Part shown: positions 1 to 64,000 of the stretch, piece after piece | Numbering within the stretch: the stretch's first letter is position 1 | How the letters are laid out: every line of letters begins with the position of its first letter | From: a virus | Length of the DNA: 64,000 nucleotides | Direction: 5' to 3' (one strand) | IMG/VR virus record: IMGVR_UViG_3300024262_000018 | Location: 1-64,000 of that record | Made by a program: the position numbers and the translations under genes | The notes under the pieces: generated by a model | The model's database searches: none | Told to the model about the DNA's origin: nothing | Seen by the model: the letters and a program-made list of their open reading frames with translations, nothing else

Positions 1-231
1 ATTCATACTGCTGCCTGGGTCATCGAACAGTCCCGCCGTCATATCCACCGTAAGACTGCCCGTGCCCTGGAACGTCAGAGACGCCAGCGAACCCGTTGCT
101 GGAATGCGAGCATCCATAGCAATCGCGTGACCGGTAGCGATAATAGCGTCGTCTGTATCCGCTGGCGCAACGCCACCAACCCATGTGGCCCCCACACTAT
201 AATTACCACTTGCGTTTGATGTAATCGCCAT
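1..231 (-). CDS. Beta-rich tail-fibre/adhesin-type protein, N-terminal part (runs off the left edge)
   Basis: The gene starts with ATG at 231 and stays open to base 1, so 77 residues are visible and the C-terminus is missing. Residues 10-35 (NYSVGATWVGG, then PADTDDAIIATGH) match a pattern I associate with the start of parallel beta-helix adhesins and phage fibre proteins. The rest is Ala/Gly/Ser/Thr-rich. It begins 3 nt after the stop of the 31-aa gene at 235-330, in the same direction, so the two are probably co-translated. GC content is clearly higher than in neighbouring genes, which suggests a recently acquired receptor-binding module. The fibre assignment is an inference from composition and position. 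Confidence 0.55.
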   Translation of the reverse strand, partial: MAITSNASGNYSVGATWVGGVAPADTDDAIIATGHAIAMDARIPATGSLASLTFQGTGSLTVDMTAGLFDDPGSSMN

Positions 232-234
232 GCC

Positions 235-330
235 TTACACCTCTTCCGCCTTGCCCGTCGCGGCCAGCACCAGCGCCCGCGCCCGCATCTGGTCTTTGAG
301 CGTCTCATTTTTAAAATAATTTAAGAACAT
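235..330 (-). CDS. Small 31-aa protein before the fibre gene
   Basis: A short open frame with a clear AGGAG ribosome site 5-6 nt before its ATG. The product begins MFLNYFKNETLKDQ and ends AATGKAEEV. It is charged, with no membrane segment. Its stop lies 3 nt before the start of the partial fibre-like gene, so it may be a leader or coupling peptide, or a small virion protein. I recognise no family. It shares the GC-rich composition of the gene downstream. Confidence 0.5.
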   Translation of the reverse strand: MFLNYFKNETLKDQMRARALVLAATGKAEEV

Positions 331-342
331 ATTTTCTCCTTT

Positions 343-822
343 TTATGAAACTTTTTCTTCTTCAGTAATAATATTTGCTTCTTTATTTACAATTGCTACT
401 ATAGCATCTTTAGTTGTTTGATCAAATGTAACATTTTTATCTATCGCTGTAAGTATTTTCTCCGCAACAGTTTTATCTACAAGTTCTTTAGCAGCAAGTG
501 CAGCAGATTGTTCAGCTACCCATATAGCCTTACTATCAGCACTCAAATCTTTTTCCCATTTAGCAGCAACAATAACAAATCCAGCAGGAATAGCTGTTTT
601 TATTATAGTCCAAGCAGCTTCGGCAGCAGCATCATCTAAACAGGAACCTGTTATTATTATTCTTACTTCACGTTTTTCGCCAGTAGAAAGAAGAGTTTTT
701 TTCCAAGGAGCAGCAACTGTTCTAAATCCATCTGGAAGAACTGCTATAATAGCATCTACAGCAGCCTGAGCTACTGTTTCTTCTGTTGTATTCCCTACTA
801 TAACTGCTTTAAATCTTTGCAT
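343..822 (-). CDS. Hypothetical 159-aa protein with an internal duplication
   Basis: The start is the ATG at 822, preceded by AGGAG about 9 nt upstream. The protein is alanine/valine/isoleucine-rich and contains two similar halves. A segment of the form AAVDAIIAVLPDGFRTVAAPWKK near the N-terminus recurs as AAWTIIKTAIPAGFVIVAAKWEK about 50 residues later. The C-terminal third is a predicted amphipathic alanine-rich helix. No signal peptide or membrane segment is seen. The position in the fibre region suggests a virion or fibre-associated role, but I do not recognise the family. Confidence 0.7.
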   Translation of the reverse strand: MQRFKAVIVGNTTEETVAQAAVDAIIAVLPDGFRTVAAPWKKTLLSTGEKREVRIIITGSCLDDAAAEAAWTIIKTAIPAGFVIVAAKWEKDLSADSKAIWVAEQSAALAAKELVDKTVAEKILTAIDKNVTFDQTTKDAIVAIVNKEANIITEEEKVS

Positions 823-918
823 AAACAAATACTCCTTAATCTATAAATTTTTGCGCGAAAAATATCTTTTTCTAATAATTTATTACTTCTCTAAATGAAA
901 TAATCCTTTAAAAAGTTT

Positions 919-1722
919 TTATTTCTTTAGGCTAATTAAATCAGGATATACGCTCTTATATGAGATGCTTAATGATTTTTTCTTACGTCTTGAGCATATT
1001 GCCCCAACTACAGACGCAAAAACAAATGGAGATGCCTCTCTGGGCAAAAGTCGGGCATATTTATGTACTCCATAAGGAGATGTAATTTTTAGGCTTTTCG
1101 GATAAGACATGACTACTAAATTCTTTTTTTCTTCTATAATCGACCAGATCTCATCTTTTACCGTATCAGTACGAACTCCCAGAACATAATCTGTGTTTAA
1201 AATATCCAAGTCGCTATCATTTTTATCGATAGGCATAACTACAATAATGCCCAATTTATTTATTTTCTGTAAAATCTCTTGGAAGTCTGGCAAACATTCA
1301 TTTTGGATACTACAAGGAAGAACTACAATATTTACTTGTTTTATACAAGCCCAAATAAACCCAGAAAGCAAAGAAGATATTAGAATATTTCCTTTATTAT
1401 CTATTACTTTTGGAAAAACGACTTCTGCATCTGGCAATAGTCCAAAATCTTCTCCGGTAATAAGTCCTGCCCCAATAGTCGAAAAATTAATAACATCGAT
1501 CATTGGGTCTTTTTCTGATGTAAAATTTTCGAATATAGACACTTTTGGTATTTTATCGTGAGATGGAAAACCTGACCCGAAAACACAGACTGTAATACCT
1601 TCTCCTTGACATCTTTTTGATATTCCAAAAGAGCTTACATGCAAATCTTTATCTGCCTCGGCCTTATCGGTAATTCGGCTAGGACTTATTCTATTAATTT
1701 TTCCTAATTTGATTTCTTGCAT
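919..1722 (-). CDS. Subtilisin-like fold protein lacking the catalytic triad (pseudo-subtilase)
   Basis: The 267-aa product follows the order of subtilase (S8) landmarks. It has a first strand ITVCVFGSGF where subtilases have VAVxDTG, then TIGAGLITG..LLPDAEVVFPKVID where they have HGTHVAG..GVAPxAxLxxVKVLD. A helix and strand follow (GFIWACIKQVNIVVLPC), then GIIVVMPID. Last is LPREASPFVFASVVGAI, where subtilases have GTSMASPHVAGAAAL. At the three catalytic places the residues read Gly (Asp expected), Phe/Ser (His expected) and Arg (Ser expected), so proteolysis is unlikely. A structural or binding role in the virion is an inference. It starts 3 nt after the stop of the gene at 1726. Confidence 0.6.
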   Translation of the reverse strand: MQEIKLGKINRISPSRITDKAEADKDLHVSSFGISKRCQGEGITVCVFGSGFPSHDKIPKVSIFENFTSEKDPMIDVINFSTIGAGLITGEDFGLLPDAEVVFPKVIDNKGNILISSLLSGFIWACIKQVNIVVLPCSIQNECLPDFQEILQKINKLGIIVVMPIDKNDSDLDILNTDYVLGVRTDTVKDEIWSIIEEKKNLVVMSYPKSLKITSPYGVHKYARLLPREASPFVFASVVGAICSRRKKKSLSISYKSVYPDLISLKK

Positions 1723-1725
1723 AAA

Positions 1726-2445
1726 TTAAATTAAATGTTTAGGAACTCTAAACACACTCCCTTTTCCAAAAAATTCTAATTTAAAATTGAATTTAATAGT
1801 TTCTAAAAAATATATTTCTTTTCTCAATGCTAAAGCGATGTTCAACGAATATAAGTCATCTGTTATTATAGTATTACATCGGTTTATTTCATCTACCTTC
1901 TTAAAAAAGTTTTTCCTATATGGGATATTCCATAATCTTAGATCTTTTAAAGACAAGTTTGAATCAACAAAATCTTTTAATTTAATATTTGACATTGCTA
2001 GTCCGACTCTATTTGCTTTTGATCTATTTTGTGGATAATAATGTAATTCAAATCCTTCTCCGGCCCATTTAAGTCCAGCCAAGCTATAATATATTTGAAA
2101 AATATTACGTTCTGTTTCTTGATCATAATATAAAACTTTTTCATACTTAAAACTATCATCAGAGAAATTAAAGCCCACAGCCTTGTCATAAGAAATTTTT
2201 AGATTATTCTTATCAAAACTGGGGTGTAAATTTATCAATAAATCAAATTTTATATCCGAAAAATTATTAGGTAATTTATTTTTCAAATATATATTTTTAA
2301 CGCTTGGATTATATCTAAAAGGTGCTGCCGCATCTGTGTTGGCGACAAGAATAGATACACTATCATTCTTAAATCTCTTTAATAGGCTTGTAGAGATTAA
2401 ACACTCGTTAGTATTCCCATAATTGATTATTAGAATATTTCTCAT
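1726..2445 (-). CDS. GT9 (heptosyltransferase)-like glycosyltransferase, short form
   Basis: The 239-aa product starts MRNILIINYGNTNECLISTSLLKRF, matching the first Rossmann unit of family-9 glycosyltransferases (ILIIxxGxxGDxxxxTPxLRxL). SILVANTDAAAPFRYNPSVKNIYL and LLINLHPS follow. Near the C-terminus NTIITDDLYSLNIALAL matches the nucleotide-sugar site usually written TxDTGxxHLAxAL, but His is replaced by Asn. Family members are usually about 350 residues, so this one lacks part of the middle and may be degenerate. It sits 6 nt downstream of the gene ending at 2452, in a run with a second glycosyltransferase and fibre genes. Sugar transfer to a virion or host surface is the likely theme. Confidence 0.55.
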   Translation of the reverse strand: MRNILIINYGNTNECLISTSLLKRFKNDSVSILVANTDAAAPFRYNPSVKNIYLKNKLPNNFSDIKFDLLINLHPSFDKNNLKISYDKAVGFNFSDDSFKYEKVLYYDQETERNIFQIYYSLAGLKWAGEGFELHYYPQNRSKANRVGLAMSNIKLKDFVDSNLSLKDLRLWNIPYRKNFFKKVDEINRCNTIITDDLYSLNIALALRKEIYFLETIKFNFKLEFFGKGSVFRVPKHLI

Positions 2446-2451
2446 AAACTT

Positions 2452-3093
2452 TTACCCGCCAAGCAGATCATCTGTAATTAGGCTACCTTCATTATCGTTA
2501 GCTGAACCTCTCCCCAAAGATGTCGCAGAAAGGGCGAGAGGATTTCCATCTGACCACATATCCTCATCGGAATCCGATCCCTTTGTTTTTCCCTCTCTCT
2601 TCTGTTTTTCTACTTTAATTTTTTCTTGTTTCTTCATTTTTTCAGTATTTAAATAACCTTTAACAGATTGTATATCCTGTTGAGATAATATTTCGATTGT
2701 CCCGCTGTCTCTTAGTTTCTTCAGCGTAAGATTTTTATCGAGTACATTTTTCCCGAACTTAGCAAGAATATCATCTAACGGTTTAAAATCGTCTGGACCG
2801 TTAAAAGACAGATCTAGTGATTCTATTCTTATAACACCGCGCCCTGTAGATCTAATATATAGTGGCTCTTCATTTTCTATTGCAGATTGTAGACTATTTG
2901 TGTTTATCCCATTAACCATTTTAATAACATCTTTGCTATTAGTTCTAACTGCATTAGTTATATATAGTAGATCATTATCATCTCCAAGGACTTCTTTAAT
3001 TCTTTGTATTCCAGAAAACGGTATATTACTTACACCAGTTTCTGTATAAATTTCTACTACTCTACCCCTTACATTTAAAAATACTATTTTCAT
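2452..3093 (-). CDS. Virion-associated protein with adaptor-like domain
   Basis: The start is the ATG at 3093, overlapping the stop of the upstream glycosyltransferase as ATGA, with GGAG about 9 nt before it. The 213-aa product has an N-terminal alpha/beta part. At about residues 88-145 a segment with GVIRIESLDLSF...PLDDI...LTLKKLRDSGTIEIL resembles the small N-terminal adaptor seen in three other proteins of this window (3090, 5347, 38,986). The C-terminal 70 residues are charged and disordered, ending EGSLITDDLLGG. Function is unknown; co-translation with the glycosyltransferase suggests a virion-linked role. Confidence 0.65.
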   Translation of the reverse strand: MKIVFLNVRGRVVEIYTETGVSNIPFSGIQRIKEVLGDDNDLLYITNAVRTNSKDVIKMVNGINTNSLQSAIENEEPLYIRSTGRGVIRIESLDLSFNGPDDFKPLDDILAKFGKNVLDKNLTLKKLRDSGTIEILSQQDIQSVKGYLNTEKMKKQEKIKVEKQKREGKTKGSDSDEDMWSDGNPLALSATSLGRGSANDNEGSLITDDLLGG

Positions 3094-4472
3094 TTCAGTT
3101 TTCTCCAAACTTGTTCCAGCCTAGCGTAAGCCATTTTAGAAACATTTTCTATACTATAATTTTCTTTTACATATTCCTGCAAGATTTTATTTCTATCATC
3201 TCTTTCTTCAAAAACTTTTCTCATAATTTTTTGAGCATCTGCGATGACTTTTTCAGAAGTCAATTCTGGAAATAGTTGCCCATCCCAGTAATGAACATCC
3301 ATTAATCCTTGTGGTAAAGGACTTACACTATCTATATCGATTAAATATGAATTATTATTTTTCAAAAACATCGTATGACCGCTGTGGTTAGTGCAAATAA
3401 CAGGTAAACCGCAAAGAGAAGCCTCACAGGCTGGAATGTTAAAACCCTCGCCTCTCGAAAAAAGTGCAAAGGCATTAGCCGACCTATACAGACTTGCCAT
3501 ATTATTTTCTGGAATTATATTTGAATATAAAGAGATATGAGGAGTATTCTCTGGTGCATATCTACTAATATAATCTTTAATAGTCTTTTTTATTCCTACA
3601 TTTTTATTAGTATTATAATTTACCCTTGTCGCCAGCAGCAAAGACACATCATCTTGACTATTAAACTCTCGCAGATAAGCTTTAAGTAGTACATCGTATC
3701 CTTTTCTATAACTCCACCCAAAAACGCTTAAAAATGTAAAATTACCGAGCGGAGGATTAAATTGGAATTTATCACCATTCGGTTGATAATCAGTAATATT
3801 AATCGAGTCTGGAATAACGAATATTGGTCTTTGTATATTATATTTATCCAATATTTCTTTACAAAAATCCGAGGCCACCCAAATCTCATTATAACTGTTG
3901 CAGATATCTACAAATTGTTGCGGGATAGAACTTGCTTCAATCGTCGTATATAAAATTCTATAAGCCCCACCTGACATATTACTAAAAGTGGGAATCATAC
4001 TATCAATAACAATTGCAGACCTACTTACTGTTTTATTTATTTTATTTAATGCTCGAATTTCATCTTCTTCAAGATTATTAAAAGACTTGTTTACGGGATC
4101 TAACTGGACTTTACATCCTAATTTATTTAAACCAAACGCCAAATTTCGATTAACTTTTGCATATCCACCCGCTTCGTACATATGTCCACATATTTTAACT
4201 TCTATTGCGTCATCTTTTTCTGGAAGTTTTTCTTCTTCTACTTTTTTTATAGGAACCTTATATTGATCTTGCATATTGGTTAAATTTTTTTCAAAAACGG
4301 TATCGTCATGTTCTACAATCTGGAATTTACCTAATTTAACTAATAGTCTAAAGTTATCCGATTTTTTTACTAAATCGGCATTGACAGTCTGGGGTTCATC
4401 TTCGATATAAGGAACAACTAAATCGATATCTCCAACGACAACAGTATTTTTAGTTGTATTTATAAATCTCAT
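3090..4472 (-). CDS. GT4-family glycosyltransferase with a phage N-terminal adaptor
   Basis: The C-terminal 350 residues of this 460-aa protein form a GT-B, family-4-type glycosyltransferase. Visible are ICGHMYEAGGYAKVNRNLAFGL (acceptor-side glycine loop), FLSVFGWSYRKGYDVLLKAY (hinge strand and helix), and SRGEGFNIPACEASLCGLPVICTNHSG (the conserved E..G....EA...G.PV nucleotide-sugar site). Residues 1-60 are an extra domain of the kind seen at the N-terminus of phage fibre proteins (DIDLVVPYIEDEPQTV...LVKLGKFQIVE). This suggests the enzyme is docked to a virion component or acts on one. There is no Shine-Dalgarno site; a TTTTGCCGAAAATAATAAT element lies directly before the ATG. The gene downstream starts within its stop codon. 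Confidence 0.85.
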   Translation of the reverse strand: MRFINTTKNTVVVGDIDLVVPYIEDEPQTVNADLVKKSDNFRLLVKLGKFQIVEHDDTVFEKNLTNMQDQYKVPIKKVEEEKLPEKDDAIEVKICGHMYEAGGYAKVNRNLAFGLNKLGCKVQLDPVNKSFNNLEEDEIRALNKINKTVSRSAIVIDSMIPTFSNMSGGAYRILYTTIEASSIPQQFVDICNSYNEIWVASDFCKEILDKYNIQRPIFVIPDSINITDYQPNGDKFQFNPPLGNFTFLSVFGWSYRKGYDVLLKAYLREFNSQDDVSLLLATRVNYNTNKNVGIKKTIKDYISRYAPENTPHISLYSNIIPENNMASLYRSANAFALFSRGEGFNIPACEASLCGLPVICTNHSGHTMFLKNNNSYLIDIDSVSPLPQGLMDVHYWDGQLFPELTSEKVIADAQKIMRKVFEERDDRNKILQEYVKENYSIENVSKMAYARLEQVWRKLK

Positions 4473-4484
4473 ATTATTATTTTC

Positions 4485-4502
4485 GGCAAAATTCTATTTT
4501 TT
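4485..4502 (-). promoter_or_regulatory. Candidate promoter, TTTTGCCGAAAATAAT element
   Basis: On the minus strand this reads AATTTTGCCGAAAATAAT, ending about 12 nt before the ATG at 4472, with a terminator hairpin just upstream (4507-4540). Similar elements lie at 9157, 13,236, 23,966 and 34,061. If it is a -10-type element, the transcript would be nearly leaderless. This is inferred from recurrence and position only. Confidence 0.4.
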
Positions 4503-4506
4503 GTAC

Positions 4507-4540
4507 AAAAAAAATACCCCTAAAAATCAGGAGTATTTTA
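4507..4540 (-). terminator. Intrinsic terminator after the DUF5661-like gene
   Basis: On the minus strand AAAATACTCCT pairs with AGGGGTATTTT around a 7-nt loop (one G-T pair) and is followed by a run of seven or more T. It separates the gene ending at 4558 from the glycosyltransferase starting at 4472. The stem is symmetric enough to work partly in both directions. Confidence 0.75.
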
Positions 4541-4557
4541 ATTTCGCGGTGAAATAT

Positions 4558-5322
4558 TTAATTTGGTGTTATTCTTTCGATATAGTCCCAACAGGCTTCC
4601 AGCATATCTTTCCACATTATATTTGATTCGTCTATTTCAGTTTCCCTACCAGACTTGTCCTGAATGCGTATATCCTCTACGAGAGGTTCTTGTCTATCTG
4701 GGTCATGATTATGCTTGTGCTGCCAACCTGGGCTTCCTGGAGTAAAATAGAATATGACAACGATATCGGACTCTGTTGGATCTATCTCATACGGCATATT
4801 CCATCTAAATGACAGTTTTTTAGAGCTAAGCCTTGCTACTTTTATATTTTCACTTGTTTCTGATTTTTTTCTGGGTTTATGCTTTTTAGGATTTATATCT
4901 TTTAGACATCTATCATATCTATTCTTGGCATCTTCGCTCCATTCTGAACGTTTATTTGTGCCTTCTTTTCCTCCGACACTTGTATTGCAGACAGCATATT
5001 CATTTACTTTTTTTGACTTTTTAGCAGACTTCAATAAATTGAAAAGGTTCTTGGCTTTTTTAGCCTTTTTGTCCTTCTCTATTTCTTTTTCCATTTTATC
5101 TAGTTTGTCATAATATTTTCCACCGTCTTTACCCTTTTTGTCACCAGATTCTTCTAAATGATCCATAACAATTTCTTTTGCTTTTTCAGGATCATCTGTA
5201 TGTTCTTTCTCAACCTTAACCCCTTTATCTATCTGATCTTTATCAAAGTCTTCAGGCTTATTTTTATCTGCTAATCCGCCTTTTATTTTATCTTTCCATT
5301 TCGCTGTTTTTAAAATTCTCAT
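4558..5322 (-). CDS. DUF5661-like charged protein
   Basis: The start is the ATG at 5322, with GGAG 6-7 nt upstream. The 254-aa protein carries GVKVEKEHTDDPEKAKEIVMDHLEE at about residues 33-57, followed by YYDKLDKME. This matches the DUF5661 signature (EhTdd...A.eIa.DHL.E...YY.kL) found in many phage and MAG proteins of unknown function. A strongly basic, disordered middle follows, then a C-terminal part with SFRWNMPYEIDPTESDIVVIF that looks like a beta-sandwich. It is the last gene of its transcription unit, with a terminator directly after it. No catalytic role can be read. Confidence 0.7.
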   Translation of the reverse strand: MRILKTAKWKDKIKGGLADKNKPEDFDKDQIDKGVKVEKEHTDDPEKAKEIVMDHLEESGDKKGKDGGKYYDKLDKMEKEIEKDKKAKKAKNLFNLLKSAKKSKKVNEYAVCNTSVGGKEGTNKRSEWSEDAKNRYDRCLKDINPKKHKPRKKSETSENIKVARLSSKKLSFRWNMPYEIDPTESDIVVIFYFTPGSPGWQHKHNHDPDRQEPLVEDIRIQDKSGRETEIDESNIMWKDMLEACWDYIERITPN

Positions 5323-5346
5323 TTTTATCTCCAAAATAAAATTTTA

Positions 5347-8247
5347 TTAATGCCAGAAATAACCTTGCAATAAAACAGATACGATATAGATATTGCCGTT
5401 GTAAGTATCGCCAGTTGGACCTGGAGATCCAGCGGCCTGCCTTCGCAAAGCTAATACTATAGTATCACCCAAAATAGCATCTGGAATACTGAATTGTATT
5501 GTCGATTCATACACTTGTTCGGCAGTATTAGCCGTCGTTGTTACTGAGTCAGATTTTTCTTGCTCCGTATTCGCCCCATTAAGAACTGTTCCAACTTTAA
5601 TGGTGCCATATGTTAGATCAAGAACGACATCTCCAGACGCGACATCAGTGGTAGGAGCCCACCTTGTTTTAAACTCTAATGGTAATGAAGTATCAAGACC
5701 TTCTGGAATAGCAACTGTTTGACCAAAGCCGTCTGTTGTTCCATTAGCAAATTCATTATCCGTAACAACAAAACGAGCCACAGCACCATATGATATGTTC
5801 TCGTTAGCAGGCGATGCTCCTACCAGTTCTTGTTTATTTCCGATATGGACCTCAGGAAGCTTGCGAAGTTTCCTGGCTTTTCCCATGTACTCAACAAAAC
5901 CGTCTGCATTTATTTCTGTTCTGTTACTGTGAACTTTAAACTGCTCAAAAATAGGAACTGTAGTTACATCAGTCTTTACTCTAAATCTTACCCAAAATCG
6001 GTTGGTTCCTGTAGCCGGAGGATCATTTTTAGCCCAATCAAATCTAGTAGTATCAGTAAGGTCATCAAATCTTATTTGTTCTGAATTAACCCTTTCGAAT
6101 ATAAGATTAGAATATTCGGTATACGGAGAATTAGATAGACAAGACATTGTAGCATATTCAACCCACGATCCTCCTCCGGCTGTTCCATCCCAATATTCTG
6201 CAACTATTTCTCCAGCTCCAAGGACCGCAGCTGTTGTAATAGAGGCTTTAATCCCTAAAAATTGTTTATAATCAGTAGCGTCTTGCAAATCAGATGATAC
6301 ATAAATGGCATTATCTGCTGCAATTGCCGGGAACGTAAATGTTGATCCAGACGAGCTTGCGGCTTCTGTGCTAACGTTCGTAAACACATTGCCAGCAGTT
6401 TCGGTATAAACCAGCATACCGCGAATGTAACTATCTCCTTCGCCAAAAACCGATTCGCGGCCTCGTTCTGGAGAACCGACTTGTAATTCTTCATATAATA
6501 GAAGCCCTTCGTCTCCCTCTAATTCACTATCAAAGGATAAGTTTGTCGCTGAAGAGTCTACCCTAGAAATTTTGGTAGCCAAAAACTTACAGAACGCTAA
6601 ATTAATAGTGGAGGAAGCATCCTCTTGTAATATATCCCATGTCGATGATGCTCCCAGAGCATTCTCCCTAGAACTAACGGTATTTCCTAGAACCTTACTA
6701 GTATTATTTACCCTAATAATATTAGTCGTTCCCATGCAAGATGTTAAATGCGGATAAATTGCGCCACCATTATTGGCATAGATTCCATTAGTTCCTCCCT
6801 GTGTGCCACTATTCTGAATCCAAATATTGCCGCCGTCAGCATAAAAATGAGTAGTAGTGGCCTTCGACAGAATGTTACTGCAACTTATAGATGCACCATC
6901 AGTAGCTCGGATGCCCGTGATTACATCTGGCTTAAACTTCGATTCCTCAATTGTAAGCTTTGTCCCAGCCCCATCGGCATGTATACCTGACAAAGAATTT
7001 GTGCAAACAACACGAACAATTTCACCCTCATTTCCGCTATTCAGCAAAATAGCATCATTGTTAGCCGGACCACTTGTTCTTAGACTGTAAACTTGCGAGT
7101 CATCAGACATTGTCAATAAAACTGAAGCGTTATCATTAGCTTGAATGACAGAAGCCTCATCATTATACCCTTGTACCGTTACATAAGATGGGACAACTAG
7201 CGGATTATTTTCCACATATGTTCCAGGAGTTACTTCGATAACATATCTGTTGGTAGTACTCGCCTCGTCCGGACCTCCAGCATAACTGTTAATTTCGTCT
7301 ATAGCCTCTTCAACTGAGGCAAAAGTCGTGCCAGCAGAACCTGTTACTTGTGTTACGATTAAAACATTAAGATTAGCTTCTCCACCGACCTCAACGGCGG
7401 CGATGAGATTATTAACTTGATCTTTAGTATAAAAATCATAATTTTTCGGACTCACAAAAATAGAACCTTCTGTTGCCGAAGAGACGACTATTCTACCTAC
7501 TTTGTAAATAAATGAGTTCGGTTCGTCATCAGTAAGGGCTCCGGCAGTTGCAGCAGAAACCCATACATCTGCCCCAGCAGCAAAAGCTGAGGTATCTAGA
7601 TCATTAACAATTCCTAATGCGGTTATAAAGCCAGAAGTTCCATCTGCGATATGTTGTGTCGTCAACCCGGCAACAATATAAGTAGTTTCTGACGAAGCTT
7701 GGGCCAAAGCAACCGTTGGAAGCCCCGTGACAACATCTGCTCCGCTGATATAGACAGCCTGACCATCAACGAGATCAGATCCAGTGTCATTATAAACATA
7801 AACCCATTGTTCTTGCCCCACCTGCAAGGCTATGTCTGACTCGCTGTTATATACCGCTAAACATTTATTTACGGTGTCATAAAAAATCAGACCTTCTTCG
7901 TAGTCTGGATTAGCTGCTAAATCTGGATTTAATTTAAGAAAATCAAATGTTGTCTCGTCTTTTATTTCTTCTATAATACTTCTTTCTGCAACCGTAACAT
8001 AATCTGAACTTTCCACGTCTGTAGAACTATTATCTAAAATCTTTTGCATCGAGATAAAACCAGCAGTTAGAGCCATAGGAATCTGTTTACATTGTTGAAT
8101 TTCGTCTTTTTCGTAATATATTAGCAGGTCTACAGATTCACCAGATGAAATTGTTGGAAGTAGGGGTAATTCACCGAAGGCTAGTTCAGATAGGCTTATA
8201 TTAGTGAGTACCCATCGCTCTCTATTATTTTCGTTATTTATAGTCAT
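5347..8247 (-). CDS. Large tail fibre/tailspike with parallel beta-helix
   Basis: The ATG at 8247 is chosen because the in-frame TTG 27 nt upstream lacks support; neither has a clear Shine-Dalgarno site. The 966-aa product opens with an adaptor, RWVLTNISLSELAFGELPLLPTI..GESVDLLIYY, typical of phage fibres. At about residues 140-260 is a repeated beta domain (VYVYNDTGSDLVDGQAVYISG). A pectate-lyase-like beta-helix follows at about 310-560 (VIEVTPGTYVENNPLVVPSYVTVQGYN, then many short GI.A..GA rungs). The C-terminal 350 residues are beta-sandwich-like and end in a Trp-His tail. Receptor binding or polysaccharide cleavage is inferred. Confidence 0.85.
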   Translation of the reverse strand: MTINNENNRERWVLTNISLSELAFGELPLLPTISSGESVDLLIYYEKDEIQQCKQIPMALTAGFISMQKILDNSSTDVESSDYVTVAERSIIEEIKDETTFDFLKLNPDLAANPDYEEGLIFYDTVNKCLAVYNSESDIALQVGQEQWVYVYNDTGSDLVDGQAVYISGADVVTGLPTVALAQASSETTYIVAGLTTQHIADGTSGFITALGIVNDLDTSAFAAGADVWVSAATAGALTDDEPNSFIYKVGRIVVSSATEGSIFVSPKNYDFYTKDQVNNLIAAVEVGGEANLNVLIVTQVTGSAGTTFASVEEAIDEINSYAGGPDEASTTNRYVIEVTPGTYVENNPLVVPSYVTVQGYNDEASVIQANDNASVLLTMSDDSQVYSLRTSGPANNDAILLNSGNEGEIVRVVCTNSLSGIHADGAGTKLTIEESKFKPDVITGIRATDGASISCSNILSKATTTHFYADGGNIWIQNSGTQGGTNGIYANNGGAIYPHLTSCMGTTNIIRVNNTSKVLGNTVSSRENALGASSTWDILQEDASSTINLAFCKFLATKISRVDSSATNLSFDSELEGDEGLLLYEELQVGSPERGRESVFGEGDSYIRGMLVYTETAGNVFTNVSTEAASSSGSTFTFPAIAADNAIYVSSDLQDATDYKQFLGIKASITTAAVLGAGEIVAEYWDGTAGGGSWVEYATMSCLSNSPYTEYSNLIFERVNSEQIRFDDLTDTTRFDWAKNDPPATGTNRFWVRFRVKTDVTTVPIFEQFKVHSNRTEINADGFVEYMGKARKLRKLPEVHIGNKQELVGASPANENISYGAVARFVVTDNEFANGTTDGFGQTVAIPEGLDTSLPLEFKTRWAPTTDVASGDVVLDLTYGTIKVGTVLNGANTEQEKSDSVTTTANTAEQVYESTIQFSIPDAILGDTIVLALRRQAAGSPGPTGDTYNGNIYIVSVLLQGYFWH

Positions 8248-8321
8248 ATTTTTCTTTTTTCGTACAAAAAGCAACGGATTCCTATTATGTTGCGATTATA
8301 TTCTGTTTTTCCTTTAAAAAA

Positions 8322-9152
8322 TTATATATCAAGTAATAAAGTTTCTCTATTCATCGCCCGGAAAACAAGTTCTTCTTGAGAAATTTTTATAGTTAAATCT
8401 TCTTCGATATTACTAGTAAAAGCATAGCTTTCTGGTAGTAGTATTTTTCTTATATCATATTCGTTATTCTTCCTAAAAACCATAGTGAAATTGGGAATAG
8501 ACGCGATAATGCTTATCGAATTAGAAAAAGAAGGATTATGATAGAAACAGTCAGGCGTGTCAGTCGCTAAAGTCGCTGAACACCAGGGAGTGTCATATAT
8601 CTGAATAAAAGGTTTTCCAGAAAATACAGAAATATTAGCGTGTCTTAAAGCCAAAACCTCTGTTTTTTGTAATTTATTAGTTTTAAAAACTTTAGCAGGA
8701 TATTTTTTAATATTATCTTTTGGAAAAAAATCAGAAGTAATATAACAATCATCTTCTTCGCTAAATTGATAAGATGTATCTTCTGGACAAAGAGATTTGA
8801 TAAAAGAAAGAAAATTTTCATTTTCTTTTTTAATTAACTTATCTATAAGTCCCGTAATTATCGTTATTATATTTACTTTGTTCATCTCTAATTCCACTTT
8901 TGAAATCGAATAAGAGATGCAATTAGAAGAGGTTTCAATAGGTTTACTTGTTTCGAGAAAAATAGTATCGTTTTTATCACAGTCGAAGTAATAAACATCT
9001 TGCTGAGGGATGGGTGCTAGATAAAACTTATTTTTATCGATAATATCAACAGGGCAGATTTTGCGACACAATGATTGCGAATGTAGACTTTGACAGAAAG
9101 ATTTGCTCGCAACCTCAGAAATCCCCTCTATGTCTTTTAATTCGTTAATCAT
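8322..9152 (-). CDS. Probable diverged paralogue of the major capsid protein
   Basis: I recognise no family directly in these 276 residues, but the protein aligns along its length with the capsid protein at 15,493. SLHSQSLCRKICPVDII corresponds to SLEYQAVGRKLLMVDEL. ITGLIDKLIKKENENFLSFIKSL corresponds to IKAKEAIQKEEDSNIFNALLAA. The C-terminal EELVFRAMNRETLLLDI corresponds to EVGIVVVNDYAVSRIDV. This points to an HK97-type fold used for a second shell component, such as a vertex protein, or to a decayed copy. There is no Shine-Dalgarno site; a TTTTGCCGATAATG element ends about 10 nt before the ATG. Confidence 0.5.
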   Translation of the reverse strand: MINELKDIEGISEVASKSFCQSLHSQSLCRKICPVDIIDKNKFYLAPIPQQDVYYFDCDKNDTIFLETSKPIETSSNCISYSISKVELEMNKVNIITIITGLIDKLIKKENENFLSFIKSLCPEDTSYQFSEEDDCYITSDFFPKDNIKKYPAKVFKTNKLQKTEVLALRHANISVFSGKPFIQIYDTPWCSATLATDTPDCFYHNPSFSNSISIIASIPNFTMVFRKNNEYDIRKILLPESYAFTSNIEEDLTIKISQEELVFRAMNRETLLLDI

Positions 9153-9156
9153 ATTT

Positions 9157-9172
9157 ACATTATCGGCAAAAT
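9157..9172 (-). promoter_or_regulatory. Candidate promoter, TTTTGCCGATAATG element
   Basis: The minus strand reads ATTTTGCCGATAATGT immediately before the ATG at 9152, after the end of the broken DUF2284-like gene. It is nearly identical to the element at 13,236-13,252. Its closeness to the start codon and the lack of a Shine-Dalgarno site suggest a leaderless message. Confidence 0.4.
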
Positions 9173-9175
9173 GTA

Positions 9176-9644
9176 TTAATTTTTAACGGCTAAAACTATT
9201 TGATATGAGATAGCAACCGGCGGCCATTCCAATATTATTCCAGAGTTCTTCATTGTCTCTGTTAAATTGACGCCCTGAGCCTCGGGACAGCCAATAATTT
9301 TATAATCCCTATGTTGCCTCAAAAAAGACTTAATCTCGCTTCTCAAGGCTAATCTAGCTTCTCAAGGCTAATCTAGCAGTACCCTGCCAGTAAAGAACAC
9401 ATCGAACTTGTCGTTCTGACCAGTCTTTGTGTTTTAATCTCATTTTGTCAGTATGAGCTTTAAAATCAAATATATTATATATTGCGAAAACAGAGGAATA
9501 ATTGCTTTTAAAATGAGGAGCTTGAGGAGGGCAACCTTTCTTGACCCCGAAATTCGGGCAACCTTTTTTATGAAGAGGATATGGTTTAACACATAACCCC
9601 CTCATTTTTGAATCAATTACAGGTTTAACTTCAATCCACGGCAT
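9176..9644 (-). pseudogene. DUF2284-like metal-binding protein broken by a 19-bp tandem duplication
   Basis: The intact frame runs from the ATG at 9644 (AAGGAG about 10 nt upstream, inside the OGFr gene) to a TAG at 9354, giving 96 residues. The N-terminal part has RGLCVKPYPLHKKGCPNFGVKKGCPP, a spaced cysteine set like DUF2284 putative metal-binding proteins. A 19-bp unit is duplicated in tandem at 9339-9376. Removing one copy restores a frame that continues to 9176 and adds a well-formed C-terminus with IIGCPEAQGVNLTETMKNSG then LEWPPVAI. The restored protein would have 149 residues with matching Cys residues. The break is therefore either a recent inactivation or a reversible switch. Confidence 0.8.
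9339..9376. repeat. 19-bp perfect tandem duplication
   Basis: CTTCTCAAGGCTAATCTAG occurs twice without a gap (9339-9357 and 9358-9376, plus strand). It lies inside the coding region of the DUF2284-like gene. Because 19 is not a multiple of three, the second copy shifts the frame and creates the TAG at 9354. Confidence 0.97.
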
Positions 9645-10164
9645 CTAATAATAACTCCTTAACTGCGTCTTTCCAGTACTCTAATGATGTGAAATTAAAT
9701 CCAATAGGATTTTCTTCTACTAATTTAATTAAACACTTATAGAATGCCAAACTGACGTTTTCTAGCCCCAATGTTTTTAAACTTATTAAAATTCTTGTTA
9801 TTCGTAGAAAATTATGATTTTTACCTGTCTGCCAATTTCCTTTTCTTTCCTCATAATTCTCACCTTTATAAATAAGAATATTAGAATTGTTTAAATCACA
9901 AGACAAACCATAAAAGTCTAACATAATTAAAAACGAAATCAATAAATTATGTCGAAGGCTTTTATTATTTTTAAATTGACTAATATCAGAAATTAATAAT
10001 TTAGGGGTAGATCTATTAAAATAGGAAGGTTCAATAATAGGAAATAGATATTGTATATAATCATGCGTATGCTCAAGCTCTTTATAGCTATATTTCCATA
10101 TATCTTCTATCGATCTTCCAGTATGATCGGGTTTTTCACTATAAAAATCGACTATTGCTGACAT
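9631..10164 (-). CDS. Opioid growth factor receptor (OGFr)-domain protein
   Basis: The ATG at 10,164 has AAGGGA upstream and is preferred over an ATG 33 nt earlier. The 177-aa product carries the OGFr N-terminal-type signature: FYSEKPDHTGRSIEDIW, then LEHTHDYIQYLFPIIEPS, then a helical stretch with RHNLLISFLIMLDFYGL. The domain occurs in animals and also in scattered bacteria and phages; its biochemical role is unknown. The last bases overlap the start of the DUF2284-like gene, whose ribosome site lies in this gene, so the two are translationally coupled. Confidence 0.75.
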   Translation of the reverse strand: MSAIVDFYSEKPDHTGRSIEDIWKYSYKELEHTHDYIQYLFPIIEPSYFNRSTPKLLISDISQFKNNKSLRHNLLISFLIMLDFYGLSCDLNNSNILIYKGENYEERKGNWQTGKNHNFLRITRILISLKTLGLENVSLAFYKCLIKLVEENPIGFNFTSLEYWKDAVKELLLDAVD

Positions 10165-10199
10165 ATTATTTTCCCTTGTATTAATAATAGTGTACATAC

Positions 10200-10230
10200 A
10201 AAAAGGTTCACTTTTTAGGGCAAACCTTTT
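10200..10230 (-). terminator. Hairpin after the membrane-protein gene
   Basis: On the minus strand AAAAGGTT pairs with AACCTTTT across a 14-nt loop and is followed by T residues. It lies between the stop at 10,243 and the OGFr gene start at 10,164. Confidence 0.55.
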
Positions 10231-10242
10231 CGTATGTTTATA

Positions 10243-10932
10243 TTATTTTCTAATAACGTCTATAACATCTTTGCTATTAGAGTCTTGTGCTTTCTTTAAC
10301 TCGTTGTTAATAGCATCTTTTGCATCAGGATTCGCGGCTTTAAAAGCGTCAACGCCTTGTACCGTTTGAACCAATGCGGTTTCTGTTTTCTTAGTTTTAA
10401 CCCAAGTGATTAAACCGGATATCGCAGATATACCTCCTGTCGCAATTGCCGCCATAATCCCAGCGATTACTCCTGCTGGAGGCCAAACAATTGAAACAGC
10501 AGACAATATAAGCCAAATAGCAAAATAAAGAACAATAAACCAGAATATGGATTTAACAAAGTTCCATAATCCAGTTATCCAACTTTGTCCTTTAGATTTT
10601 CCAATTGATATATTGTCATTTTGAATACCTTGATCACCGGCAGCAGCTTCTGGACCACCTAAACCAAACCAACTAAAAGCTCTAAAATAAATTTTCTCGG
10701 AAGTAGCCCCCCTCCATTCTTTTTCTTCTACAACGGTTTGTAACTCGTTTTCCTCAATTGTGATCTCTGAACCCTCGGGCATTGAATTAATTCGGCTAAT
10801 TAGGTCTGAAGAGGTCTGTGACGAGGTTTGAGATTGAGTGATGTTAGATTTAATCTGTCCAACCGAATAGCCAAGAATCGAGCTGCCTAATCCTACGACA
10901 ATACAAAGAAATATTACACTTAATTTATTCAT
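10243..10932 (-). CDS. Membrane protein with signal anchor and a central hydrophobic region
   Basis: The 229-aa product has an N-terminal hydrophobic segment (LSVIFLCIVVGLGSSILGYSVG, about residues 4-26), a polar Ser/Thr/Gln-rich region, then two or three hydrophobic stretches at about 120-185 (SIFWFIVLYFAIWLILSAVSIVW; GVIAGIMAAIATGG). The tail is charged and helical. Its start overlaps the stop of the lipoprotein gene upstream (TAATG), so the two are coupled. A membrane protein paired with a small lipoprotein in a phage can mean holin/spanin-type lysis functions, but no specific lysis motif is visible. Confidence 0.65.
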   Translation of the reverse strand: MNKLSVIFLCIVVGLGSSILGYSVGQIKSNITQSQTSSQTSSDLISRINSMPEGSEITIEENELQTVVEEKEWRGATSEKIYFRAFSWFGLGGPEAAAGDQGIQNDNISIGKSKGQSWITGLWNFVKSIFWFIVLYFAIWLILSAVSIVWPPAGVIAGIMAAIATGGISAISGLITWVKTKKTETALVQTVQGVDAFKAANPDAKDAINNELKKAQDSNSKDVIDVIRK

Positions 10933-11147
10933 TATTTATACTCCTTTGATATAACTGTTTTGCCATTTATTTTTTTAATAGTTATTATTCTGGTTTTAAT
11001 AGGAGCAGTCGTTTCTTTATAAGAATGAGTTATTCCGTCAGGTCCACCTATCTGATTCTTTATGATCGCATGAGAACAGCCAATACTGGACAATCCAATC
11101 ATTAAAAGAAAACCATACGTCAATATTCTTTTCATTATATTTCCCAT
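10932..11147 (-). CDS. Small lipoprotein
   Basis: The start is placed at the ATG at 11,147 because GGAGA lies about 7 nt upstream; an ATG 12 nt further in is also possible. The 71-aa product has a signal sequence ILTYGFLLMIGLSSIGC ending in a good lipobox (SSIGC), followed by about 50 polar residues. Its stop overlaps the start of the membrane-protein gene. An outer-membrane or cell-envelope location is expected, and a role as an outer spanin-like partner is possible but not shown. A lipobox protein indicates a bacterial host with lipoprotein processing. Confidence 0.7.
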   Translation of the reverse strand: MGNIMKRILTYGFLLMIGLSSIGCSHAIIKNQIGGPDGITHSYKETTAPIKTRIITIKKINGKTVISKEYK

Positions 11148-11235
11148 ATTTCTCTCCATTTTTAACAGATAGAGCTCAATCACTAATCACTTTTTCAACA
11201 AGATGTTTTGAGTTCCTCTTTTTTTTTCTAGTACA

Positions 11236-11280
11236 TCAAAATAAGATTCAAGAGACAAGTCCCTTGAATCATTATTTTGA
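11236..11280. terminator. Long interrupted palindrome, likely bidirectional terminator
   Basis: TCAAAATAAGATTCAAG...CTTGAATC.TTATTTTGA forms a stem of about 18 bp with small bulges and an inner GAC/GTC pair. It stands in the gap after the gene ending at 11,294. There is no long T tract on the minus strand, so it could instead act as an RNA processing or stability element. Confidence 0.65.
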
Positions 11281-11293
11281 ACTATATTTTAAT

Positions 11294-11821
11294 TTAAGCT
11301 ATTTTAATGCGAACAACGGCTTCGTAACTAATTCTTCCGCCCCAGAAAATAGCTGCCGTTAAAGTGATAACATCATCAGCAAAAACATAAGCTCTAGTAT
11401 CGCCCTTAGAAAGATGCTCGTCAAGACGGGCAAGAGTAAATGGCTCCGTATAGACTTCACCTTCTGTTAAAGTAGGCATTCTCCCGCCAAACGCATACAA
11501 AATATTTCCAAGGCCATTCTTATCTGGAAGCAAGCCAGTTGTGTGATTGGTGTCACGCGTTGGCGCAGGAGCGTAAGTTCTTAATCTTACTGGAACATTA
11601 TTCTCGTCAAAATAGCCAGGTCCAGAACCGGTCAGAGTAATTCTGACTCTCTTCTGAAAAACATATACATCATCATTGTAAACATCGATGGGTGTTCCGC
11701 TTTGAGTCGCTTGATTTCTTACTGTTCCTACAAATGATGGAACCCACGTACCGTCTGTTTTTCTCAAGTCACCAGCAAGCTGGATAGCGGGAGCCCTAAT
11801 TGGTCTAATAGCTTGGGTCAT
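11294..11821 (-). CDS. Probable virion protein, 175 aa
   Basis: The start at 11,821 has AGGAG 7-8 nt upstream. The protein is beta-rich and acid/aromatic in composition, with no membrane segment and few Lys compared with neighbours. Visible stretches include VYVFQKRVRITLTGSGPGYFD and RLDEHLSKGDTRAYVFADDVITLTAAIFWGGRI. The even, well-codon-adapted sequence and strong ribosome site resemble those of the capsid and decoration genes, so an abundant structural protein is likely. It stands alone between two hairpins (11,236 and 11,877), which suggests its own transcript. I recognise no family. Confidence 0.65.
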   Translation of the reverse strand: MTQAIRPIRAPAIQLAGDLRKTDGTWVPSFVGTVRNQATQSGTPIDVYNDDVYVFQKRVRITLTGSGPGYFDENNVPVRLRTYAPAPTRDTNHTTGLLPDKNGLGNILYAFGGRMPTLTEGEVYTEPFTLARLDEHLSKGDTRAYVFADDVITLTAAIFWGGRISYEAVVRIKIA

Positions 11822-11876
11822 ATTTTTATCTCCTAAAATTATACGAATCGGTATCTATGTATTATATAGAACAAAT

Positions 11877-11896
11877 AAAATACCTTTAAGTATTTT
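11877..11896 (-). terminator. Short hairpin after the proline-rich lipoprotein gene
   Basis: AAAATAC pairs with GTATTTT around a 6-nt loop and on the minus strand is followed by ATTTGTTC. It is a weak terminator candidate between the genes at 11,924 and 11,821. Confidence 0.45.
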
Positions 11897-11923
11897 GAAA
11901 ATTATTTATTTTTTGACAACAAG

Positions 11924-12430
11924 CTATCTGCGAGAGCCCGGATGAACAGCTCTGCCAGAAGTATCACTCCGAGGTCTTGTTGGAATATTACTATGCGAAG
12001 GAGACATACTGTTAGGTCTCATCGGAGATACTTTAGGAGACATACCAGGTCTAGATGGCATATTACCATGAGGAACTATTGGAGTCAATCTAGGCGATGG
12101 AGTCAATCTAGGCGATGGAGTCAATCTAGGCGATGGAGTCAATCTAGGCGATGGCATAACTCTATGAGGCATTACCGGTGCTGTTCTATATGGTATCGTT
12201 CTAGACTGCATATGAGGATTCATAGGATTGGGTCTATAGATCGTAATAGGAGGACGATGGACAGTTATCGGAGGACGATGCATTGTGCGAACTGGAGGAC
12301 TATATCTAGGATATACTATTGTTGGATGACTGGTATACCGCATATTCGTTCGCCCACGTTCATCACAGCCATACAACACAGAACTTGCCAATCCAAGAGT
12401 CAAAATCGCGATACAAAGTATTTTGTTCAT
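11924..12430 (-). CDS. Proline/arginine-rich lipoprotein with SPRLTP repeats
   Basis: The 168-aa product starts MNKILCIAILTLGLASSVLYGC, a signal peptide with lipobox (VLYGC). The mature part is very rich in Pro, Arg, His and Met, with RPPIT repeats followed by four copies of SPRLTP (encoded by an 18-bp tandem repeat at 12,081-12,152). No globular domain is evident. Proline-rich lipoproteins include phage outer spanins (Rz1-type), but those are usually shorter, so this is only a possibility; an envelope-anchored basic spacer is an alternative. GGGAAA precedes the start. Confidence 0.7.
   Translation of the reverse strand: MNKILCIAILTLGLASSVLYGCDERGRTNMRYTSHPTIVYPRYSPPVRTMHRPPITVHRPPITIYRPNPMNPHMQSRTIPYRTAPVMPHRVMPSPRLTPSPRLTPSPRLTPSPRLTPIVPHGNMPSRPGMSPKVSPMRPNSMSPSHSNIPTRPRSDTSGRAVHPGSRR
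12081..12152. repeat. Four 18-bp tandem repeats (SPRLTP coding)
   Basis: GGAGTCAATCTAGGCGAT is repeated four times without a gap on the plus strand. It encodes SPRLTP on the minus strand and keeps the frame, so copy number can change without breaking the lipoprotein. Confidence 0.95.
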
Positions 12431-12516
12431 AATTTTCCCTTTCTATTAACTATATGAATAGACACTTATCTAACTATAACAACGCGAACAAAATTAAAAA
12501 TCTACAAGGAAAAATA

Positions 12517-12693
12517 TTATTTTTTCCACTCTTCTCCTTCCTGTTCGGCTAGTTTTGCTTCTATTATCTCTTCTTTTAATCTTTTTATCTCTTTCTTTGT
12601 TTCTACTATCTTTACATTAATCTCAGCGATTTGCTTCAATAATAGTTTTTTGCGCCAAGGAAGTGTCTTCATAAATAAAGCAATTTTATCCAT
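12517..12693 (-). CDS. Small 58-aa coiled-coil protein
   Basis: The frame opens with ATG at 12,693, overlapping the stop of the Cys-rich gene by 8 nt, and ends with TAA at 12,517. The product begins MDKIALFMKTLPWRKK and continues as an unbroken Lys/Glu/Ile heptad pattern (IVETKKEIKRLKEEIIEAK), a strong coiled coil. There is no membrane segment. Function is unknown; tight overlap with its neighbour supports it being real despite its size. Confidence 0.6.
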   Translation of the reverse strand: MDKIALFMKTLPWRKKLLLKQIAEINVKIVETKKEIKRLKEEIIEAKLAEQEGEEWKK

Positions 12694-12907
12694 TTTTTAT
12701 TTCCCTTTTTAAATTATATTCTTGTTTTGGTATAGCACAACCACATCCACAAGTTCCTGGCGAGCCACACCTATGATACCATGTGTTTTCTAATTCATAT
12801 TCCCAACAATAATGAATACCAAATGGATGCTTTTGCCAAGAACTACTCATATTGTTAAAAGCTGTTCCGCACTTGGAGCAAACGTGATTATCTATATTTT
12901 TATTCAT
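12686..12907 (-). CDS. Cysteine-rich 73-aa protein, probable zinc binding
   Basis: The product has a CSKCGTAF knuckle at residues 10-17 and later Cys residues at about 34, 47, 53, 55 and 57 (CGSPGTCGCGC), enough for one or two metal sites. Aromatic and His residues (WQKHPFGIHYCWEYE) lie between them. It overlaps both neighbours by 8 nt, so it belongs to a coupled small-gene run. No enzyme motif is seen. Confidence 0.6.
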   Translation of the reverse strand: MNKNIDNHVCSKCGTAFNNMSSSWQKHPFGIHYCWEYELENTWYHRCGSPGTCGCGCAIPKQEYNLKREIKNG

Positions 12908-13211
12908 CTGTTACGGGCCCAGACGATTGTGCGGCAATGGGATTGCCACCAAGACCTTGATATGGAGCATAATAGATCGGCACCATTTCTGTGGTTATAG
13001 CATGATGTGTAATAAGAATAGGAGACCGTCCTGTTTTTTCAGAGTCTTTAAGAGCCTCTCCTAAACATCTAGCAACGTCTTTAAGATCTTCTGGTTTAGC
13101 CGGACGAATATTATCTCCTACTTTTATCAAAGTAAGCATGCAATTTTCAGAACTTTTCCAAGGAATAGATACCGATGTTTCACTACCTGATACAACAATT
13201 TTAATTTCCAT
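12900..13211 (-). CDS. Hypothetical 103-aa protein
   Basis: AAGGAG lies 7-8 nt before the ATG at 13,211. The N-terminal part (MEIKIVVSGSETSVSIPW) looks like a small beta sheet. It is followed by a helix (DLKDVARCLGEALKDSEK) and a strand ILITHHAITTEMVPIYYAP. The stop overlaps the start of the Cys-rich gene. I recognise no family. A TTTTGCCGATAATATA element 25-40 nt upstream could be its promoter. Confidence 0.6.
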   Translation of the reverse strand: MEIKIVVSGSETSVSIPWKSSENCMLTLIKVGDNIRPAKPEDLKDVARCLGEALKDSEKTGRSPILITHHAITTEMVPIYYAPYQGLGGNPIAAQSSGPVTDE

Positions 13212-13235
13212 TTTGTTCTCCTTAAAAGTATTACA

Positions 13236-13252
13236 TATATTATCGGCAAAAT
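13236..13252 (-). promoter_or_regulatory. Candidate promoter, TTTTGCCGATAATATA element
   Basis: The minus strand reads ATTTTGCCGATAATATA, then TGTAATACTTTT and the AAGGAG site of the gene at 13,211. It overlaps the methyltransferase stop, the expected place for a new transcript start. It shares 14 of 14 core bases with the element at 9157. Confidence 0.45.
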
Positions 13253-14409
13253 TATTTTTTCAAAATAAAGATCGGTTCAGTATGGTAATTTACTTGTCCC
13301 TTTTTCCTATGGAATTCATTATTCGCTAATTTCATTTGATATGTTTTTTCCAATACAAAACCAATTTTTTGCGAATATGAGAGAAAATCATCAGCAATTG
13401 AAAACTTATCGTAGTTTTTTATGTTTATGGCTAAATAAGATCCAGCCTTTAAAACCCTATAACTCTCATCTACAATTTTATACAAAAATCCATCCAGCCA
13501 GTCTTGATAAATAGGGAATTTTACAGAACTTTGATTTTTATCTTTAGAATACTCTTCTACATCAAAATAAGGAGGAGACGTAAAAACTAAATCATAATAA
13601 TCACTCCGTAACAAGGGCATTACCTCCTCTGCACATCCAAGATGGAATCCTGTTCTAAAGGAGTAATCATTCTTAAAAAATGAAGCACACTCTATGTTCC
13701 CTTTTATTGTTCTTTCATCTGGGTCTATACCTGTATAATTAATATTTTTATTAGCAGATATGACTCCACACAATCTTCCAGAGAATCCAGCACAAGGATC
13801 TATTATATTCCCGTTCAATGGGATATAAGTATCATAAATAAATTTTGCTATTACTGGTTTAAAATTACAAACAGTTCTAACTCCATTCCGAGTTTTTAAA
13901 ATCTTCCTCATCCCAACGTTACTAGGAACAATGTCTAAATCTAATGCTCTTTTTATACAATCTCTAAACTTCTTATCATCCAAAAAAGCTGTTATAGGAC
14001 TGAAACGACTACGATTTCCGTGTCCAACTTCTAACATGTGATTGTGAAACGAACTCGCTAATGATGTGCCAGAATAATTCGACTGTAAAAGATTATTATC
14101 TAAAAGCGGAGAAGATGAACGAGAAAGAGATAACATTTTTTTATTCTTTTCTTCATCAGACGGTTTATAATAGGGAAATCCAGCGTCTCTATAATGCTTA
14201 AAAATAATATCAATAATAGAATTCCGATATTCTTCGTTTTCGTGGTACGCTTTTAAAAGTTTTTTAAAATCATTTTTGTCATTTATATAGGATAAAGCGG
14301 CATCTCTAATAAAATTACTCTTGCTTTTCCCGAATAAAGCAGATTTTATTTTAATTGTCCTGTGATCTTCTTCACTTATCCGAAGAAGTATGTTGCTTGA
14401 TTTTTCCAT
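13252..14409 (-). CDS. DNA methyltransferase with TSPPY motif
   Basis: The ATG at 14,409 follows the endonuclease stop (TAATATG) and has GGGAG upstream, so the first 23 in-frame codons are excluded. The 385-aa product starts with a short ribbon-helix-helix-like region (ILLRISEEDHRTIKIKSALF). It then has a SAM-binding motif DPCAGFSG (about 204-211), a helix with GIDPDERT, and the catalytic TSPPYF (about 277-282). The order SAM site then catalytic motif and the Ser-Pro-Pro-Tyr sequence fit an N4-cytosine or N6-adenine amino-methyltransferase. It probably protects phage DNA from host restriction. It is co-transcribed with the homing endonuclease upstream. Confidence 0.88.
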   Translation of the reverse strand: MEKSSNILLRISEEDHRTIKIKSALFGKSKSNFIRDAALSYINDKNDFKKLLKAYHENEEYRNSIIDIIFKHYRDAGFPYYKPSDEEKNKKMLSLSRSSSPLLDNNLLQSNYSGTSLASSFHNHMLEVGHGNRSRFSPITAFLDDKKFRDCIKRALDLDIVPSNVGMRKILKTRNGVRTVCNFKPVIAKFIYDTYIPLNGNIIDPCAGFSGRLCGVISANKNINYTGIDPDERTIKGNIECASFFKNDYSFRTGFHLGCAEEVMPLLRSDYYDLVFTSPPYFDVEEYSKDKNQSSVKFPIYQDWLDGFLYKIVDESYRVLKAGSYLAINIKNYDKFSIADDFLSYSQKIGFVLEKTYQMKLANNEFHRKKGQVNYHTEPIFILKK

Positions 14410-14410
14410 A

Positions 14411-15337
14411 TTATTTCTCCCAATTAATTTCGTCTTTAAATCGCCTTTTAAACATATCATATTCTTTTTTGCCAACAATTGTTATTTTAACTCCAAATTT
14501 CTTCACAACTTCTTTCATTATCGCTCTATTTTTAACACATGTCTTACACGGGCAAATCCACTCACTAGAAGATCTTGCATGCCCCTTTATCTCATAATAT
14601 CTATTTTTATCTGCAAAATAAAAATCTGGACAATACGAAAAACTGTCATTTCCTAGTTTAATATAAAAACGTTTTGTTTCATATCTATACTGCCTATTAA
14701 ATTTTTGATATATCCTCGCCATGTTCGCTTCCCAAGTACTTCTTACATAATGCCCAATATCAACTCTTATCCCTCCCTTGCCCCTTCCAGAGCCTTTAGG
14801 AGAAGGTTTTCCGTACATAGGGTTTCCTTTACCTCTAAAACTTCTTCTATTTTTATAGCCTTTTGCACGAGCTTTTTTACAATCATCCGTATCAAATTTT
14901 CCATCCTTCCATGCTTGCTTAACTGCTAAAGATACATTTTTATTATGATCTGCTGTTTTTTGGATCTTCTTCATTTCTCTAGATATTTTTCTGCGTCGGA
15001 TATCTTCCATGTTATCAATTTTTAATTTATTTTTAAACATATCAAGAACGTATCCATTGCTAATCGCGGCAAAAATATTTTTAGCATTATATAATTTTTT
15101 AAAGAATTCAAAGACATTCCCTTTATGATCAAGATAAATTTTAAGTGCCTGTTTTATATTTTTTTTCAAAAAAGATTGATGTTTAATGTCTTTGCTTTTC
15201 TTTATGTGAACAAATATTTTCCAATATTTATCATATTTTTTGTTGCAAATTGGACACTCTTCGAAAAGAGCATATTCGGTTTTCATGTCTCTAAATTTTT
15301 TATTTCTTTTTGCGTTAGTCTCTTTTTTGCAAGGCAT
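14411..15337 (-). CDS. PD-(D/E)XK homing endonuclease with NUMOD3 motif
   Basis: The 308-aa product has an N-terminal C2H2-like finger (CPICNKKYDKYWKIFVHIKK), a basic helical linker, a NUMOD3 DNA-binding motif (GNPMYGKPSPKGSGRGKGG), and a C-terminal nuclease core. The core has RSTWEANMARIYQ, KRFYI, YCPDFYFADKNRYYEIKGH, in which PDF...EIK are the PD-(D/E)XK residues. Two Cys pairs (CPCKTC) follow. This layout is known for free-standing phage homing endonucleases. It sits between the capsid gene and a methyltransferase, so it may have carried the methyltransferase along. GGAG precedes its ATG. Confidence 0.85.
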   Translation of the reverse strand: MPCKKETNAKRNKKFRDMKTEYALFEECPICNKKYDKYWKIFVHIKKSKDIKHQSFLKKNIKQALKIYLDHKGNVFEFFKKLYNAKNIFAAISNGYVLDMFKNKLKIDNMEDIRRRKISREMKKIQKTADHNKNVSLAVKQAWKDGKFDTDDCKKARAKGYKNRRSFRGKGNPMYGKPSPKGSGRGKGGIRVDIGHYVRSTWEANMARIYQKFNRQYRYETKRFYIKLGNDSFSYCPDFYFADKNRYYEIKGHARSSSEWICPCKTCVKNRAIMKEVVKKFGVKITIVGKKEYDMFKRRFKDEINWEK

Positions 15338-15429
15338 TTTATATCTCCAACTTATGTATATACATCTATACTTTATATAAGTTCCACTTCCTTTGTTAAA
15401 TTTTATAAAACAAAAACAGGTGTATATGC

Positions 15430-15468
15430 AAAAAGAAGGCCCGCTAAATTAGCGAGCCTTCTTTTTTT
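15430..15468. terminator. Strong terminator after the major capsid gene
   Basis: AAAAAGAAGGCNCGCTAA...TTAGCGNGCCTTCTTTTTTT gives a stem of more than 12 bp with one mismatch and T tracts on both strands. It ends the capsid message and insulates the endonuclease/methyltransferase pair. Confidence 0.9.
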
Positions 15469-15492
15469 ACTTATAAAACTATTATAACTTCA

Positions 15493-16362
15493 TTAGGTAG
15501 CAGAACTTACATCAATTCTTGAGACGGCATAGTCGTTAACGACTACTATACCCACTTCCTCATAAATTACCCAACCCAAGCGGAGCTTCTTTGGATCGTC
15601 AGCAGGCAATACTGTTATATCTTGACGAATCGGAAAAGCGCCAACTGTATCAGGCGAAGCAACTACTAGAACTGTTGCAACTGGCATACGGCTTGAAACG
15701 TGAATATCAGCGGTGTAGAGGTGACCATAAAGGCCAGTTGTGATAATTTCACGCTGAGTTGCCTCATCATAGAAAGTCTTGCCGAAGGCACGGACGCTAG
15801 CGAACTGGCGAGCATGCATAACAATCTTCGTAGCAACAAGGTCATGCTCTTCGATCATGCGGAAAGCAGTGTTCAAAGAAGCGATTGACAAGGTTCCGAA
15901 GTTAGAAACGATGTTACCAGCAGTCGTTGCAGCAGCTAGAAGGGCATTGAAGATATTGCTATCTTCTTCCTTCTGGATAGCTTCCTTAGCCTTGATCTGA
16001 GCTCGGTCTACGATGTAGAAACGACGAGCCTTGATCTCGCTAAGACGAACTGTTGGATGAGCAGCAATTTCGAACGTAGGAACTAGGATTTCCTCGCCTT
16101 CCTGAATTTGATCAGGTACGGCACCTCTACGAGAAACTACGTGAGCAACTGAGGCAACGTCACGCTCGTAACGAGCAAGAGCACCTTGGGGAAGCTCATC
16201 AACCATCAAAAGCTTACGACCGACAGCCTGATACTCTAACGAACGGCGAATTGGTTCTACCATTGCCTGAGCTAGAGCAGTACGTCCCTCGTCTGTTTCC
16301 AGAGCTTGGGCAATAACATCTTCCTTCTCTCTATCTGTTAAACTATTTTTACTTAAAGACAT
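15493..16362 (-). CDS. Major capsid protein (HK97 fold)
   Basis: The 289-aa product has an N-terminal helix, then MVEPIRRSLEYQAVGRKLLMVDELPQ, a segment with EILVPTFEIAAHPTVRLSEIKARRF, and the spine-helix region AQIKAKEAIQKEEDSNIFNALLAAA. An A-domain follows (TKIVMHARQFASVRAFGKTF, then TADIHVSSRMP and VLVVASPDTVGAFPIRQDITVLPAD), and it ends EVGIVVVNDYAVSRIDV. This order matches HK97-fold capsid proteins of large myophages. A perfect AAAGGAG site, codon bias distinct from the neighbours, and a strong terminator fit very high expression. It lies directly downstream of the decoration-type gene and the protease/scaffold gene. Confidence 0.85.
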   Translation of the reverse strand: MSLSKNSLTDREKEDVIAQALETDEGRTALAQAMVEPIRRSLEYQAVGRKLLMVDELPQGALARYERDVASVAHVVSRRGAVPDQIQEGEEILVPTFEIAAHPTVRLSEIKARRFYIVDRAQIKAKEAIQKEEDSNIFNALLAAATTAGNIVSNFGTLSIASLNTAFRMIEEHDLVATKIVMHARQFASVRAFGKTFYDEATQREIITTGLYGHLYTADIHVSSRMPVATVLVVASPDTVGAFPIRQDITVLPADDPKKLRLGWVIYEEVGIVVVNDYAVSRIDVSSAT

Positions 16363-16454
16363 TTTTTATTCTCCTTTGACTATTTTTAGGTATTCGCTTT
16401 GCAAATCCTAAAATGATAATCTTAATTTTGTTAAAAACCAAATCCCAAAAACTA

Positions 16455-17000
16455 TTATTCCGTGCCCATATTCAGAATGAAGGTAACGTAATCCCCAAGA
16501 CTTAGACTACCATTGGTAGTATCTACGCCAGGAACTCCTGAATCCCAAGCCTGGACAGCGGCAGCAACTACGCCAACTACCGGACCAGTACCATTTGTCG
16601 TGGTAAGAAGACCGTTAGCGGAACAGAAGAGCAAAGCTCCAGGAGCGGCAGCATCAACAGTTGTTTCGAACAAGTCGGTAGCGAACTTGCCACCGCCTGA
16701 ATAGACTGTCATTCTTCCAGAAGCGAGTGTCTCGTTGAAGAAGTCACTTACTCTGTTTTCTGTCTGTCGTGTTGCACCAGCACCATTGACGATAAGAGAG
16801 GCGGCATATGGCGTACCAGATGTCGTGTTGCTCTCAGTATCACCAGCGATACCGATATTAACTGACGTTGCATCTCCAGGAACAGCTTCGCCAAGAGCAG
16901 AAAGCTGAGCTACCATACCCTCTAGGAAGTTTGTTCCATCCCAGTCTGCGTCTACAGGATACATATCTGCGACTACATGATAAATTTCGATTAAAGCCAT
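16455..17000 (-). CDS. Capsid decoration-type structural protein
   Basis: The 181-aa product is Gly/Ala/Thr/Val-rich with almost no Lys, and has the even composition of a shell protein. Motifs include GALLFCSANGLLTT and GPVVGVVAAAVQAWDSG, the kind of beta-rich pattern seen in head-decoration or capsid-stabilising proteins. It has AAGGAG before the ATG and lies between the protease/scaffold gene and the major capsid gene, the usual place for such proteins. Decoration is inferred; no specific family was confirmed. Confidence 0.6.
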   Translation of the reverse strand: MALIEIYHVVADMYPVDADWDGTNFLEGMVAQLSALGEAVPGDATSVNIGIAGDTESNTTSGTPYAASLIVNGAGATRQTENRVSDFFNETLASGRMTVYSGGGKFATDLFETTVDAAAPGALLFCSANGLLTTTNGTGPVVGVVAAAVQAWDSGVPGVDTTNGSLSLGDYVTFILNMGTE

Positions 17001-17047
17001 TTTAAATCTCCTTGTTATTTAACATTTTTATCTGTTAAAAAATTTTC

Positions 17048-20000
17048 CTATAATAACCTAAACTCTTGAGCCTGCTTATTTTTGTGGTCTAGTGAGAACA
17101 TTCCCTGCAATTGACTCTTTAAGGTCTCTCTTGGAACTGCACTAGCCTCGCTAATAATTACGGGAGACTCCAACCCGTCTGACGCCGCAGTAAGTCCTTT
17201 TTTAGTTGCGAACAAACTTTTTTCCAGATCCGAGATTGTTGCGACCTTATACGAACTTAGCTCTTTAATCTTAGTCGCAAGGTCATCTACTGAGATATTC
17301 CCTGCTGCTAACATCTTTCCTGCTAATTTCGTTGCCGCTTCAACTTGTTTCTGGCTGGACTCCGCAATCACGGTGCCTTTATCTTGTTCCTGTTTCTCAG
17401 GATCATTTGTGTCTGTTTTCATTTTTCCGCCGCCCGCTGGGAACGATGGTTGATCTTTTGGCTCATCTGGCTTGGATTTAAGTGTTTCTTTTTCCTTACC
17501 AATAAAACCGCTATCTGACTTAACTTTGCCAGGATCGTCGGCTGTGAATTTATCTTCATCGCCAATTGTGCTATCACCGCTTATCGGCTGAATATCTTTA
17601 TCATCTGCTACTGGCTTTTTAGGAGCCATTTTCTTTTCCTTCGGAGCGGATGTTTTAGTCTTTTTAATGTCATCAGTAGCTTGAAGAATTCTACCAGCTA
17701 AATCTGATATTCTCTCTTTTACGGAAGCAGCTTTATGACCGGCTCCATCGCTACCTGAGCCTTCTTCGCCGCCTGTCATTCTAGTATCTCCATCGGTTAA
17801 CTCTTTATTATCTTTTTCGCCACCGATAGGAGGACTTCCAGCAGGAATATCTAATTTGTCGCTAGCCTTGGGCTCTTCGTTTCCGATTTTAGCCTTACCT
17901 GCGTTATCTGGAACACTCGGTCCACCTTCTGTTAAGGCGTTTTCATTAGCCATAGGTTTTCCATCTTTATATTTTCCTATATCTGGGGAATCCTGAGCAT
18001 TCTGCTGCTCGGTAGATTTGGCCTGCTTATTAAGAACTGCCAAAACGCCCGTTAAGTCAAGATTTATGCGGCTAGATTGACCGACATAACCAGGTTTCAT
18101 TTGATTCGCCTCTTTCTCGATATTCTCGATTGTATTTGCCATGCAATCATCATCATTATCATCGTCATCATCACCTTCTTTTTCAACTGGTTCATCTGTT
18201 TCTTCTGTATTCATAACACCATCGTTATCATTTTCTTTATCCTCTTCCCTACAAGGACATAAATTTCCTTCTTTATTTTTTTCATTTTCTGTATTTTTTT
18301 CTGTCATATACATTTCTTTCTCTTCTGTCTCTTCATCCATTTCTGAGTTTTCCTCTGGAATTTCTACGAAATCATCTTCTTGTCCATCATCTTCCATATC
18401 ATCTTCTATTGAAGGTTCTGATCCAAGTTCCGTATCAAGAACGTCATCTACAACTTCATCAATCGCTTCAGCGGCATCTCCTGGAACATCAATAGCGACA
18501 TCAACGTCTGGAACGTCTACCTGATGATGAGCCTCTTCCTCTGGATTCTCTCCATGAGCTATATCTAAAGCCTTATCTATTTGCTCAACAACATCAAGCG
18601 GCAACTCAATCGTAACTGTTTCTCCCATCTCGGCATCGGCTCCGAAAGGATCGGCCTCGATGAAATCAACCTCTACTTCTCCGTCTTCGAAATTATCGTC
18701 AGTATCAAACTGGTCTGGAAGCATTCCATCTCCATCGTCTCCATCCATACTATCGTTAGATAGTTCAGTTGCCAACATATCATCCATTTGAGCGTACTTG
18801 GCTTTCATTGCTGTGCAAATCGTAGAAGCTTGTTTTAGTTCAAAGCCCATACGAACGAAATCTTCTACACATTCAACTGAAGCTTCCTTTTCCATCCAAA
18901 TATCTGCGACCTTAATAGCTAAACCGTTTGAATAGAAACCAGCATTTTTAAGAGAATTGCATACACAATCATAGATCGGTTTGCCTTCGCATGGTCCGCT
19001 TAAGGCAATCGCATTCTCTCCGTATCTATTAGCTAATTTTTGCCTACAGGTCTCAATTGGGAAAATATTTCCATCAATAGCTGCCAATTTGGCTTTATAT
19101 GCCTTGACAACAGACCCATCCTTAACACTTGCTGTCTTTACCGCCTTTAACAAACCCTTATCCTTCATAGCAATAATGGTCTTGCCCTTATCTTTAATAT
19201 TAAGGGTATCAAACTCGCTTTCGCTAAGTCCATATTCTTTAAGAGCCTTAACGAATCTGCCCTTTGATCTATTGCAAGATTCGCATCCGGCTGTTACGTC
19301 TGGATTCCATGACCATCTAGCATAAACATTCTTGGCATTCTTCTTATCTACTGCATATTCTACGTTATAAGGAACGCCGGTATCTAGGCAAACAAAAGTA
19401 TTATTTGCGATCTTGAGCGTATTTGTGGTGCCAGTTAATGGGCTAACAGTTCCTATCGAAATTCCCTGATCTGAGGCAATTTTAATCGCTTTTGGATCAA
19501 TTTTGGTTACAAGGGCAACTCTATCAACATTTATAGAAGCCTTTTTAACCATTCTGCTAGTTGCTATAGACGCAGCCGCTGCCATGGGGGCGGGCTCTTC
19601 CGCGATAGGAGCTTCAAAACCTTCTCCCTCCAATCCCATAGGAGTTTCCGACTCTTCTTCCCCGTCATCTTTTTCGCCTGTCAATCCGGCCCACTCAGGA
19701 ACTCGGATGACAACTTCTACAAGGAATCTAGAACCACAGTTATTACAGCGACCTTCGCCTTTAATAATATCGACATCATTACTCGTGCAAACTGGGCAAC
19801 GTGATCCTGGAGGAGCTGGCTCTAGAGCTCCAGCTTCATCTTCAAGACCCTCAGACAGATCAGATGCCTCAAAGCTCTCTAATGGAGCCTCTGCCCCACC
19901 TGGAGGCTGAGGAAGTGTAGCTCCGGCTCCGGGACCAGCCCCGGCTCCACCCATTCCGGGAGCTTCGGCACCAATGCCAGGACCGCCCTGTCCACCGAAC

Positions 20001-21397
20001 ATCTGAGCTTCTTTTACCAATTGCTCTCTAGATAATTTTCTGGAGGCTACTCTAGCAGCATCTTGAATTGAAAATTCATCATCAGCTATCTCGCCTTCGT
20101 CAGCAATAGCGTCTAACTCTGTATCGCTTGGCTCAATATAATCTAAAGCCTCTGTAGCAGGAGCATCAACGTCATCGACGATATCAGGATCTTTTAGCCA
20201 TGTTCCAACTTGAGCAAAAGCTGTTTTTTCTTCCTCTGTTAGCATTGTTACATCTTTAAGTGTAGCTACAACTACGCCATTCTCTTCATCTATGTCAGCA
20301 TTAATCAATGCTGTAGTAATATCTGGGTCATTAATCTCTTTTTCTGCGACTTTAATAAGAGCATTTAAGAAACTAGCCTTTTTAACGCTATTCTCAGATG
20401 GTTCTACACCAATCTCTTTGAGATCAGCATGAACCTGATAAATTCCATCTTCCGGTCTATCTAATTCTCTAATGGCATTTTCCATTTGAGCGGTTTTATC
20501 GAGAACTTTCTCCATTTTGGGTTCATCATTAATTTTAGTTTTTACAAGGTTCTCTACCTGAGCCATGCCACTATCGCTATTGGCAACGACTTTAATAGCT
20601 GAGATAATATCATCAGCGCTATATCCGCCGATATATCCAGAGGCCGAAGTAATAAGAGCATCAACCGCCGATAGTGTCTTAACAGTTGAAGAAGCTATTT
20701 TCGAGAAATATGAATATCTATCTTTCTCGGCAACTCTTTCTGTTGACTTATGGGGCATAGCATTAATTAATGTTAAATACGCAGCCTTATCAAACGTCTT
20801 TGTGTTTTGATTGATAAAAGAGGCTGCTCTGACAACTTCTGAGGGCGATTTTCCAAAGAAAGCAATAGTGTCAGCGATAGCGTTCATAGCTATTTTAACA
20901 ATATCTTTTGTATTTGTAGACGCCCATCTATTAACCAAACCAGTTTTGCCCTCTAATTGCTTTTCAGTAATTACACCCCAGTCGTTAAAAGAGTGATGAG
21001 AGGTGAAATCAGCTAACTGCTTCTCTGTTATGCGGTCTTCCTGGCTCTCACTTAAAATAGAACCGACCAAACGACTAGTCTCGTTCCATTGTTTTTCAGT
21101 GATTACTTCAGGAAAATCATTCCAACGACTTACGTGGCCTTCAGTTATGCTAGCAAGCTGTTTTTCTGTAATAACATCATGAGATCCAAGACGAGCTTGC
21201 GGGCTTGTGCTTGTGGTCACATTCGGATTTGTATTAGAAGTCGGATTGTCTAGCTGCTTTTCTGTAATAACAGCAGGAGCATCATCCCACTTTTTCCCAG
21301 CACCCTCGGCGCTATCTAACTGTTTTTCTGTGATAACAGAAGTGTCGTGAGATGCGACTTTCTCATTATCATCTACATTGCTATTCTTAGTTGCCAT
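17048..21397 (-). CDS. Nested scaffold product from an internal start
   Basis: Within the giant gene an ATG at 21,397 has a textbook site, AAGGAG, 6 nt upstream (AAGGAGTCAAGAATG), much better than the site of the full-length start. Translation from here gives a 1449-aa protein beginning MATKNSNVDDNEK that lacks the protease and intein but keeps the VITEKQL repeats, acidic regions and C-terminus. The same layout, a scaffold made from an internal start inside the protease gene, is known from lambda C/Nu3. It would supply scaffold in excess over protease and without the need for intein splicing. Confidence 0.65.
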   Translation of the reverse strand: MATKNSNVDDNEKVASHDTSVITEKQLDSAEGAGKKWDDAPAVITEKQLDNPTSNTNPNVTTSTSPQARLGSHDVITEKQLASITEGHVSRWNDFPEVITEKQWNETSRLVGSILSESQEDRITEKQLADFTSHHSFNDWGVITEKQLEGKTGLVNRWASTNTKDIVKIAMNAIADTIAFFGKSPSEVVRAASFINQNTKTFDKAAYLTLINAMPHKSTERVAEKDRYSYFSKIASSTVKTLSAVDALITSASGYIGGYSADDIISAIKVVANSDSGMAQVENLVKTKINDEPKMEKVLDKTAQMENAIRELDRPEDGIYQVHADLKEIGVEPSENSVKKASFLNALIKVAEKEINDPDITTALINADIDEENGVVVATLKDVTMLTEEEKTAFAQVGTWLKDPDIVDDVDAPATEALDYIEPSDTELDAIADEGEIADDEFSIQDAARVASRKLSREQLVKEAQMFGGQGGPGIGAEAPGMGGAGAGPGAGATLPQPPGGAEAPLESFEASDLSEGLEDEAGALEPAPPGSRCPVCTSNDVDIIKGEGRCNNCGSRFLVEVVIRVPEWAGLTGEKDDGEEESETPMGLEGEGFEAPIAEEPAPMAAAASIATSRMVKKASINVDRVALVTKIDPKAIKIASDQGISIGTVSPLTGTTNTLKIANNTFVCLDTGVPYNVEYAVDKKNAKNVYARWSWNPDVTAGCESCNRSKGRFVKALKEYGLSESEFDTLNIKDKGKTIIAMKDKGLLKAVKTASVKDGSVVKAYKAKLAAIDGNIFPIETCRQKLANRYGENAIALSGPCEGKPIYDCVCNSLKNAGFYSNGLAIKVADIWMEKEASVECVEDFVRMGFELKQASTICTAMKAKYAQMDDMLATELSNDSMDGDDGDGMLPDQFDTDDNFEDGEVEVDFIEADPFGADAEMGETVTIELPLDVVEQIDKALDIAHGENPEEEAHHQVDVPDVDVAIDVPGDAAEAIDEVVDDVLDTELGSEPSIEDDMEDDGQEDDFVEIPEENSEMDEETEEKEMYMTEKNTENEKNKEGNLCPCREEDKENDNDGVMNTEETDEPVEKEGDDDDDNDDDCMANTIENIEKEANQMKPGYVGQSSRINLDLTGVLAVLNKQAKSTEQQNAQDSPDIGKYKDGKPMANENALTEGGPSVPDNAGKAKIGNEEPKASDKLDIPAGSPPIGGEKDNKELTDGDTRMTGGEEGSGSDGAGHKAASVKERISDLAGRILQATDDIKKTKTSAPKEKKMAPKKPVADDKDIQPISGDSTIGDEDKFTADDPGKVKSDSGFIGKEKETLKSKPDEPKDQPSFPAGGGKMKTDTNDPEKQEQDKGTVIAESSQKQVEAATKLAGKMLAAGNISVDDLATKIKELSSYKVATISDLEKSLFATKKGLTAASDGLESPVIISEASAVPRETLKSQLQGMFSLDHKNKQAQEFRLL

Positions 21398-23926
21398 TCT
21401 TGACTCCTTAATATTGTCTGTATCTTTATTATTATCGATAAATTTATCTAGCGACACAGCTAGAGTTTGCAGCCTGTTCTTGAAATTTCCAAATACTGTT
21501 AGAAAATCCTCTTTTTTTTCTTGATTATTTTCTGGATTTGAAGAAGTTTTTGGTAATGTTACAGATCCTATATCTCCTATAGGCTCTTGGATAGCTCCGC
21601 TATTGCCAGATGGCATAGGTGTTTTTTCTACTGGTGGGGCTGTTGGAGGAACAATCGTAGCTTCCGGCAAGCCTCCTGTTAATTCGGATCCGGTATCGCT
21701 TGCCATAATTTCTGGAGATGGTAGTTGAGCATAACCCATTTCTATCAATTCGTCCAATATCCCCTGCACACTTGCCATAGCCTCTACTAAATCGCTAACA
21801 TATTCCATAGAAACAAATTGTTTCTGGCTCATCATACTCTTAGCAACCTTTTCTATTTTACTCATTGCTTCAGCAAGATATTCCAGTTCTTTTCTGCCCG
21901 CGACTTTTGATAAACCACAACTATCTTCTTGTACGTCGCCATTCCCAAGTTTAGTAACCGACTCTCTAAGACACGCAACTTTTTTATTTAATTCTGATAC
22001 ATTAAAAATTTCATGCACTAAACAGGAATGACAAGCGGGATTAACTACAAAAGAGTCTTCAATAAATTTAACACCATAGTTATGTTCATAAATTTGAGCG
22101 TCTTTATGAACTAATTCTTTGGCTTCTGAGCCTTTACTGCCACAGATAGGACATGTATCTTGAGATTTTTCTTTACTTTTGTGATATTGGCATTTTATTG
22201 TACCGCTGAACTTTTTATTTTTTCTATGTTGAACATGATCACAATAATCATCAGCAACGGCAGAGGAATTATGACATATAGAGCACAAAGAATGGTGTAC
22301 CGAACAATTATGCGTAGCTATGTCGTTAATTATATAACTGTGATCGCTATTATTGTCTTCTAATTTTCCAACTTGGACATAATATGTTGTTTCTTCATTG
22401 GGTATGATCTCTACATTTTTAATTTTATGAGCCATATAGCAGTCATATAAAAATGAATCTGATTTAATTCTAATAGCTTTTAAATTGGTGTGTGCTTTAG
22501 AACTATATTTATTAAGAACAGCACTAATCCCATTTGTCATATATAACATATACTCAACATATTGTGTGCTTTGATCCATAACCGTAGAACTAGAAGCCGT
22601 TCTTTCATGTTTAGATAAACAGGCAGAAACGCCAAGTCTCATACATATAATACGCATTCCAGAAAGAAGATCAACTGATGCAGAAGATGCTTGCATGGCT
22701 CCTTGCCCAAAAGACTGTCCATCTTTTGTAGTTCTTTTTTTTACAGAACATCCATCTCCGTCCAGATACGCTCCGAGTATTAGTTTTTGTTGATTTTTCG
22801 GAAGAGATAATACATCGTTATGAAGCTTTTTCTCACGACTTCCTCTACCTACATATTTGTCACACAATTCAGCTAATTTTTCATTCCATGTAACAACATA
22901 TAAACCATTTCTTTCTAATTTCTCATCTATTCTTACTTTTGAATCAGGAAAGTTAGTTTTAAGAACATTCAACAATTTAATATAATGTTGACTTTCTTTA
23001 TCTTGCATTCCGAGACAAAATCCTACACTTTTTTCGTTTATATATCCTTCAGCAGCATATATCCCCAGCAAAAAAGCGATATCATCATTAATTTCATCTA
23101 CTATTATTTCTTTTTGAGGAACATATTCAAGTACATAGTCTCCGGGTTTAATTGATCTAGATTCAATAAATGATGGTTTTATTTCATCTCTAATTTCATT
23201 TGGAGTTTTTCTGTATAGTTTTTTAGATTTGTTAGTATAGTATATATCTTCTGATTTAATTGCTAATAATGGATGTTCATGACTTAAAGCTAATCCTTTT
23301 GTATTCCCATTCCATTTGACAAGATATAATTCATCGTGTTCTTGGGTTTTACAGACAGCTTCAATTTGTTCTTTTTTGCCTGTATGAGTTAGTACTGTAT
23401 CTCCTTTTTTAAGATCTTTAACTTCTTTCTTTGATCCATCTCCCATTAATACGAGGTCGTTTCCACGAGTTGCGCCCATGCTGGTCCCCACAATATATTT
23501 TTCCTCTATACCTCTAGCTAATTTTGGATAGGCAATCCTATCTACCATAGCCACAATAAAAATTCCACCAGCATCGTCATCATACCAAGCATGTACACAT
23601 TTACCGCGAGCTTTTTCTATATCATCATTTTGATGATTACAAAAAATTGGAACTCCGATAAATGAGTTAGCGGCTTTTTTTAATTCTGGACCACTAAAAC
23701 AATCACCATTATCGTTAATCTCGTCCTTTTTTATAGCAAAGATTTTAACGAATAGATGATCTGGATTATCTTTAATCGCCGCAGAAATATCGAATCCATT
23801 TAAATCCGTATCTTTTTTGATGGATGCGGTCTTAATAATACTCATATTAAATTCTTTCCAATCCGGAGAATTTAAGGCTTCTATGGGAAATGGATTATGA
23901 GTTCCAGCTCTTTTTGTTATTGCCAT
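17048..23926 (-). CDS. Prohead protease-scaffold giant protein with an intein
   Basis: The ATG at 23,926 with AGGA upstream is chosen, giving 2292 aa. Residues 50-151 form a prohead protease: FVKIFAIKKDEINDNGDCF, GVPIFCNH (catalytic His about 98) and KYIVGTSMG (catalytic Ser about 149). A 389-aa intein (residues 152-540) interrupts it directly after SMG. The extein resumes as CSVHHSLCSICHN with Cys/His metal sites. After about residue 680 the chain is mostly disordered: a six-copy VITEKQL repeat region, Gly/Pro/Ala-rich linkers, a zinc ribbon (CPVCTSND...CNNCGSRF), long Asp/Glu runs, and a basic C-terminus. This looks like protease plus scaffold in one frame, with a second start at 21,397. 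Self-cleavage during head maturation is inferred. Confidence 0.85.
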   Translation of the reverse strand: MAITKRAGTHNPFPIEALNSPDWKEFNMSIIKTASIKKDTDLNGFDISAAIKDNPDHLFVKIFAIKKDEINDNGDCFSGPELKKAANSFIGVPIFCNHQNDDIEKARGKCVHAWYDDDAGGIFIVAMVDRIAYPKLARGIEEKYIVGTSMGATRGNDLVLMGDGSKKEVKDLKKGDTVLTHTGKKEQIEAVCKTQEHDELYLVKWNGNTKGLALSHEHPLLAIKSEDIYYTNKSKKLYRKTPNEIRDEIKPSFIESRSIKPGDYVLEYVPQKEIIVDEINDDIAFLLGIYAAEGYINEKSVGFCLGMQDKESQHYIKLLNVLKTNFPDSKVRIDEKLERNGLYVVTWNEKLAELCDKYVGRGSREKKLHNDVLSLPKNQQKLILGAYLDGDGCSVKKRTTKDGQSFGQGAMQASSASVDLLSGMRIICMRLGVSACLSKHERTASSSTVMDQSTQYVEYMLYMTNGISAVLNKYSSKAHTNLKAIRIKSDSFLYDCYMAHKIKNVEIIPNEETTYYVQVGKLEDNNSDHSYIINDIATHNCSVHHSLCSICHNSSAVADDYCDHVQHRKNKKFSGTIKCQYHKSKEKSQDTCPICGSKGSEAKELVHKDAQIYEHNYGVKFIEDSFVVNPACHSCLVHEIFNVSELNKKVACLRESVTKLGNGDVQEDSCGLSKVAGRKELEYLAEAMSKIEKVAKSMMSQKQFVSMEYVSDLVEAMASVQGILDELIEMGYAQLPSPEIMASDTGSELTGGLPEATIVPPTAPPVEKTPMPSGNSGAIQEPIGDIGSVTLPKTSSNPENNQEKKEDFLTVFGNFKNRLQTLAVSLDKFIDNNKDTDNIKESRMATKNSNVDDNEKVASHDTSVITEKQLDSAEGAGKKWDDAPAVITEKQLDNPTSNTNPNVTTSTSPQARLGSHDVITEKQLASITEGHVSRWNDFPEVITEKQWNETSRLVGSILSESQEDRITEKQLADFTSHHSFNDWGVITEKQLEGKTGLVNRWASTNTKDIVKIAMNAIADTIAFFGKSPSEVVRAASFINQNTKTFDKAAYLTLINAMPHKSTERVAEKDRYSYFSKIASSTVKTLSAVDALITSASGYIGGYSADDIISAIKVVANSDSGMAQVENLVKTKINDEPKMEKVLDKTAQMENAIRELDRPEDGIYQVHADLKEIGVEPSENSVKKASFLNALIKVAEKEINDPDITTALINADIDEENGVVVATLKDVTMLTEEEKTAFAQVGTWLKDPDIVDDVDAPATEALDYIEPSDTELDAIADEGEIADDEFSIQDAARVASRKLSREQLVKEAQMFGGQGGPGIGAEAPGMGGAGAGPGAGATLPQPPGGAEAPLESFEASDLSEGLEDEAGALEPAPPGSRCPVCTSNDVDIIKGEGRCNNCGSRFLVEVVIRVPEWAGLTGEKDDGEEESETPMGLEGEGFEAPIAEEPAPMAAAASIATSRMVKKASINVDRVALVTKIDPKAIKIASDQGISIGTVSPLTGTTNTLKIANNTFVCLDTGVPYNVEYAVDKKNAKNVYARWSWNPDVTAGCESCNRSKGRFVKALKEYGLSESEFDTLNIKDKGKTIIAMKDKGLLKAVKTASVKDGSVVKAYKAKLAAIDGNIFPIETCRQKLANRYGENAIALSGPCEGKPIYDCVCNSLKNAGFYSNGLAIKVADIWMEKEASVECVEDFVRMGFELKQASTICTAMKAKYAQMDDMLATELSNDSMDGDDGDGMLPDQFDTDDNFEDGEVEVDFIEADPFGADAEMGETVTIELPLDVVEQIDKALDIAHGENPEEEAHHQVDVPDVDVAIDVPGDAAEAIDEVVDDVLDTELGSEPSIEDDMEDDGQEDDFVEIPEENSEMDEETEEKEMYMTEKNTENEKNKEGNLCPCREEDKENDNDGVMNTEETDEPVEKEGDDDDDNDDDCMANTIENIEKEANQMKPGYVGQSSRINLDLTGVLAVLNKQAKSTEQQNAQDSPDIGKYKDGKPMANENALTEGGPSVPDNAGKAKIGNEEPKASDKLDIPAGSPPIGGEKDNKELTDGDTRMTGGEEGSGSDGAGHKAASVKERISDLAGRILQATDDIKKTKTSAPKEKKMAPKKPVADDKDIQPISGDSTIGDEDKFTADDPGKVKSDSGFIGKEKETLKSKPDEPKDQPSFPAGGGKMKTDTNDPEKQEQDKGTVIAESSQKQVEAATKLAGKMLAAGNISVDDLATKIKELSSYKVATISDLEKSLFATKKGLTAASDGLESPVIISEASAVPRETLKSQLQGMFSLDHKNKQAQEFRLL
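20954..21337 (-). repeat. Six VITEKQL protein repeats in the scaffold
   Basis: Residues 864-991 of the giant protein hold six copies of [VR]ITEKQ[LW], spaced 20-32 residues. Several are preceded by W[ND]D.P. The copies differ at the DNA level, so this is an old protein repeat, not a recent DNA duplication. It starts about 20 residues after the internal start. Confidence 0.9.
22307..23473 (-). other. Intein in the prohead protease (Ala1 type, LAGLIDADG endonuclease)
   Basis: The intein spans residues 152-540 of the giant protein (389 aa). Block A reads ATRGNDLVLMGDGSKKEVKDL...GDTVL, with Ala instead of Cys/Ser at position 1. Block B reads LSHEHPLLAI. Two LAGLIDADG helices are FLLGIYAAEGYI and LILGAYLDGDGC. 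Block G is IINDIATHN followed by Cys+1. Ala1 with Cys+1 is the class-2 (KlbA-like) arrangement, in which Cys+1 attacks the N-terminal junction directly. Removing it joins GTSMG to CSVHHSLCSIC, restoring the protease active-site region. Confidence 0.9.
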
Positions 23927-23965
23927 TTTTATAATTCCTAACAATTATATACTTTTATTAAAGTA

Positions 23966-23985
23966 TTGTATTATCGATAAAAATC
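23966..23985 (-). promoter_or_regulatory. Candidate promoter, TTTTTATCGATAATAC element
   Basis: The minus strand reads GGATTTTTATCGATAATACA, 40 nt before the protease/scaffold ATG and just after the stop of the GAF-like gene. It shares TTTTnnCGATAAT with the elements at 9157 and 13,236. Confidence 0.4.
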
Positions 23986-23990
23986 CTTTA

Positions 23991-24635
23991 TTAAATATCA
24001 AAGTCTTTCGGGTTTGTTGCAAAGATGTTTTCAATTGCTCCCCCTACTTCTTTAATAATCAGCATTTTCTCTTCTCCGATATCACAATTCTCTTCTTTAA
24101 AATGGACCCCGAGATACCCTATAAGACGTTCTCCAATAAGTAATCTATATTTACCGAAAGTTTTAATTCCTAAACTTGACAAGTGATTATAAAGGAATCC
24201 GCCATTCAAAAGACCTTTAGAGCATTTCATAACCGGTCTATTTGTTTTCTTAGATTGAGAGACTATCTCCATCGCTCCCGGTATCAGTGAAGTTAAAATG
24301 TTTTGACAAGATATAAATTCATGAGAAACTCCCTGCATGCAAGTTTCATGAGTTTTAGAAACCTTTTTTATAGCAGTTCCATCAAAATATTCCTCACCAT
24401 TATGAAATTTAGAGATATAAACTCTTTCTGCCCCAATCTTAACGCGTAATTCCGCCAGCTTATCTTGTATTTTAATATCTCTCGCTAGCGTATCTAGCGG
24501 GTTATAGTTCTTCTGGAATTTTTTTCCATATTTGTCACTTAATTTCTCCTTTATTTTAGGCAAGATGGATAAGATAACCCCACCGATAAAGGCCCCTGCG
24601 ATAATCGCTATAAATATAAAAGTTTGAAGCTCCAT
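23991..24635 (-). CDS. Membrane-anchored GAF-like protein
   Basis: Residues 4-25 (QTFIFIAIIAGAFIGGVILSIL) form one N-terminal membrane helix. After a basic linker comes a cytoplasmic-type domain with ERVYISKFHNGEEYFDGTAIKKVSKTHE, a pattern seen in small GAF-like domains of phage and bacterial proteins. The end reads LIGYLGVHFKEENCDIGEEKMLIIKEVGGAIENIF. GGAAA precedes the ATG. It lies between the portal-side gene at 24,670 and the protease/scaffold. A sensor or membrane-associated assembly role is possible; the ligand is unknown. Confidence 0.65.
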   Translation of the reverse strand: MELQTFIFIAIIAGAFIGGVILSILPKIKEKLSDKYGKKFQKNYNPLDTLARDIKIQDKLAELRVKIGAERVYISKFHNGEEYFDGTAIKKVSKTHETCMQGVSHEFISCQNILTSLIPGAMEIVSQSKKTNRPVMKCSKGLLNGGFLYNHLSSLGIKTFGKYRLLIGERLIGYLGVHFKEENCDIGEEKMLIIKEVGGAIENIFATNPKDFDI

Positions 24636-24669
24636 TATTTTTTCCTTATTCTAACAAATTAATAAATTA

Positions 24670-25119
24670 CTAAGCTTTGATGCGTCTTGGAATCTTTTTA
24701 TTTGCTAAATCGGCAAGAGTCATATTAGTCTGGTGAGGAGGAAACTGCACCCCCCACATCTGGCTTGCATGCCTCAAAGCAGATAGCAAACTTGGAAAAT
24801 ACTTTCCACTTGGAGCATAAACTTTTTTACGTTCGTGTTTAGGAGGTAATTTTTTAATTCCAGCAAAGAATGCTACTTCTCCATATTTTTTCTTGGCCGG
24901 TCCAACAACTACAAAATAATCAGAATTTGTAGTGTAATCGTGCCCCTCCCATCTTCGATAAGCTCCCTCTCCTATATCTTTGTCAAATCTTTTTTTAAGG
25001 GGAAGAGATTTTTCTGAGTAATGTTCTTTCCACCTTATACCCCTATCTCTAATTCTTTTTCTTTTATTAGTAGATAAGTATGTGGCGTATTTACATAGAT
25101 TATAAAAAGATCTTATCAT
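24670..25119 (-). CDS. Hypothetical basic protein downstream of the portal gene
   Basis: The ATG at 25,119 follows the portal stop (TAAAATG), so the two are coupled. The 149-aa product is basic and aromatic, with WEGHDYTTNSDYFVVVGPAKKKYGEVAFFAG and SGKYFPSLLSALRHASQMWGV. No membrane segment is seen. The position between portal and protease suggests a head-assembly or packaged protein, but I recognise no family. Confidence 0.6.
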   Translation of the reverse strand: MIRSFYNLCKYATYLSTNKRKRIRDRGIRWKEHYSEKSLPLKKRFDKDIGEGAYRRWEGHDYTTNSDYFVVVGPAKKKYGEVAFFAGIKKLPPKHERKKVYAPSGKYFPSLLSALRHASQMWGVQFPPHQTNMTLADLANKKIPRRIKA

Positions 25120-25120
25120 T

Positions 25121-28100
25121 TTATTGCCCAATTAGATATAAACAACCTAAGTCGTCCTCTAATACTATTTTATTATAAACTATATTATCCTTTGACAAAT
25201 TCTCAAATGTTAATATATTCGCTATTTTTTCTAATGGGTCTCCAGAAGATTTTTTATTGAATCTCTTTTTCTGATCGGCAGAAGCAGCAGCGATTTGTTG
25301 GTCTATAATACTTTTAATGGCATCGGGTTGCTGCTGGATCGCGTCTTCTTTGAATCTTAAAATTCTCCAACCAATATTAGCTAATTTCTGATCCCTCTGG
25401 TTATCTCTTATCTTAGAATCTACGTTCTCATGCCAGGCTTTTCCATCCGCCTCAATCCCGACTCCAAGAGCAGGGTAAGCAAAGTCCATAACGAATGGCT
25501 GGTTCTCTCCTGTCGGCTGTACTGCATACTGTAAATATAGTTGCTGGGAAATATCTACTCCCTGTATTATTTTATATAATTTTTGCTCTAAAGTCGTTAA
25601 CTTGATAAAGCGAGGAGCAGCAGGCTTCATCTGTTCATCTAATTTCTTGCCACCATGTCCCTTTTTTCCTACTTTAAAGTTAGAAGGGAGAGCTCCTGCA
25701 CTCGGACCCATACCACCGGCTGCACCTGGAGCCATTGGAGCCCCGCCAGCACCTCCCGGCATCCCGCCCTCCATACCTCCTGGCATGCCGCCCGGCATAC
25801 CGCCCGGCATACCGCCCATATCAGCCCCACCAAGACCTTCTGGCATCGGAGGAGCGCCACCGAGACCGCCCAGATCTCCCATGCCACCCATACCCGGCAT
25901 ACCGCCGCCACCTGGCATTTGCCCTTGCGGTCCTGCGACAACTTGCTCTTCTCGCAATCTTTCGACTTCTTGATCATAATCAACATCAAATTCTTGCAAT
26001 AGTTTTTGGCTACTAATCAGTTGCTTATCATGTAGCTGCATCATCAGTTGTAAGTGCCCACTTTTGTCTCTAAGATTCAAATCTTCCCATTTCAGTTTGG
26101 GATATAGAAACTCTGTTTCGCCTAACTCTTCTGAATCTTTCTCATTAATGAATCCCTGCATCATAGCAACAGGAAGGAAAATGTGATTTTCAACCCATTC
26201 TGCTAAAGTGGTTCGCCAACTCTCTAATCTCCGAATCATCGTTTCAACGCCGACTTGGGCAGAAGAATAACTATTTCCCTGTATTGTTATTTTACCATTT
26301 CTCTTTGTTACGAAAAGCCCATGTGGAACTTCGAAACAATAAACCTTGCCAGAATAATCTATTTGTGAGATTTCATCTAAAGTTAAATTTATCATTTCAA
26401 TATTCTGACAATTGCCATCAAAACCATTTGTAATTCCAAGTATCTTCGCTCGTCTTCTAACATCTTGAGCATCTACAAATCTAAAACCATCGTGTTCCCG
26501 AGGCTGTATCCACATTCTATGGTTAGGAGTAGTTAAAATATCAATTTTATCAGTTTTAAATTTTATCATTTTTCCAGAATAGTCATATACGTTTTTATTG
26601 ATAAAATTATGATATTCTAACATTTTTGTTTCAGGATTATAACAAGCGATTTTATCATTTTCATCTATGTCAAAATGATTTTTAAAACCATCATCTGTTA
26701 GCGTCAGTGTTTCTTCGTCATGACAGCTCATTTCTCCGTTCAATAAAGCTTGATTAAGCATCAATCCATCAAGAATTTCTTTGCCGATTTGTTCAAGTTC
26801 GGCAGTAATGTTGTGTATTTTGCCGGTGTTGCCCTGTATCGCAACTCTTCCGTTTCTCATTGTAACGAAGAAGCCAGTAGAAGTTGTATAGCACCAAACC
26901 TTGCCTTTATAATATTTAGATTTAATATGTTCCTGTTTAATACGAGGGAACCTCCCCTTCCCGGTATTAGTTAAATTACAATTTACAACAAATTGTTTAT
27001 CTTTTTTGTAAGGACTTAATACAGGAGAATAACCAGCCTTAAACATTATTTCTACAAGATCGTTAGCTAAATGCTCAGAATCGGTCCCGCACTGAACAGC
27101 CTCTGTCGTTTTATAAAAATATCTACTTGCATCTCCATTGCAATAAGAATCTATAAATATTTTTAATTTTTCTGGAGGCAAATTTTTAATAAATTGAGGT
27201 ATTTTTTTATTATTAGAATTTGTTCCAAACCATTCCTTAAGAACCTTTACCACTTCTTTTATTAAAATGTCCCAAGTTGTTACTCTTCCCTCATAAGCAT
27301 ATTTATGATATTTAATCCCCAATTTTCCCATAATTTGATCTATTTCATCACAAATGTCAGCATTTTTTTCAGGACATTGAGAAAATGAAAGCCTATACGC
27401 TCTTTTATCTTTATCAAATATAGAATATCCTTCTGCAACATAATATCCAGCAAATTTAAGAAATGGTTCTATATCTACATCGTGTCCCGCAATATGAACA
27501 GACTCTATATCTTGATCAGAAATATAATCTGCTACGCATCGAACATAACTGTCTCCATGACCCGCAATCTTAGCAAACTTACGAGCTTCCATTGTATAAG
27601 CTGTTTTTTTGTCACGCTTATATCCTAACATTTTGTGATTAGGAGTTACGCACATATCTATTTTATTACCCTTAAACTCTACCATATAATTATCGAAATC
27701 ATATACATGCAAAGCCTCAGGTTCCTCATATCTCATTTCATTAGAGTCTGGATCAAAGACCATAATTTCGTCATTTTCTTCTATATCCCAGTAATTTTTC
27801 CATCCTCCAGATTTACATAAAGCCTTAGTATCACTGGAGTTACAGGCCCCGTACCATTCATAGTCAAAAGCGTGGTGGGTAACTAGGGTCAAGTTTGGAT
27901 CATTTGCAACAGCAGTGATTTGGTTAGAGACATCCATAATATCTGCTGCTGTAGCTGGACGCTCTTTATCTCCGATTTTAATAACTCTAACTGGCAGAAT
28001 AAGTCTTTCAGCGACGATCCAGTTAGCTGTCATTAATTTTGTTTTATATGCTAATATAGTGAATAATCTTCTAAGTAGAGACGTTCCATAGATCCCATAT

Positions 28101-30022
28101 GGACTAGCATTGTGTTTAATATGGCTAACACATCTATTTGATAGAGGTATTGGTCTTCCATTCGACACCATATCTATAAGTCTTTTAGGCAATCTGCGAT
28201 ATATTTGTATTGGATCTTTTTTAGAAACTATTTGTCTCAATTCTTCATCAGGAACTAATGTTATACTGGGCTCGCTCGCTAAAACATTGCTTTGAACTTC
28301 TATCCAATCTGGGTTTAAAACAACAAGTCGTTTTATTGTTCCTCCGGGGTGATTGCAGGGTTCTCCATCTGATTTAACATTTGTCCCATTACAAACGCCA
28401 CACTGGATTTCGGTAAAGGGGAATACATCTCCAATCATGAAATACTCATGACTTATCAATTTAAGCCAATGATTTAATTTTAAGTCTTTAACTAATCTTT
28501 CATAGTACTTAAGAACTTTCTTATTAGAGCATTCTAAAGTGAAGCCATTCATGGAAAAGTTCGAATAAAAATCGACGCCAGCGGCGATTTTTGGCTCATT
28601 TTCGTAGTAGAAACGACTATTTTTTACTACAATATTTTCAGCAATATAGCTATTATCTTGGTCAATTTCGATATTATATACAAACCCGCTATAAGGGACC
28701 GTATATACATCTTGTATTTTTCTAGCTATATAATTTTCATCTATTTTTCTTACACCTTTAAAATTACCATTTTTCGTTTTAAGATTTTCTTTATCTTTAA
28801 TTTTTTCTATTTTATTCTTTTCGCAAGCCCCTTTTGGCAATAAAATATGATAATGTGTAATATCATCTTTTGTTACTTGATCGTATAATTTAAATTCTAT
28901 ACCAAGTCTCATACAAAGAAAACAAATTTGTTGAGACATATCTTTGCTAGCAGAGACAAGTTCCAAGTACCCCCATTTTTTATTAACATGTCCGTCGCCA
29001 GTAAATAGTCCTGTTAGAAATGATGAAATACTATCTAGGGGAAGTCGAATCAAATTATCATTTAATTTTTTATTTCTCGCTCCATGCCCCACAAAAGAAT
29101 AGCACAGGTCGGCAAGACTCTTGTTATAGATATGAATATCCCAAGAATTATTTATTCCATTTATCCCTCTATTGGGATATATATTAATTTTACAATTATA
29201 ATATTTATTAACTATTTCTTTTAATTTTTTTATTACATTTTCTTCTGTTTTAGATATTGTTAGGCGTATTCCTTTGGGTCGTTTAGTGTCTTTATATTCA
29301 TACCAAGCAATGCAGCCTTCAGCAGCGTACAGACCAAGTAAAAAGCAAATATCTTGATTTAGTAAAATATCTTTATTCTCCTCAACCTTAACTATCGGTG
29401 TAAAAAGATAATCCCCAACTTCAATTTTTGATGAAGGAGTCCAATCTATATCTTTAGGTTGATTATCATACTCTGCAAATTGATTTATGAGTTCAGAAGA
29501 GGCAATTTTACTTTTTGAACAACCAACAAGTTCTTTTATATTCTCTTTTGATAAATGTAATATCTTATGATTTCCTGTTATATTAATCTTTCTTTTTAAC
29601 CCACAAGAAGATATGCGATAAATATCTTCATTAACATATCTTTTCCCCTTATCTATTACTTTTCTCGACTGTCCAGTATGACTAATAACACAATCTCCGA
29701 CATTCACTTCAGATATCGGTTTTGATGTCCCATCGCTCATAAGTATTAACGTTTCAGGGACTAAACACCACATATATACTTCTCTTCTTTTTGAAGCGAT
29801 TTGCCAATTCTGCGGAGTATGCAGTGGAGAGAAGAACATTGGTTGAGCCATAGTCACATTCGCGGCTGAGCCTGCGAACTGAGCATTTTTAGTAATAGGC
29901 AGATTAGCAGTAACACTGCTAGAATAATGAGTTTTATCAGAATTCCCAGTTTTTACTATGTTATTGGAATTTGATATCTTATCCTGCGTAGCTTTATTTG
30001 GTATGGAGAATTTTAGTGGCAT
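25121..30022 (-). CDS. Portal protein with three inteins and a C-terminal DUF559-type nuclease domain
   Basis: The 1633-aa precursor would give a 760-aa mature protein after removal of inteins at residues 86-468, 727-1065 and 1100-1250. Extein segments read as a T4 gp20-like portal: FYYENEPKIAAGVDFYSNF, HEYFMIGDVFPF, LNPDWIEVQ, SPYGIYGTSLLRRLFTILAYKTKL, and a C-terminal ETMIRRLESWRTTLAEWVENHIFLPV. A collagen-like Gly-Met-Pro linker follows (about 1365-1445). After it is a PD-(D/E)XK domain of DUF559/Vsr type (about 1475-1570; FVMDFAYPALGVGIEADGKAWH, then RDQKLANIGWRILRF). A nuclease fused to a portal is unusual. The gene follows a zinc-ribbon gene and overlaps none. Confidence 0.88.
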   Translation of the reverse strand: MPLKFSIPNKATQDKISNSNNIVKTGNSDKTHYSSSVTANLPITKNAQFAGSAANVTMAQPMFFSPLHTPQNWQIASKRREVYMWCLVPETLILMSDGTSKPISEVNVGDCVISHTGQSRKVIDKGKRYVNEDIYRISSCGLKRKINITGNHKILHLSKENIKELVGCSKSKIASSELINQFAEYDNQPKDIDWTPSSKIEVGDYLFTPIVKVEENKDILLNQDICFLLGLYAAEGCIAWYEYKDTKRPKGIRLTISKTEENVIKKLKEIVNKYYNCKINIYPNRGINGINNSWDIHIYNKSLADLCYSFVGHGARNKKLNDNLIRLPLDSISSFLTGLFTGDGHVNKKWGYLELVSASKDMSQQICFLCMRLGIEFKLYDQVTKDDITHYHILLPKGACEKNKIEKIKDKENLKTKNGNFKGVRKIDENYIARKIQDVYTVPYSGFVYNIEIDQDNSYIAENIVVKNSRFYYENEPKIAAGVDFYSNFSMNGFTLECSNKKVLKYYERLVKDLKLNHWLKLISHEYFMIGDVFPFTEIQCGVCNGTNVKSDGEPCNHPGGTIKRLVVLNPDWIEVQSNVLASEPSITLVPDEELRQIVSKKDPIQIYRRLPKRLIDMVSNGRPIPLSNRCVSHIKHNASPYGIYGTSLLRRLFTILAYKTKLMTANWIVAERLILPVRVIKIGDKERPATAADIMDVSNQITAVANDPNLTLVTHHAFDYEWYGACNSSDTKALCKSGGWKNYWDIEENDEIMVFDPDSNEMRYEEPEALHVYDFDNYMVEFKGNKIDMCVTPNHKMLGYKRDKKTAYTMEARKFAKIAGHGDSYVRCVADYISDQDIESVHIAGHDVDIEPFLKFAGYYVAEGYSIFDKDKRAYRLSFSQCPEKNADICDEIDQIMGKLGIKYHKYAYEGRVTTWDILIKEVVKVLKEWFGTNSNNKKIPQFIKNLPPEKLKIFIDSYCNGDASRYFYKTTEAVQCGTDSEHLANDLVEIMFKAGYSPVLSPYKKDKQFVVNCNLTNTGKGRFPRIKQEHIKSKYYKGKVWCYTTSTGFFVTMRNGRVAIQGNTGKIHNITAELEQIGKEILDGLMLNQALLNGEMSCHDEETLTLTDDGFKNHFDIDENDKIACYNPETKMLEYHNFINKNVYDYSGKMIKFKTDKIDILTTPNHRMWIQPREHDGFRFVDAQDVRRRAKILGITNGFDGNCQNIEMINLTLDEISQIDYSGKVYCFEVPHGLFVTKRNGKITIQGNSYSSAQVGVETMIRRLESWRTTLAEWVENHIFLPVAMMQGFINEKDSEELGETEFLYPKLKWEDLNLRDKSGHLQLMMQLHDKQLISSQKLLQEFDVDYDQEVERLREEQVVAGPQGQMPGGGGMPGMGGMGDLGGLGGAPPMPEGLGGADMGGMPGGMPGGMPGGMEGGMPGGAGGAPMAPGAAGGMGPSAGALPSNFKVGKKGHGGKKLDEQMKPAAPRFIKLTTLEQKLYKIIQGVDISQQLYLQYAVQPTGENQPFVMDFAYPALGVGIEADGKAWHENVDSKIRDNQRDQKLANIGWRILRFKEDAIQQQPDAIKSIIDQQIAAASADQKKRFNKKSSGDPLEKIANILTFENLSKDNIVYNKIVLEDDLGCLYLIGQ
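26273..26725 (-). other. Portal intein 3 (mini-intein, 151 aa)
   Basis: Residues 1100-1250 of the portal precursor. It starts CHDEETLTLTDDGFKNH, has a block-B-like TTPNHRMWI, and ends GLFVTKRNGKITIQGN before Ser+1. It is too short for an endonuclease and no LAGLIDADG motif is present. The penultimate residue is Gly, not the usual His. Its last block closely resembles that of intein 2, so the two are probably related and this one has lost its endonuclease. Confidence 0.85.
26828..27844 (-). other. Portal intein 2 (339 aa, LAGLIDADG endonuclease)
   Basis: Residues 727-1065 of the precursor. It starts CNSSDTKALCKSGGWKNY, followed by VTPNHKMLGYKR (block B), FAGYYVAEGYSIF and FIDSYCNGDA (LAGLIDADG-like helices), and ends GFFVTMRNGRVAIQGN before Thr+1. 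The penultimate residue is Gly. The insertion point lies in the extein between FDYEWYGA and TGKIHNITAE. Confidence 0.87.
28619..29767 (-). other. Portal intein 1 (383 aa, LAGLIDADG endonuclease)
   Basis: Residues 86-468 of the precursor. It starts CLVPETLILMSDGTSKPI with GDCVISHTG, has block B GNHKILHL, two LAGLIDADG helices (FLLGLYAAEGCI and FLTGLFTGDGHV), and ends SYIAENIVVKN before Ser+1. The penultimate residue is Lys rather than His. Its N-terminal block is of the canonical Cys1 class-1 type, unlike the protease intein. Confidence 0.9.
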
Positions 30023-30038
30023 TTATATATCCTTAATA

Positions 30039-30458
30039 TTATCTGTCATAAGAGAGATCATCCATAGACTGCTGAACTTCATCTATATTGCTATCGGAAT
30101 TATCCTCGTCAGGATCGCTCATCATTTTTATTTCTTCGCTACGATGGATTCTTTCTCTTTTCTTTTTTTGCTCTTTTTTAATCTCTTTATCTTCTTTATC
30201 TTCTTTATCTTCTTTATCTTCTGGCCCTACAGCCAAAGCATCATCTACTCCAGGCATCATAGGGGATTGCATTTCTGGTAGCAAAGGCATACCTTGAGCC
30301 GCAACATACATATCTTGTGTCCCAGGTTGTTGAGAAACGCCCCGTTGATCTTTTCTCTTATATTGAACACCTAAATTGTTTATCATATTAGAATTGCAAT
30401 TAGGGCATTTGGTCGAGCCTGGAGCGACTCTAGAGTTGCAAACAGAGCAAACCTCCAT
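30039..30458 (-). CDS. Zinc-ribbon protein, possibly expressed by -1 frameshift from the gene upstream
   Basis: From the ATG at 30,458 the product has 139 aa: a zinc ribbon CSVCNSRVAPGSTKCPNCNSN at the N-terminus, a disordered Met/Pro/Gln region, then a repeated EDK stretch and a Lys/Glu-rich tail. No good ribosome site precedes the ATG. The same frame is open upstream for 26 more sensible codons (VADLPAKDRAPKGGKWLEGDP) back to the A10 run at the end of the previous gene. It may therefore be the C-terminal part of a frameshift fusion. It directly precedes the portal gene. Confidence 0.65.
   Translation of the reverse strand: MEVCSVCNSRVAPGSTKCPNCNSNMINNLGVQYKRKDQRGVSQQPGTQDMYVAAQGMPLLPEMQSPMMPGVDDALAVGPEDKEDKEDKEDKEIKKEQKKKRERIHRSEEIKMMSDPDEDNSDSNIDEVQQSMDDLSYDR
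30185..30221. repeat. Four 9-bp repeats coding EDK
   Basis: TCTTTATCT-type 9-mers are repeated in tandem about four times and encode an EDKEDKEDK stretch on the minus strand. The number of copies can vary without a frame change. Confidence 0.85.
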
Positions 30459-30532
30459 TGTTGTAATAGGATCGCCCTCAAGCCATTTACCGCCTTTAGG
30501 AGCCCTATCTTTAGCCGGGAGATCAGCGACTA

Positions 30533-32146
30533 CTATCTTTTTTTTTTAGAAGATGCCGTTAAGGGCGGTTCGTCAGCATCATACAGCTTCTCTACTTCAG
30601 CGTCTATATCTTCGCCGACTTTCCTAATCGCAGCTTGCCATATCTGCTTATCGAGGTCCATAGGCTTGCGATAGGAAGGCTCTATAGCTCCTGGACGCCC
30701 ATATTCCTCATCAAAATCTTCTTTTGCGTATCCTCCGATAGTAAACATAATATCTTCAGGACTAAATTTCCCCTCATTTACATATGAGGCGGCAATAATA
30801 GAAGAATCAGAGCCTGCTTTGGCAGCTTCTTGAGCTAAGTGTTGTATATCCTCATAATACTCGTTTGCGTAATTTTGTGTTTGGAATTGAGCCAGTTTCT
30901 CTTTTTTCTTTTTAGATTGTGCTTCTTTCCAATTAAAAGGCTTGCCTTCGGTTACAGGTTCATACCCACGAGCCTTACCTTCTTTTTCCCTCATAGCTTC
31001 TAAACGCGCTTCCGTGCTACGAGTTTCTGGTAAATAGGCTTTTCTTTTTTGGCCAGGAAGAAGTTGTAGATTATTTCCTTCCGGAATCCACTTATCGACC
31101 TCAAAGCGTTTTTGAATATATCCGCCAATCCATTCGCCTGTTTTCGTATCTCTGTAGGGTTTGGAATACTTATCCATGATCGTTCCGCGCCAAATAGCTT
31201 CCCAGTCGATATTCCAAACATCATCAACAACAAGACCGAAGCCTTTGTTTCTTTCTGTTATATGCCAATCTGAAATAGGTTGACGCAGGAAGGCATCAAA
31301 TCTCTTCTCAGATGGGCCATACATCATAACATTTTCAGTAGTTTTGGCTTGAGCCTGCTTCTTAAGGTTAAAAGTAGAACTTTTATTTTTCTTAGAGTCA
31401 TTCTCTGCTAATTTTTTAATACTGTCTGTTACATTATTTATAAAAGATACAACGCTATAAGGGGCATTTTCGATAACCCCTGACTGTGCAGTTTCTGCCT
31501 TTACAGAAGGATTCAAATGTTCCCAAATAGGAAGAACCATTTCTATTTGTTTCGTTCTCGGGTCATCAACCAGATCCCAATCAGTCTCATAATACGTTTT
31601 TAAAATCTCATCTAATGTGCTACCGATTTCAGTTGGAACATTTTCTAGAATTTGAGATCTAGCTGTTACATAGTCTGAAATATCTAAGAAATTATCTATA
31701 AGAGCATCTACACTAGATAATTGTAGATCAGCCAAAGACATGTCAATGTCTTCTGTTGGTTCTTCAATATAATCTGTAGGAGTATCAAAATCGTCCATAG
31801 GAGTTTCTAGTCCCTCCTCTGGAGATATCATTTGCTGAGCTTTTTTTAGGTTAAAGGGTTTCATATTAGCCTCTATCTTTGTTTTAATACCTTGTAATTG
31901 AGTCATTTCGTTCAATTGTTTAGTATATTCTTGTCCTGTCAGTTCTGTTATATTTGCCATCGCCTTCTGATTTTCATCAGCCGTATTATTAATCTCTTCC
32001 AGCCATGCATGGGACTGCTCTGGGTCGTTTAATAATTTAATATTATCAGGAACTTGAATGCCTTGAGCGGCCAAATCAAGAATCTCTGCTTGAATCGCCT
32101 CCAACTGGTCTAGCGTTCCTTGATTTTGATTTTGTGCTTTTTTCAT
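30533..32146 (-). CDS. Large acidic virion/assembly protein with FNLKK motifs
   Basis: The 537-aa product starts directly after the stop of the gene upstream with no visible ribosome site, so it is probably coupled. The N-terminal 100 residues are helical (LDQLEAIQAEILDLAAQGIQVP). FNLKKAQ occurs at about residue 98 and FNLKKQAQ at about 260, motifs also found in other virion genes here. The middle has DWHITERNKGFGLVVDDVWNIDWEAIW and a basic C-terminal third. It ends in KKKR encoded by A10, a slippery run before the stop. Position next to the portal suggests a head-associated protein. I know no family. Confidence 0.65.
   Translation of the reverse strand: MKKAQNQNQGTLDQLEAIQAEILDLAAQGIQVPDNIKLLNDPEQSHAWLEEINNTADENQKAMANITELTGQEYTKQLNEMTQLQGIKTKIEANMKPFNLKKAQQMISPEEGLETPMDDFDTPTDYIEEPTEDIDMSLADLQLSSVDALIDNFLDISDYVTARSQILENVPTEIGSTLDEILKTYYETDWDLVDDPRTKQIEMVLPIWEHLNPSVKAETAQSGVIENAPYSVVSFINNVTDSIKKLAENDSKKNKSSTFNLKKQAQAKTTENVMMYGPSEKRFDAFLRQPISDWHITERNKGFGLVVDDVWNIDWEAIWRGTIMDKYSKPYRDTKTGEWIGGYIQKRFEVDKWIPEGNNLQLLPGQKRKAYLPETRSTEARLEAMREKEGKARGYEPVTEGKPFNWKEAQSKKKKEKLAQFQTQNYANEYYEDIQHLAQEAAKAGSDSSIIAASYVNEGKFSPEDIMFTIGGYAKEDFDEEYGRPGAIEPSYRKPMDLDKQIWQAAIRKVGEDIDAEVEKLYDADEPPLTASSKKKR
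30540..30553 (-). other. A10 slippery run at the end of the 537-aa gene
   Basis: On the minus strand TCT-AAA-AAA-AAA-AGA-TAG ends the zero frame. The heptamer A-AAA-AAA allows a -1 slip, after which AAG-ATA-GTA-GTC leads into the open frame of the zinc-ribbon gene. The frameshift itself is an inference; a homopolymer sequencing error would look the same. Confidence 0.45.
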
Positions 32147-32809
32147 TTATTTACTATCTTTCATTAAATCATTAAATAGTCTGTTTACAACGTCTTTACT
32201 CTTAAATGTTCCTTTGTTATTTCTCCAACTGGTATCCGCTTCTTTTTCTGCTCTGACATTATCTGCCATTATTTCGCCTGCCGTTTTTTCTGGCATATTA
32301 TCAAAGACATTACTATCGAAAATACTTAAATTATTACTGACAGGTTTTCTATAATTTACAGATTCCCTCTCGCTAAGACTGCTTACATCTGAAGCCTTTC
32401 TTGTATCTGTCTGCGATAAAGCTTCCGTCATATTGTCTAACGATTCTTGACGAACACTTTTTCTCATAGCCTGTCTATTTTCTTTCTCCGCATCTGTTTT
32501 TTCTTTATTACTTAGTGTCCCTGACAATTTCTCTACGACATCTGTATCCCAAATGCTATTTTGAGTTTCTGATCCAATATATTTTCTAGGTCCACCTTCG
32601 TCTCTAATAGACCCACCACCTGCATTTAATACAGAATTTGCCGACCTAACAGAATTAATAACTTCTGAATTATCCAATTTTTTAGATTTTTGGTCTTCAA
32701 AAGTGTTTGTGTTTTTTGGTAAATTACCTTTAGCGGCTTCAACAGGAGCTACATCAGTTTCTTTTTTTGTAAACTGTATTTTTCCTTGATCTGACATTTT
32801 TTGTATCAT
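32147..32809 (-). CDS. Hypothetical disordered virion/assembly protein
   Basis: The ATG at 32,809 is nearest to an AGGGA site (about 12 nt), with another ATG four codons in. The 220-aa protein is rich in Asn, Ser, Asp and Lys with few hydrophobic residues, apart from short helices near the C-terminus (KDVVNRLFNDLMKDSK). No domain is recognised. It is the middle member of a tightly spaced run from 35,730 to 30,039 that ends at the portal, so a scaffold-like or internal head protein is plausible. Confidence 0.55.
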   Translation of the reverse strand: MIQKMSDQGKIQFTKKETDVAPVEAAKGNLPKNTNTFEDQKSKKLDNSEVINSVRSANSVLNAGGGSIRDEGGPRKYIGSETQNSIWDTDVVEKLSGTLSNKEKTDAEKENRQAMRKSVRQESLDNMTEALSQTDTRKASDVSSLSERESVNYRKPVSNNLSIFDSNVFDNMPEKTAGEIMADNVRAEKEADTSWRNNKGTFKSKDVVNRLFNDLMKDSK

Positions 32810-32814
32810 TATTA

Positions 32815-33465
32815 TTATTTTCCCTTCAAAATAGAAAGCATTGTCTGAAAAAGATCTTCTTTATTATGCTTTAGAAGTTCATTTATCGTTGAGGCTTTCT
32901 TATTCTTTTTTTGTTTGGATGGACCTTCTCCACCACCATATACATCGTCTAAAACATCTCCTGCCATAACCTCTTCTTCGTTCTCATCTTTTTGAGTTTG
33001 AGAAGTAAAATTCATTTTCAAATTTTTATCTTTTCTCTCGGCATCAACAAAATTTAGCTGGAACTGGTCTTGCATCTCTTTTACTATAGAAGCTACATCT
33101 TTATCTGCTAGTCTTTTTCTTTTTGCATAGTACCTATCAGGTAAAGTTATAGAAAGTTCGCGAATACCACCTGGATAAAGTTTTTCATCCACAAACTTAT
33201 TCTCAAACTGTTCTAGACGACGAGGTGGATACCCAAAGCTCTCTAATTTCTTAAAGATATATTCGGTGATATCTGGTGAAGAACCCCCATCGTTGTCCTC
33301 TTTATTATCAAAAAGACCTTTAGGTAGAAAAGAACCGGACGCATCATCTGTCGATGACATCGGCTTATCCATGTTCATATTCTCTAATTGGGGATTAAAT
33401 GCTGGTTGCTGACCGAAAGCCTGAGCAACCATCAATTTTCTTGTCCCGCTAGGTACAATAGCCAT
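32815..33465 (-). CDS. Hypothetical protein in the head operon
   Basis: AGGAGC precedes the ATG at 33,465. The 216-aa product has a disordered Met/Asn/Gln-rich N-terminus. A compact middle follows with EYIFKKLESFGYPPRRLEQFENKFV and PGGIRELSITLPDRYYAKRKRL, then a helical C-terminus with STINELLKHNKEDLFQTMLSILKGK. The ELSITLPDRYY segment looks like a folded core. No family is known to me; neighbours suggest head assembly. Confidence 0.6.
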   Translation of the reverse strand: MAIVPSGTRKLMVAQAFGQQPAFNPQLENMNMDKPMSSTDDASGSFLPKGLFDNKEDNDGGSSPDITEYIFKKLESFGYPPRRLEQFENKFVDEKLYPGGIRELSITLPDRYYAKRKRLADKDVASIVKEMQDQFQLNFVDAERKDKNLKMNFTSQTQKDENEEEVMAGDVLDDVYGGGEGPSKQKKNKKASTINELLKHNKEDLFQTMLSILKGK

Positions 33466-33496
33466 ATCCAGCTCCTTATTATTCTATAAAATCAGC

Positions 33497-34009
33497 TTAC
33501 TGATCAGTCAACATAGCTTCAACGAACTCTGCCGGATACAGGTTGCTCCAGTAAGACTTCAACATCGTCCTTGTTTTGGCATCTAGCTTAGCGACCTTAA
33601 CATAGACTGGGGAAGTTTTAGCCTCTGTTTTCTTGTTCTCACAAGTAACAGCAGAAGGCTTTACACTTTCACCCTTCTGATGATTAGGCTCGCCCTTAAG
33701 CTGACCGCTTGTAGCAGCTTCGCCAGCCGAACCTTTTGCTTTAGTAGCAGTTGGTTTGGCCTTCTTTTCTTCTGCCTCTTCCTCTTCCGTCTCTTCTGCT
33801 ACTTTTACAGTCTTTTTGCCTGACGCCTCTACAGTTTCGTCTTCGACTTCTTCAACGTCATCGTCAGTTTCGTCGTCAGCATCTTCGATGGCGGCGGTTT
33901 TAACGACCTCATCTTTAGCAGCGGTTTTACTCATCTTCTCGTTAACGAGATCAGCAAAACTCTTTCCTTTTCCTACTTTAACTGTGTTTGTCATAAACTT
34001 AATAGCCAT
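33497..34009 (-). CDS. Acidic, disordered assembly protein with a conserved C-terminal YW motif
   Basis: AAGGAG lies before the ATG at 34,009. Residues 20-125 of this 170-aa protein are Asp/Glu/Ala/Lys-rich, as in scaffold proteins. The C-terminal 35 residues are ordered, ending LDAKTRTMLKSYWSNLYPAEFVEAML. A related pattern, LKRYWTVLEPKSYVELMVA, occurs near the N-terminus of the 2H-like protein at 38,413, so this may be a small interaction motif used by the phage. Scaffold or prohead-core function is an inference. Confidence 0.6.
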   Translation of the reverse strand: MAIKFMTNTVKVGKGKSFADLVNEKMSKTAAKDEVVKTAAIEDADDETDDDVEEVEDETVEASGKKTVKVAEETEEEEAEEKKAKPTATKAKGSAGEAATSGQLKGEPNHQKGESVKPSAVTCENKKTEAKTSPVYVKVAKLDAKTRTMLKSYWSNLYPAEFVEAMLTDQ

Positions 34010-34060
34010 TCTTTAACTCCTTATGTATTTTTTGAAATACAGTCCTATTCTAAGTAATAA

Positions 34061-34080
34061 TATATTCTTATCGAAAATCC
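34061..34080 (-). promoter_or_regulatory. Candidate promoter, GGATTTTCGATAAGAATATA element
   Basis: The minus strand reads GGATTTTCGATAAGAATATA, between the stop at 34,108 and the start at 34,009. It resembles the GGATTTTTATCGATAATACA element at 23,966. A hairpin (TGTATTT...AAATACA, 34,023-34,041) lies between it and the ribosome site. Confidence 0.35.
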
Positions 34081-34107
34081 TTTTATTTTTATTTATTTAT
34101 TCCGAAA

Positions 34108-35730
34108 TTATTGTGGGGTTCCTATTATTCCGCTGCCGGGAACCGCTTCTCCTGCCGCCCCTTGTTGATCATAATATCCCATCATTGGCTTTTTGCTCTG
34201 AACTTTTGCTTGAGCGGCCTCAATCTGAGCCATAACTCCTTCTATCGATTGGACCATTTGGTGAACTTTTCTAATAGCGTTGACTTTGCTCATAAATGAT
34301 TTTTTTAAGTTGTCAGGCAAACTATTAGACATTTTTAATGCTTTATTGGCAAAAGCGTCTAATAATTGTATAGCCTGGTCCATTCCCATTTGTTCCTCTG
34401 CTTGAGGGGCAGGTTGCGCTGCCGCTGGTTGTAAGCCTAGCACTGATTCGAAAGCAGTGCTAAACCATTGATTAAATTTGGGACCAAATTTATTCGCAAC
34501 AGCAGCCATAATTTGAGGAACCATCTGCGGGCTTATCTCAGGAAGAGTTTGTTGTGGAGTTTGTTGTGGATCTTGTTGGACTGCACCTACTTGAGACATT
34601 TTATAATTTTTAAGATTATAAGATGCTGATCTGGCTGGCTGTAGTGTACTTATGAACCACTGTCTTGCGGCTGCAAGGCCGTCAGGATTGCTCATAATAT
34701 TATTAACAATCTCAGATAGCTTAGACTCGTCAGCAGATTGGATTACTTCCATGATATCCTGCTGTTGCCCTTGTTGCCCAGGCTGTTGTTCTGTTTGCTG
34801 TTGAGTCTCTTCTTCTGCTTTTTGTTCAACCAAGCCTTCTTGCTGCAATAAGGCATCTAAAGCAGCCGTTGCTTGAGTAGCAATTTGAACTGCTTGATTC
34901 GCTTCCTTAACCGTTAAGAAAGCATTACGGAATGTAAGTAAAGATTTTTCGGCCTGCGTAACGAATGGTCTGATAGCCCGCGAGCCAAGACCGCTCCATT
35001 GCTGTAATTTATTTAGATTATTTACGATACTCTGAAAGAGATTTCCAATATTTCTGGTTTGCTTTAAGGCTTCTTGAGGATTGCTAATAACTTCTTGTAG
35101 ACGTTGTTTAATTAAATTTGCATCTTCCTTAAAGATATTTAAACTTTGCTTATAAAACTCATTTTTCCCCATAAGACCGCCCCAAAAACCAGCCTCTTTA
35201 ATAAGATTATGCGAAATAATCAGCAACTCATTAGATGCTTTTTTATCCATCTTTACTAATTTGGCGGATATTTTTAGAAGATCATCTGCTTTTTCGATCA
35301 AAGCGGTCGTTAACTTATAGCGTTCATTCGCGTCTATAGTAGAAAAAGCTTCAGTAACTGTCGCTCCAGATTTAACCAAATCAACTATTTTATCTGATAA
35401 TTCTTTATTTGCGGTTTTAACTATTGGAGTATCTATATCTGCGTATTTATCCCAACTGCTATCATTATCGTTAATAGACTTATTATACTCTTCCCAGCAA
35501 GAAAGAACGATATCTTGAGCAGACGTACCAGGCTTTTTAACCCTATTTTCACGGTAACATTTTTCCCAACAACGGGAGTTACGAATAGCGTACCCAAGCC
35601 CGCCTTCAAATTGGGCTTTGACAATTTTGTTTATAGACTTAGCAGTCTTATCTATCTGATCTGCATATGATTCCAGGCCAGACTTGTCTAATCTTTCAGA
35701 TAAATTAGCTAGAGCTTTAATTGTTTCCAT
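34108..35730 (-). CDS. Gln-rich helical internal virion protein, 540 aa
   Basis: The N-terminal 130 residues contain a small Cys/Trp-rich module (NSRCWEKCYRENRVKKPGTSAQDIVLSCWEEYNK). The rest is alanine/glutamine-rich helix with a central run of Gln (about 300-330) and SYNLKNYKMSQVG at about 375, similar to the FNLKK motifs elsewhere. The C-terminus is disordered and Pro/Gly-rich. The size, composition and position in the head operon resemble internal head or ejected proteins. AGGA precedes the ATG. No enzymatic motif is seen. Confidence 0.65.
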   Translation of the reverse strand: METIKALANLSERLDKSGLESYADQIDKTAKSINKIVKAQFEGGLGYAIRNSRCWEKCYRENRVKKPGTSAQDIVLSCWEEYNKSINDNDSSWDKYADIDTPIVKTANKELSDKIVDLVKSGATVTEAFSTIDANERYKLTTALIEKADDLLKISAKLVKMDKKASNELLIISHNLIKEAGFWGGLMGKNEFYKQSLNIFKEDANLIKQRLQEVISNPQEALKQTRNIGNLFQSIVNNLNKLQQWSGLGSRAIRPFVTQAEKSLLTFRNAFLTVKEANQAVQIATQATAALDALLQQEGLVEQKAEEETQQQTEQQPGQQGQQQDIMEVIQSADESKLSEIVNNIMSNPDGLAAARQWFISTLQPARSASYNLKNYKMSQVGAVQQDPQQTPQQTLPEISPQMVPQIMAAVANKFGPKFNQWFSTAFESVLGLQPAAAQPAPQAEEQMGMDQAIQLLDAFANKALKMSNSLPDNLKKSFMSKVNAIRKVHQMVQSIEGVMAQIEAAQAKVQSKKPMMGYYDQQGAAGEAVPGSGIIGTPQ

Positions 35731-35743
35731 TGGACAGTCCTTA

Positions 35744-36337
35744 TTAAATATATTTATTTCTTAACTTTCTATTTTTTCTACGTCTTAACCTTCTTTTCAA
35801 ATTTTTTCTTCCTTTAGAAAAATTAAATTTGGGCGAAAATTTTTCACCAGTGAACTTATATCCATCCGGAAAATTAGCATCGTGTGTTATATTTTCTAAG
35901 ATATATGTTCTTATTCCTCCAATAGTTTGATCCCAAACTGCAATATTTCTTCTATGGGTAGTCTTCGCATAAAAATCTCCATGTGGCTCGACATCTCTTA
36001 TAATATTAGTTCCATGTAATGTTCTATAATTAATTCTTATTGTTTCATTATTCTGTTTTGCCCAGCGTATTGCTTGGAACAGTGTTCCGAATTCAGGATA
36101 TCCTTCAGGTTCTATGGCGGTCGGATCTTCATTAAGAGTTTCATCTTCCTCTATTTCATTTTCCTGCATCTCCTCCAGATTCTCTGGAGTAATTGTCATT
36201 AATTCTTCATTCATTGTCTCATCTAATTCGTTATTGATATCTAACATATCATCATAAGTATCATCTAAATTAAAATAATTCTCTACCTGTTGAGAGATGA
36301 TAAATTTATTCAAATTTTTACTTATAATTTTTTTCAT
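35744..36337 (-). CDS. WYL-like domain protein
   Basis: The 197-aa product starts within the last codons of the DUF192 gene (20-nt overlap). Residues 1-75 are acidic and helical. Residues 80-150 read LFQAIRWAKQNNETIRINYRT, RDVEPHGDFYAKTTHRRNIAVWD, and IRTYILENI, the strand order and R..P sequence of a WYL domain. In bacteria WYL domains bind nucleic acid or nucleotides and regulate transcription. The C-terminal 30 residues are extremely basic (KGRKNLKRRLRRRKNRKLRNKY), suited to nucleic acid. A DNA-associated or regulatory role is inferred. Confidence 0.6.
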   Translation of the reverse strand: MKKIISKNLNKFIISQQVENYFNLDDTYDDMLDINNELDETMNEELMTITPENLEEMQENEIEEDETLNEDPTAIEPEGYPEFGTLFQAIRWAKQNNETIRINYRTLHGTNIIRDVEPHGDFYAKTTHRRNIAVWDQTIGGIRTYILENITHDANFPDGYKFTGEKFSPKFNFSKGRKNLKRRLRRRKNRKLRNKYI

Positions 36338-36692
36338 TTTTTATAAACTTAACTGAAAAATTACCATCATCTTCCTTTAATTCTATGACATCTCCAACTT
36401 TTATTTCATTATCTCTGAAAAAACCATCATTAGCTTCAATTGCGATAACGGACTTATCATCGCTAGAAACTCCGGAGAAAGACATCTTTTTTATTCTATC
36501 AATTTTTATTATTCTATTATTTTCATTAACAAATGCTATATCTAAAGGAATATAAGTATTCATCCCCCAAAACTTTAAAACTTGAGGGTTATCAAATTTA
36601 AAAAGCATACCAGCATTCTTGGGCAAATGTTCTCTAAACATTAGCCCTTGTCGCCACAAATCAGGAGTATCCGCTATCTCTACATATAACAT
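36318..36692 (-). CDS. DUF192 family protein
   Basis: The 124-aa product shows the DUF192 core: VEIADTPDLWRQGLMFREHLPKNAGMLFKF, FWGMNTYIPLDIAFVNENNRIIKID, and GVSSDDKSVIAIEANDGFF. Most family members are exported; this one has no signal peptide, as is usual for phage copies. The role of the family is unknown. The start overlaps the stop of the preceding gene by one base (TAATG), and its end overlaps the WYL-like gene, so the three are translated as a unit. Confidence 0.85.
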   Translation of the reverse strand: MLYVEIADTPDLWRQGLMFREHLPKNAGMLFKFDNPQVLKFWGMNTYIPLDIAFVNENNRIIKIDRIKKMSFSGVSSDDKSVIAIEANDGFFRDNEIKVGDVIELKEDDGNFSVKFIKNEKNYK

Positions 36693-37198
36693 TATATTAT
36701 CTCATAAACCAAACGGTCATCATTTAACGAATCACAAAAACTCTGTATATCATTTCTTTTACCTTCAAAAATTATATTATCTTCAAAATCTTCTCTAATC
36801 TCTACTGATGAGTTATTATAATTTTTATAAGTGTCAAACCACTTATTAAGATTAATAATTGTCGGGTTATCGAACTTACCTCTCACCACTTCTGGATACA
36901 ATCTATATTTTGTTAAAACATTGCAATTATCATTTATTATTTTTTTAGATTGATAGTCAGAAATCCATTTTCTGTTTTTTGCGTTATGTTCTCGAACAAT
37001 TTTAACAGCATCATCTATAGATAGCGGGCCATCATCTGTCTCTATATACTCTTCTTTTCTAACAATAAATTTTAAGCCTATTCCCTCAAAAGTTAATAAA
37101 GATTTATAAAATGGATCATACCAAGTTATATCATCTTTATTCTTTTTGGGTTTTATAGGCTTTTGTTTATGTACTAAAATAAGAACCTTATTTTCCAT
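36692..37198 (-). CDS. Hypothetical 168-aa protein
   Basis: The start overlaps the end of the gene at 37,188 by 11 nt. The product is alpha/beta, with VLILVHKQKPIKPKK at the N-terminus and an acidic C-terminus ending DRLVYEII. There are no Cys motifs or membrane helices. It stands in a coupled run (37,601 to 35,744) with the DUF192 and WYL-like genes. I do not recognise it. Confidence 0.6.
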   Translation of the reverse strand: MENKVLILVHKQKPIKPKKNKDDITWYDPFYKSLLTFEGIGLKFIVRKEEYIETDDGPLSIDDAVKIVREHNAKNRKWISDYQSKKIINDNCNVLTKYRLYPEVVRGKFDNPTIINLNKWFDTYKNYNNSSVEIREDFEDNIIFEGKRNDIQSFCDSLNDDRLVYEII

Positions 37199-37601
37199 CT
37201 ATATTTTTCCACCACAGGTTGTCTGTTTTTTTATTTTTCTTTTTTAACCGTTTTGTATTCTTAGAAGCAGTTGTATAATCCAGATCTCTGCCGTCTTCAT
37301 ACGAAGACCGATCATCTCCCAATATCATAGTTTTTATGATATTAGAGCCCTTATTTGTTATTTTGAAGCCATTAGCAGCACGCTGCATGAGCCCATATGA
37401 AATGAGACTATCGAGGTCACCTTGAGAGATATTTTTTGGTTGTTTATAAACTTTATTACCAATTTTATTATTCGGATTTTTCCAAATATTATATAGAACC
37501 TGAACGGATTTCGGGTCTAGAATGTCGTTTCTGGGTTTAAAATCTTGAGGCAAGATTTTAGTTAAAAAATCTACTAATGAAAATTGTGTAAACTTGCGCA
37601 T
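37188..37601 (-). CDS. Hypothetical protein, possible winged helix
   Basis: The ATG at 37,601 has GGAG 6-7 nt upstream and follows the preceding stop (TAATCATG). Of 137 residues, about 40-95 read VQVLYNIWKNPNNK, then GDLDSLISYGLMQRAANGFKITNKGSNIIKTMIL, the helix-turn-helix-wing order of small winged-helix proteins. The C-terminus is basic. DNA binding is an inference from this pattern. Confidence 0.55.
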   Translation of the reverse strand: MRKFTQFSLVDFLTKILPQDFKPRNDILDPKSVQVLYNIWKNPNNKIGNKVYKQPKNISQGDLDSLISYGLMQRAANGFKITNKGSNIIKTMILGDDRSSYEDGRDLDYTTASKNTKRLKKKNKKTDNLWWKNIDGK

Positions 37602-37603
37602 GA

Positions 37604-38416
37604 TTATCTCCAAGTCCCAGGATTTAATTGAGGATACGGACTATCCTCATACCTATCCTTCCAAGAAAAAGGTTCATTTCTTAATTCTCTCCAATAAAAG
37701 CCTTCTCCGACTTTACCGGATTTGTTATAAGTATCATACCCCATCAAATATCTCTGTTGCATCCTCTTATCTCTGTCTCTTCCATAAGTTTCTCCAGAAA
37801 CCTCATCCCAATTAAAAACGCGTTCTTCCATAGGGAGGTCTAAGTTCCCCCACGGCCCCTGAATTCCCTTTGCAACTTTAATTACAACATTATCAATCTT
37901 ATCTTTTCCATCTAATAGTAGAGAGAGAAGAGACGCAATATATTCTATTTTTTTATTTGATCTATAAATCCAATCTAGAGCTATTCTATAATTCGATATA
38001 CAATTCATTATCTCATACGAAAAATGTAATATATCTTTGTCAAAAACTTTTCTAAAGATAGAGCAGATATCGTGTTTCTTTATAAATTCCTTATAATCTT
38101 GACAATAATCCAATAATTTTATAAGATCCCAAATGCCGTATAATGCATCTATGGCGATGTTCAAGTTTTTATCGTTGATAACTACGCTATTCCCCATCGA
38201 CACGGGTTTATTAAAGTTTAATAAGTTTGCTACTTCTAGGAGTAGATGTCTAATTATTTTAGTATTAGAGATATGATCTTTTTTTAATAGATATATCTTG
38301 CTGGTTATCTTAGACTTGAATTTCCGATTGCCAATAGAAAAAGAGCACTCGGTGTCGCCCATAACAGCAATACCATACTTATCAAGTTCTTTTATTAGCA
38401 ATTCCCTATTATTCAT
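37604..38416 (-). CDS. Hypothetical protein with a conserved phage-type C-terminus
   Basis: The start overlaps the stop of the 2H-like gene by 4 nt. The N-terminal 170 of 270 residues are helical with no known motif. The C-terminal 95 are rich in Trp, Tyr, Arg and Pro: GIQGPWGNLDLPMEERVFNW, DRDKRMQQRYLMGYDTY, GFYWRELRNEPFSW and EDSPYPQLNPGTW. This aromatic tail resembles segments I have seen in structural-region phage proteins, but I cannot name it. It is co-translated with genes on both sides. Confidence 0.6.
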   Translation of the reverse strand: MNNRELLIKELDKYGIAVMGDTECSFSIGNRKFKSKITSKIYLLKKDHISNTKIIRHLLLEVANLLNFNKPVSMGNSVVINDKNLNIAIDALYGIWDLIKLLDYCQDYKEFIKKHDICSIFRKVFDKDILHFSYEIMNCISNYRIALDWIYRSNKKIEYIASLLSLLLDGKDKIDNVVIKVAKGIQGPWGNLDLPMEERVFNWDEVSGETYGRDRDKRMQQRYLMGYDTYNKSGKVGEGFYWRELRNEPFSWKDRYEDSPYPQLNPGTWR

Positions 38417-38985
38417 TTGCTCTCTCTCACAGCCACAGTAATATGAAACTCATGCCCCTTATCCTCATATGTTTCGGGTAATCCGTAATTTTTTCTAATT
38501 TTGACTAATTCGGGAATATCTACTGCAACGAACCAGACCCGGCTCATTTCGTCCCATCCTTGAGGATTGGTAGAGTATACCTCTTTAAAAGTAAAAGGTA
38601 TTTCTCTGCCAATTTCTTTTATTTTTTTTATCTTGTTATCCTCTATTTCGTCTTTCGTTATTGCGCTTATATGAGCCCCTATTCCATCTTTATCAAAATA
38701 GGGAGGCTTTTTTATATTAGCATCATCTAGCAAAGGAAATATTCCATCGATAAAATCATCATCGATTTTAACATAGACAAATCCATCGTCTTGTTGTTTT
38801 AAAACTCCAAACAGCTTGACCTCTTTATTCTGTTTACTAGCTTTTTTGATCTGCTCTTTTATTGACTGGGCCACCATCAGCTCAACGTAGCTTTTTGGTT
38901 CCAAGACCGTCCAATATCTTTTAAGAAACTTTTTATTTTTTGTTTCTTTTTTCTTTTTTTTATTTTTAGAAAATATTATTTTCAT
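38413..38985 (-). CDS. 2H phosphoesterase-like protein
   Basis: The 190-aa product contains two H-x-[ST] signatures about 90 residues apart: GAHISAI (about residue 104) and HEFHITVAV near the C-terminus. These are the hallmark of the 2H phosphoesterase fold, whose members cut cyclic phosphodiesters such as 2',3'-cyclic ends of RNA or cyclic nucleotides. The first 40 residues are a basic tail followed by LKRYWTVLEPKSYVELMVA, a motif shared with the scaffold-like protein at 33,497. In phages such enzymes may repair RNA or degrade host cyclic-nucleotide defence signals. The start abuts the stop of the gene upstream. Confidence 0.7.
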   Translation of the reverse strand: MKIIFSKNKKKKKETKNKKFLKRYWTVLEPKSYVELMVAQSIKEQIKKASKQNKEVKLFGVLKQQDDGFVYVKIDDDFIDGIFPLLDDANIKKPPYFDKDGIGAHISAITKDEIEDNKIKKIKEIGREIPFTFKEVYSTNPQGWDEMSRVWFVAVDIPELVKIRKNYGLPETYEDKGHEFHITVAVRESK

Positions 38986-39783
38986 TTACTGTGTTTCTTT
39001 TAAGGGTAAACGTGACGATGCTCTTTCTCTATCTTGTTCCACATCTACAAATGAAAGATCTCCTTCATCAACTAGGCTTCCCTCATTAGATAAAAATTCA
39101 TCTCCGATCATATTAGATAAATCTCTCTTTTTCCCAATAGGTTTAAGCCTTTTAGACTTGCTGAATTTCTTTGTTGTAGGGCTATTTATCGTAGGTATTT
39201 TCTTTTTAAAACTCTTTTTTAAAGCATCAGTAGTTTTGTCAATTTCCTTTTCAAAATCCACGGCCTCATCTTTTGACGATGATTGGACGGTCATATCTAC
39301 ACCGTTTAGATCTGACAAAACCTTTTTCATACTATCTTCTTTATTAATCATCTCTCCGCTTTCGGGATTCCATGCAGACATATTAGTCTTTGGTTCATTT
39401 AGACGATTTTCTTCCAAATCTATAGCTATTTCCGCCTCGTCTACTTCTTCAGCCTCTGGCTCAACTTCTGTTATTTTTTCTACAACATCTTCTTCTTTTG
39501 CTATCTTTTTCTTTCTTCCGCGCTTTTTTTTAACAGTTTCTTTTACTTCTACTACTTTTTCCGCCATCTCTTCTTTTTCCATTTCTACTACTTCCTCTAC
39601 GACTTCCTCTACCGGGCTATCGATTATTAGCGTTCCAGACCGAATAGCCATTCTGATATGCGGATTTTTTAACTGGTCATCACTTAAATGAATTACACTG
39701 TTGCTTGTTAACATTTTATGCTCAAGCGTTGGTAGAGTAAGTTCGCCTCTTAAATCCCTGTTAACTTTAAATTTCGTAGACAT
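38986..39783 (-). CDS. Acidic/basic disordered protein with an adaptor-like N-terminus
   Basis: AAGGAG precedes the ATG at 39,783. Residues 1-55 of 265 (MSTKFKVNRDLRGELTLPTL...DQLKNPHIRMAIRSGTLII) resemble the short adaptor at the N-terminus of the glycosyltransferase (3090) and fibre (5347). The middle is a Val/Glu/Lys repeat-rich, low-complexity region (VEEVVEEVVE...KKKRGRKKK). The end carries EGSLVDEGDLSF, similar to EGSLITDDLL at the C-terminus of the gene at 2452. It is a likely virion assembly protein; no catalytic motif. Confidence 0.6.
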   Translation of the reverse strand: MSTKFKVNRDLRGELTLPTLEHKMLTSNSVIHLSDDQLKNPHIRMAIRSGTLIIDSPVEEVVEEVVEMEKEEMAEKVVEVKETVKKKRGRKKKIAKEEDVVEKITEVEPEAEEVDEAEIAIDLEENRLNEPKTNMSAWNPESGEMINKEDSMKKVLSDLNGVDMTVQSSSKDEAVDFEKEIDKTTDALKKSFKKKIPTINSPTTKKFSKSKRLKPIGKKRDLSNMIGDEFLSNEGSLVDEGDLSFVDVEQDRERASSRLPLKETQ

Positions 39784-39792
39784 ATTTTCTCC

Positions 39793-40248
39793 TTAATTTC
39801 TAAGCCTTCTTCTTATCTTATCGAAAAAATCAACAGTTTTGTTTACAGTAGATTGATTAAAAGGACCGATTGCCGTATTATCTCTATCATCTTGAATTTG
39901 TCTTTGAGTCTCTTGTGGCCTACCGATTGGGCTATCCGTGTCATACAGTCCGTCTCCAGACTGCATAGCAGGCTTCTCGTCATTTTGATCTGGATCTTCG
40001 CCATCAAAATCACCATTCCATTTATTACGAGTCGCATATTCTGGTTTAATAGATGATGTGGGAGGTTGACTAGTAGTATAATAGTCTACACCATAACCGC
40101 TTGTAGAATTATCTCCGGGCTTATTTAACTCCAAATCTATTCCACCGTCATGCAAACGATATGGATCTTTAAGAGCCTCATCTAAATCGTTCATCATGGG
40201 AATATTTCCGCGAAAAGATAATTTTATTTTTTTATAAAAATTAGCCAT
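39793..40248 (-). CDS. Hypothetical disordered protein
   Basis: The start is placed at the ATG at 40,248, with AGG upstream. The 151-aa product opens MANFYKKIKLSFRGNIP and is then Asp/Gly/Asn/Pro-rich and probably unfolded, ending in a basic helix VDFFDKIRRRLRN. It lies 15 nt after the FNLKK gene. No function can be read. Confidence 0.5.
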   Translation of the reverse strand: MANFYKKIKLSFRGNIPMMNDLDEALKDPYRLHDGGIDLELNKPGDNSTSGYGVDYYTTSQPPTSSIKPEYATRNKWNGDFDGEDPDQNDEKPAMQSGDGLYDTDSPIGRPQETQRQIQDDRDNTAIGPFNQSTVNKTVDFFDKIRRRLRN

Positions 40249-40263
40249 CACTAGCCTTTATGA

Positions 40264-41067
40264 TTAGAATTTGTCGCCCAGAGCCTTATCTATAGCCCGA
40301 AGCTCCTCTAATTCTTCCTCTTTATCTTCCGCTGATAATTCATCCTGTTCAGATTTTAAATCCTGGTCTAGTCTCTGTGGATCGAAATCTTTAGTAGGAT
40401 CAAATTGTCCTAATATTCTTATTTTTCCAGAGTTGATGTCTAAAACTATCTGCTCCTCTTTCTTCGTTAATTCGCGGCGTTGATCAGAAGCCTTTCTAAA
40501 AATCGAATATAATAAGGCGTCAGCATCTTTTAATTGAGACAGAGTAGATGCTGCCATTTTATTAACTTTCTCAAACTCTTCTCTAGTCTTATAATTAGAT
40601 ACAAGTTGACTTTTACTATCATTGCTGACGATAACTGTCTTTTCTCCCAGCATTTGAGAACCAACTCCCTTATCCCAAAAACTAGTATCTCTTTCTTCCT
40701 TGTTATTCTCTGATTTAATTTTTTCTGCTAATTTATTATCATTTTCTATACTATAGTCCATTAGTGGGGTTTTATTCATCTTATCACTTCTAACATCCAT
40801 GCCATTAATAGGTTTAATGTCGCTTTTATTCATTTCTGCTTCAGTTATTCCCACATCATCCTTAGAAGTGCGAACATCTGCTAGTATAGACTCATAAAGA
40901 GCATCTCCGGCAGGATCTTTGTGACCGGCCTTAAGACGATAAGCATAACTACCAGAATCATCAATTGACTCTGTTCCAAATTCTTTATTTTTGTTAATAA
41001 TCTGTTTTTCTAAAGCGACAAGATCTTTCGAACTAGACATTTTTTTTAGATTAAATTTTTGAACCAT
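40264..41067 (-). CDS. Helical protein with N-terminal FNLKK motif
   Basis: AGGAG precedes the ATG at 41,067. The 267-aa product begins MVQKFNLKKMSSSKD; FNLKK also occurs in the products at 30,533 and 46,121. The rest is strongly charged and helical, with KMAASTLSQLKDADALLYSIFRKASDQRRELTKKEEQIVLDI and an acidic C-terminus. It is adjacent to the large terminase, so a small-terminase or packaging-associated role is conceivable, but no DNA-binding motif is clear. Confidence 0.55.
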   Translation of the reverse strand: MVQKFNLKKMSSSKDLVALEKQIINKNKEFGTESIDDSGSYAYRLKAGHKDPAGDALYESILADVRTSKDDVGITEAEMNKSDIKPINGMDVRSDKMNKTPLMDYSIENDNKLAEKIKSENNKEERDTSFWDKGVGSQMLGEKTVIVSNDSKSQLVSNYKTREEFEKVNKMAASTLSQLKDADALLYSIFRKASDQRRELTKKEEQIVLDINSGKIRILGQFDPTKDFDPQRLDQDLKSEQDELSAEDKEEELEELRAIDKALGDKF

Positions 41068-41142
41068 TACAATTCTCCTGCATTTAGTTAATTTAACTTA
41101 TACCATTCTCGCCAATTACCTTTTATTTTTTCATTTTAAAAT

Positions 41143-43050
41143 CTATCTTCTTCTACTATTGGGCCAGGAATTGAGTCTTTCTAGATTTTGGGATACTTGT
41201 TGTCCTGTGCCATAGCCTATAGGCCCGCTCATAGAGTTCCACATTCTACTATTAACGCTACCCGCTGTTCCCATATCTATAACTTGACCATTCGGTAGTC
41301 TTTTAACAGCAAAAGAAATCGAGTTATAACAGGCACCGGCGAGACTGTCAACTACATCGTCCGTCGAGACTTCTCCTTCCCTTTTCGGGAAAACAGAATA
41401 ACCAGAAGGAGGCATAAACTTTCTTTGAAGATTAAACATCTCATCTCTCAATAACGCATAAGGAGGGATTTTTAATCTCCCAGAAATGACCAAATTATAT
41501 AATTCATCATATATAGTCATTTTATATTTTTTGCTATAATGAGTGCATTTTGCGGGAATACCAAATTTTCTCAGTTTATTAATGCTGGCTGTACTATTCC
41601 AGATATCATAAGTAATAACCCCAAAATAGAATTTCTTGCGTAACCCAATAACATAATCATCAATAACCTCAGTGTTAATGGGCTGATCCGGCGTAGGATG
41701 CCAATGTTTAATATGGTCAACTACAATGTTAAAATCATTTTTAGATGTTTTTTTATTAAAAAACACTTCTCTATGAACTACAACCAAGGAGTAGTTGTGG
41801 CTGGAAGTCGCGGGGTCTAAATGGGCAAAATAAACGACTCCCGCTTTCCCCATTTTCTCTATCTTGTGGCCAGGCTTAAAACAGTCTTCCACACAATGCC
41901 TTGGGAAGAAGTTCTCTCCACCCATTCCAGAGAATTCAGCCCCGAATTCCATCATAAACTGAACCTCTGTCATATGGCTATTAGTCTCTCTTAAAGATTC
42001 CTCTGTTAGTTCTGGAACAACAGCCCATGTCGGCAATCTACAGGCTAAACGAGATTCTACTTTTGGGGCTTCTTTATAAATTTCATAAAAAATACCGTCC
42101 TCACCTCTGGGAGAAGAGATACTAATAATCTTACTATCATATACTATTCTAGTTTTAGGCTCACCATCATCACCCAAGACTTCAACGCCATTTGCGTCTA
42201 AAACCTTTACAACTCTTTTATATGTGTTAAGAGAGGGAGACATGCTCGTATAAATACGCTCGCCAGATGAAGATCCGCCAGTTTTTTTATAAGATGCAAC
42301 TTCGTCAAGAATCAAAACAAATACACCCTTACCCAAAAGTGAGTCAGAGTTGCTATGCCCAACCTCTATCAATATAGATCCCTTTTTAGGCATTAATTTT
42401 CGTTCGAGTAAATCTTTATTTTCTATTCTATCACTTTGAGTCAAAAGATATATTTTAGATGTTTCCAAACCTTCTGGCATCATCTTATCTTTAAAATATC
42501 TGCTTCCTAATATTCTATCTTTAATTTCTTTAAATGCTGTATCCGCCTGGTCTTTTGCTGTTGCGACTGTTAGAATATTAATTGTAGCGGCAGAAGAAAT
42601 ACCATAAACGGCATATGGATCACCACCGGGACATTCTAACAACTTCATTGCTTCATATGTCGCAATTAGAGACCCGACGAAGTCTTTTCCAGCTCGTCTT
42701 CCCCAAACCAGAACAAGTTCTCTAAAAATATTGTTATCATAATATTTATTTAATGCATCCCCTCGATCACCATCAAATAAACCGTGATCCTTACACAGTT
42801 TAATCTCTTCTTTTGTTAATGATATATGTTCATTGCCAACAGACCCTCTATAGAATATCTTTAAAATTATTTCTTGAAATGGTCGTAATATTATACCTCG
42901 CTCTAATAAATTAAGATAATCAGGGCTATTGCAAAAAGTTATTATATCTGGAATATATTTTTTTTTACCTATATCGGTAGTCTCATTTTCCATGTCACTT
43001 TTCATCTGAGAGATGATATCAGAGATATTTGTATATTTTTTTCTCGGCAT
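41143..43050 (-). CDS. Terminase large subunit
   Basis: The 635-aa packaging motor has all expected sites. The Walker A variant is WGRRAGKDF (about 116-124) and Walker B is VFVLILDEVASY (about 243-254), with a coupling segment ISISSPRGEDG. The RNase-H-like nuclease has Asp residues in HLDPATSSHNYSLVVVH (about 410), VITYDIWNS (about 482) and STDDVVDSLAGA (about 564-568). No intein interrupts it, unlike the portal and protease. An AAGGAC-like site precedes the ATG. It drives DNA translocation into the prohead through the portal and cuts the concatemer. Confidence 0.95.
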   Translation of the reverse strand: MPRKKYTNISDIISQMKSDMENETTDIGKKKYIPDIITFCNSPDYLNLLERGIILRPFQEIILKIFYRGSVGNEHISLTKEEIKLCKDHGLFDGDRGDALNKYYDNNIFRELVLVWGRRAGKDFVGSLIATYEAMKLLECPGGDPYAVYGISSAATINILTVATAKDQADTAFKEIKDRILGSRYFKDKMMPEGLETSKIYLLTQSDRIENKDLLERKLMPKKGSILIEVGHSNSDSLLGKGVFVLILDEVASYKKTGGSSSGERIYTSMSPSLNTYKRVVKVLDANGVEVLGDDGEPKTRIVYDSKIISISSPRGEDGIFYEIYKEAPKVESRLACRLPTWAVVPELTEESLRETNSHMTEVQFMMEFGAEFSGMGGENFFPRHCVEDCFKPGHKIEKMGKAGVVYFAHLDPATSSHNYSLVVVHREVFFNKKTSKNDFNIVVDHIKHWHPTPDQPINTEVIDDYVIGLRKKFYFGVITYDIWNSTASINKLRKFGIPAKCTHYSKKYKMTIYDELYNLVISGRLKIPPYALLRDEMFNLQRKFMPPSGYSVFPKREGEVSTDDVVDSLAGACYNSISFAVKRLPNGQVIDMGTAGSVNSRMWNSMSGPIGYGTGQQVSQNLERLNSWPNSRRR

Positions 43051-43080
43051 TGTTGTCCTTTCGTTAGACCCCGAAACAAA

Positions 43081-45333
43081 TTATGCCTCTTCTTTTCTTA
43101 CGGCATTTAAATAGGCAACCAGTTGTGTATAATCTTTTGGGAGAAATGTCGAATACATCGCCCCATCATAGTTATAAGGTTGTGCGTAAGCCACCCATTC
43201 CTCCTCAAAATCAGTATCAAGCGAGTCATAAAAACCTGCTAATATTTGCCTGTGACCAATACCTCGGAAAAACTGAATAGCACGCTCCCATCGAGGTAAA
43301 CCTCCAGCGTCTAGATTATCATCCTCATCCACAACTTGTTTTTGTCTGTTCCAGTTTATTATTTTCATAGATGCATCAAGACCGAGCCAAGAACCATAAA
43401 ACGAACCAGGATTCATGTACCACGCACCAACCGCTCTCGCGTTATGGTACGGATCGAAAGAGTCGCTCCATGTGGAAACAGTTTTAGATGGATCAGACAA
43501 TTGTATAATATTAAAAATACTAGCAATAAAATCAGCCAATTGCTGTCCCTGTGTCCCAAGGCTCGTACAGGCTGGATCCCAGCCGGACAAACGGATCTCA
43601 TCTGCCATGATAGAGTACTCATCCGGATCCCATTGATTACGCAGCTCTGTCATAATGGTTGACAGCCTAGCTCTATAAACTGTATCACTATAGCAGGGTC
43701 GCCAAGCCCCCCTGTAAAAACCGATATGATAGTAGGAACAAAGAACGACATCATCTGTGCTTAAAGCTGAGCCAACCTTGTTCATTTCAGGGACAGGAGT
43801 ATGCCATATCGAGCCATAGGGCATTGCGGTTCGAATGTTAATATCTTCTGCATTCTCAAAATCAACACCTTCCGTATACGTCGTGAGCCCATCTTCTGAG
43901 GTCATTATAAAAGGTGTATTATCTCGCCGGAGAACGTTCATTATGCCGGCGGGGGCAAATACTAATGTATCGAAGTCAATCGAACCAACCGTGGCGGAGG
44001 TTGATGGAGAAATATAAAAATAAATCTTCTCCGATTCCTGAGTATTAAATGTGAGGTTAATTTCTGTCCAATCCGCGTTAACGCTCTGTTGATAGTTTTG
44101 GAAGGTATATGTGGGGTATTCAACGCCGTCTACCGTACGCCACCCAATAGTAGTAACGCGAATAGTAGAATCATCATAATCTACACTGGCTTTTACGCGA
44201 AATGATACATGAACATAAGTGTGTTCTGTAGGGTCTAACACGCCAACATACCAGGGTGAATCGCCTACAGCGATATTCGTGTTTCCGGCTGGAACGACTG
44301 CATTAAAACGAATATCCAAATCATTCGGATCTGGTACGATAGAACCATCACCTTGCACGATAAACCGCATCTCAGTCGCAGGCATCCCCTCCGCTATAAC
44401 CTCCGCAGACTCGCCATCGGTGTAATAGTTGTCAGTGTAATTACTTGGATTCATACATCCTAACACGAACGTCATGCCAATTTCCCGTGCGTGTTCGCGT
44501 ATCGCAGTCATGCGAGCCAAACTAGCCTCCGACCACTGCTCAATAAACGCCCACCAACTAAATGCGAAAAACACACCTGTGTAACCAGCAGCCAACGCTG
44601 CATCCATAATAGCTATCTGCTCAGTATCATCCCCTTCGTCCTGGCACGAACTACCAGCGAACACCCAATGATTATAATTCCTTAAAATAGGAGAAAGATA
44701 TATATTAAATATAAAAGAAGAAAAACCCATCCATGTTATATAAAAAGTATATGCTCCCACAGTTCTTGTTATAGAATCTCCAATATTTAAAAATGTATAT
44801 TCTCCCGATCCACCAAAATCCCAAACAAACTGATCGTCAGATATCGCTACAGTAAAAGAATTACCATAAACTATAACAGTAGCCGTTGTAAGACCACCGA
44901 TTAAATTAAATTTAATACTTACGTCACTCTCAACAGTATAAGTAGATCCAGCATCTAATATAACATATTCTATATTTTCATCATCTATGGTAAAACCCAA
45001 TCTGTCAGAGAATAAAGCGAAATAATATCCAACCCGGATATCGTTATCTTTGAGATAGGCGTTTAAGTCCCCGTAGCTATTAATAATCCTCTGCTGCAAT
45101 GCTGTGATTACTCTATCTACGGTAGCATATCTATTGATAAAAACAGCGTCATTATTATTGATAGACCTCGAAATCTCATTTTTTAGACTTATAACGGTTG
45201 GGTCATTAACGGGGGCTGCTAAATAAGAAGACGTATTATACATTAACGACTCTATATCATTAATTATATATTCGGACTCTATAATAGAGGATAAGTAGTC
45301 GCTATAATCTTGGTATATCTCTGGAGTAATCAT
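43081..45333 (-). CDS. Tail/receptor-binding protein with glycoside-hydrolase-like barrel
   Basis: The start overlaps the stop of the upstream gene (ATGA). Residues 1-215 of 750 are a helical and beta attachment part with AT-rich codons. From NYNHWVFAGSSCQDEGDD the composition changes to GC-rich. A TIM-barrel-like domain begins (AIMDAALAAGYTGVFFAFSWWAF; TAIREHAREIGMTFVLGCMNPS), interrupted by a carbohydrate-binding-type beta sandwich (about 330-470). It then resumes with EYSIMADEIRLSGWDPACTS, STWSDSFDPYHN and GHRQILAGFYDS. The layout suggests a polysaccharide-degrading tail enzyme; the acid pair could be D and E of MADEIR. The exact family is unknown. Confidence 0.7.
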   Translation of the reverse strand: MITPEIYQDYSDYLSSIIESEYIINDIESLMYNTSSYLAAPVNDPTVISLKNEISRSINNNDAVFINRYATVDRVITALQQRIINSYGDLNAYLKDNDIRVGYYFALFSDRLGFTIDDENIEYVILDAGSTYTVESDVSIKFNLIGGLTTATVIVYGNSFTVAISDDQFVWDFGGSGEYTFLNIGDSITRTVGAYTFYITWMGFSSFIFNIYLSPILRNYNHWVFAGSSCQDEGDDTEQIAIMDAALAAGYTGVFFAFSWWAFIEQWSEASLARMTAIREHAREIGMTFVLGCMNPSNYTDNYYTDGESAEVIAEGMPATEMRFIVQGDGSIVPDPNDLDIRFNAVVPAGNTNIAVGDSPWYVGVLDPTEHTYVHVSFRVKASVDYDDSTIRVTTIGWRTVDGVEYPTYTFQNYQQSVNADWTEINLTFNTQESEKIYFYISPSTSATVGSIDFDTLVFAPAGIMNVLRRDNTPFIMTSEDGLTTYTEGVDFENAEDINIRTAMPYGSIWHTPVPEMNKVGSALSTDDVVLCSYYHIGFYRGAWRPCYSDTVYRARLSTIMTELRNQWDPDEYSIMADEIRLSGWDPACTSLGTQGQQLADFIASIFNIIQLSDPSKTVSTWSDSFDPYHNARAVGAWYMNPGSFYGSWLGLDASMKIINWNRQKQVVDEDDNLDAGGLPRWERAIQFFRGIGHRQILAGFYDSLDTDFEEEWVAYAQPYNYDGAMYSTFLPKDYTQLVAYLNAVRKEEA

Positions 45334-46118
45334 GTATATATTATATCCGAAAAACGGCTGTAGTTATAATCTATCAAATCAGCCTTTTGCCTAATTCTAA
45401 AATAATATTCTTCTCCGCGAGTTAAATATTGCAGAGCGGAACTTTCATATTTTATCCTATATCCCGCAAAGACTGAACTAACACCGGCGGCCGGGACAGA
45501 CACAAATATGTTATCGGCATTTAGGTACTCCCATCCAGTCTGACTAGATTCTGAATCTAAAGAATATAGAATATTAGTAAAATTAACATCAGTAGCGACA
45601 TCTAATTCAAAATGATAAGAAACAGGTGACGAAATTTCATCAAGTATGTCCGTCTCAAAAGTCCAAAACCCTTCTGTATATAGATTATCCGAACTAACAT
45701 CAGTTAATAACTCCGACATGCCAACAAAAAAACTGCTAACCTTAAAGCCCGTATAATCTAGAAAATCTTCTAAATCAACAAGCCTCTCTTCATCATCCTG
45801 ATTTATTCTGGGGATTATTGTCCTAATGGCGTGTCGTAATAATAACTCAACATGTTTTGAGAATCTAGCAATTCGTCTTGCTTCTGAAGAGTCTAATGCC
45901 AAATCGTATGTTCCATATAATAAGGTTGTGGCAGAATCAATTTCGCTATCTGCGATGATTACATTTGTTACTGCGGAAGCGAAAAATTCTTTTCGCCAAT
46001 GATAAACTATATTCCTTGAGAGATAGTTATTTAAATAATTCCACAAAAGAAGTGTTTCCTGCAAAGTAGCAGGCGATGTAAAACTTTCAAAAATATCAGG
46101 TATCTCTGGAGCATTCAT
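45330..46118 (-). CDS. Tail-associated structural protein with FN3-like C-terminal domain
   Basis: The N-terminal half of this 262-aa product is helical (LQETLLLWNYLNNYLSRNIVYHWRKEFFASAV). The C-terminal 110 residues have the strands of a fibronectin-type domain (SYHFELDVATDVNFTNILYSLDS, YRIKYESSALQYLTRGEEYYFRIRQ). It directly precedes, and overlaps by 4 nt, the glycoside-hydrolase-like tail protein, so it probably anchors or chaperones it. No catalytic motif. Confidence 0.65.
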   Translation of the reverse strand: MNAPEIPDIFESFTSPATLQETLLLWNYLNNYLSRNIVYHWRKEFFASAVTNVIIADSEIDSATTLLYGTYDLALDSSEARRIARFSKHVELLLRHAIRTIIPRINQDDEERLVDLEDFLDYTGFKVSSFFVGMSELLTDVSSDNLYTEGFWTFETDILDEISSPVSYHFELDVATDVNFTNILYSLDSESSQTGWEYLNADNIFVSVPAAGVSSVFAGYRIKYESSALQYLTRGEEYYFRIRQKADLIDYNYSRFSDIIYT

Positions 46119-46120
46119 AA

Positions 46121-46735
46121 CTAAATCTCTATTATATCGTTTTTAATATCTTTAATATTGTGAGTTGAGACATACCATCCTAATGGTATATTCGACAATA
46201 TCTTATTAAAATAATGATCATAAGCATTACACCATCTGTATTTCTTTTCTTCGTCTACCCGCGCTATTTTTTTTCTTAAGATGCCGGTCTCTTGTAGAGC
46301 GTATCTTTCTGCCTCTTCTTTTATCTCTTTCCACTCTTTTTCATCTTCTAGCAATGCTCCCCAATGAACTATTTCTCCTTTTTTTGCCGAAGCCCAATGA
46401 TCGATATTATAAGACGATATTTTTATAAACTCTTTAGTAAATTGGAAAGCGTCTGGATTGAACCCCTCTTCTTCTAATTGCGCTTTTTTAAGATTAAAAG
46501 GTAACGTAGATGGATCGGTTATAGATAGTAAATCTTCGTATTCGAAATCAGTTTGTGCTATTATGTCTAGATCTCGTATAGCACAATTAGGTTTATCTTT
46601 ATTTTTAGCATATGATCCCCAGATATAAAACTTATTGATTCCGCTTATATTATATAGGTCACTAGCCAAAGAAGATAAATTACTTTTAATATCTTTTACC
46701 TTTGGCATCGCTTTCTTATACCAGGAGTTGAACAT
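46121..46735 (-). CDS. Nucleotidyltransferase-fold protein
   Basis: The 204-aa product contains FYIWGSYAKNKDKPNCAIRDLDII, the GS...DLD signature of minimal nucleotidyltransferases (polymerase-beta fold). After it comes PFNLKKAQLEEEGFNPDAFQF with the FNLKKAQ motif common to several virion proteins here. The C-terminal part is helical with EEKKYRWCNAYDHYFNKIL. MNT-type enzymes transfer AMP or other nucleotides to proteins or small molecules, often in toxin-antitoxin settings. Its place in the tail operon suggests it could be packaged or modify a virion or host target, an inference. Confidence 0.65.
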   Translation of the reverse strand: MFNSWYKKAMPKVKDIKSNLSSLASDLYNISGINKFYIWGSYAKNKDKPNCAIRDLDIIAQTDFEYEDLLSITDPSTLPFNLKKAQLEEEGFNPDAFQFTKEFIKISSYNIDHWASAKKGEIVHWGALLEDEKEWKEIKEEAERYALQETGILRKKIARVDEEKKYRWCNAYDHYFNKILSNIPLGWYVSTHNIKDIKNDIIEI

Positions 46736-46777
46736 ATTTATCCTTTTTATCTTATTTCTTCCAAATATAATTGGGTA

Positions 46778-47170
46778 TTATACCCCGGCACGCCAATTTA
46801 GATTCAAATTTCCTCCATCAAAGAATACGATTATAAAATCTGTTGTTTGAGCCAATTGAATCGTTACTCTACCCGCTGCTGGCCAATATTTAGGAGATCC
46901 GGCATTGGCGACTCCGCTAGAAGAAACTTGAACATTTGAAGCCCCAGTATCTAACCAAAATTCAAAATAATCGCATCCATCATTAAAATCGATTTGTACG
47001 GCCCCAGCCACACATGGCGTTACACCCTCATCCACCATCGTAAAGCTTCCTTGAGTTGCCGCCTGCCCAGCCAATAGCTGCCTAAGAGCATATGTCATCT
47101 GATCTTGCTTTCCAATCGTCGCGGGCGAATTTGAATATAAATCTAAATCTGTATAATTAGTATCTACCAT
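46778..47170 (-). CDS. Small beta-rich virion protein
   Basis: The ATG at 47,170 with AGGAG 8 nt upstream is chosen; 14 further in-frame codons upstream are excluded. The 130-aa product is rich in Ala, Gly, Thr and Asp, with QAATQGSFTMVDEGVTPCVAGAVQIDF and RVTIQLAQTTDFIIVFFDGGNLNLNWRAG. It looks like a compact beta sandwich such as a decoration or tail-tip protein. It is the first gene of the leftward block. Confidence 0.65.
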   Translation of the reverse strand: MVDTNYTDLDLYSNSPATIGKQDQMTYALRQLLAGQAATQGSFTMVDEGVTPCVAGAVQIDFNDGCDYFEFWLDTGASNVQVSSSGVANAGSPKYWPAAGRVTIQLAQTTDFIIVFFDGGNLNLNWRAGV

Positions 47171-47187
47171 AATTTTTCTCCTGTATC

Positions 47188-47195
47188 TATTTATA
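47188..47195 (-). promoter_or_regulatory. T4-late-like TATAAATA box
   Basis: TATAAATA on the minus strand, 18 nt before the ATG at 47,170 and just ahead of the AGGAG site. It is the consensus of T4-type late promoters and stands at the start of the structural block. A single 8-bp match in AT-rich DNA is weak evidence. Confidence 0.35.
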
Positions 47196-47318
47196 TTCGT
47201 TTTTTTTAACAAAAACCTTTTTACAAAAAAAATATTAAAATTTTCCTAAATGGCTAAACCGAAAAAAATAATTTTATTTTTTTATTGCTTTTTTTAAGCA
47301 TCATGACTATAATGTTAT

Positions 47319-47392
47319 AGCGGTTGGGTGAAACAGATAATCATGCGAGCCTCATAAGTTCGAGATAGCAGGTGCAACTCCTGTAGCCGCAA
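47319..47392 (+). tRNA. tRNA-Met or tRNA-Ile2, anticodon CAT
   Basis: A full cloverleaf can be folded. Acceptor AGCGGTT/AGCCGCA has an A-A mismatch at the first pair, the D arm is GTGA/TCAT, and the anticodon arm is CGAGC-CTCATAA-GTTCG. The T arm is GCAGG-TGCAACT-CCTGT and the discriminator is A. The D loop lacks the usual GG. CAT can be Met, initiator or lysidine-modified Ile; the sequence does not decide. Confidence 0.75.
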
Positions 47393-47578
47393 TTTTACAA
47401 GGTTTGGAAATTTGCCATGAATAATAACATTATATTCTTCGACGCCCCAGCAAATGCCCAACCTGATCCCGCGCAGATATAATCTATATCTTGCGGGATT
47501 CATTTCTTTTCTTTCCTTAAAATGTTTTCCCGCGAGAATTCCCTGCGTTGTTTGAAAAGTTAATAAGAGTTTATATTA
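47393..47578 (+). other. Spacer between two tRNA genes, holding a terminator-like hairpin
   Basis: No open frame of credible quality is seen. The only structure is the hairpin at 47,466-47,510; the rest shows nothing I can name. Confidence 0.6.
47466..47510 (+). terminator. Strong two-part hairpin followed by a T/C-rich tail
   Basis: ATCCCGC pairs with GCGGGAT and, inside it, AGATAT pairs with ATATCT. The stem is followed by TCATTTCTTTT. It lies between the CAT and Pro tRNAs and may end or process the first tRNA transcript. Confidence 0.65.
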
Positions 47579-47652
47579 CGGAGTGTGGGCTAACGGCTGG
47601 CCGCCAGTTTTGGGAACTGGACATCGTGGAGGTTCGAATCCTCTCACTCCGA
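47579..47652 (+). tRNA. tRNA-Pro, anticodon TGG
   Basis: Acceptor CGGAGTG/CACTCCG, D arm GGCT-AACGGCT-GGCC, anticodon arm CCAGT-TTTGGGA-ACTGG (TGG with G37, as in Pro tRNAs), T arm GGAGG-TTCGAAT-CCTCT, discriminator A. No encoded CCA. Confidence 0.93.
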
Positions 47653-47758
47653 TTATAATGCAGTTCACGCCTCTTTTGGGTGAAAGTTCAAATACCCCAA
47701 AGGAATGTGTGAAAAATATACGAATATACTATAGAAACTTTTTATAAAGGAATATGGT

Positions 47759-48541
47759 ATGAAAGTGACATGTGACCAATGTAAAAAAGAATTTGAAAGA
47801 ACTGAAAGAAAAATAAGGATATATAAAACGCATTTTTGTAGTAGAAAATGCCATACTGATTATGTAAAACAGCACAGTACATATACTGAAGAAAAGTGTT
47901 CACATTGTGGAGAAAGTGTTTTCAGGAATAACGGCCAAAAAAAGAATAGTAAAACTGGCATTTATTTTTGTGGCAAGTTATGCCAAAATAGATATTTGGC
48001 AAAAAAATCAAAACTACACATAAATCCCTTTAGCCACCAAAGACGCAAAAAAAGAGTTCTTGAAAAGGCGAATTATACTTGTCAAAAATGCGGATACAAC
48101 AAAGACAAAAAAATGCTAGACATACACCATGCAGACAAAAATCATCACAACAATGCTTGGGACAATTTAAGATGTATATGTTCATGGTGTCATACCAAAC
48201 ATCATAGAAATGTTGAAGAAATAATCGGTCTTTTATCATTATTTGAAAGCACAATAGAACAAGAAAAAATTTTTACCAAAGAGAACAAAAGATATAGAAT
48301 ACCAGATGGACCCAAAAAGTCTGAACTAAATCCAAATTGGAGAAATTCTATTCGACCTAACCAAAGAAAAGTAGAACGTCCCTCTAAAGAAGAATTAGAG
48401 AAATTGGTTTGGGAAAAATCTACAGAAAAAATAGCAAAAGATTTGGGAGTTAGTGGAGTAGCAATAGCAAAATGGTGCAAAATATATGGAATAACAAAAC
48501 CGCCTAGAGGTTATTGGGCGAAAAGATACGCAGGAAAATAG
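47759..48541 (+). CDS. HNH homing endonuclease with C-terminal helix-turn-helix
   Basis: The 260-aa product has two N-terminal Cys pairs (CDQCKKEF, CSRKC, CSHCGES, CGKLC) typical of small zinc knuckles, then an HNH core CQKCGYNKDKKMLDIHHADKN...WDNLRCICSWCHTKHH. The C-terminal domain STEKIAKDLGVSGVAIAKWCKIYGI followed by KPPRGYWAK is a helix-turn-helix shared with the endonuclease at 51,757. Its stop lies 5 nt before tRNA-Ala and it starts about 100 nt after tRNA-Pro. An AAAGGAA site precedes the ATG. It probably spreads within the tRNA region. Confidence 0.88.
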   Translation: MKVTCDQCKKEFERTERKIRIYKTHFCSRKCHTDYVKQHSTYTEEKCSHCGESVFRNNGQKKNSKTGIYFCGKLCQNRYLAKKSKLHINPFSHQRRKKRVLEKANYTCQKCGYNKDKKMLDIHHADKNHHNNAWDNLRCICSWCHTKHHRNVEEIIGLLSLFESTIEQEKIFTKENKRYRIPDGPKKSELNPNWRNSIRPNQRKVERPSKEELEKLVWEKSTEKIAKDLGVSGVAIAKWCKIYGITKPPRGYWAKRYAGK

Positions 48542-48546
48542 CATTC

Positions 48547-48617
48547 GGGGCCGTATTTCAACGGGAGAATATTTGTTTTGCACGCAGAAGATGTCAGTTC
48601 GATTCTGACCGGCTCCA
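48547..48617 (+). tRNA. tRNA-Ala, anticodon TGC
   Basis: Acceptor GGGGCCG/CGGCTCC (one G-T pair), short D arm TTC/GAA, anticodon arm TTTGT-TTTGCAC-GCAGA, T arm GTCAG-TTCGATT-CTGAC, discriminator A. It begins 5 nt after the HNH gene stop. Confidence 0.9.
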
Positions 48618-48620
48618 TAA

Positions 48621-48693
48621 GGTCTTATAGTGTAATGGTTTATCACGCAAGATTGTCGATCTTGAGATCGGAGTTCAATTCTCCGTAAGACCG
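48621..48693 (+). tRNA. tRNA-Asp, anticodon GTC
   Basis: Acceptor GGTCTTA/TAAGACC, D arm GTG/CAC, anticodon arm CAAGA-TTGTCGA-TCTTG, T arm CGGAG-TTCAATT-CTCCG, discriminator G. It lies 3 nt after tRNA-Ala, so the two are co-transcribed. Confidence 0.92.
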
Positions 48694-48777
48694 TTTAACA
48701 AAGTGCATCTATTTCGCATATCGTGTAGAGGCGAAACTTAATTGGCAAGGTTGCCTCCGTTAAAAAGGAAGAACAAA

Positions 48778-48966
48778 ATGACTAGATACAAAGAAATTGA
48801 AGAAGCAATCAAAACAACAGAGAAAATGATATCAAGCATTGAATGTGATCGTAATTTCGATGGACCTGCGACTATTAAACAAATTTTAGAAAATCAAATA
48901 ATAATTATAAAATTACTTTATTATTCTAAAAACCAATCAACAACAACTATAGAGATGGAGGCATAA
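48778..48966 (+). CDS. Small 62-aa helical protein
   Basis: The ATG at 48,778 has AAGGAAG 7 nt upstream. The product (MTRYKEIEEAIKTTEKMI...) is mostly helix with a Cys near residue 20 and an acidic end. It lies one base before the next start. No family is recognised; it begins a run of five small co-directed genes. Confidence 0.55.
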   Translation: MTRYKEIEEAIKTTEKMISSIECDRNFDGPATIKQILENQIIIIKLLYYSKNQSTTTIEMEA

Positions 48967-48967
48967 T

Positions 48968-49201
48968 ATGAAACTTTATTTTTTAGATAAGTGGGGATGG
49001 CCTGTTGAAAGAATTAAAGGAAGATATGTTGTTAATTTTTTACGTCTTTTAATTTATACGCGAAAAATAGCAACAAAAAAGCAATGGGAGACGCGACTTA
49101 GTAAGCATATGAAAAGGATAAAAGCAGGCGAAGGAGGTTCATGCTCACAACAGGTAATAGAAACAGATAGTAAAAAAACGGAGGAGAAGCTCAATGGTTG
49201 A
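48968..49201 (+). CDS. Small basic 77-aa protein
   Basis: GGAGG lies 6 nt before the ATG. The product begins MKLYFLDKWGWPVERIKGRYVVNFLRLLIYTRK and continues basic, with a Gly/Ser/Cys turn (GEGGSCSQQ). It overlaps the next gene by 8 nt. There is no hydrophobic segment long enough for a membrane helix. Function is unknown. Confidence 0.55.
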   Translation: MKLYFLDKWGWPVERIKGRYVVNFLRLLIYTRKIATKKQWETRLSKHMKRIKAGEGGSCSQQVIETDSKKTEEKLNG

Positions 49202-49487
49202 TTTAGGACCAGTAGAAGAAGGATATCTAACTGAAAATGAAGCAAAAGCCCGTGCGCAGATTGATATTAAATATTATAAATTATATTGCATAAAAGAAAA
49301 AATAGTAAAAGATCTTCTGCTTAAAGTCGCATTAGAAAAAATGTTTAACGAAATAGAAACAAGTAACGAAGGGCGGCGATGGACGGAAGCAGAAATTAAA
49401 GAAAAATTAGATCAATTCGTCGGAGTAGAACTTTTATATTATTGGGAGAACAAATACGATGAAAGAGACTACATCGCTATCCATTGA
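49194..49487 (+). CDS. Hypothetical protein, paralogue of the next gene
   Basis: The 97-aa product ends with RRWTEAEIKEKLDQFVGVELLYYWENKYDE, which aligns with the C-terminus of the product at 49,506 (EWASSDIKNECDRQVGWNLLRYLEWKAK). The stretch before it (IVKDLLLKVALEKMFNEI) also corresponds to DIKKDILHDASGPVHFNIL. The pair therefore arose by duplication. An EF-like acidic helix pattern is present but no known motif. Confidence 0.6.
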   Translation: MVDLGPVEEGYLTENEAKARAQIDIKYYKLYCIKEKIVKDLLLKVALEKMFNEIETSNEGRRWTEAEIKEKLDQFVGVELLYYWENKYDERDYIAIH

Positions 49488-49505
49488 AGAAATGGAAAAT
49501 ATAAA

Positions 49506-49772
49506 ATGAAAATTAGCGGTCCCATACAAATATTTGAAACATATGACGAAGCCATTGATTTTTTATATAAACATATTAAAACATATGACTTATCTTATAT
49601 TTCAGAAGATATAAAAAAAGATATTTTACATGATGCGTCTGGACCTGTTCACTTTAATATTCTGCTTAGGCACACAGAGTGGGCATCAAGCGATATAAAA
49701 AATGAATGTGATAGACAAGTAGGCTGGAACCTCTTAAGATATTTAGAATGGAAAGCAAAAAATGAAAAATGA
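49506..49772 (+). CDS. Hypothetical protein, paralogue of the previous gene
   Basis: An 88-aa product starting MKISGPIQIFETYDEAIDFLYKHIK, with the shared C-terminal W..xDIKxxxDxxVGxxLLxYxExK pattern described for 49,194. Its end overlaps the start of the MazG-like gene by 11 nt, so the two are coupled. No function is known. Confidence 0.6.
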   Translation: MKISGPIQIFETYDEAIDFLYKHIKTYDLSYISEDIKKDILHDASGPVHFNILLRHTEWASSDIKNECDRQVGWNLLRYLEWKAKNEK

Positions 49773-50112
49773 CGAATCAATGACGCTTAAAAAACTAAAA
49801 GAAATTATAAAATGGGAAACTGATCGACTTACTAAGGCTCGTCCTGGCTCAAAACGAGATCATATTTTTTGGGCAACATTAAAAATTTCAGAAGAAGTTG
49901 GAGAAGTTGTCGAGCAGGTTTTAGCCTCAGAAGGTTTTCAAAGACAACCCAAATTAGATGCTTACAAAAAGGAACATCTTAAACACGAAATTGCTGATGT
50001 TCTTTTAGTCACAATGATTTTAGCAGAACGCTTGGGAATCGATATAGAAGAAGCATTAAAAGAGAAGATAGAGATAGTAGAAAAAAGGACATACGAAGAA
50101 TATAATACATAG
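49762..50112 (+). CDS. MazG-like NTP pyrophosphohydrolase
   Basis: The 116-aa product has the all-alpha NTP-PPase metal-binding helices: KISEEVGEVVEQVL (EExxE) and HEIADVLLVTMILAERLGIDIEEAL (ExxD). Family enzymes hydrolyse NTP or dNTP to NMP and pyrophosphate. In phages they are thought to adjust nucleotide pools or alarmone levels during infection. The length fits a single MazG-type domain. Confidence 0.85.
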   Translation: MKNDESMTLKKLKEIIKWETDRLTKARPGSKRDHIFWATLKISEEVGEVVEQVLASEGFQRQPKLDAYKKEHLKHEIADVLLVTMILAERLGIDIEEALKEKIEIVEKRTYEEYNT

Positions 50113-50175
50113 GATCAACACTATTTTTACAGAATATTAAATTATGAATATATACATAAAACACATTCTCCCCTT

Positions 50176-50202
50176 CCTTTGAGTTAGTTCAACTTAAAGG
50201 AG
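50176..50202 (+). promoter_or_regulatory. Hairpin overlapping the ribosome site of the next gene
   Basis: CCTTTgAGTT and AACTtAAAGG pair around a 5-nt loop. The right arm (50,191-50,200) contains the first part of the AAAGGAG site used by the ATG at 50,210. The folded form would hide the ribosome site, so translation of this gene may be controlled. Confidence 0.5.
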
Positions 50203-50209
50203 ACACAAT

Positions 50210-50650
50210 ATGGGAAGTTTTAGGCACCCAAGGACTCAACAAGAAAAAAGGCAGAATCAGAATTGCGAATATTGTCGTCCTGCACGAAGACCTCATAATC
50301 TGATAGACGCTTGGGATGATGATCGTAAACATACTGACAAATGTTGGAAGAACTACAGAAAAACTCAATATAAAGTAAAAGCCCTTCCTAAAAAGAAAAA
50401 GAATAGTTCTTCTTTCGCAAAATCTATGGAGAATAAAGATCATTGGCATTTAAATCACAGATGCCAATATTGGTGTCATCGTCGTTTTTACGAAAATAAA
50501 TGCAAAGGCTGTGAAGATAGAGAATTGAATAGAAAAGAATATGAGCAAAGAGAGTTTAAAAAATTGCAGGCTCAATATGCGTTAGAACAAAAAGAGCGTC
50601 AACGAGAATGGAATAAAGAGTGTTACGAGTATTATTGGCATGGAAACTAA
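50210..50650 (+). CDS. Hypothetical Cys/Trp/Arg-rich protein
   Basis: AAGGAG lies 7 nt before the ATG. The 146-aa product has NCEYCRPARRPHNLIDAWDDDRKHTDKCWKNYRKTQYK, then a second Cys/His cluster (HRCQYWCHRRFYENKCKGCEDRELN) that could bind zinc, and a helical charged end. The stop overlaps the start of the small HNH gene by 11 nt. I recognise no family; nucleic-acid binding is plausible from its basic, zinc-site-like composition. Confidence 0.6.
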   Translation: MGSFRHPRTQQEKRQNQNCEYCRPARRPHNLIDAWDDDRKHTDKCWKNYRKTQYKVKALPKKKKNSSSFAKSMENKDHWHLNHRCQYWCHRRFYENKCKGCEDRELNRKEYEQREFKKLQAQYALEQKERQREWNKECYEYYWHGN

Positions 50651-50978
50651 AAAACAAAAACTGAAAGAATTAAGAAGATTATTTAGAGAACAAGTTCTTA
50701 AAAGGGACAATAACCAATGCGCATTTTGCGATTGCAAAGAAGATCTTGATGCTCATCATATAACAAATAGAAATTATATGCCCATGTATGGATATGTAAT
50801 CTCAAATGGGATAACATTGTGTAATGCTCATCATGCGTTAGCAGAACATTATTCTAGAGCAATTCTTAAAGAAAGTATGGAAGAGTTTTCGCCAGAGAAC
50901 TTATATAAAATAATTGATTCCTCGTATGACAAAGCATTATCAGATTGCGTAAAATTAGAAGAAGGAATTATAGGGTAA
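50640..50978 (+). CDS. Small HNH endonuclease
   Basis: The 112-aa product contains REQVLKRDNNQCAFCDC, EDLDAHHITNRN and GITLCNAHHALAEHY, a complete HNH core with a CxxC...CxxxH zinc frame. There is no DNA-recognition domain besides a short helical end. It may be a free-standing homing nuclease or a general phage HNH. It lies 6 nt before a tRNA-Gln. Confidence 0.8.
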   Translation: METKKQKLKELRRLFREQVLKRDNNQCAFCDCKEDLDAHHITNRNYMPMYGYVISNGITLCNAHHALAEHYSRAILKESMEEFSPENLYKIIDSSYDKALSDCVKLEEGIIG

Positions 50979-50984
50979 TAAATT

Positions 50985-51055
50985 GGGCTCATAGTGTAGC
51001 AGTAGCACGAAACACTTTGAATGTTTTAGCTCCGGTGCAAATCCGGGTGAGCCTG
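50985..51055 (+). tRNA. tRNA-Gln, anticodon TTG (short variable loop)
   Basis: Acceptor GGGCTCA/TGAGCCT (first pair G-T), D arm GTGT/GCAC, anticodon arm AAACA-CTTTGAA-TGTTT, T arm TCCGG-TGCAAAT-CCGGG, discriminator G. It begins 6 nt after the small HNH gene. Confidence 0.85.
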
Positions 51056-51066
51056 TTAATGTGACT

Positions 51067-51106
51067 AGGGCAGTAGCTTAGTTGGTGGTAGAACACGGCT
51101 TTGAAT
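51067..51106 (+). pseudogene. 5' half of an interrupted tRNA
   Basis: AGGGCAG-TA-GCTTAGTTGGTGGTAGAAC-ACGG-CTTTGAA reads as acceptor, D arm (one mismatch) and anticodon loop of a tRNA, probably Gln-like from the CTTTGAA loop. Then the sequence changes into the leader of an unrelated gene. The matching 3' acceptor CTGCCCT lies at 52,533-52,539. Confidence 0.65.
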
Positions 51107-51114
51107 ATATAAAA

Positions 51115-51486
51115 ATGAAAATACATCCAACTAAAATAACTGAATATCCATATTGGCAGGAAGACTCACCAGAAAAAACGATGAGTGCTTCATACTCAGG
51201 ATACTATAGCATTTGGCCCGACAATGAATATAACGACTGTTCGTTTATTTCTAGTGGATTCAATTTCTCTGGTAATATTGTTATAGCCCTTCGACCAGGT
51301 GGGAATCAAACAGACGGTGATGTTTTTGTAATTTGTAATGGTGACAAATGGGAATCCCCCTCTGGCTATCATCTATCTCATTTTAAGATTTCTGGGGAAA
51401 GATTAAATGCAGACATGTTAGCTCAAAATAGCGGATGTACATATGAATATATACGAAAGACAATAGAAAAAATAATCTGCAAATAA
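51115..51486 (+). CDS. Hypothetical protein inserted in the tRNA cluster
   Basis: The ATG at 51,115 is preferred, because the in-frame ATG at 51,082 lies inside the tRNA 5' half. No Shine-Dalgarno site is visible. The 123-aa product is soluble, beta-rich (SASYSGYYSIWPDNEYNDC; NIVIALRPGGNQTDGDVFVICNGDKWESPSG) with a helical end. It stops 4 nt before tRNA-Gln. No family is recognised. It lies within the DNA that separates the two halves of the broken tRNA. Confidence 0.55.
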   Translation: MKIHPTKITEYPYWQEDSPEKTMSASYSGYYSIWPDNEYNDCSFISSGFNFSGNIVIALRPGGNQTDGDVFVICNGDKWESPSGYHLSHFKISGERLNADMLAQNSGCTYEYIRKTIEKIICK

Positions 51487-51490
51487 ATAT

Positions 51491-51573
51491 AGAGTGGTAG
51501 AATAATTGGTAATTCACTGGACTTTGAATCCAGGTCCGAAAGGATAATGAAGGTTCAAATCCTTCCCACTCTA
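51491..51573 (+). tRNA. tRNA-Gln, anticodon TTG, with long variable arm
   Basis: Acceptor AGAGTGG/CCACTCT, D arm GAAT-AATTGGTA-ATTC, anticodon arm CTGGA-CTTTGAA-TCCAG, T arm GAAGG-TTCAAAT-CCTTC, discriminator A. The variable region has 15 nt with a 3-bp stem (TCC-GAAA-GGA), as in class II tRNAs. Gln tRNAs normally have about 5 nt there. Confidence 0.88.
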
Positions 51574-51586
51574 TTATAATATTTAT

Positions 51587-51669
51587 AGAGCGATAGAGTA
51601 ATTGGCAACTCACCGGACTCTGACTCCGGACTCGTAAGGGTATTGAAGGTTCAAATCCTTCTCGCTCTG
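51587..51669 (+). tRNA. tRNA-Gln, anticodon CTG, with long variable arm
   Basis: Acceptor AGAGCGA/TCGCTCT, D arm GAGT-AATTGGCA-ACTC, anticodon arm CCGGA-CTCTGAC-TCCGG, T arm GAAGG-TTCAAAT-CCTTC, discriminator G. The 15-nt variable region again folds (CTC-GTAA-GGG). It is a sister copy of the tRNA at 51,491. Confidence 0.88.
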
Positions 51670-51756
51670 TTAAACAAATATTTAGTTTCTTGAAGGAAAT
51701 AGCGTAAAGAGTTAGTATGTATTATCACGCTACGTTATTTGCTAAGGAATTATAAA

Positions 51757-52551
51757 ATGAGAAAAAGAACAAATCCCATCTGGAAAGTAGATATAAAAAA
51801 TTTTGTTAAAATAATTGACGAATCTAATACTATATCAGAAGTTGTAGACAAGATAGGAATAAAAGGTAGATATAGACAAACCTGTTGCAAAACGGTTGTC
51901 CGAAGAGCAGAAGTTGAAAAAATATCTTTAGACGGTTTACGAAAACGTTTTAAAAAATATAATAAGAACTTTTTAGCAAACATTAATAAAGAAAAAACGA
52001 TACCGCTTAAAAAAATACTTATTAATAATTCACACTACAACCGTGGGCATCTAAAAGACAGGCTAATAAAAAATAAAATACTTAAAAACGAATGTGCTAT
52101 TTGTAAACAAAAACCGAAATGGAACAATCAAATCCTCGTAATGGTTCTAGATCACATTAATGGCGTAAAAAATGACAATAGGTTAAACAACCTTAGACTA
52201 TTATGTCCCAATTGCAATAGTCAACAATCTACATTTGCAGGACGAAATATTAAAAAACAACGAAAATTAAAAAAGTCAGAAATAAACCCAGAATGGAGAA
52301 ACGCATGCCGCCCAAAAACCCGAAAAGTTAAAAGACCAGATAAAGAAGAATTACTTAAATTACTATGGGAAATACCAACCGCTCAACTCGCTAAAAGATA
52401 TGGAGTAACAGACAAGGCTATAGAAAAGTGGTCAAAAGCCTATGGTATAACAAAACCAGCAAGAGGTTATTGGGCGAAAAAAAGTAAAAGTGACAAAAAA
52501 TACAATAAGCTTACAATAGGTTCAAATCCTTCCTGCCCTGTTACAAAGTGA
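51757..52551 (+). CDS. HNH homing endonuclease ending inside a tRNA 3' half
   Basis: The ATG at 51,757 has AAGGA upstream. The 264-aa product has an N-terminal helical region (ISEVVDKIGIKGRYRQTCCKTVVRR) resembling a recognition helix-turn-helix. An HNH core follows (CAICKQKPKWNN, LVMVLDHINGVKNDNRLNNLRLLCPNCNSQQ), then the same C-terminal domain as the endonuclease at 47,759 (TAQLAKRYGVTDKAIEKWSKAYGI, then TKPARGYWAKK). Its last 10 codons (GSNPSCPVTK) are encoded by a tRNA T-arm and acceptor sequence. This suggests that the gene was inserted into a tRNA. Confidence 0.87.
   Translation: MRKRTNPIWKVDIKNFVKIIDESNTISEVVDKIGIKGRYRQTCCKTVVRRAEVEKISLDGLRKRFKKYNKNFLANINKEKTIPLKKILINNSHYNRGHLKDRLIKNKILKNECAICKQKPKWNNQILVMVLDHINGVKNDNRLNNLRLLCPNCNSQQSTFAGRNIKKQRKLKKSEINPEWRNACRPKTRKVKRPDKEELLKLLWEIPTAQLAKRYGVTDKAIEKWSKAYGITKPARGYWAKKSKSDKKYNKLTIGSNPSCPVTK
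52516..52540 (+). pseudogene. 3' half of the interrupted tRNA
   Basis: ATAGG-TTCAAAT-CCTTC-CTGCCCT-G gives a T loop, 3' T stem, acceptor strand and discriminator. The acceptor CTGCCCT is the exact complement of AGGGCAG at 51,067. The 5' T stem is damaged (ATAGG instead of GAAGG), consistent with replacement by the endonuclease gene end. Confidence 0.6.
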
Positions 52552-52602
52552 AGCATTTTGATCTATAATATGATAACTAGCGTATCGAAGAAGGGAAAAA
52601 CT

Positions 52603-52986
52603 ATGAATAAAGATTACGTTGCTAAAGCTAAACACCTTGCTCAGAAGATCCAGGACGACAAACAAAAAATGCGTGAGGATAGTATTAAAGACACCAAAAA
52701 GTTTGTCGCAGCTACGACTAAAATGAGGGACAAAGTGAAAGCAGCCCTGATGCCATTTGACAATCTCCCATTAAATAGCGGAAAATTGCATATCGTATCG
52801 GATGAGATATTGAATATTCAACTTATCCAACGTAAACCGAATGAGAAAGACATAGAACTGCTCAGTCTTGGTATATATCCTAATGAAATCGTATTTGCCT
52901 ATCCGGCACATTGGAATTATAACACGTACAGGTCTATAAATGAGTTGTTAGACTTTATAGCGAAGTTCGTTTCCAAACGCTTATAA
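52603..52986 (+). CDS. Hypothetical protein, helical N-terminus
   Basis: The ATG at 52,603 has GAAGGGA upstream. Residues 1-55 of 127 are Lys/Asp-rich helix, and the rest is alpha/beta (KLHIVSDEILNIQLIQRKPNEKDIELLSLGIYPNEIVFAYPAHW) ending in a helix. There is no membrane or metal motif. It precedes the NADAR gene by 30 nt. Function is unknown. Confidence 0.6.
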   Translation: MNKDYVAKAKHLAQKIQDDKQKMREDSIKDTKKFVAATTKMRDKVKAALMPFDNLPLNSGKLHIVSDEILNIQLIQRKPNEKDIELLSLGIYPNEIVFAYPAHWNYNTYRSINELLDFIAKFVSKRL

Positions 52987-53016
52987 AACCCTATACCACC
53001 ATATTAGGAGAAATGA

Positions 53017-53553
53017 ATGTTGAAGATCAACGCTTGTAGTACAACTGATGAATTTGTTTTCTTTTGGGACAGTCTTTTCAGCCAGTGGTATTCTTGTGAA
53101 TTTACAGATTATACCGACAAGACAGAATATGTCTCGGCAGAACAATATATGATGCGACAAAAAGCCCTTTTATTCGGAGATGAAGAAATAGCAGAAAAAA
53201 TCATGTCTGCTAAGTCTCCCTATATATGCAAGTCTTTAGGCAAACAAGTCAAAAACTTTTCTAATGAAAAATGGATTGCAAATAGGATGTCAATCGTAAC
53301 ACAAGGTAATTATCTAAAATTTTCTCAGGATTTAGATCTTAAGAATACTTTAACGTCTACCGGAGATAGAATTCTTGTTGAGGCTAGCCCTAAAGATAAA
53401 ATATGGGGAATAGGACTAGATCGAAACGATTCTGCCGATACCATAGAAGATGTCTCAAGTTGGCAAGGATTAAATCTTTTAGGAATATGCCTCATGAACG
53501 TAAGAAGTCATTTCAAACTTATAGATAACGTTTTTGATGCCTGGAGAAATTAA
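53017..53553 (+). CDS. NADAR (YbiA/DUF1768) family N-glycosidase-like protein
   Basis: The 178-aa product shows the family sequence: FFWDSLFSQWYSCEF, EYVSAEQYMMRQKALLFGDEEIAEKIM, KSLGKQVKNFSNEKW, and LVEASPKDKIWGIGLDRND. YbiA acts on riboflavin pathway intermediates. Other NADAR proteins remove ADP-ribose from modified guanine in DNA and counter ADP-ribosylating toxins. In a phage, reversal of defence-linked ADP-ribosylation is an attractive role but is inferred. AGGAG precedes the ATG, and the gene sits 3 nt before the next one. Confidence 0.88.
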   Translation: MLKINACSTTDEFVFFWDSLFSQWYSCEFTDYTDKTEYVSAEQYMMRQKALLFGDEEIAEKIMSAKSPYICKSLGKQVKNFSNEKWIANRMSIVTQGNYLKFSQDLDLKNTLTSTGDRILVEASPKDKIWGIGLDRNDSADTIEDVSSWQGLNLLGICLMNVRSHFKLIDNVFDAWRN

Positions 53554-53556
53554 TAA

Positions 53557-54093
53557 ATGAGAGATAGTTGTCTTAATTGCGTAAGAAAACATTTATCAGT
53601 GGCTCATGTTTTGACGTTTGAAAAAACATTTCAAGGAATAGATCTATTAACCCATATCGGTCAAGCAGAAGTTCTGTTTGACGAATTTCTGACAGGCGAT
53701 TATGATGTCCATTTTTGGCTATCCGTTGGTCATCTTGCGCGAATTGAAAATTATTTATATAGTAATCATAAAATTAAAAACTTTATACAATTAGCAGACA
53801 CTATTCGTAAAGAAAGGGTTATGGCTATTGAGAATGCAGATTACAGACCTGATTTTTTATTATTAGGCAAGAATATCAGGAAACTCGTTAAAAATCTAAA
53901 TATCCAGGATATTGACTACGAATGCGGAATTAAAGGTAATATTCTTGAGGCCGTTGAGGAGACTATAAAAGAGTATCCTAAATTATCAAAGAAAATATTC
54001 GCGGAGTATTCAAAAGCGATGGAACAGAAGCAAGGTTGGGAACAAATAGATTTTCTAGAACTGATAGAAATAGCTACAGTGTTAGAAGAATAA
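53557..54093 (+). CDS. Hypothetical protein with CxxC-KHL motif
   Basis: The 178-aa product opens MRDSCLNCVRKHLSVAHVLTFE, then THIGQAEVLFDEFLTGDYDVHFWLSVGHLARIENYL. The C-x-x-C-x-x-KHLxxAxxL start followed by an IGHLAxAE-type helix is a pattern I recall from phage and MAG proteins of unknown function. The remainder is helical. It follows NADAR by 3 nt, so the two are probably made together; a shared counter-defence or repair role is speculation. Confidence 0.6.
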   Translation: MRDSCLNCVRKHLSVAHVLTFEKTFQGIDLLTHIGQAEVLFDEFLTGDYDVHFWLSVGHLARIENYLYSNHKIKNFIQLADTIRKERVMAIENADYRPDFLLLGKNIRKLVKNLNIQDIDYECGIKGNILEAVEETIKEYPKLSKKIFAEYSKAMEQKQGWEQIDFLELIEIATVLEE

Positions 54094-54211
54094 GTATTTA
54101 ATCCGCATAATCTGGTATTCTCTTCAAACTCACCATTTTGCCCTTTTTAATTTATAAAGGTTAAAGAGAGGGATTGTATAATTAATAGTGAGTTTATACT
54201 GGAGTTATAAA

Positions 54212-54664
54212 ATGGATAAAAGCGTTTGGAAAATAACAGTTCAGAAATGCGATCTATTATTAGAGAACACTGAAGGGAACCAGATAGTTTCTATTGGTAT
54301 TATTAACCGCCTAGAATCATCGATGGTGAATAAGGGGTTTGTTCGTTTAGATAGATTGCCGGAAGAATGGTGCGAGATTTATGGAATGACAAGATTTGAA
54401 GGACAGATCACGACGCTCAGAAATGTTAAGGACTTTTGGGGAAAAGTATTTCCAATATTATTTTCACTAGCAGATGGACACCCTTTACTATGGCAGTGTT
54501 CAGCCAAACACGCTAGATTTTATAAACTTTCCTTTAGCAGGCAAAATGTATATAAATTCTCTTTTGTGGCCGGAAGTCTAGCCGGTCAAGATCCGATTGA
54601 CGATTATAATAGCCTTACAGGCGGCAGCATTGACGAACAAATAGTTATGCTGGAATTAGCATAA
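54212..54664 (+). CDS. Hypothetical 150-aa protein
   Basis: The ATG at 54,212 has GGAG 7 nt upstream. The product is alpha/beta (VWKITVQKCDLLLENTEGNQIVSIGI; SFVAGSLAGQDPIDDYNSLTGG) without a known motif. The 118-nt gap upstream holds TTGTATAATTAATAG at about 54,175, a possible sigma70-like -10, so it may start its own transcript. Confidence 0.55.
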   Translation: MDKSVWKITVQKCDLLLENTEGNQIVSIGIINRLESSMVNKGFVRLDRLPEEWCEIYGMTRFEGQITTLRNVKDFWGKVFPILFSLADGHPLLWQCSAKHARFYKLSFSRQNVYKFSFVAGSLAGQDPIDDYNSLTGGSIDEQIVMLELA

Positions 54665-54696
54665 TCTAAATAAAATCTATAACTTTGTGGCATCAT

Positions 54697-54716
54697 TTCT
54701 CGATAATCTGTATATA
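54697..54716 (+). promoter_or_regulatory. Candidate promoter, TTCTCGATAATCTGTATATA element
   Basis: On the plus strand TTTCTCGATAATCTGTATATAAC precedes the gene at 54,739. It shares the CGATAAT core with the minus-strand elements at 9157, 13,236 and 23,966. It is the only copy I noticed in the rightward block. Confidence 0.3.
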
Positions 54717-54738
54717 ACTCTTATATATGGAGATTAAC

Positions 54739-55485
54739 ATGCAGAATAATAGCTCTTTAGTGAGTACTTTAACCCTTGAAAATGCAAAACTTGCCACAAA
54801 AGAAATTATAGATACCTTTATTAATGAAGGTACTGAAGAGAATATAGAAATAGATTATAAGATAACCTTTGGTGTAGCTTCGAGTTGCGAAACGAATACT
54901 GCATTTAAATTCAATTTTAAAGAGAATAGTTTTTTATTCCAACTTGCTTCTTTAGCCTCGACAATCGAGGAATTATCTAGCGAAGAGCATGACGCCCTTT
55001 TAGCATTTGAGAAAATGGTAATTAAAGAAATTGAAGATCATCATTTTAATACAATAAAAGCCAAACTGAGGGAATTCACTCCCTTGGATCATGAGAAGAT
55101 GTCAAAAATAAACCCTTTTACTAGGCAAAAAATATTAGAAACGATTTTTCCAATGACGAATTCTAAAGTCATCTCTTGTCTTTTTAATTTACTATTTGTT
55201 CCTGATGGTGACGATGGTTACATTTTAATGGTAAATAAAAATTCTCCCAAGCCAGGACTCTCTACGACTTCCGTATCTAATGATTTAATTAAAAGGCACT
55301 CTGAAACTGGAAAGAATTTCGATGAAATCATTAAAGACAGAAAAGCGGCTGAGGACGATCAATATAAATATGTAGTAAGTGTAACAAAAAAATATTATGA
55401 ATACCAATGTCAATTATCGCTGCATGTGGACTATTCTCCAGCTCCAAAAGAAGAAGTAGACGCAAAAATGAAAGACATTATTTGA
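54739..55485 (+). CDS. Hypothetical 248-aa protein
   Basis: The ATG at 54,739 lies 6-7 nt after GGAG and is preferred over the ATG at 54,727. The product is Glu/Lys/Asn-rich, mixed alpha/beta, with NIEIDYKITFGVASSCETNTAFKFNF and a C-terminus predicted to be mostly strands (YKYVVSVTKKYYEYQCQLSLHVDYSPAP). No family is recognised. It is followed after 15 nt by the DNA glycosylase. Confidence 0.55.
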   Translation: MQNNSSLVSTLTLENAKLATKEIIDTFINEGTEENIEIDYKITFGVASSCETNTAFKFNFKENSFLFQLASLASTIEELSSEEHDALLAFEKMVIKEIEDHHFNTIKAKLREFTPLDHEKMSKINPFTRQKILETIFPMTNSKVISCLFNLLFVPDGDDGYILMVNKNSPKPGLSTTSVSNDLIKRHSETGKNFDEIIKDRKAAEDDQYKYVVSVTKKYYEYQCQLSLHVDYSPAPKEEVDAKMKDII

Positions 55486-55500
55486 GGATGAAAGAAAAAA

Positions 55501-56121
55501 ATGGTTGAACCAACAATATGCACCGATTACCGTCGAACGACTGCCGAATTAGAAGAGTTTTTATTATTTAGTATCTCTGTAGCTGGAAAAACCGCGAGCC
55601 AGATATCTACAGCACTAGAGCGTTTTTTTAATTTTGCAGATCAAATTATAATGCAACAGGTAAAAACTTATGATGTAAAAATCCTCATGACAGAAAAAAA
55701 CAAATATAATACACCTTTTAAGGCTATAAAAAGATTGATAGAAATTGAGGAATTAGAAAATACAATTAAAATAAGTAGTCTTGGGCAGCACAATAAATTA
55801 AAAAAATCTTTTACTGAGTTGGTTAAAAGTAACTTGGACTTGAAGAATTGCACAGTAGATGAATTAGAAAAGATCCACGGCATTGGTCCTAAAACATCTA
55901 GATTTTTCATATTACACACAAGACCTAAGCAAAAATTAGCGGTTCTAGATACTCATATTCTAAAATATATTAAACAATACATTGCAGATACCCCAAAAAC
56001 AACACCTTCGAAAAAAAGATATAATGAATTAGAACAATGGTTTATTAAACACTGTGAAACTTTAAAAGTGGATATTGCAGAATATGACTTACAAATATGG
56101 AATAGTTATGCCAGAAAATAA
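55501..56121 (+). CDS. EndoIII/HhH-type DNA glycosylase-like protein
   Basis: The 206-aa helical product carries a helix-hairpin-helix TVDELEKIHGIGPKTSRFFILHT. It is followed by KQKLAVLDTHILKYIKQYI, in which LDTHIL holds the catalytic-type Asp of HhH-GPD glycosylases. There is no Fe-S cysteine cluster. Such enzymes excise damaged or modified bases, so in a phage it could repair DNA or act on host or phage modified bases. The end overlaps the start of the next gene by 14 nt. Confidence 0.8.
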   Translation: MVEPTICTDYRRTTAELEEFLLFSISVAGKTASQISTALERFFNFADQIIMQQVKTYDVKILMTEKNKYNTPFKAIKRLIEIEELENTIKISSLGQHNKLKKSFTELVKSNLDLKNCTVDELEKIHGIGPKTSRFFILHTRPKQKLAVLDTHILKYIKQYIADTPKTTPSKKRYNELEQWFIKHCETLKVDIAEYDLQIWNSYARK

Positions 56122-57466
56122 CACAAAATTGAACAGATCTAGGGGAGCTTTTCTCGGTCCAAAAGTTTTAGACACGGCAGGAATAATGAAAAAACAAAAA
56201 AAATCACCAGAAAAAGAAACAGAAATTAAAAAAGTCGAGCCAAAACCGATAGCGGAATTAGCTTCTAAAGAGGCTACTGAGCCAATACCTAAGAAAATAG
56301 GTAGACAGACGCCTTCCATAGACAAACTACCCAACGATACCTATCCAGAGGCTCCTGGTGGCGGTGTAAGAGATGGAGCGGATCAAAGTGCTTTTAGACA
56401 TAACAGAATGCGTGATGTCGGATTTAAAATCGGGAAATACATACAAACGCCACCATTATTATTTACTAGAGACGGCCACTCTCTTTATCTAGGAGATATA
56501 TTCCGTGGGGCGTCTGCCTTCCTAATTGCAGGAGGGCCATCTTTTAAAAATATAGATGTTGAGAAATTATCTTCTGCAGGATTTCTTACTTTCGGTCTAA
56601 ATAATTCTGCAAAAAGTTTTAGACCTAACTTGTGGACATGTGTTGACGATCCAACCCACTTTATCAAATCTGTTTGGTTAGACCCTAAGATTATGAAATT
56701 TGCTCCAATGGCCCACGCTGATAAAAAAATATTTGATAATGAAGCATGGAAAGAAATGGATATGACTGTTGGAGATTGTCCTAATGTGCTTTATTACAGA
56801 CGTAATGAAGACTTTAAGGCCGACCAATATCTCTTCGAAGATACTGTTAATTGGGGAAACCATACCAAACTTGGTGGAGGAAGGTCTGTGATGCTTGCGG
56901 CATTACGCTTATCTTTCTATCTTGGCATTAGAAAAGTTTTCTTGTTGGGAGTAGATTTCGACATGAACGAGAATAATAAATATCATTTTGAACAGGAAAG
57001 AACAGATAAATCTATAAAAAATAATAACGATACATATGATCTGCTAAAATCGAGATTTAAACAACTAAAACCGATATTCGAAGAAAATGATTTTCAGGTG
57101 TTTAATTGCAATCCGGAATCAGGATTAAAAGTTTTTGATTTTATATCTTTTGAAGACGCAATTAAATCGGCCACAAAGATGATGCCAAAAAATTTGGAAA
57201 CAGAAAGAACAGCCGGGTTATATGATCGAGGAGCCTCTAGTAAAAAAGAAAAAGAAAAAAACAAAATCAAAAAAGAGCTAGACATCGCTAGAGAAATATT
57301 AAATAAAGCAAAAGAAAAACTACAAAATACAGACGTGGATAAAATATCCGCCGAAGAACATAAAAAATTAGAACAAGAGATTGTAGATAAAAGACGCGTT
57401 TTTAGAACAATAGAAAGAAAAAAGAATAAAATTTGGTATGGATCTCCAGAAAGGCCAACAGATTAA
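56108..57466 (+). CDS. MptE-like/DUF115-type protein, possible sugar transferase
   Basis: The start at 56,108 (MPENNTKLN) is chosen to limit the overlap; an ATG at 56,075 is also possible. After a 120-residue disordered, basic region the 452-aa product has SAFLIAGGPSFKNIDVEKLSSAGFLTFGLNNSAKSF, LWTCVDDPTHF, and RKVFLLGVDFDMNENNKYHF. These match the DUF115/6-hydroxymethylpterin-pyrophosphokinase-like fold also used by Maf flagellin glycosyltransferases (GGPS, D, GxD). The C-terminus is a coiled coil. It opens a run of glycosyltransferases, so sugar transfer is the likely role. Confidence 0.65.
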   Translation: MPENNTKLNRSRGAFLGPKVLDTAGIMKKQKKSPEKETEIKKVEPKPIAELASKEATEPIPKKIGRQTPSIDKLPNDTYPEAPGGGVRDGADQSAFRHNRMRDVGFKIGKYIQTPPLLFTRDGHSLYLGDIFRGASAFLIAGGPSFKNIDVEKLSSAGFLTFGLNNSAKSFRPNLWTCVDDPTHFIKSVWLDPKIMKFAPMAHADKKIFDNEAWKEMDMTVGDCPNVLYYRRNEDFKADQYLFEDTVNWGNHTKLGGGRSVMLAALRLSFYLGIRKVFLLGVDFDMNENNKYHFEQERTDKSIKNNNDTYDLLKSRFKQLKPIFEENDFQVFNCNPESGLKVFDFISFEDAIKSATKMMPKNLETERTAGLYDRGASSKKEKEKNKIKKELDIAREILNKAKEKLQNTDVDKISAEEHKKLEQEIVDKRRVFRTIERKKNKIWYGSPERPTD

Positions 57467-57469
57467 AAC

Positions 57470-58396
57470 ATGAATAAACAAATAAATTTGAATAAAAAAA
57501 ACACAGGAGTACTTTTCTTTAATTTCGGATCTAGTTGCGCTATGCGTTTAACTATATGCATGTATACTTTAAGAAAATACTATAATGGAAATGCTGTACT
57601 TCTATTACAGCAAAATGAAGAGCATACAGACAGAATTAAAGAAAAGGCAGAACAAATAGGTATAGATGTTGAACTTGTAAATCTGGACAGGATTTGTGAT
57701 AGAAACTTTAAAAGTGTTCTAGCTCCAAAGGTTCTAAAAATCAGCCCCTACGAAGCGTCTGTTCAAATAGATGCCGATGCTTCATTCCGAGCGAGTCCAC
57801 GACCTATATTAGATAGATGTTATGACTATGGCGTTCTAGTCTCACATTTCTGTGATTGGATGTCGAATGGAAGTATAATGAAGAATAGAATATCGAGTTT
57901 TGCAGACGTTATCTCTCAAGAAGATCTATTTGGGTCGTTAAATCGTCGTCCTGCTATAAATTGTGGCGTTGTGGGTTATAGACATGGAATTGGAGATGAT
58001 TTCCAAAAAGAATGGGACGACTTAACTAATAAAACAGCAGGAAGATTTATTGCAGAAGAAATAGCATGTCAATGTGTTTTTTGGAAACATCCCCACTACC
58101 TAGCTCCATCAGAGTGGAATGCTTCAGTTGTGTGGGGGGATTTAGATTCTGCTAAAATTATTCATTATCATGGTCACAAACACACATCCCTTAAAAGACG
58201 GAATAGCCGATATTGGTGGGCCGAAGTAGGTTGGGCAATAGAAGATGGAATTTTAGATTTTGAAGAAGTTAAGTTCTGGTCACAATTTGATAAAAATGCA
58301 AAAAAAGTTATAGCAGAACAGGATTTTGCTCATATAGAGAAAGCAAAAATAGAATTCGGTCATCTCAGAAAACAAAAGGAACTAACATATGGATAA
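57470..58396 (+). CDS. GT-A glycosyltransferase-like protein
   Basis: The 308-aa product has a Rossmann-like start (NTGVLFFNFGSSCAMRLTICMYTLRKYY), a metal-binding Asp-x-Asp in SVQIDADASFRASPRPI, an acceptor segment NRRPAINCGVVGYRHG, and a late KIIHYHGHKHTS, the His that often ligates the metal. This is the order of GT8-type nucleotide-diphosphosugar transferases. It starts 3 nt after its neighbour and overlaps the next gene by 8 nt. Confidence 0.75.
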   Translation: MNKQINLNKKNTGVLFFNFGSSCAMRLTICMYTLRKYYNGNAVLLLQQNEEHTDRIKEKAEQIGIDVELVNLDRICDRNFKSVLAPKVLKISPYEASVQIDADASFRASPRPILDRCYDYGVLVSHFCDWMSNGSIMKNRISSFADVISQEDLFGSLNRRPAINCGVVGYRHGIGDDFQKEWDDLTNKTAGRFIAEEIACQCVFWKHPHYLAPSEWNASVVWGDLDSAKIIHYHGHKHTSLKRRNSRYWWAEVGWAIEDGILDFEEVKFWSQFDKNAKKVIAEQDFAHIEKAKIEFGHLRKQKELTYG

Positions 58397-59141
58397 AATA
58401 ACTGTTGTAACCGCCGTAGATGACCAACATTTAAATGAGCTATGTTGCTCCTTTAAAACTTGGCTTAAATTTTTTCCAGATTTTTTCAAGAATAATCCTT
58501 ATGTTATAATGTATGATACTTCACAGGTTAAAGATACCGATCCTAGATTTAATATACTTTCTAGCTTAGATGTCACACTTATTCCCTGGGAAGATTCTAA
58601 AAATATATACGCAAATCAAAGAGAAAAGATGCTAACCTCTTTAGTTGTCTGTCCAGGACAACATGTAAAAACTAAGTGGTATCTTAAATTGGATACAGAC
58701 ACCCTAGCTGTAGAGACAAAAGACTGGATTAAACAGGAATGGTTTACCGATGATATAAAAATAATAGGAAGCCCCTGGGGTTACACAAAACCCCCCGATG
58801 CAATAGATATACTAGACGAATGGGGAGATAGCATTCCTGAGATTAGTGAGCATCCTAGGCTAAACTTGCATCCGAATCCAGGATCTAGTTTAGTTAGTCA
58901 TTCAAGACTAGTAACGTGGGTGTCTTTTTGTCAAACCGAATGGACAAAGTACATATCATCTTTTGTAGAAAGAGAAGATGGAGAATATAAGTTACCAGTA
59001 GCATCGCAAGATACCTATTTGATTTATATTGCCCAAAGAATGAAGTATGAATATTTAAAAATTAAATTTAAACGTCTAGGATGGAGTCATATTTCTAGAT
59101 ATCGTAAACTAAAAAGGACATGCGAAGAACTATGTCGATAA
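58389..59141 (+). CDS. GT-A glycosyltransferase-like protein
   Basis: The 250-aa product begins KITVVTAVDDQHLNELCCSFKTWLK and has WYLKLDTDTLAVETKDW, the DxD metal-sugar site. Later are GSSLVSHSRLVTWVSFCQTEW and a C-terminal HISRYR. It is a single GT-A domain of unassigned family. It overlaps genes on both sides, so the run from 57,470 to 59,938 is one translation unit. Confidence 0.7.
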   Translation: MDKITVVTAVDDQHLNELCCSFKTWLKFFPDFFKNNPYVIMYDTSQVKDTDPRFNILSSLDVTLIPWEDSKNIYANQREKMLTSLVVCPGQHVKTKWYLKLDTDTLAVETKDWIKQEWFTDDIKIIGSPWGYTKPPDAIDILDEWGDSIPEISEHPRLNLHPNPGSSLVSHSRLVTWVSFCQTEWTKYISSFVEREDGEYKLPVASQDTYLIYIAQRMKYEYLKIKFKRLGWSHISRYRKLKRTCEELCR

Positions 59142-59938
59142 ATCCTACAATCGAAATTTCTGTTCAAATGTTTGAATTCCAAAAGCGTTTTTGGTGGATG
59201 CTGTCATCTTTAATACAGCAAAAATCTTGGTTAGGTTTTTCAGTGCCAAAAATAAATGTCAAGATTTCGGCAATGTCTTTAAAAGATAGATTCGCCCCAT
59301 TAACACAAAAAATGATAAAAACTTTTGAGGGACTAATTGATATTTCTGTTAAAGAATATACAGATCCAGAGATTTTCGGAAATCGAGGACTGACCAGAAG
59401 TTATGATATTCAAGAGACAAAATCAGATTGGTTATTCTTTACAGACGCAGACATGATCTTTCATCCAGAATTCTTTTCTGAAATCGCTGCCGATTATTTG
59501 GAGCAGTGGCAAGGAACAGGCAAGATAATTACATCACCGAGGATAAATGTTCCAGCAGAAACGGCTTATAGGTTGGCGAATGATTTTAATTATGACTGCT
59601 CGGCTCCAGTTCCAGGGGCGTTTAAAACCTGTTGGGATTTAAAAGGAGATTATTCATGCAAGGGTAGAGCTCCAGGAGCGGGCTATTTTCAACTAATAGA
59701 AGTAAAATATTTGAAAGATAACAAAATAACTTATTGTGATAGAAAAAGAGACAGGAACTTGTTCCATCAGAACGGTAATAAGTTTATCTCTGATAAAGTG
59801 TTCAGGAGAAAATTAAACGGAACGATTGTCATGAAAAAGCCTAAAGATGAACTAGGTAGTCGAGATATACTAAAACCACTGTTGCATTTAAACCATTGGA
59901 GAAAATGCGATTTGGAATGGACTGATGAGGGACGGTAA
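59132..59938 (+). CDS. GT2-like glycosyltransferase
   Basis: The ATG at 59,132 follows a GAAGA site. The 268-aa product has IEISVQMFEFQKRFWWMLSSLIQQK (first GT2 strand and helix), RGLTRSYDIQETKSDWLFFTDADMIFHPEFF (substrate helix and DADM metal site), and a C-terminal LLHLNHWRKCDLEW. FxDADxxF is typical of family-2 enzymes. The acceptor is unknown; phage DNA, virion protein or host glycan are all possible. Confidence 0.75.
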   Translation: MSINPTIEISVQMFEFQKRFWWMLSSLIQQKSWLGFSVPKINVKISAMSLKDRFAPLTQKMIKTFEGLIDISVKEYTDPEIFGNRGLTRSYDIQETKSDWLFFTDADMIFHPEFFSEIAADYLEQWQGTGKIITSPRINVPAETAYRLANDFNYDCSAPVPGAFKTCWDLKGDYSCKGRAPGAGYFQLIEVKYLKDNKITYCDRKRDRNLFHQNGNKFISDKVFRRKLNGTIVMKKPKDELGSRDILKPLLHLNHWRKCDLEWTDEGR

Positions 59939-59942
59939 TATT

Positions 59943-60329
59943 ATGATATTCACCGTAGGATATCACAATATAAGCCGTAAAGATTTAAAAGATAAGGTAA
60001 ACGAAAAAGATGCCGCTATTATCGATATTCGATATATCCCATTCTCTAGAAATCTTTTCTGGACACAAGATCAATTGCAGGAAGTCTTTGGGTCGAGGTA
60101 TTATCATATTAAGCAGCTAGGAAATGTTAATTATAAGATTAAAAATTCATTCAAAATATCAGACATAAATGCCGGTCTAGAATCCTTATCTCCAATATTA
60201 GAAAAATATAAAAATATCTTTCTATTGTGTGCCTGTAAGGATTTAAAAACTTGTCATCGCCTCATAATCGCTGAAGAAATAAAAAATAAATTAAACATCG
60301 AATACGAAGAATTTGATATGGACTCATGA
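59943..60329 (+). CDS. DUF488 family protein
   Basis: The start is the ATG at 59,943, after an AGGGACGG site. The 128-aa product shows the DUF488 core: IFTVGYHNISRKDLKDKV, AIIDIRYIPFSRNLFW, YYHIKQLGNVN, and IFLLCACKDLKTCHRLIIAEEI. The C-x-C....CHR motif suggests a metal or substrate site. Function is unknown, though the family occurs near DNA modification and repair genes. The stop overlaps the next ATG by 4 nt. Confidence 0.85.
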   Translation: MIFTVGYHNISRKDLKDKVNEKDAAIIDIRYIPFSRNLFWTQDQLQEVFGSRYYHIKQLGNVNYKIKNSFKISDINAGLESLSPILEKYKNIFLLCACKDLKTCHRLIIAEEIKNKLNIEYEEFDMDS

Positions 60330-61297
60330 TCCTAAAAAATAACAAATCTATAAGTCAAAAGATAGACAAGAAACACAGGCGAGATAGGAGTACTCAAAAC
60401 TCTCTTGTTTTGCCCTCGACTTATCGAAAAAATCCTAATTTTGAATTCATTAAGAATAATTTAGTAAATAGCAAATTGTTCTCAGAAATAAGTTACCAAA
60501 AGCTACTAACGGCAAAGCATAGACAGACAATTAAAGTTAATGATGTGACTTGCGTTATAGACGGCATAGATAGCCCGAGTATAGAACTAGAAGATCTGCG
60601 AACAGATAAGATTTTTGAAAACGTAAATTTCATTTTTGTTTTGCAGTTCTGTGCAGCTAAGGCTGAACATTACGCATATCTAAGTAAGAAATCTGGCATC
60701 AATATACTCCCATTAATATATGGTACAAGTGGTCGTTTTTCTATAAGACAATTCAATTGGAGAAAAACTAATCATAAGTATTTGGCCCATTTCGGATTTG
60801 GAGTTTCGGTCCAAAAACATAGAAAAAAATGGATAGCAAAAGCTAAACAAAACGGTAATTTTCTAGTTAGTTACACTAGCGGAAAGATTTTCGCAGAAGC
60901 TCTTAAGGATTGCAAATGGGGAGTTTCTTTAAAGGGCTCTGGAGTCCGACATGATGGCAAATGTTATAGAGAAGCCGAATTTTTATCATGCGGAATGCCC
61001 TTAGCCCTAGACTATCAGCCTAGCTATTCTTTTCCGTTTCTTCCTAATGTTCACTATTTATACTTAGATAGCCCGTCAATGCTAGATGACCTAGACAAAA
61101 TAGATCCAGAACCTTTTGCGAAGCGGTCAAAAGCGCTTTGGAGGAACTATTACTGTCCGTCAACATTTACTAATTTATTTTTATCTATTCTTTATGATGA
61201 AGATTATAGGGCTTCAATACCGAATTTCTGGCCTGGTAGCAAAAAAACAAGATCTACGATCAAATTAGAAAAAATAAGGTTTAAGAAAAATGGATAA
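60326..61297 (+). CDS. GT-B/CgeB-like glycosyltransferase
   Basis: The 323-aa product has an N-terminal basic region, then a C-terminal nucleotide-sugar domain: LKDCKWGVSLKGSGVRHDGKCYREAEFLSCGMPLALDY and NVHYLYLDSPSMLDDL. The R..E.LSCG.PL pattern is the GT-B donor site of GT4/CgeB-like proteins. The N-terminal acceptor domain is short. It overlaps genes on both sides. Confidence 0.65.
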   Translation: MILKNNKSISQKIDKKHRRDRSTQNSLVLPSTYRKNPNFEFIKNNLVNSKLFSEISYQKLLTAKHRQTIKVNDVTCVIDGIDSPSIELEDLRTDKIFENVNFIFVLQFCAAKAEHYAYLSKKSGINILPLIYGTSGRFSIRQFNWRKTNHKYLAHFGFGVSVQKHRKKWIAKAKQNGNFLVSYTSGKIFAEALKDCKWGVSLKGSGVRHDGKCYREAEFLSCGMPLALDYQPSYSFPFLPNVHYLYLDSPSMLDDLDKIDPEPFAKRSKALWRNYYCPSTFTNLFLSILYDEDYRASIPNFWPGSKKTRSTIKLEKIRFKKNG

Positions 61298-62354
61298 AAA
61301 AAACAGTGATATCGGACAAAAACTTATCGCTCTCAACTTTAGACCACCAGAAGATGGAAATATAGAATATAATATAAGTAGGACATTCACTAAAGATAAA
61401 TTTGTTATTATCCAGGTTGCAGATACTGGTAATAAATTTTCAGAGATCTTACTATATAAAAATATATCTTTAGCGGATATAGCTTCTAAAAATACTTTAT
61501 CATCATTATATGGAAAAAATTTGATAGCTAGGTTTGTGAATAGCGAAGAAGGATGGTTATTGGCTATTCATTGTTGTAATAAACTACCAGAAGACGATAA
61601 AGCGAATAATATTTATACAAACGGCATTATGCTGGCTCCAAACGGTGATGTGATGTGTAGATGCGGAAAAGATCGTATTAAATGGTATCTAAAAAAGGGA
61701 TTAGCTAAATTAGAAAGTGATGATCCCCCAACTATAAGATTAAACTTTGAGCCAGAAGCTCATGGAAAGAAAGATGATCCGTACTATTTACAAGAAATAA
61801 AAAATCAGTGCGTTATTTGTGGTGCTGTTCAAGACTTATCTAAACATCATGTAATTCCCTACTGTTTTCGCAAATTCTTTCCAAAAGAAGTAAAAGAAAA
61901 TAGCTCGCACGATGTCCTCTTACTTTGCAGAGATCATCATAATAAATATGAAAAAGAAGCTGATAAATTAAAAAAAGAATTAGCAAAAAAGTATAAATGT
62001 AATTTCTCCGGCACAATAAAAATTGATTTAAATTTAAAAAAAATAAAAGACGCCGCAATCGCGTTACTAAAAAGAGACAACGAGATGTCGGCATCTACAA
62101 TAAGGAAACTCAAACAAAAAATTAAAAAGCACTATAAAAGACAAAAATTTTCCGCGAAAGATCTAGAGAGTGCCGCCAAAATAAAGTATAGAATTAAAAG
62201 CGAAGATCGTCTTGCCTACGGAGAGCATGTAATTCGTTCTATTGGCTCTCTAGACGATTTTATGATTATGTGGAGAAAACACTTCGTAGAGTTAATGAGC
62301 CCAAAATTCTTACCAGAATATTGGGATATCAATAAAAAAATAACCAGAAACTGA
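61290..62354 (+). CDS. HNH protein resembling the C-terminal half of eukaryotic EXD2
   Basis: The 354-aa product has a region NGIMLAPNGDVMCRCGKDRIKWYLKKGLAKL, then IRLNFEPEAHG. Next is an HNH-type zinc core CVICGAVQDLSKHHVIPYCFRKFFP...SSHDVLLLCRDHHNKYE, and a helical end with MIMWRKHFVELMSPKFLPEYW. These segments, in this order, resemble what I remember of the C-terminal part of human EXD2 (after its 3'-5' exonuclease domain). The exonuclease domain is absent. A nuclease or nucleic-acid-binding role is expected; the resemblance needs an alignment. It follows the glycosyltransferase run with an 8-nt overlap. Confidence 0.75.
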   Translation: MDKKNSDIGQKLIALNFRPPEDGNIEYNISRTFTKDKFVIIQVADTGNKFSEILLYKNISLADIASKNTLSSLYGKNLIARFVNSEEGWLLAIHCCNKLPEDDKANNIYTNGIMLAPNGDVMCRCGKDRIKWYLKKGLAKLESDDPPTIRLNFEPEAHGKKDDPYYLQEIKNQCVICGAVQDLSKHHVIPYCFRKFFPKEVKENSSHDVLLLCRDHHNKYEKEADKLKKELAKKYKCNFSGTIKIDLNLKKIKDAAIALLKRDNEMSASTIRKLKQKIKKHYKRQKFSAKDLESAAKIKYRIKSEDRLAYGEHVIRSIGSLDDFMIMWRKHFVELMSPKFLPEYWDINKKITRN

Positions 62355-62372
62355 ATAAAAAAGGAGAAAACA

Positions 62373-62780
62373 ATGGTTCCATTACGCCGCAAAGAAATTT
62401 ATCAATCAGATGACGGACGCTATGTCGAGGTCTTTACGAAAATTAATGAAATCGGCGAAACAAAAGAGCCAGGAGAAGTCGGTGATAACGAGCAACCCGA
62501 GTATTCTCCTGCTGAACAAGTTTTTGTTGGTGTTGCCCACATTCCTGTCGGTCCAACCGTAAAAGAAATTAAATTTGAGATCCCCGAGGCCACGACAATA
62601 GAAGATGCTTTTGATAAGTATCACGATATAGCATACGGTGCTGCTCAAGAATTTATGAAGATGTTGCAAGAGAATATGTCAAAGCAACAATCAAAAATTG
62701 TAACCGCAGACGCCACCGCGTTAGCGGGGATAGATCAACTTTCTAAACAAAATAACGGAAAGCCAACCATAATCGTTTAA
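62373..62780 (+). CDS. Hypothetical 135-aa acidic protein
   Basis: AGGAG lies 6 nt before the ATG. The product has a beta-rich start (KEIYQSDDGRYVEVFTKINEIG) and a segment VFVGVAHIPVGPTVKEIKFEIPEATTIEDAFDKYHDIAYGAAQEFM. The end is low-complexity. No family is recognised. It lies 14 nt before the first of the three MKIRNGFVSNSSS genes. Confidence 0.6.
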   Translation: MVPLRRKEIYQSDDGRYVEVFTKINEIGETKEPGEVGDNEQPEYSPAEQVFVGVAHIPVGPTVKEIKFEIPEATTIEDAFDKYHDIAYGAAQEFMKMLQENMSKQQSKIVTADATALAGIDQLSKQNNGKPTIIV

Positions 62781-62794
62781 AAGGAATCCCCAAA

Positions 62795-63142
62795 ATGAAA
62801 ATAAGAAACGGATTTGTCTCAAATAGTAGTAGCGCAAGCTTTTGTATTGTAAAAAGCGACCTAACACCTCTACAGCTTGATATGATCCGTAATGGGGAGA
62901 AATACTTAAATATTATGACAGATGCTCGATATCTTGATTTTTATAATAAAGATGATTATTGGGATATCTGTGAAGATCTTGAAGAAATCAAGGGGCATAC
63001 CACAATAGATAATTTTGATATGCGTAGCTATTTAACCTATATCGGCGTTGAAAGTTCTTATATCAAATGGTTTGATGTTATAGGCACAAATAGATATGGA
63101 GAAGATGCTCTATATAAAAAGGATAATGAAAATGAAGATTAG
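62795..63142 (+). CDS. MKIRNGFVSNSSS-family protein 1
   Basis: AAGGAA precedes the ATG. The first 16 residues (MKIRNGFVSNSSSASF) are nearly identical to those of the next two genes. The remaining 99 residues are unrelated to theirs: acidic, with DARYLDFYNKDDYWDICEDLEEIKGH and SYLTYIGVESSYIKWFDVIG. The peptide motif occurs in many phage proteins of unknown role. Its end overlaps the next start by 11 nt. No membrane segment or signal peptide is visible. Confidence 0.75.
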   Translation: MKIRNGFVSNSSSASFCIVKSDLTPLQLDMIRNGEKYLNIMTDARYLDFYNKDDYWDICEDLEEIKGHTTIDNFDMRSYLTYIGVESSYIKWFDVIGTNRYGEDALYKKDNENED

Positions 63143-63668
63143 GAACGGTTTCGTAAGTAATTCCAGTAGTTCTAGTTTTATTATATCTAGGGATGCGTAT
63201 GATGACATTTTTGAAGTCGCCATAGAAATGATAGGCCAAAGAGAGTGGGCGGGTGACGAAGAATTGATAAAAAAAATAAAAATGGCTAAAGAATCCGGAG
63301 AATATGCTCTTAATGCTCCTTTAGCTTTTGACTCGTGTAATTATAATACTTTTATAATTCAAGAACATGACATAGAGAGCGGAAAAGAAGTTTATCATAT
63401 TACCACTTGTCACAACCATCCATTCGAACTTAGGGGCGAAGTTGGCGGTGGAGGCGGTGAAGATGATGGAGATAATATCTGTGAAAAATATTATTTCTGG
63501 TGGCCAGAATATGATATACTAGCCAAGACCGCTACTCCTAAAGAAATAGAGAATGCTAAAATTTCTAAAGAAAACTACCATTTTTGCGAAAAACATTATT
63601 ATGATTATCTAATGTTAAGAAATAAAAAAATTATTTGCCCCAAATGCGAGCAGGAGAAGAAAAAATGA
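63132..63668 (+). CDS. MKIRNGFVSNSSS-family protein 2
   Basis: The start is the ATG at 63,132, inside the end of gene 1. The 178-aa product begins MKIRNGFVSNSSSSSF. Its body has a possible metal site (HITTCHNHPFEL), a Gly-rich loop (GEVGGGGGEDDGD), a His/Tyr-rich stretch (YHFCEKHYYDY) and a C-terminal CPKCEQ knuckle. The body is unrelated to genes 1 and 3. The end overlaps the start of gene 3 as ATGA. Confidence 0.75.
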   Translation: MKIRNGFVSNSSSSSFIISRDAYDDIFEVAIEMIGQREWAGDEELIKKIKMAKESGEYALNAPLAFDSCNYNTFIIQEHDIESGKEVYHITTCHNHPFELRGEVGGGGGEDDGDNICEKYYFWWPEYDILAKTATPKEIENAKISKENYHFCEKHYYDYLMLRNKKIICPKCEQEKKK

Positions 63669-64000
63669 AAATTAGAAATGGTTTCGTGTCGAACTCAAGC
63701 AGTTCAAGCTTTTGCCTCTATGGAGCTTGCCTCGATAAAGGAGAAATGCTTGAAATTAAATTTAAAGATACAAAAAATAAAGAAGATTACGACGAGTATG
63801 ATGACGACGAAGAGTTCGGTGACAATTGGGAAAGGCTAGAAAAAGCCCTCCATGAATTTAATTTGTCTGGGGAGGGGGACTATGACTGGACGGATATATA
63901 CATAGGAAGAAGTTGGACTAAAATAAAAGATGAAGAAACTGCCAGACAATTTAAAGATAATATAGAAAAAGATATAAAAGCCTTCTTTCACACATATCTA
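63665..64000 (+). CDS. MKIRNGFVSNSSS-family protein 3 (runs off the right edge)
   Basis: The ATG at 63,665 overlaps the previous stop (ATGA). The 112 visible residues begin MKIRNGFVSNSSSSSF and continue with CLYGACLDKGEML, a highly acidic stretch DEYDDDEEFGDNW, and a helical part. The frame is open to the window end. Codons for the shared peptide differ from those in genes 1 and 2, so the peptide is kept by selection on protein. Confidence 0.75.
   Translation, partial: MKIRNGFVSNSSSSSFCLYGACLDKGEMLEIKFKDTKNKEDYDEYDDDEEFGDNWERLEKALHEFNLSGEGDYDWTDIYIGRSWTKIKDEETARQFKDNIEKDIKAFFHTYL

Follow-up and report, generated by a model that had tools for sequence, protein, structure and literature searches.

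We propose that the peptide shared by the beginnings of three tandem genes in a tailed phage is a substrate tag that a radical-SAM enzyme, PHROG 7293, modifies covalently on many unrelated proteins. We think this is probably correct. The tag is conserved while the bodies behind it are unrelated, it is linked in both directions to a single family of radical-SAM enzymes, and these enzymes are akin to peptide maturases. From these observations we infer that the enzyme modifies the tag, and we suggest a target residue, a chemistry and a purpose below. That the PHROG 7293 enzyme is the partner of the tagged proteins is the main new finding. Some of the tagged proteins belong to PHROG 7397 (they match it mostly through the tag) and some of the enzymes belong to PHROG 7293; both families are listed as "unknown function" and no link between the two is listed. 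A literature search, whose coverage was incomplete, did not find a description of the tag peptide or of a phage radical-SAM tag system. If our proposal is true, then it would provide a function for two phage families that are listed as unknown and for many small phage proteins that are so far anonymous. To our knowledge, it is unusual for a radical-SAM enzyme to have dozens of folded protein substrates that share only a tail.

The window that we analyzed is a stretch of 64,000 nucleotides, which corresponds to bases 1-64000 of a tailed-phage record of 113,959 bases. The three genes near its end all begin with MKIRNGFVSNSSS[AS]SF, a 16-residue peptide that differs among them only at residue 14 (A, S, and S, respectively). 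The original prediction described these as tandem genes with a common peptide and unrelated bodies, and this is confirmed: if profiles are built from the bodies only, then the probability of homology between the families is under 1%. The codons for the tag vary among the three copies, including TCN/AGY serine switches, so the tag is conserved at the protein level, as had been claimed. A degenerate motif for the tag is found three times in the window and not at all in 100 dinucleotide shuffles of it. The genes overlap by 11 bases (genes 1 and 2) and by 4 bases (genes 2 and 3), so they look translationally coupled, and the untagged gene just upstream is probably in the same operon. (A family search for the untagged gene found no match at a meaningful score.) The third gene does run past the end of the window, but the additional copies that were anticipated after position 64,000 are not there, as the rest of the record contains no fourth copy of the tag.

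Table. Features of the phage record. The window is bases 1-64000 of the record, so a single numbering applies throughout.
Feature	Start	End	Strand	Description
Terminase-like gene	41143	43050
Untagged gene	62373	62780	+	135 aa; 14 bp upstream of tagged gene 1
Tagged gene 1	62795	63142	+	115 aa; body family with signature TxMDNFDM, 46 aligned members
Tag of gene 1	62795	62842	+	MKIRNGFVSNSSSASF
Tagged gene 2	63132	63668	+	178 aa from the conserved start (a longer ORF from 63096 reflects a mechanical upstream start); CNYDT/CNNH body family, 16 aligned members
Tag of gene 2	63132	63179	+	MKIRNGFVSNSSSSSF
Tagged gene 3	63665	64060	+	131 aa; in the window to 64000; body family among the largest, 49 aligned members
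Tag of gene 3	63665	63712	+	MKIRNGFVSNSSSSSF
vWA, PP2C-like phosphatase and Ser/Thr kinase-like genes	65956	69221		In a row
Helicase-like ORF	71855	76408		1517 aa
Ribonucleotide reductase large subunit	80974	84816		1280 aa
Short radical SAM protein	102672	103382		237 aa; MoaA/QueE-like

Collecting the proteins that bear this motif and comparing their bodies, as the original prediction had proposed, gave 510 distinct tagged proteins with dozens of unrelated body families. They come from phages and, in some cases, from contigs of bacteria or archaea. Scanning for the tag with an ATG-anchored DNA pattern gave at least 119 stretches in viral contigs and 37 in cellular genomes (257 Gb). The viral pattern scan and the enzyme scan use exact degenerate patterns, so these counts are minimum values. 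Prophages, or phage sequence that was misbinned, may be among the cellular contigs with the tag. When we searched with a pattern that lacks the start codon, the tag was at the start of the protein in all 415 of the cases that we checked. In 406 of these, the start codon is exactly five codons before the glycine, and the other nine begin with MAKIR or MTKYR, which is one residue longer.

The consensus of the 510 proteins is M-K-[ITV]-R-x-G-F-V-S-N-S-S-[ST]-[STAC]-S-F, and the next two residues are mostly hydrophobic. Residue 12 never varies, and N10 and S11 almost never do. In an alignment of 94 diverse members, the only invariant columns are M1, N10, S11, and S12. Gly6 may be replaced by S, A, or D; residue 7 may be L or H; and residue 14 is variable. 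Within a locus, the tags are more alike at residues 3, 5, 6, 7, and 9 than when shuffled, but this is also true of synonymous codons, so it is a weak signal of co-evolution. A search of the PDB with the tag found no match.

The bodies are diverse. A first set of 241 bodies formed 67 clusters by phmmer, the largest with 35, 25, 21, 20, and 17 members, and most clusters have just one member per locus. In the three families from the window, nearly all of the invariant columns lie within the tag. For two families, we retrieved members by DNA signatures of the body itself and set aside, by eye, unrelated proteins that share the signature. For the family of gene 1, 40 members are tagged, three carry a variant tag, one has no tag, and two are truncated at the edge of the locus; for a Zn-ribbon-like family, all 29 complete members are tagged. 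The median length of the tagged proteins is 134 aa (most have 60-390 aa). The bodies are highly acidic: their median net charge is -9 per 100 aa, and the background set used for comparison includes spurious ORFs. Comparing 94 representative members to Pfam and NCBIfam gave one good Pfam hit (DUF4325), and the others had weak hits or none.

We examined an AlphaFold2 model of gene 1. The body is alpha/beta and is largely modeled with confidence, and it has no match among PDB folds with E below 0.001. Residues 1-12 are modeled with low confidence (residues 7-11 have pLDDT < 50), and the first strand is at residues 14-19, so in gene 1 the tag is predicted to be a flexible tail that lies ahead of the first strand.

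The evidence for a partner enzyme comes from the neighbors of the tagged genes. We clustered the neighboring ORFs of 190 loci and found one radical SAM family with 84 ORFs in 79 loci, although a few of these are other radical SAM proteins, such as a 237-aa protein in the window's phage. The runner-up family was in 8 loci. The median distance of the radical SAM family from a tagged gene is 56 bp. PHROG 7293 is present in 73 of the 99 distinct viral records that bear the tag (and in RB43 a second time).

We also searched in the reverse direction. Without reference to the tag, we found 61 loci from the enzyme alone, and 56 of these have tagged genes within 10 kb: 48 match the strict motif, three match a relaxed pattern, and five have variant tags (GHVSNSSS, DFVSNSSS) that we read by eye. 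The tagged genes and the enzyme are almost all on one strand. For example, Vibrio phage D479 was found by the enzyme only and then shown to have five tagged genes. Among the five enzyme loci with no tagged gene, two are on short contigs or at the end of a contig. Among INPHARED records, 175 have the RB16-type tagged protein and 172 have the enzyme, and the counts by genus match. In the cellular loci, the enzyme is on the same stretch in 27 of 37 cases and elsewhere in the genome in 6 more, and in Veillonella parvula SKV38 the tagged gene and the enzyme gene are neighbors. Records with the enzyme have more tagged genes (median of 5, versus 2 in records without it; p = 1.2e-4, which is only indicative because the records are not independent of one another by descent and differ in how complete they are). 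Our reading is already open to testing, as tagged genes and enzyme occur together in the E. coli phages RB43, RB16, and Lw1. The two tagged proteins of RB43 are RB43ORF116c and RB43ORF121c, and the enzyme of RB16 is RB16p156 (YP_003858456.1).

PHROG 7293 is absent from 26 of the 99 tag-bearing records, including some of over 200 kb; some of the 26 are clearly fragments and others may not be. The window's own record and a near relative have no PHROG 7293 gene, so either the tagged proteins in the window are orphans or the record, which may be incomplete, lacks the part with the enzyme. The short radical SAM protein in this phage (Table) is a different protein from PHROG 7293 and is 39 kb from the tagged genes. 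It may serve the tags in this phage.

The partner is a radical SAM protein of about 340-370 aa with a SPASM/twitch-type C-terminus. Several members score above the cut-off for the Pfam Radical_SAM domain, and the cysteines of the CX3CX2C-type motif (C57, C65, and C68) are invariant, with a first spacing of CX3C in some members and longer in others. The C-terminal region contains C273-X17-C291 as well as the invariant C248 and C336. The SPASM model of Pfam is above its cut-off in the bacterial enzymes, which additionally carry CX2CX5CX3C, and is close to it in the phage enzymes. As the phage enzymes have four invariant cysteines beyond the SAM cluster motif, their sequences indicate that they likely have one auxiliary cluster. 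In an AlphaFold2 model of the enzyme (pLDDT of 96.8), residues 1-45 form four strands and no helix, with no obvious RiPP recognition element (RRE), which would be a PqqD-like winged helix.

In seven loci (L049, L115, L149, L285, L286, L303, and L304), the radical SAM gene is in two pieces or matches only from around residue 62-68, near CX2C, which suggests inserts such as introns, inteins, or homing endonucleases. In one record for RB43 (NC_007023.1, 92715-93864), the frame looks shifted near the C-terminus as compared to RB16, while in another record for RB43 (HE981739.1) the match is continuous.

In its predicted fold, the enzyme is most similar to SuiB, which modifies SuiA to make streptide. 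Its best fold in the PDB is SuiB with the precursor peptide bound (5v1t, E of 1.2e-10, TM of 0.69 by query), and SuiB is also the best match when its profile is compared to the PDB, followed by SkfB. The next folds are TigE, EpeE, and PqqE. However, identity to EpeE- and TigE-type enzymes is only about 10-14%, so the chemistry cannot be inferred from this likeness. Also, in contrast to SuiB, the phage enzymes have four invariant cysteines besides those of the SAM cluster motif, and the distance from the first to the second cluster cysteine varies. The nearest curated models are those in NCBIfam for mycofactocin MftC, WgkB, GeoRSP, and the radical SAM maturases of tungsten enzymes (with E as low as about 1e-20 for bacterial enzymes), but the scores are far below every equivalog cut-off that we saw, and only the generic SPASM domain model was passed.

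Given these similarities, we suggest that the enzyme would recognize M-K-x-R-x-[G/S/D]-[F/L/H/Y]-V-[S/T]-N-S-S-[S/T]-x-S-F on small, acidic, folded phage proteins. The covalent change would most likely be on a Ser or Asn carbon in the near-invariant V8-S9-N10-S11-S12 core, and candidate chemistries include a crosslink, an epimerization, or an oxidation. The V-S-N-S-S core is the likely site because residue 14 is variable and changes are tolerated at residues 6 and 7. A cyclophane across Phe7-x-Ser9 is disfavored, as L or H can also occupy position 7. The original prediction had considered the serine cluster as a site of modification or of cleavage. The tightly linked radical-SAM enzyme gives indirect support to modification, while cleavage is unsupported.

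The bodies recur across phages, and a given phage usually has a single body of each kind; the modified tail therefore probably confers one common chemical function. The recipients may be proteins that serve in host takeover or as accessories, and the shared function might be docking, arming, protecting, or stabilizing them; the outcome would be a RiPP-like system with folded payloads. The chances seem to us about even that this is a general form of tagging, in which one radical-SAM enzyme remodels a nearly identical Ser/Asn-rich N-terminal tail on an unrelated folded toolkit in large phages and in some bacteria and archaea and so equips every member with the same new functional group, as a regulon of post-translational modification instead of a natural-product pathway.

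We also considered that the peptide is a RiPP leader or product that is modified and then cut off, so that the active product is the peptide or the released body. Arrays of genes that share one N-terminus, next to a SPASM-type radical SAM enzyme, do resemble arrays of RiPP precursors, and as in SuiB-type systems, the maturase gene lies beside genes with a conserved peptide. However, those systems have a short precursor with a leader and a variable core, while here the putative substrates are folded, and the N-terminal tag precedes many unrelated bodies. The bodies are conserved domains in recurrent families and not hypervariable cores, and the most conserved part is the tag. Also, no protease family is linked to the tagged genes. 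We therefore think that this alternative is unlikely.

Another explanation is that the tag is a signal for localization or for packaging into the virion, read by a phage or host factor, and that the radical SAM gene merely travels in the same accessory cassette. The original prediction favored targeting, processing, or export, and a flexible N-terminal tag that is common to unrelated payloads would fit this, as would the match of one of the 94 aligned tagged proteins to a head-tail adaptor (phrog_132, E of 8e-10). The internal proteins of phage T4, for instance, have a capsid-targeting N-terminal sequence, so that a common peptide precedes varied bodies. However, the T4 prohead protease site is [LIA]-x-E, and nearly all of the tags have no Glu in their 16 residues; the link here is to a radical SAM enzyme instead. 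Unlike a type IV prepilin or Sec signal peptide, residues 9-15 are rich in Ser and Asn, no hydrophobic helix is present, and the bodies are acidic. Targeting and export are therefore unsupported as well. We rejected prepilin-like cleavage after Gly6, since this residue is S, A, or D in some members and is not followed by a hydrophobic helix. The link between enzyme and tag is found in enteric, Vibrio, and uncultivated phages as well as in contigs binned to Veillonella, Treponema, and Lokiarchaeota, and a mere hitchhiker would hardly be kept across such diverse phages and contigs, so we consider this explanation to be very unlikely.

The only exception we saw to the lack of a hydrophobic segment is a 691-aa tagged protein from a Dehalococcoidia MAG (L186:2379-4451), in which a hydrophobic stretch and LTLC, resembling a lipobox, come after the tag. 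The radical SAM gene directly adjoins it.

It is also conceivable that a small molecule is the substrate of the enzyme and that the tagged proteins bind the product, or the enzyme itself, through the tail. The small-molecule enzymes BlsE and DesII are among the fold neighbors, and the lack of a visible RRE would fit with this, but the best fold and profile matches are all peptide maturases (SuiB, TigE, SkfB, and PqqE), which makes this highly improbable. Finally, we see almost no chance that the tag is an ordinary first strand of a shared fold whose bodies diverged beyond recognition: the SSF[IV][IV] end of the tag does enter the first strand in the model of gene 1, but residues 1-12 have low confidence there, the bodies have no profile similarity, and they range to Zn-ribbon-like proteins and a 691-aa lipoprotein-like protein. 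The original prediction had named a single fold in all three bodies, with the peptide as an ordinary first strand, as its refutation; body profiles of the three families and the model of gene 1 gave no such result.

We return to the proposed modification of the tag and to the phage record. Soon after the tagged genes is the row of vWA, phosphatase, and kinase genes, which we take to be a TerY-type triad. These are not general neighbors of tagged genes. We rejected them as a conserved partner for phosphorylating the serines, as no such linked family is among the leading neighbors; one vWA family is present in 7 of 190 loci, about 3.5 kb away.

Two other genes in the record may contain inserts. 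The helicase-like ORF has an internal segment that ends with ...HNYISDNLICHNT and, judged by eye, appears to contain an intein. In the large subunit of ribonucleotide reductase, the profile matches are split (at 44-335 and 739-1279), which suggests an intein or another insert.
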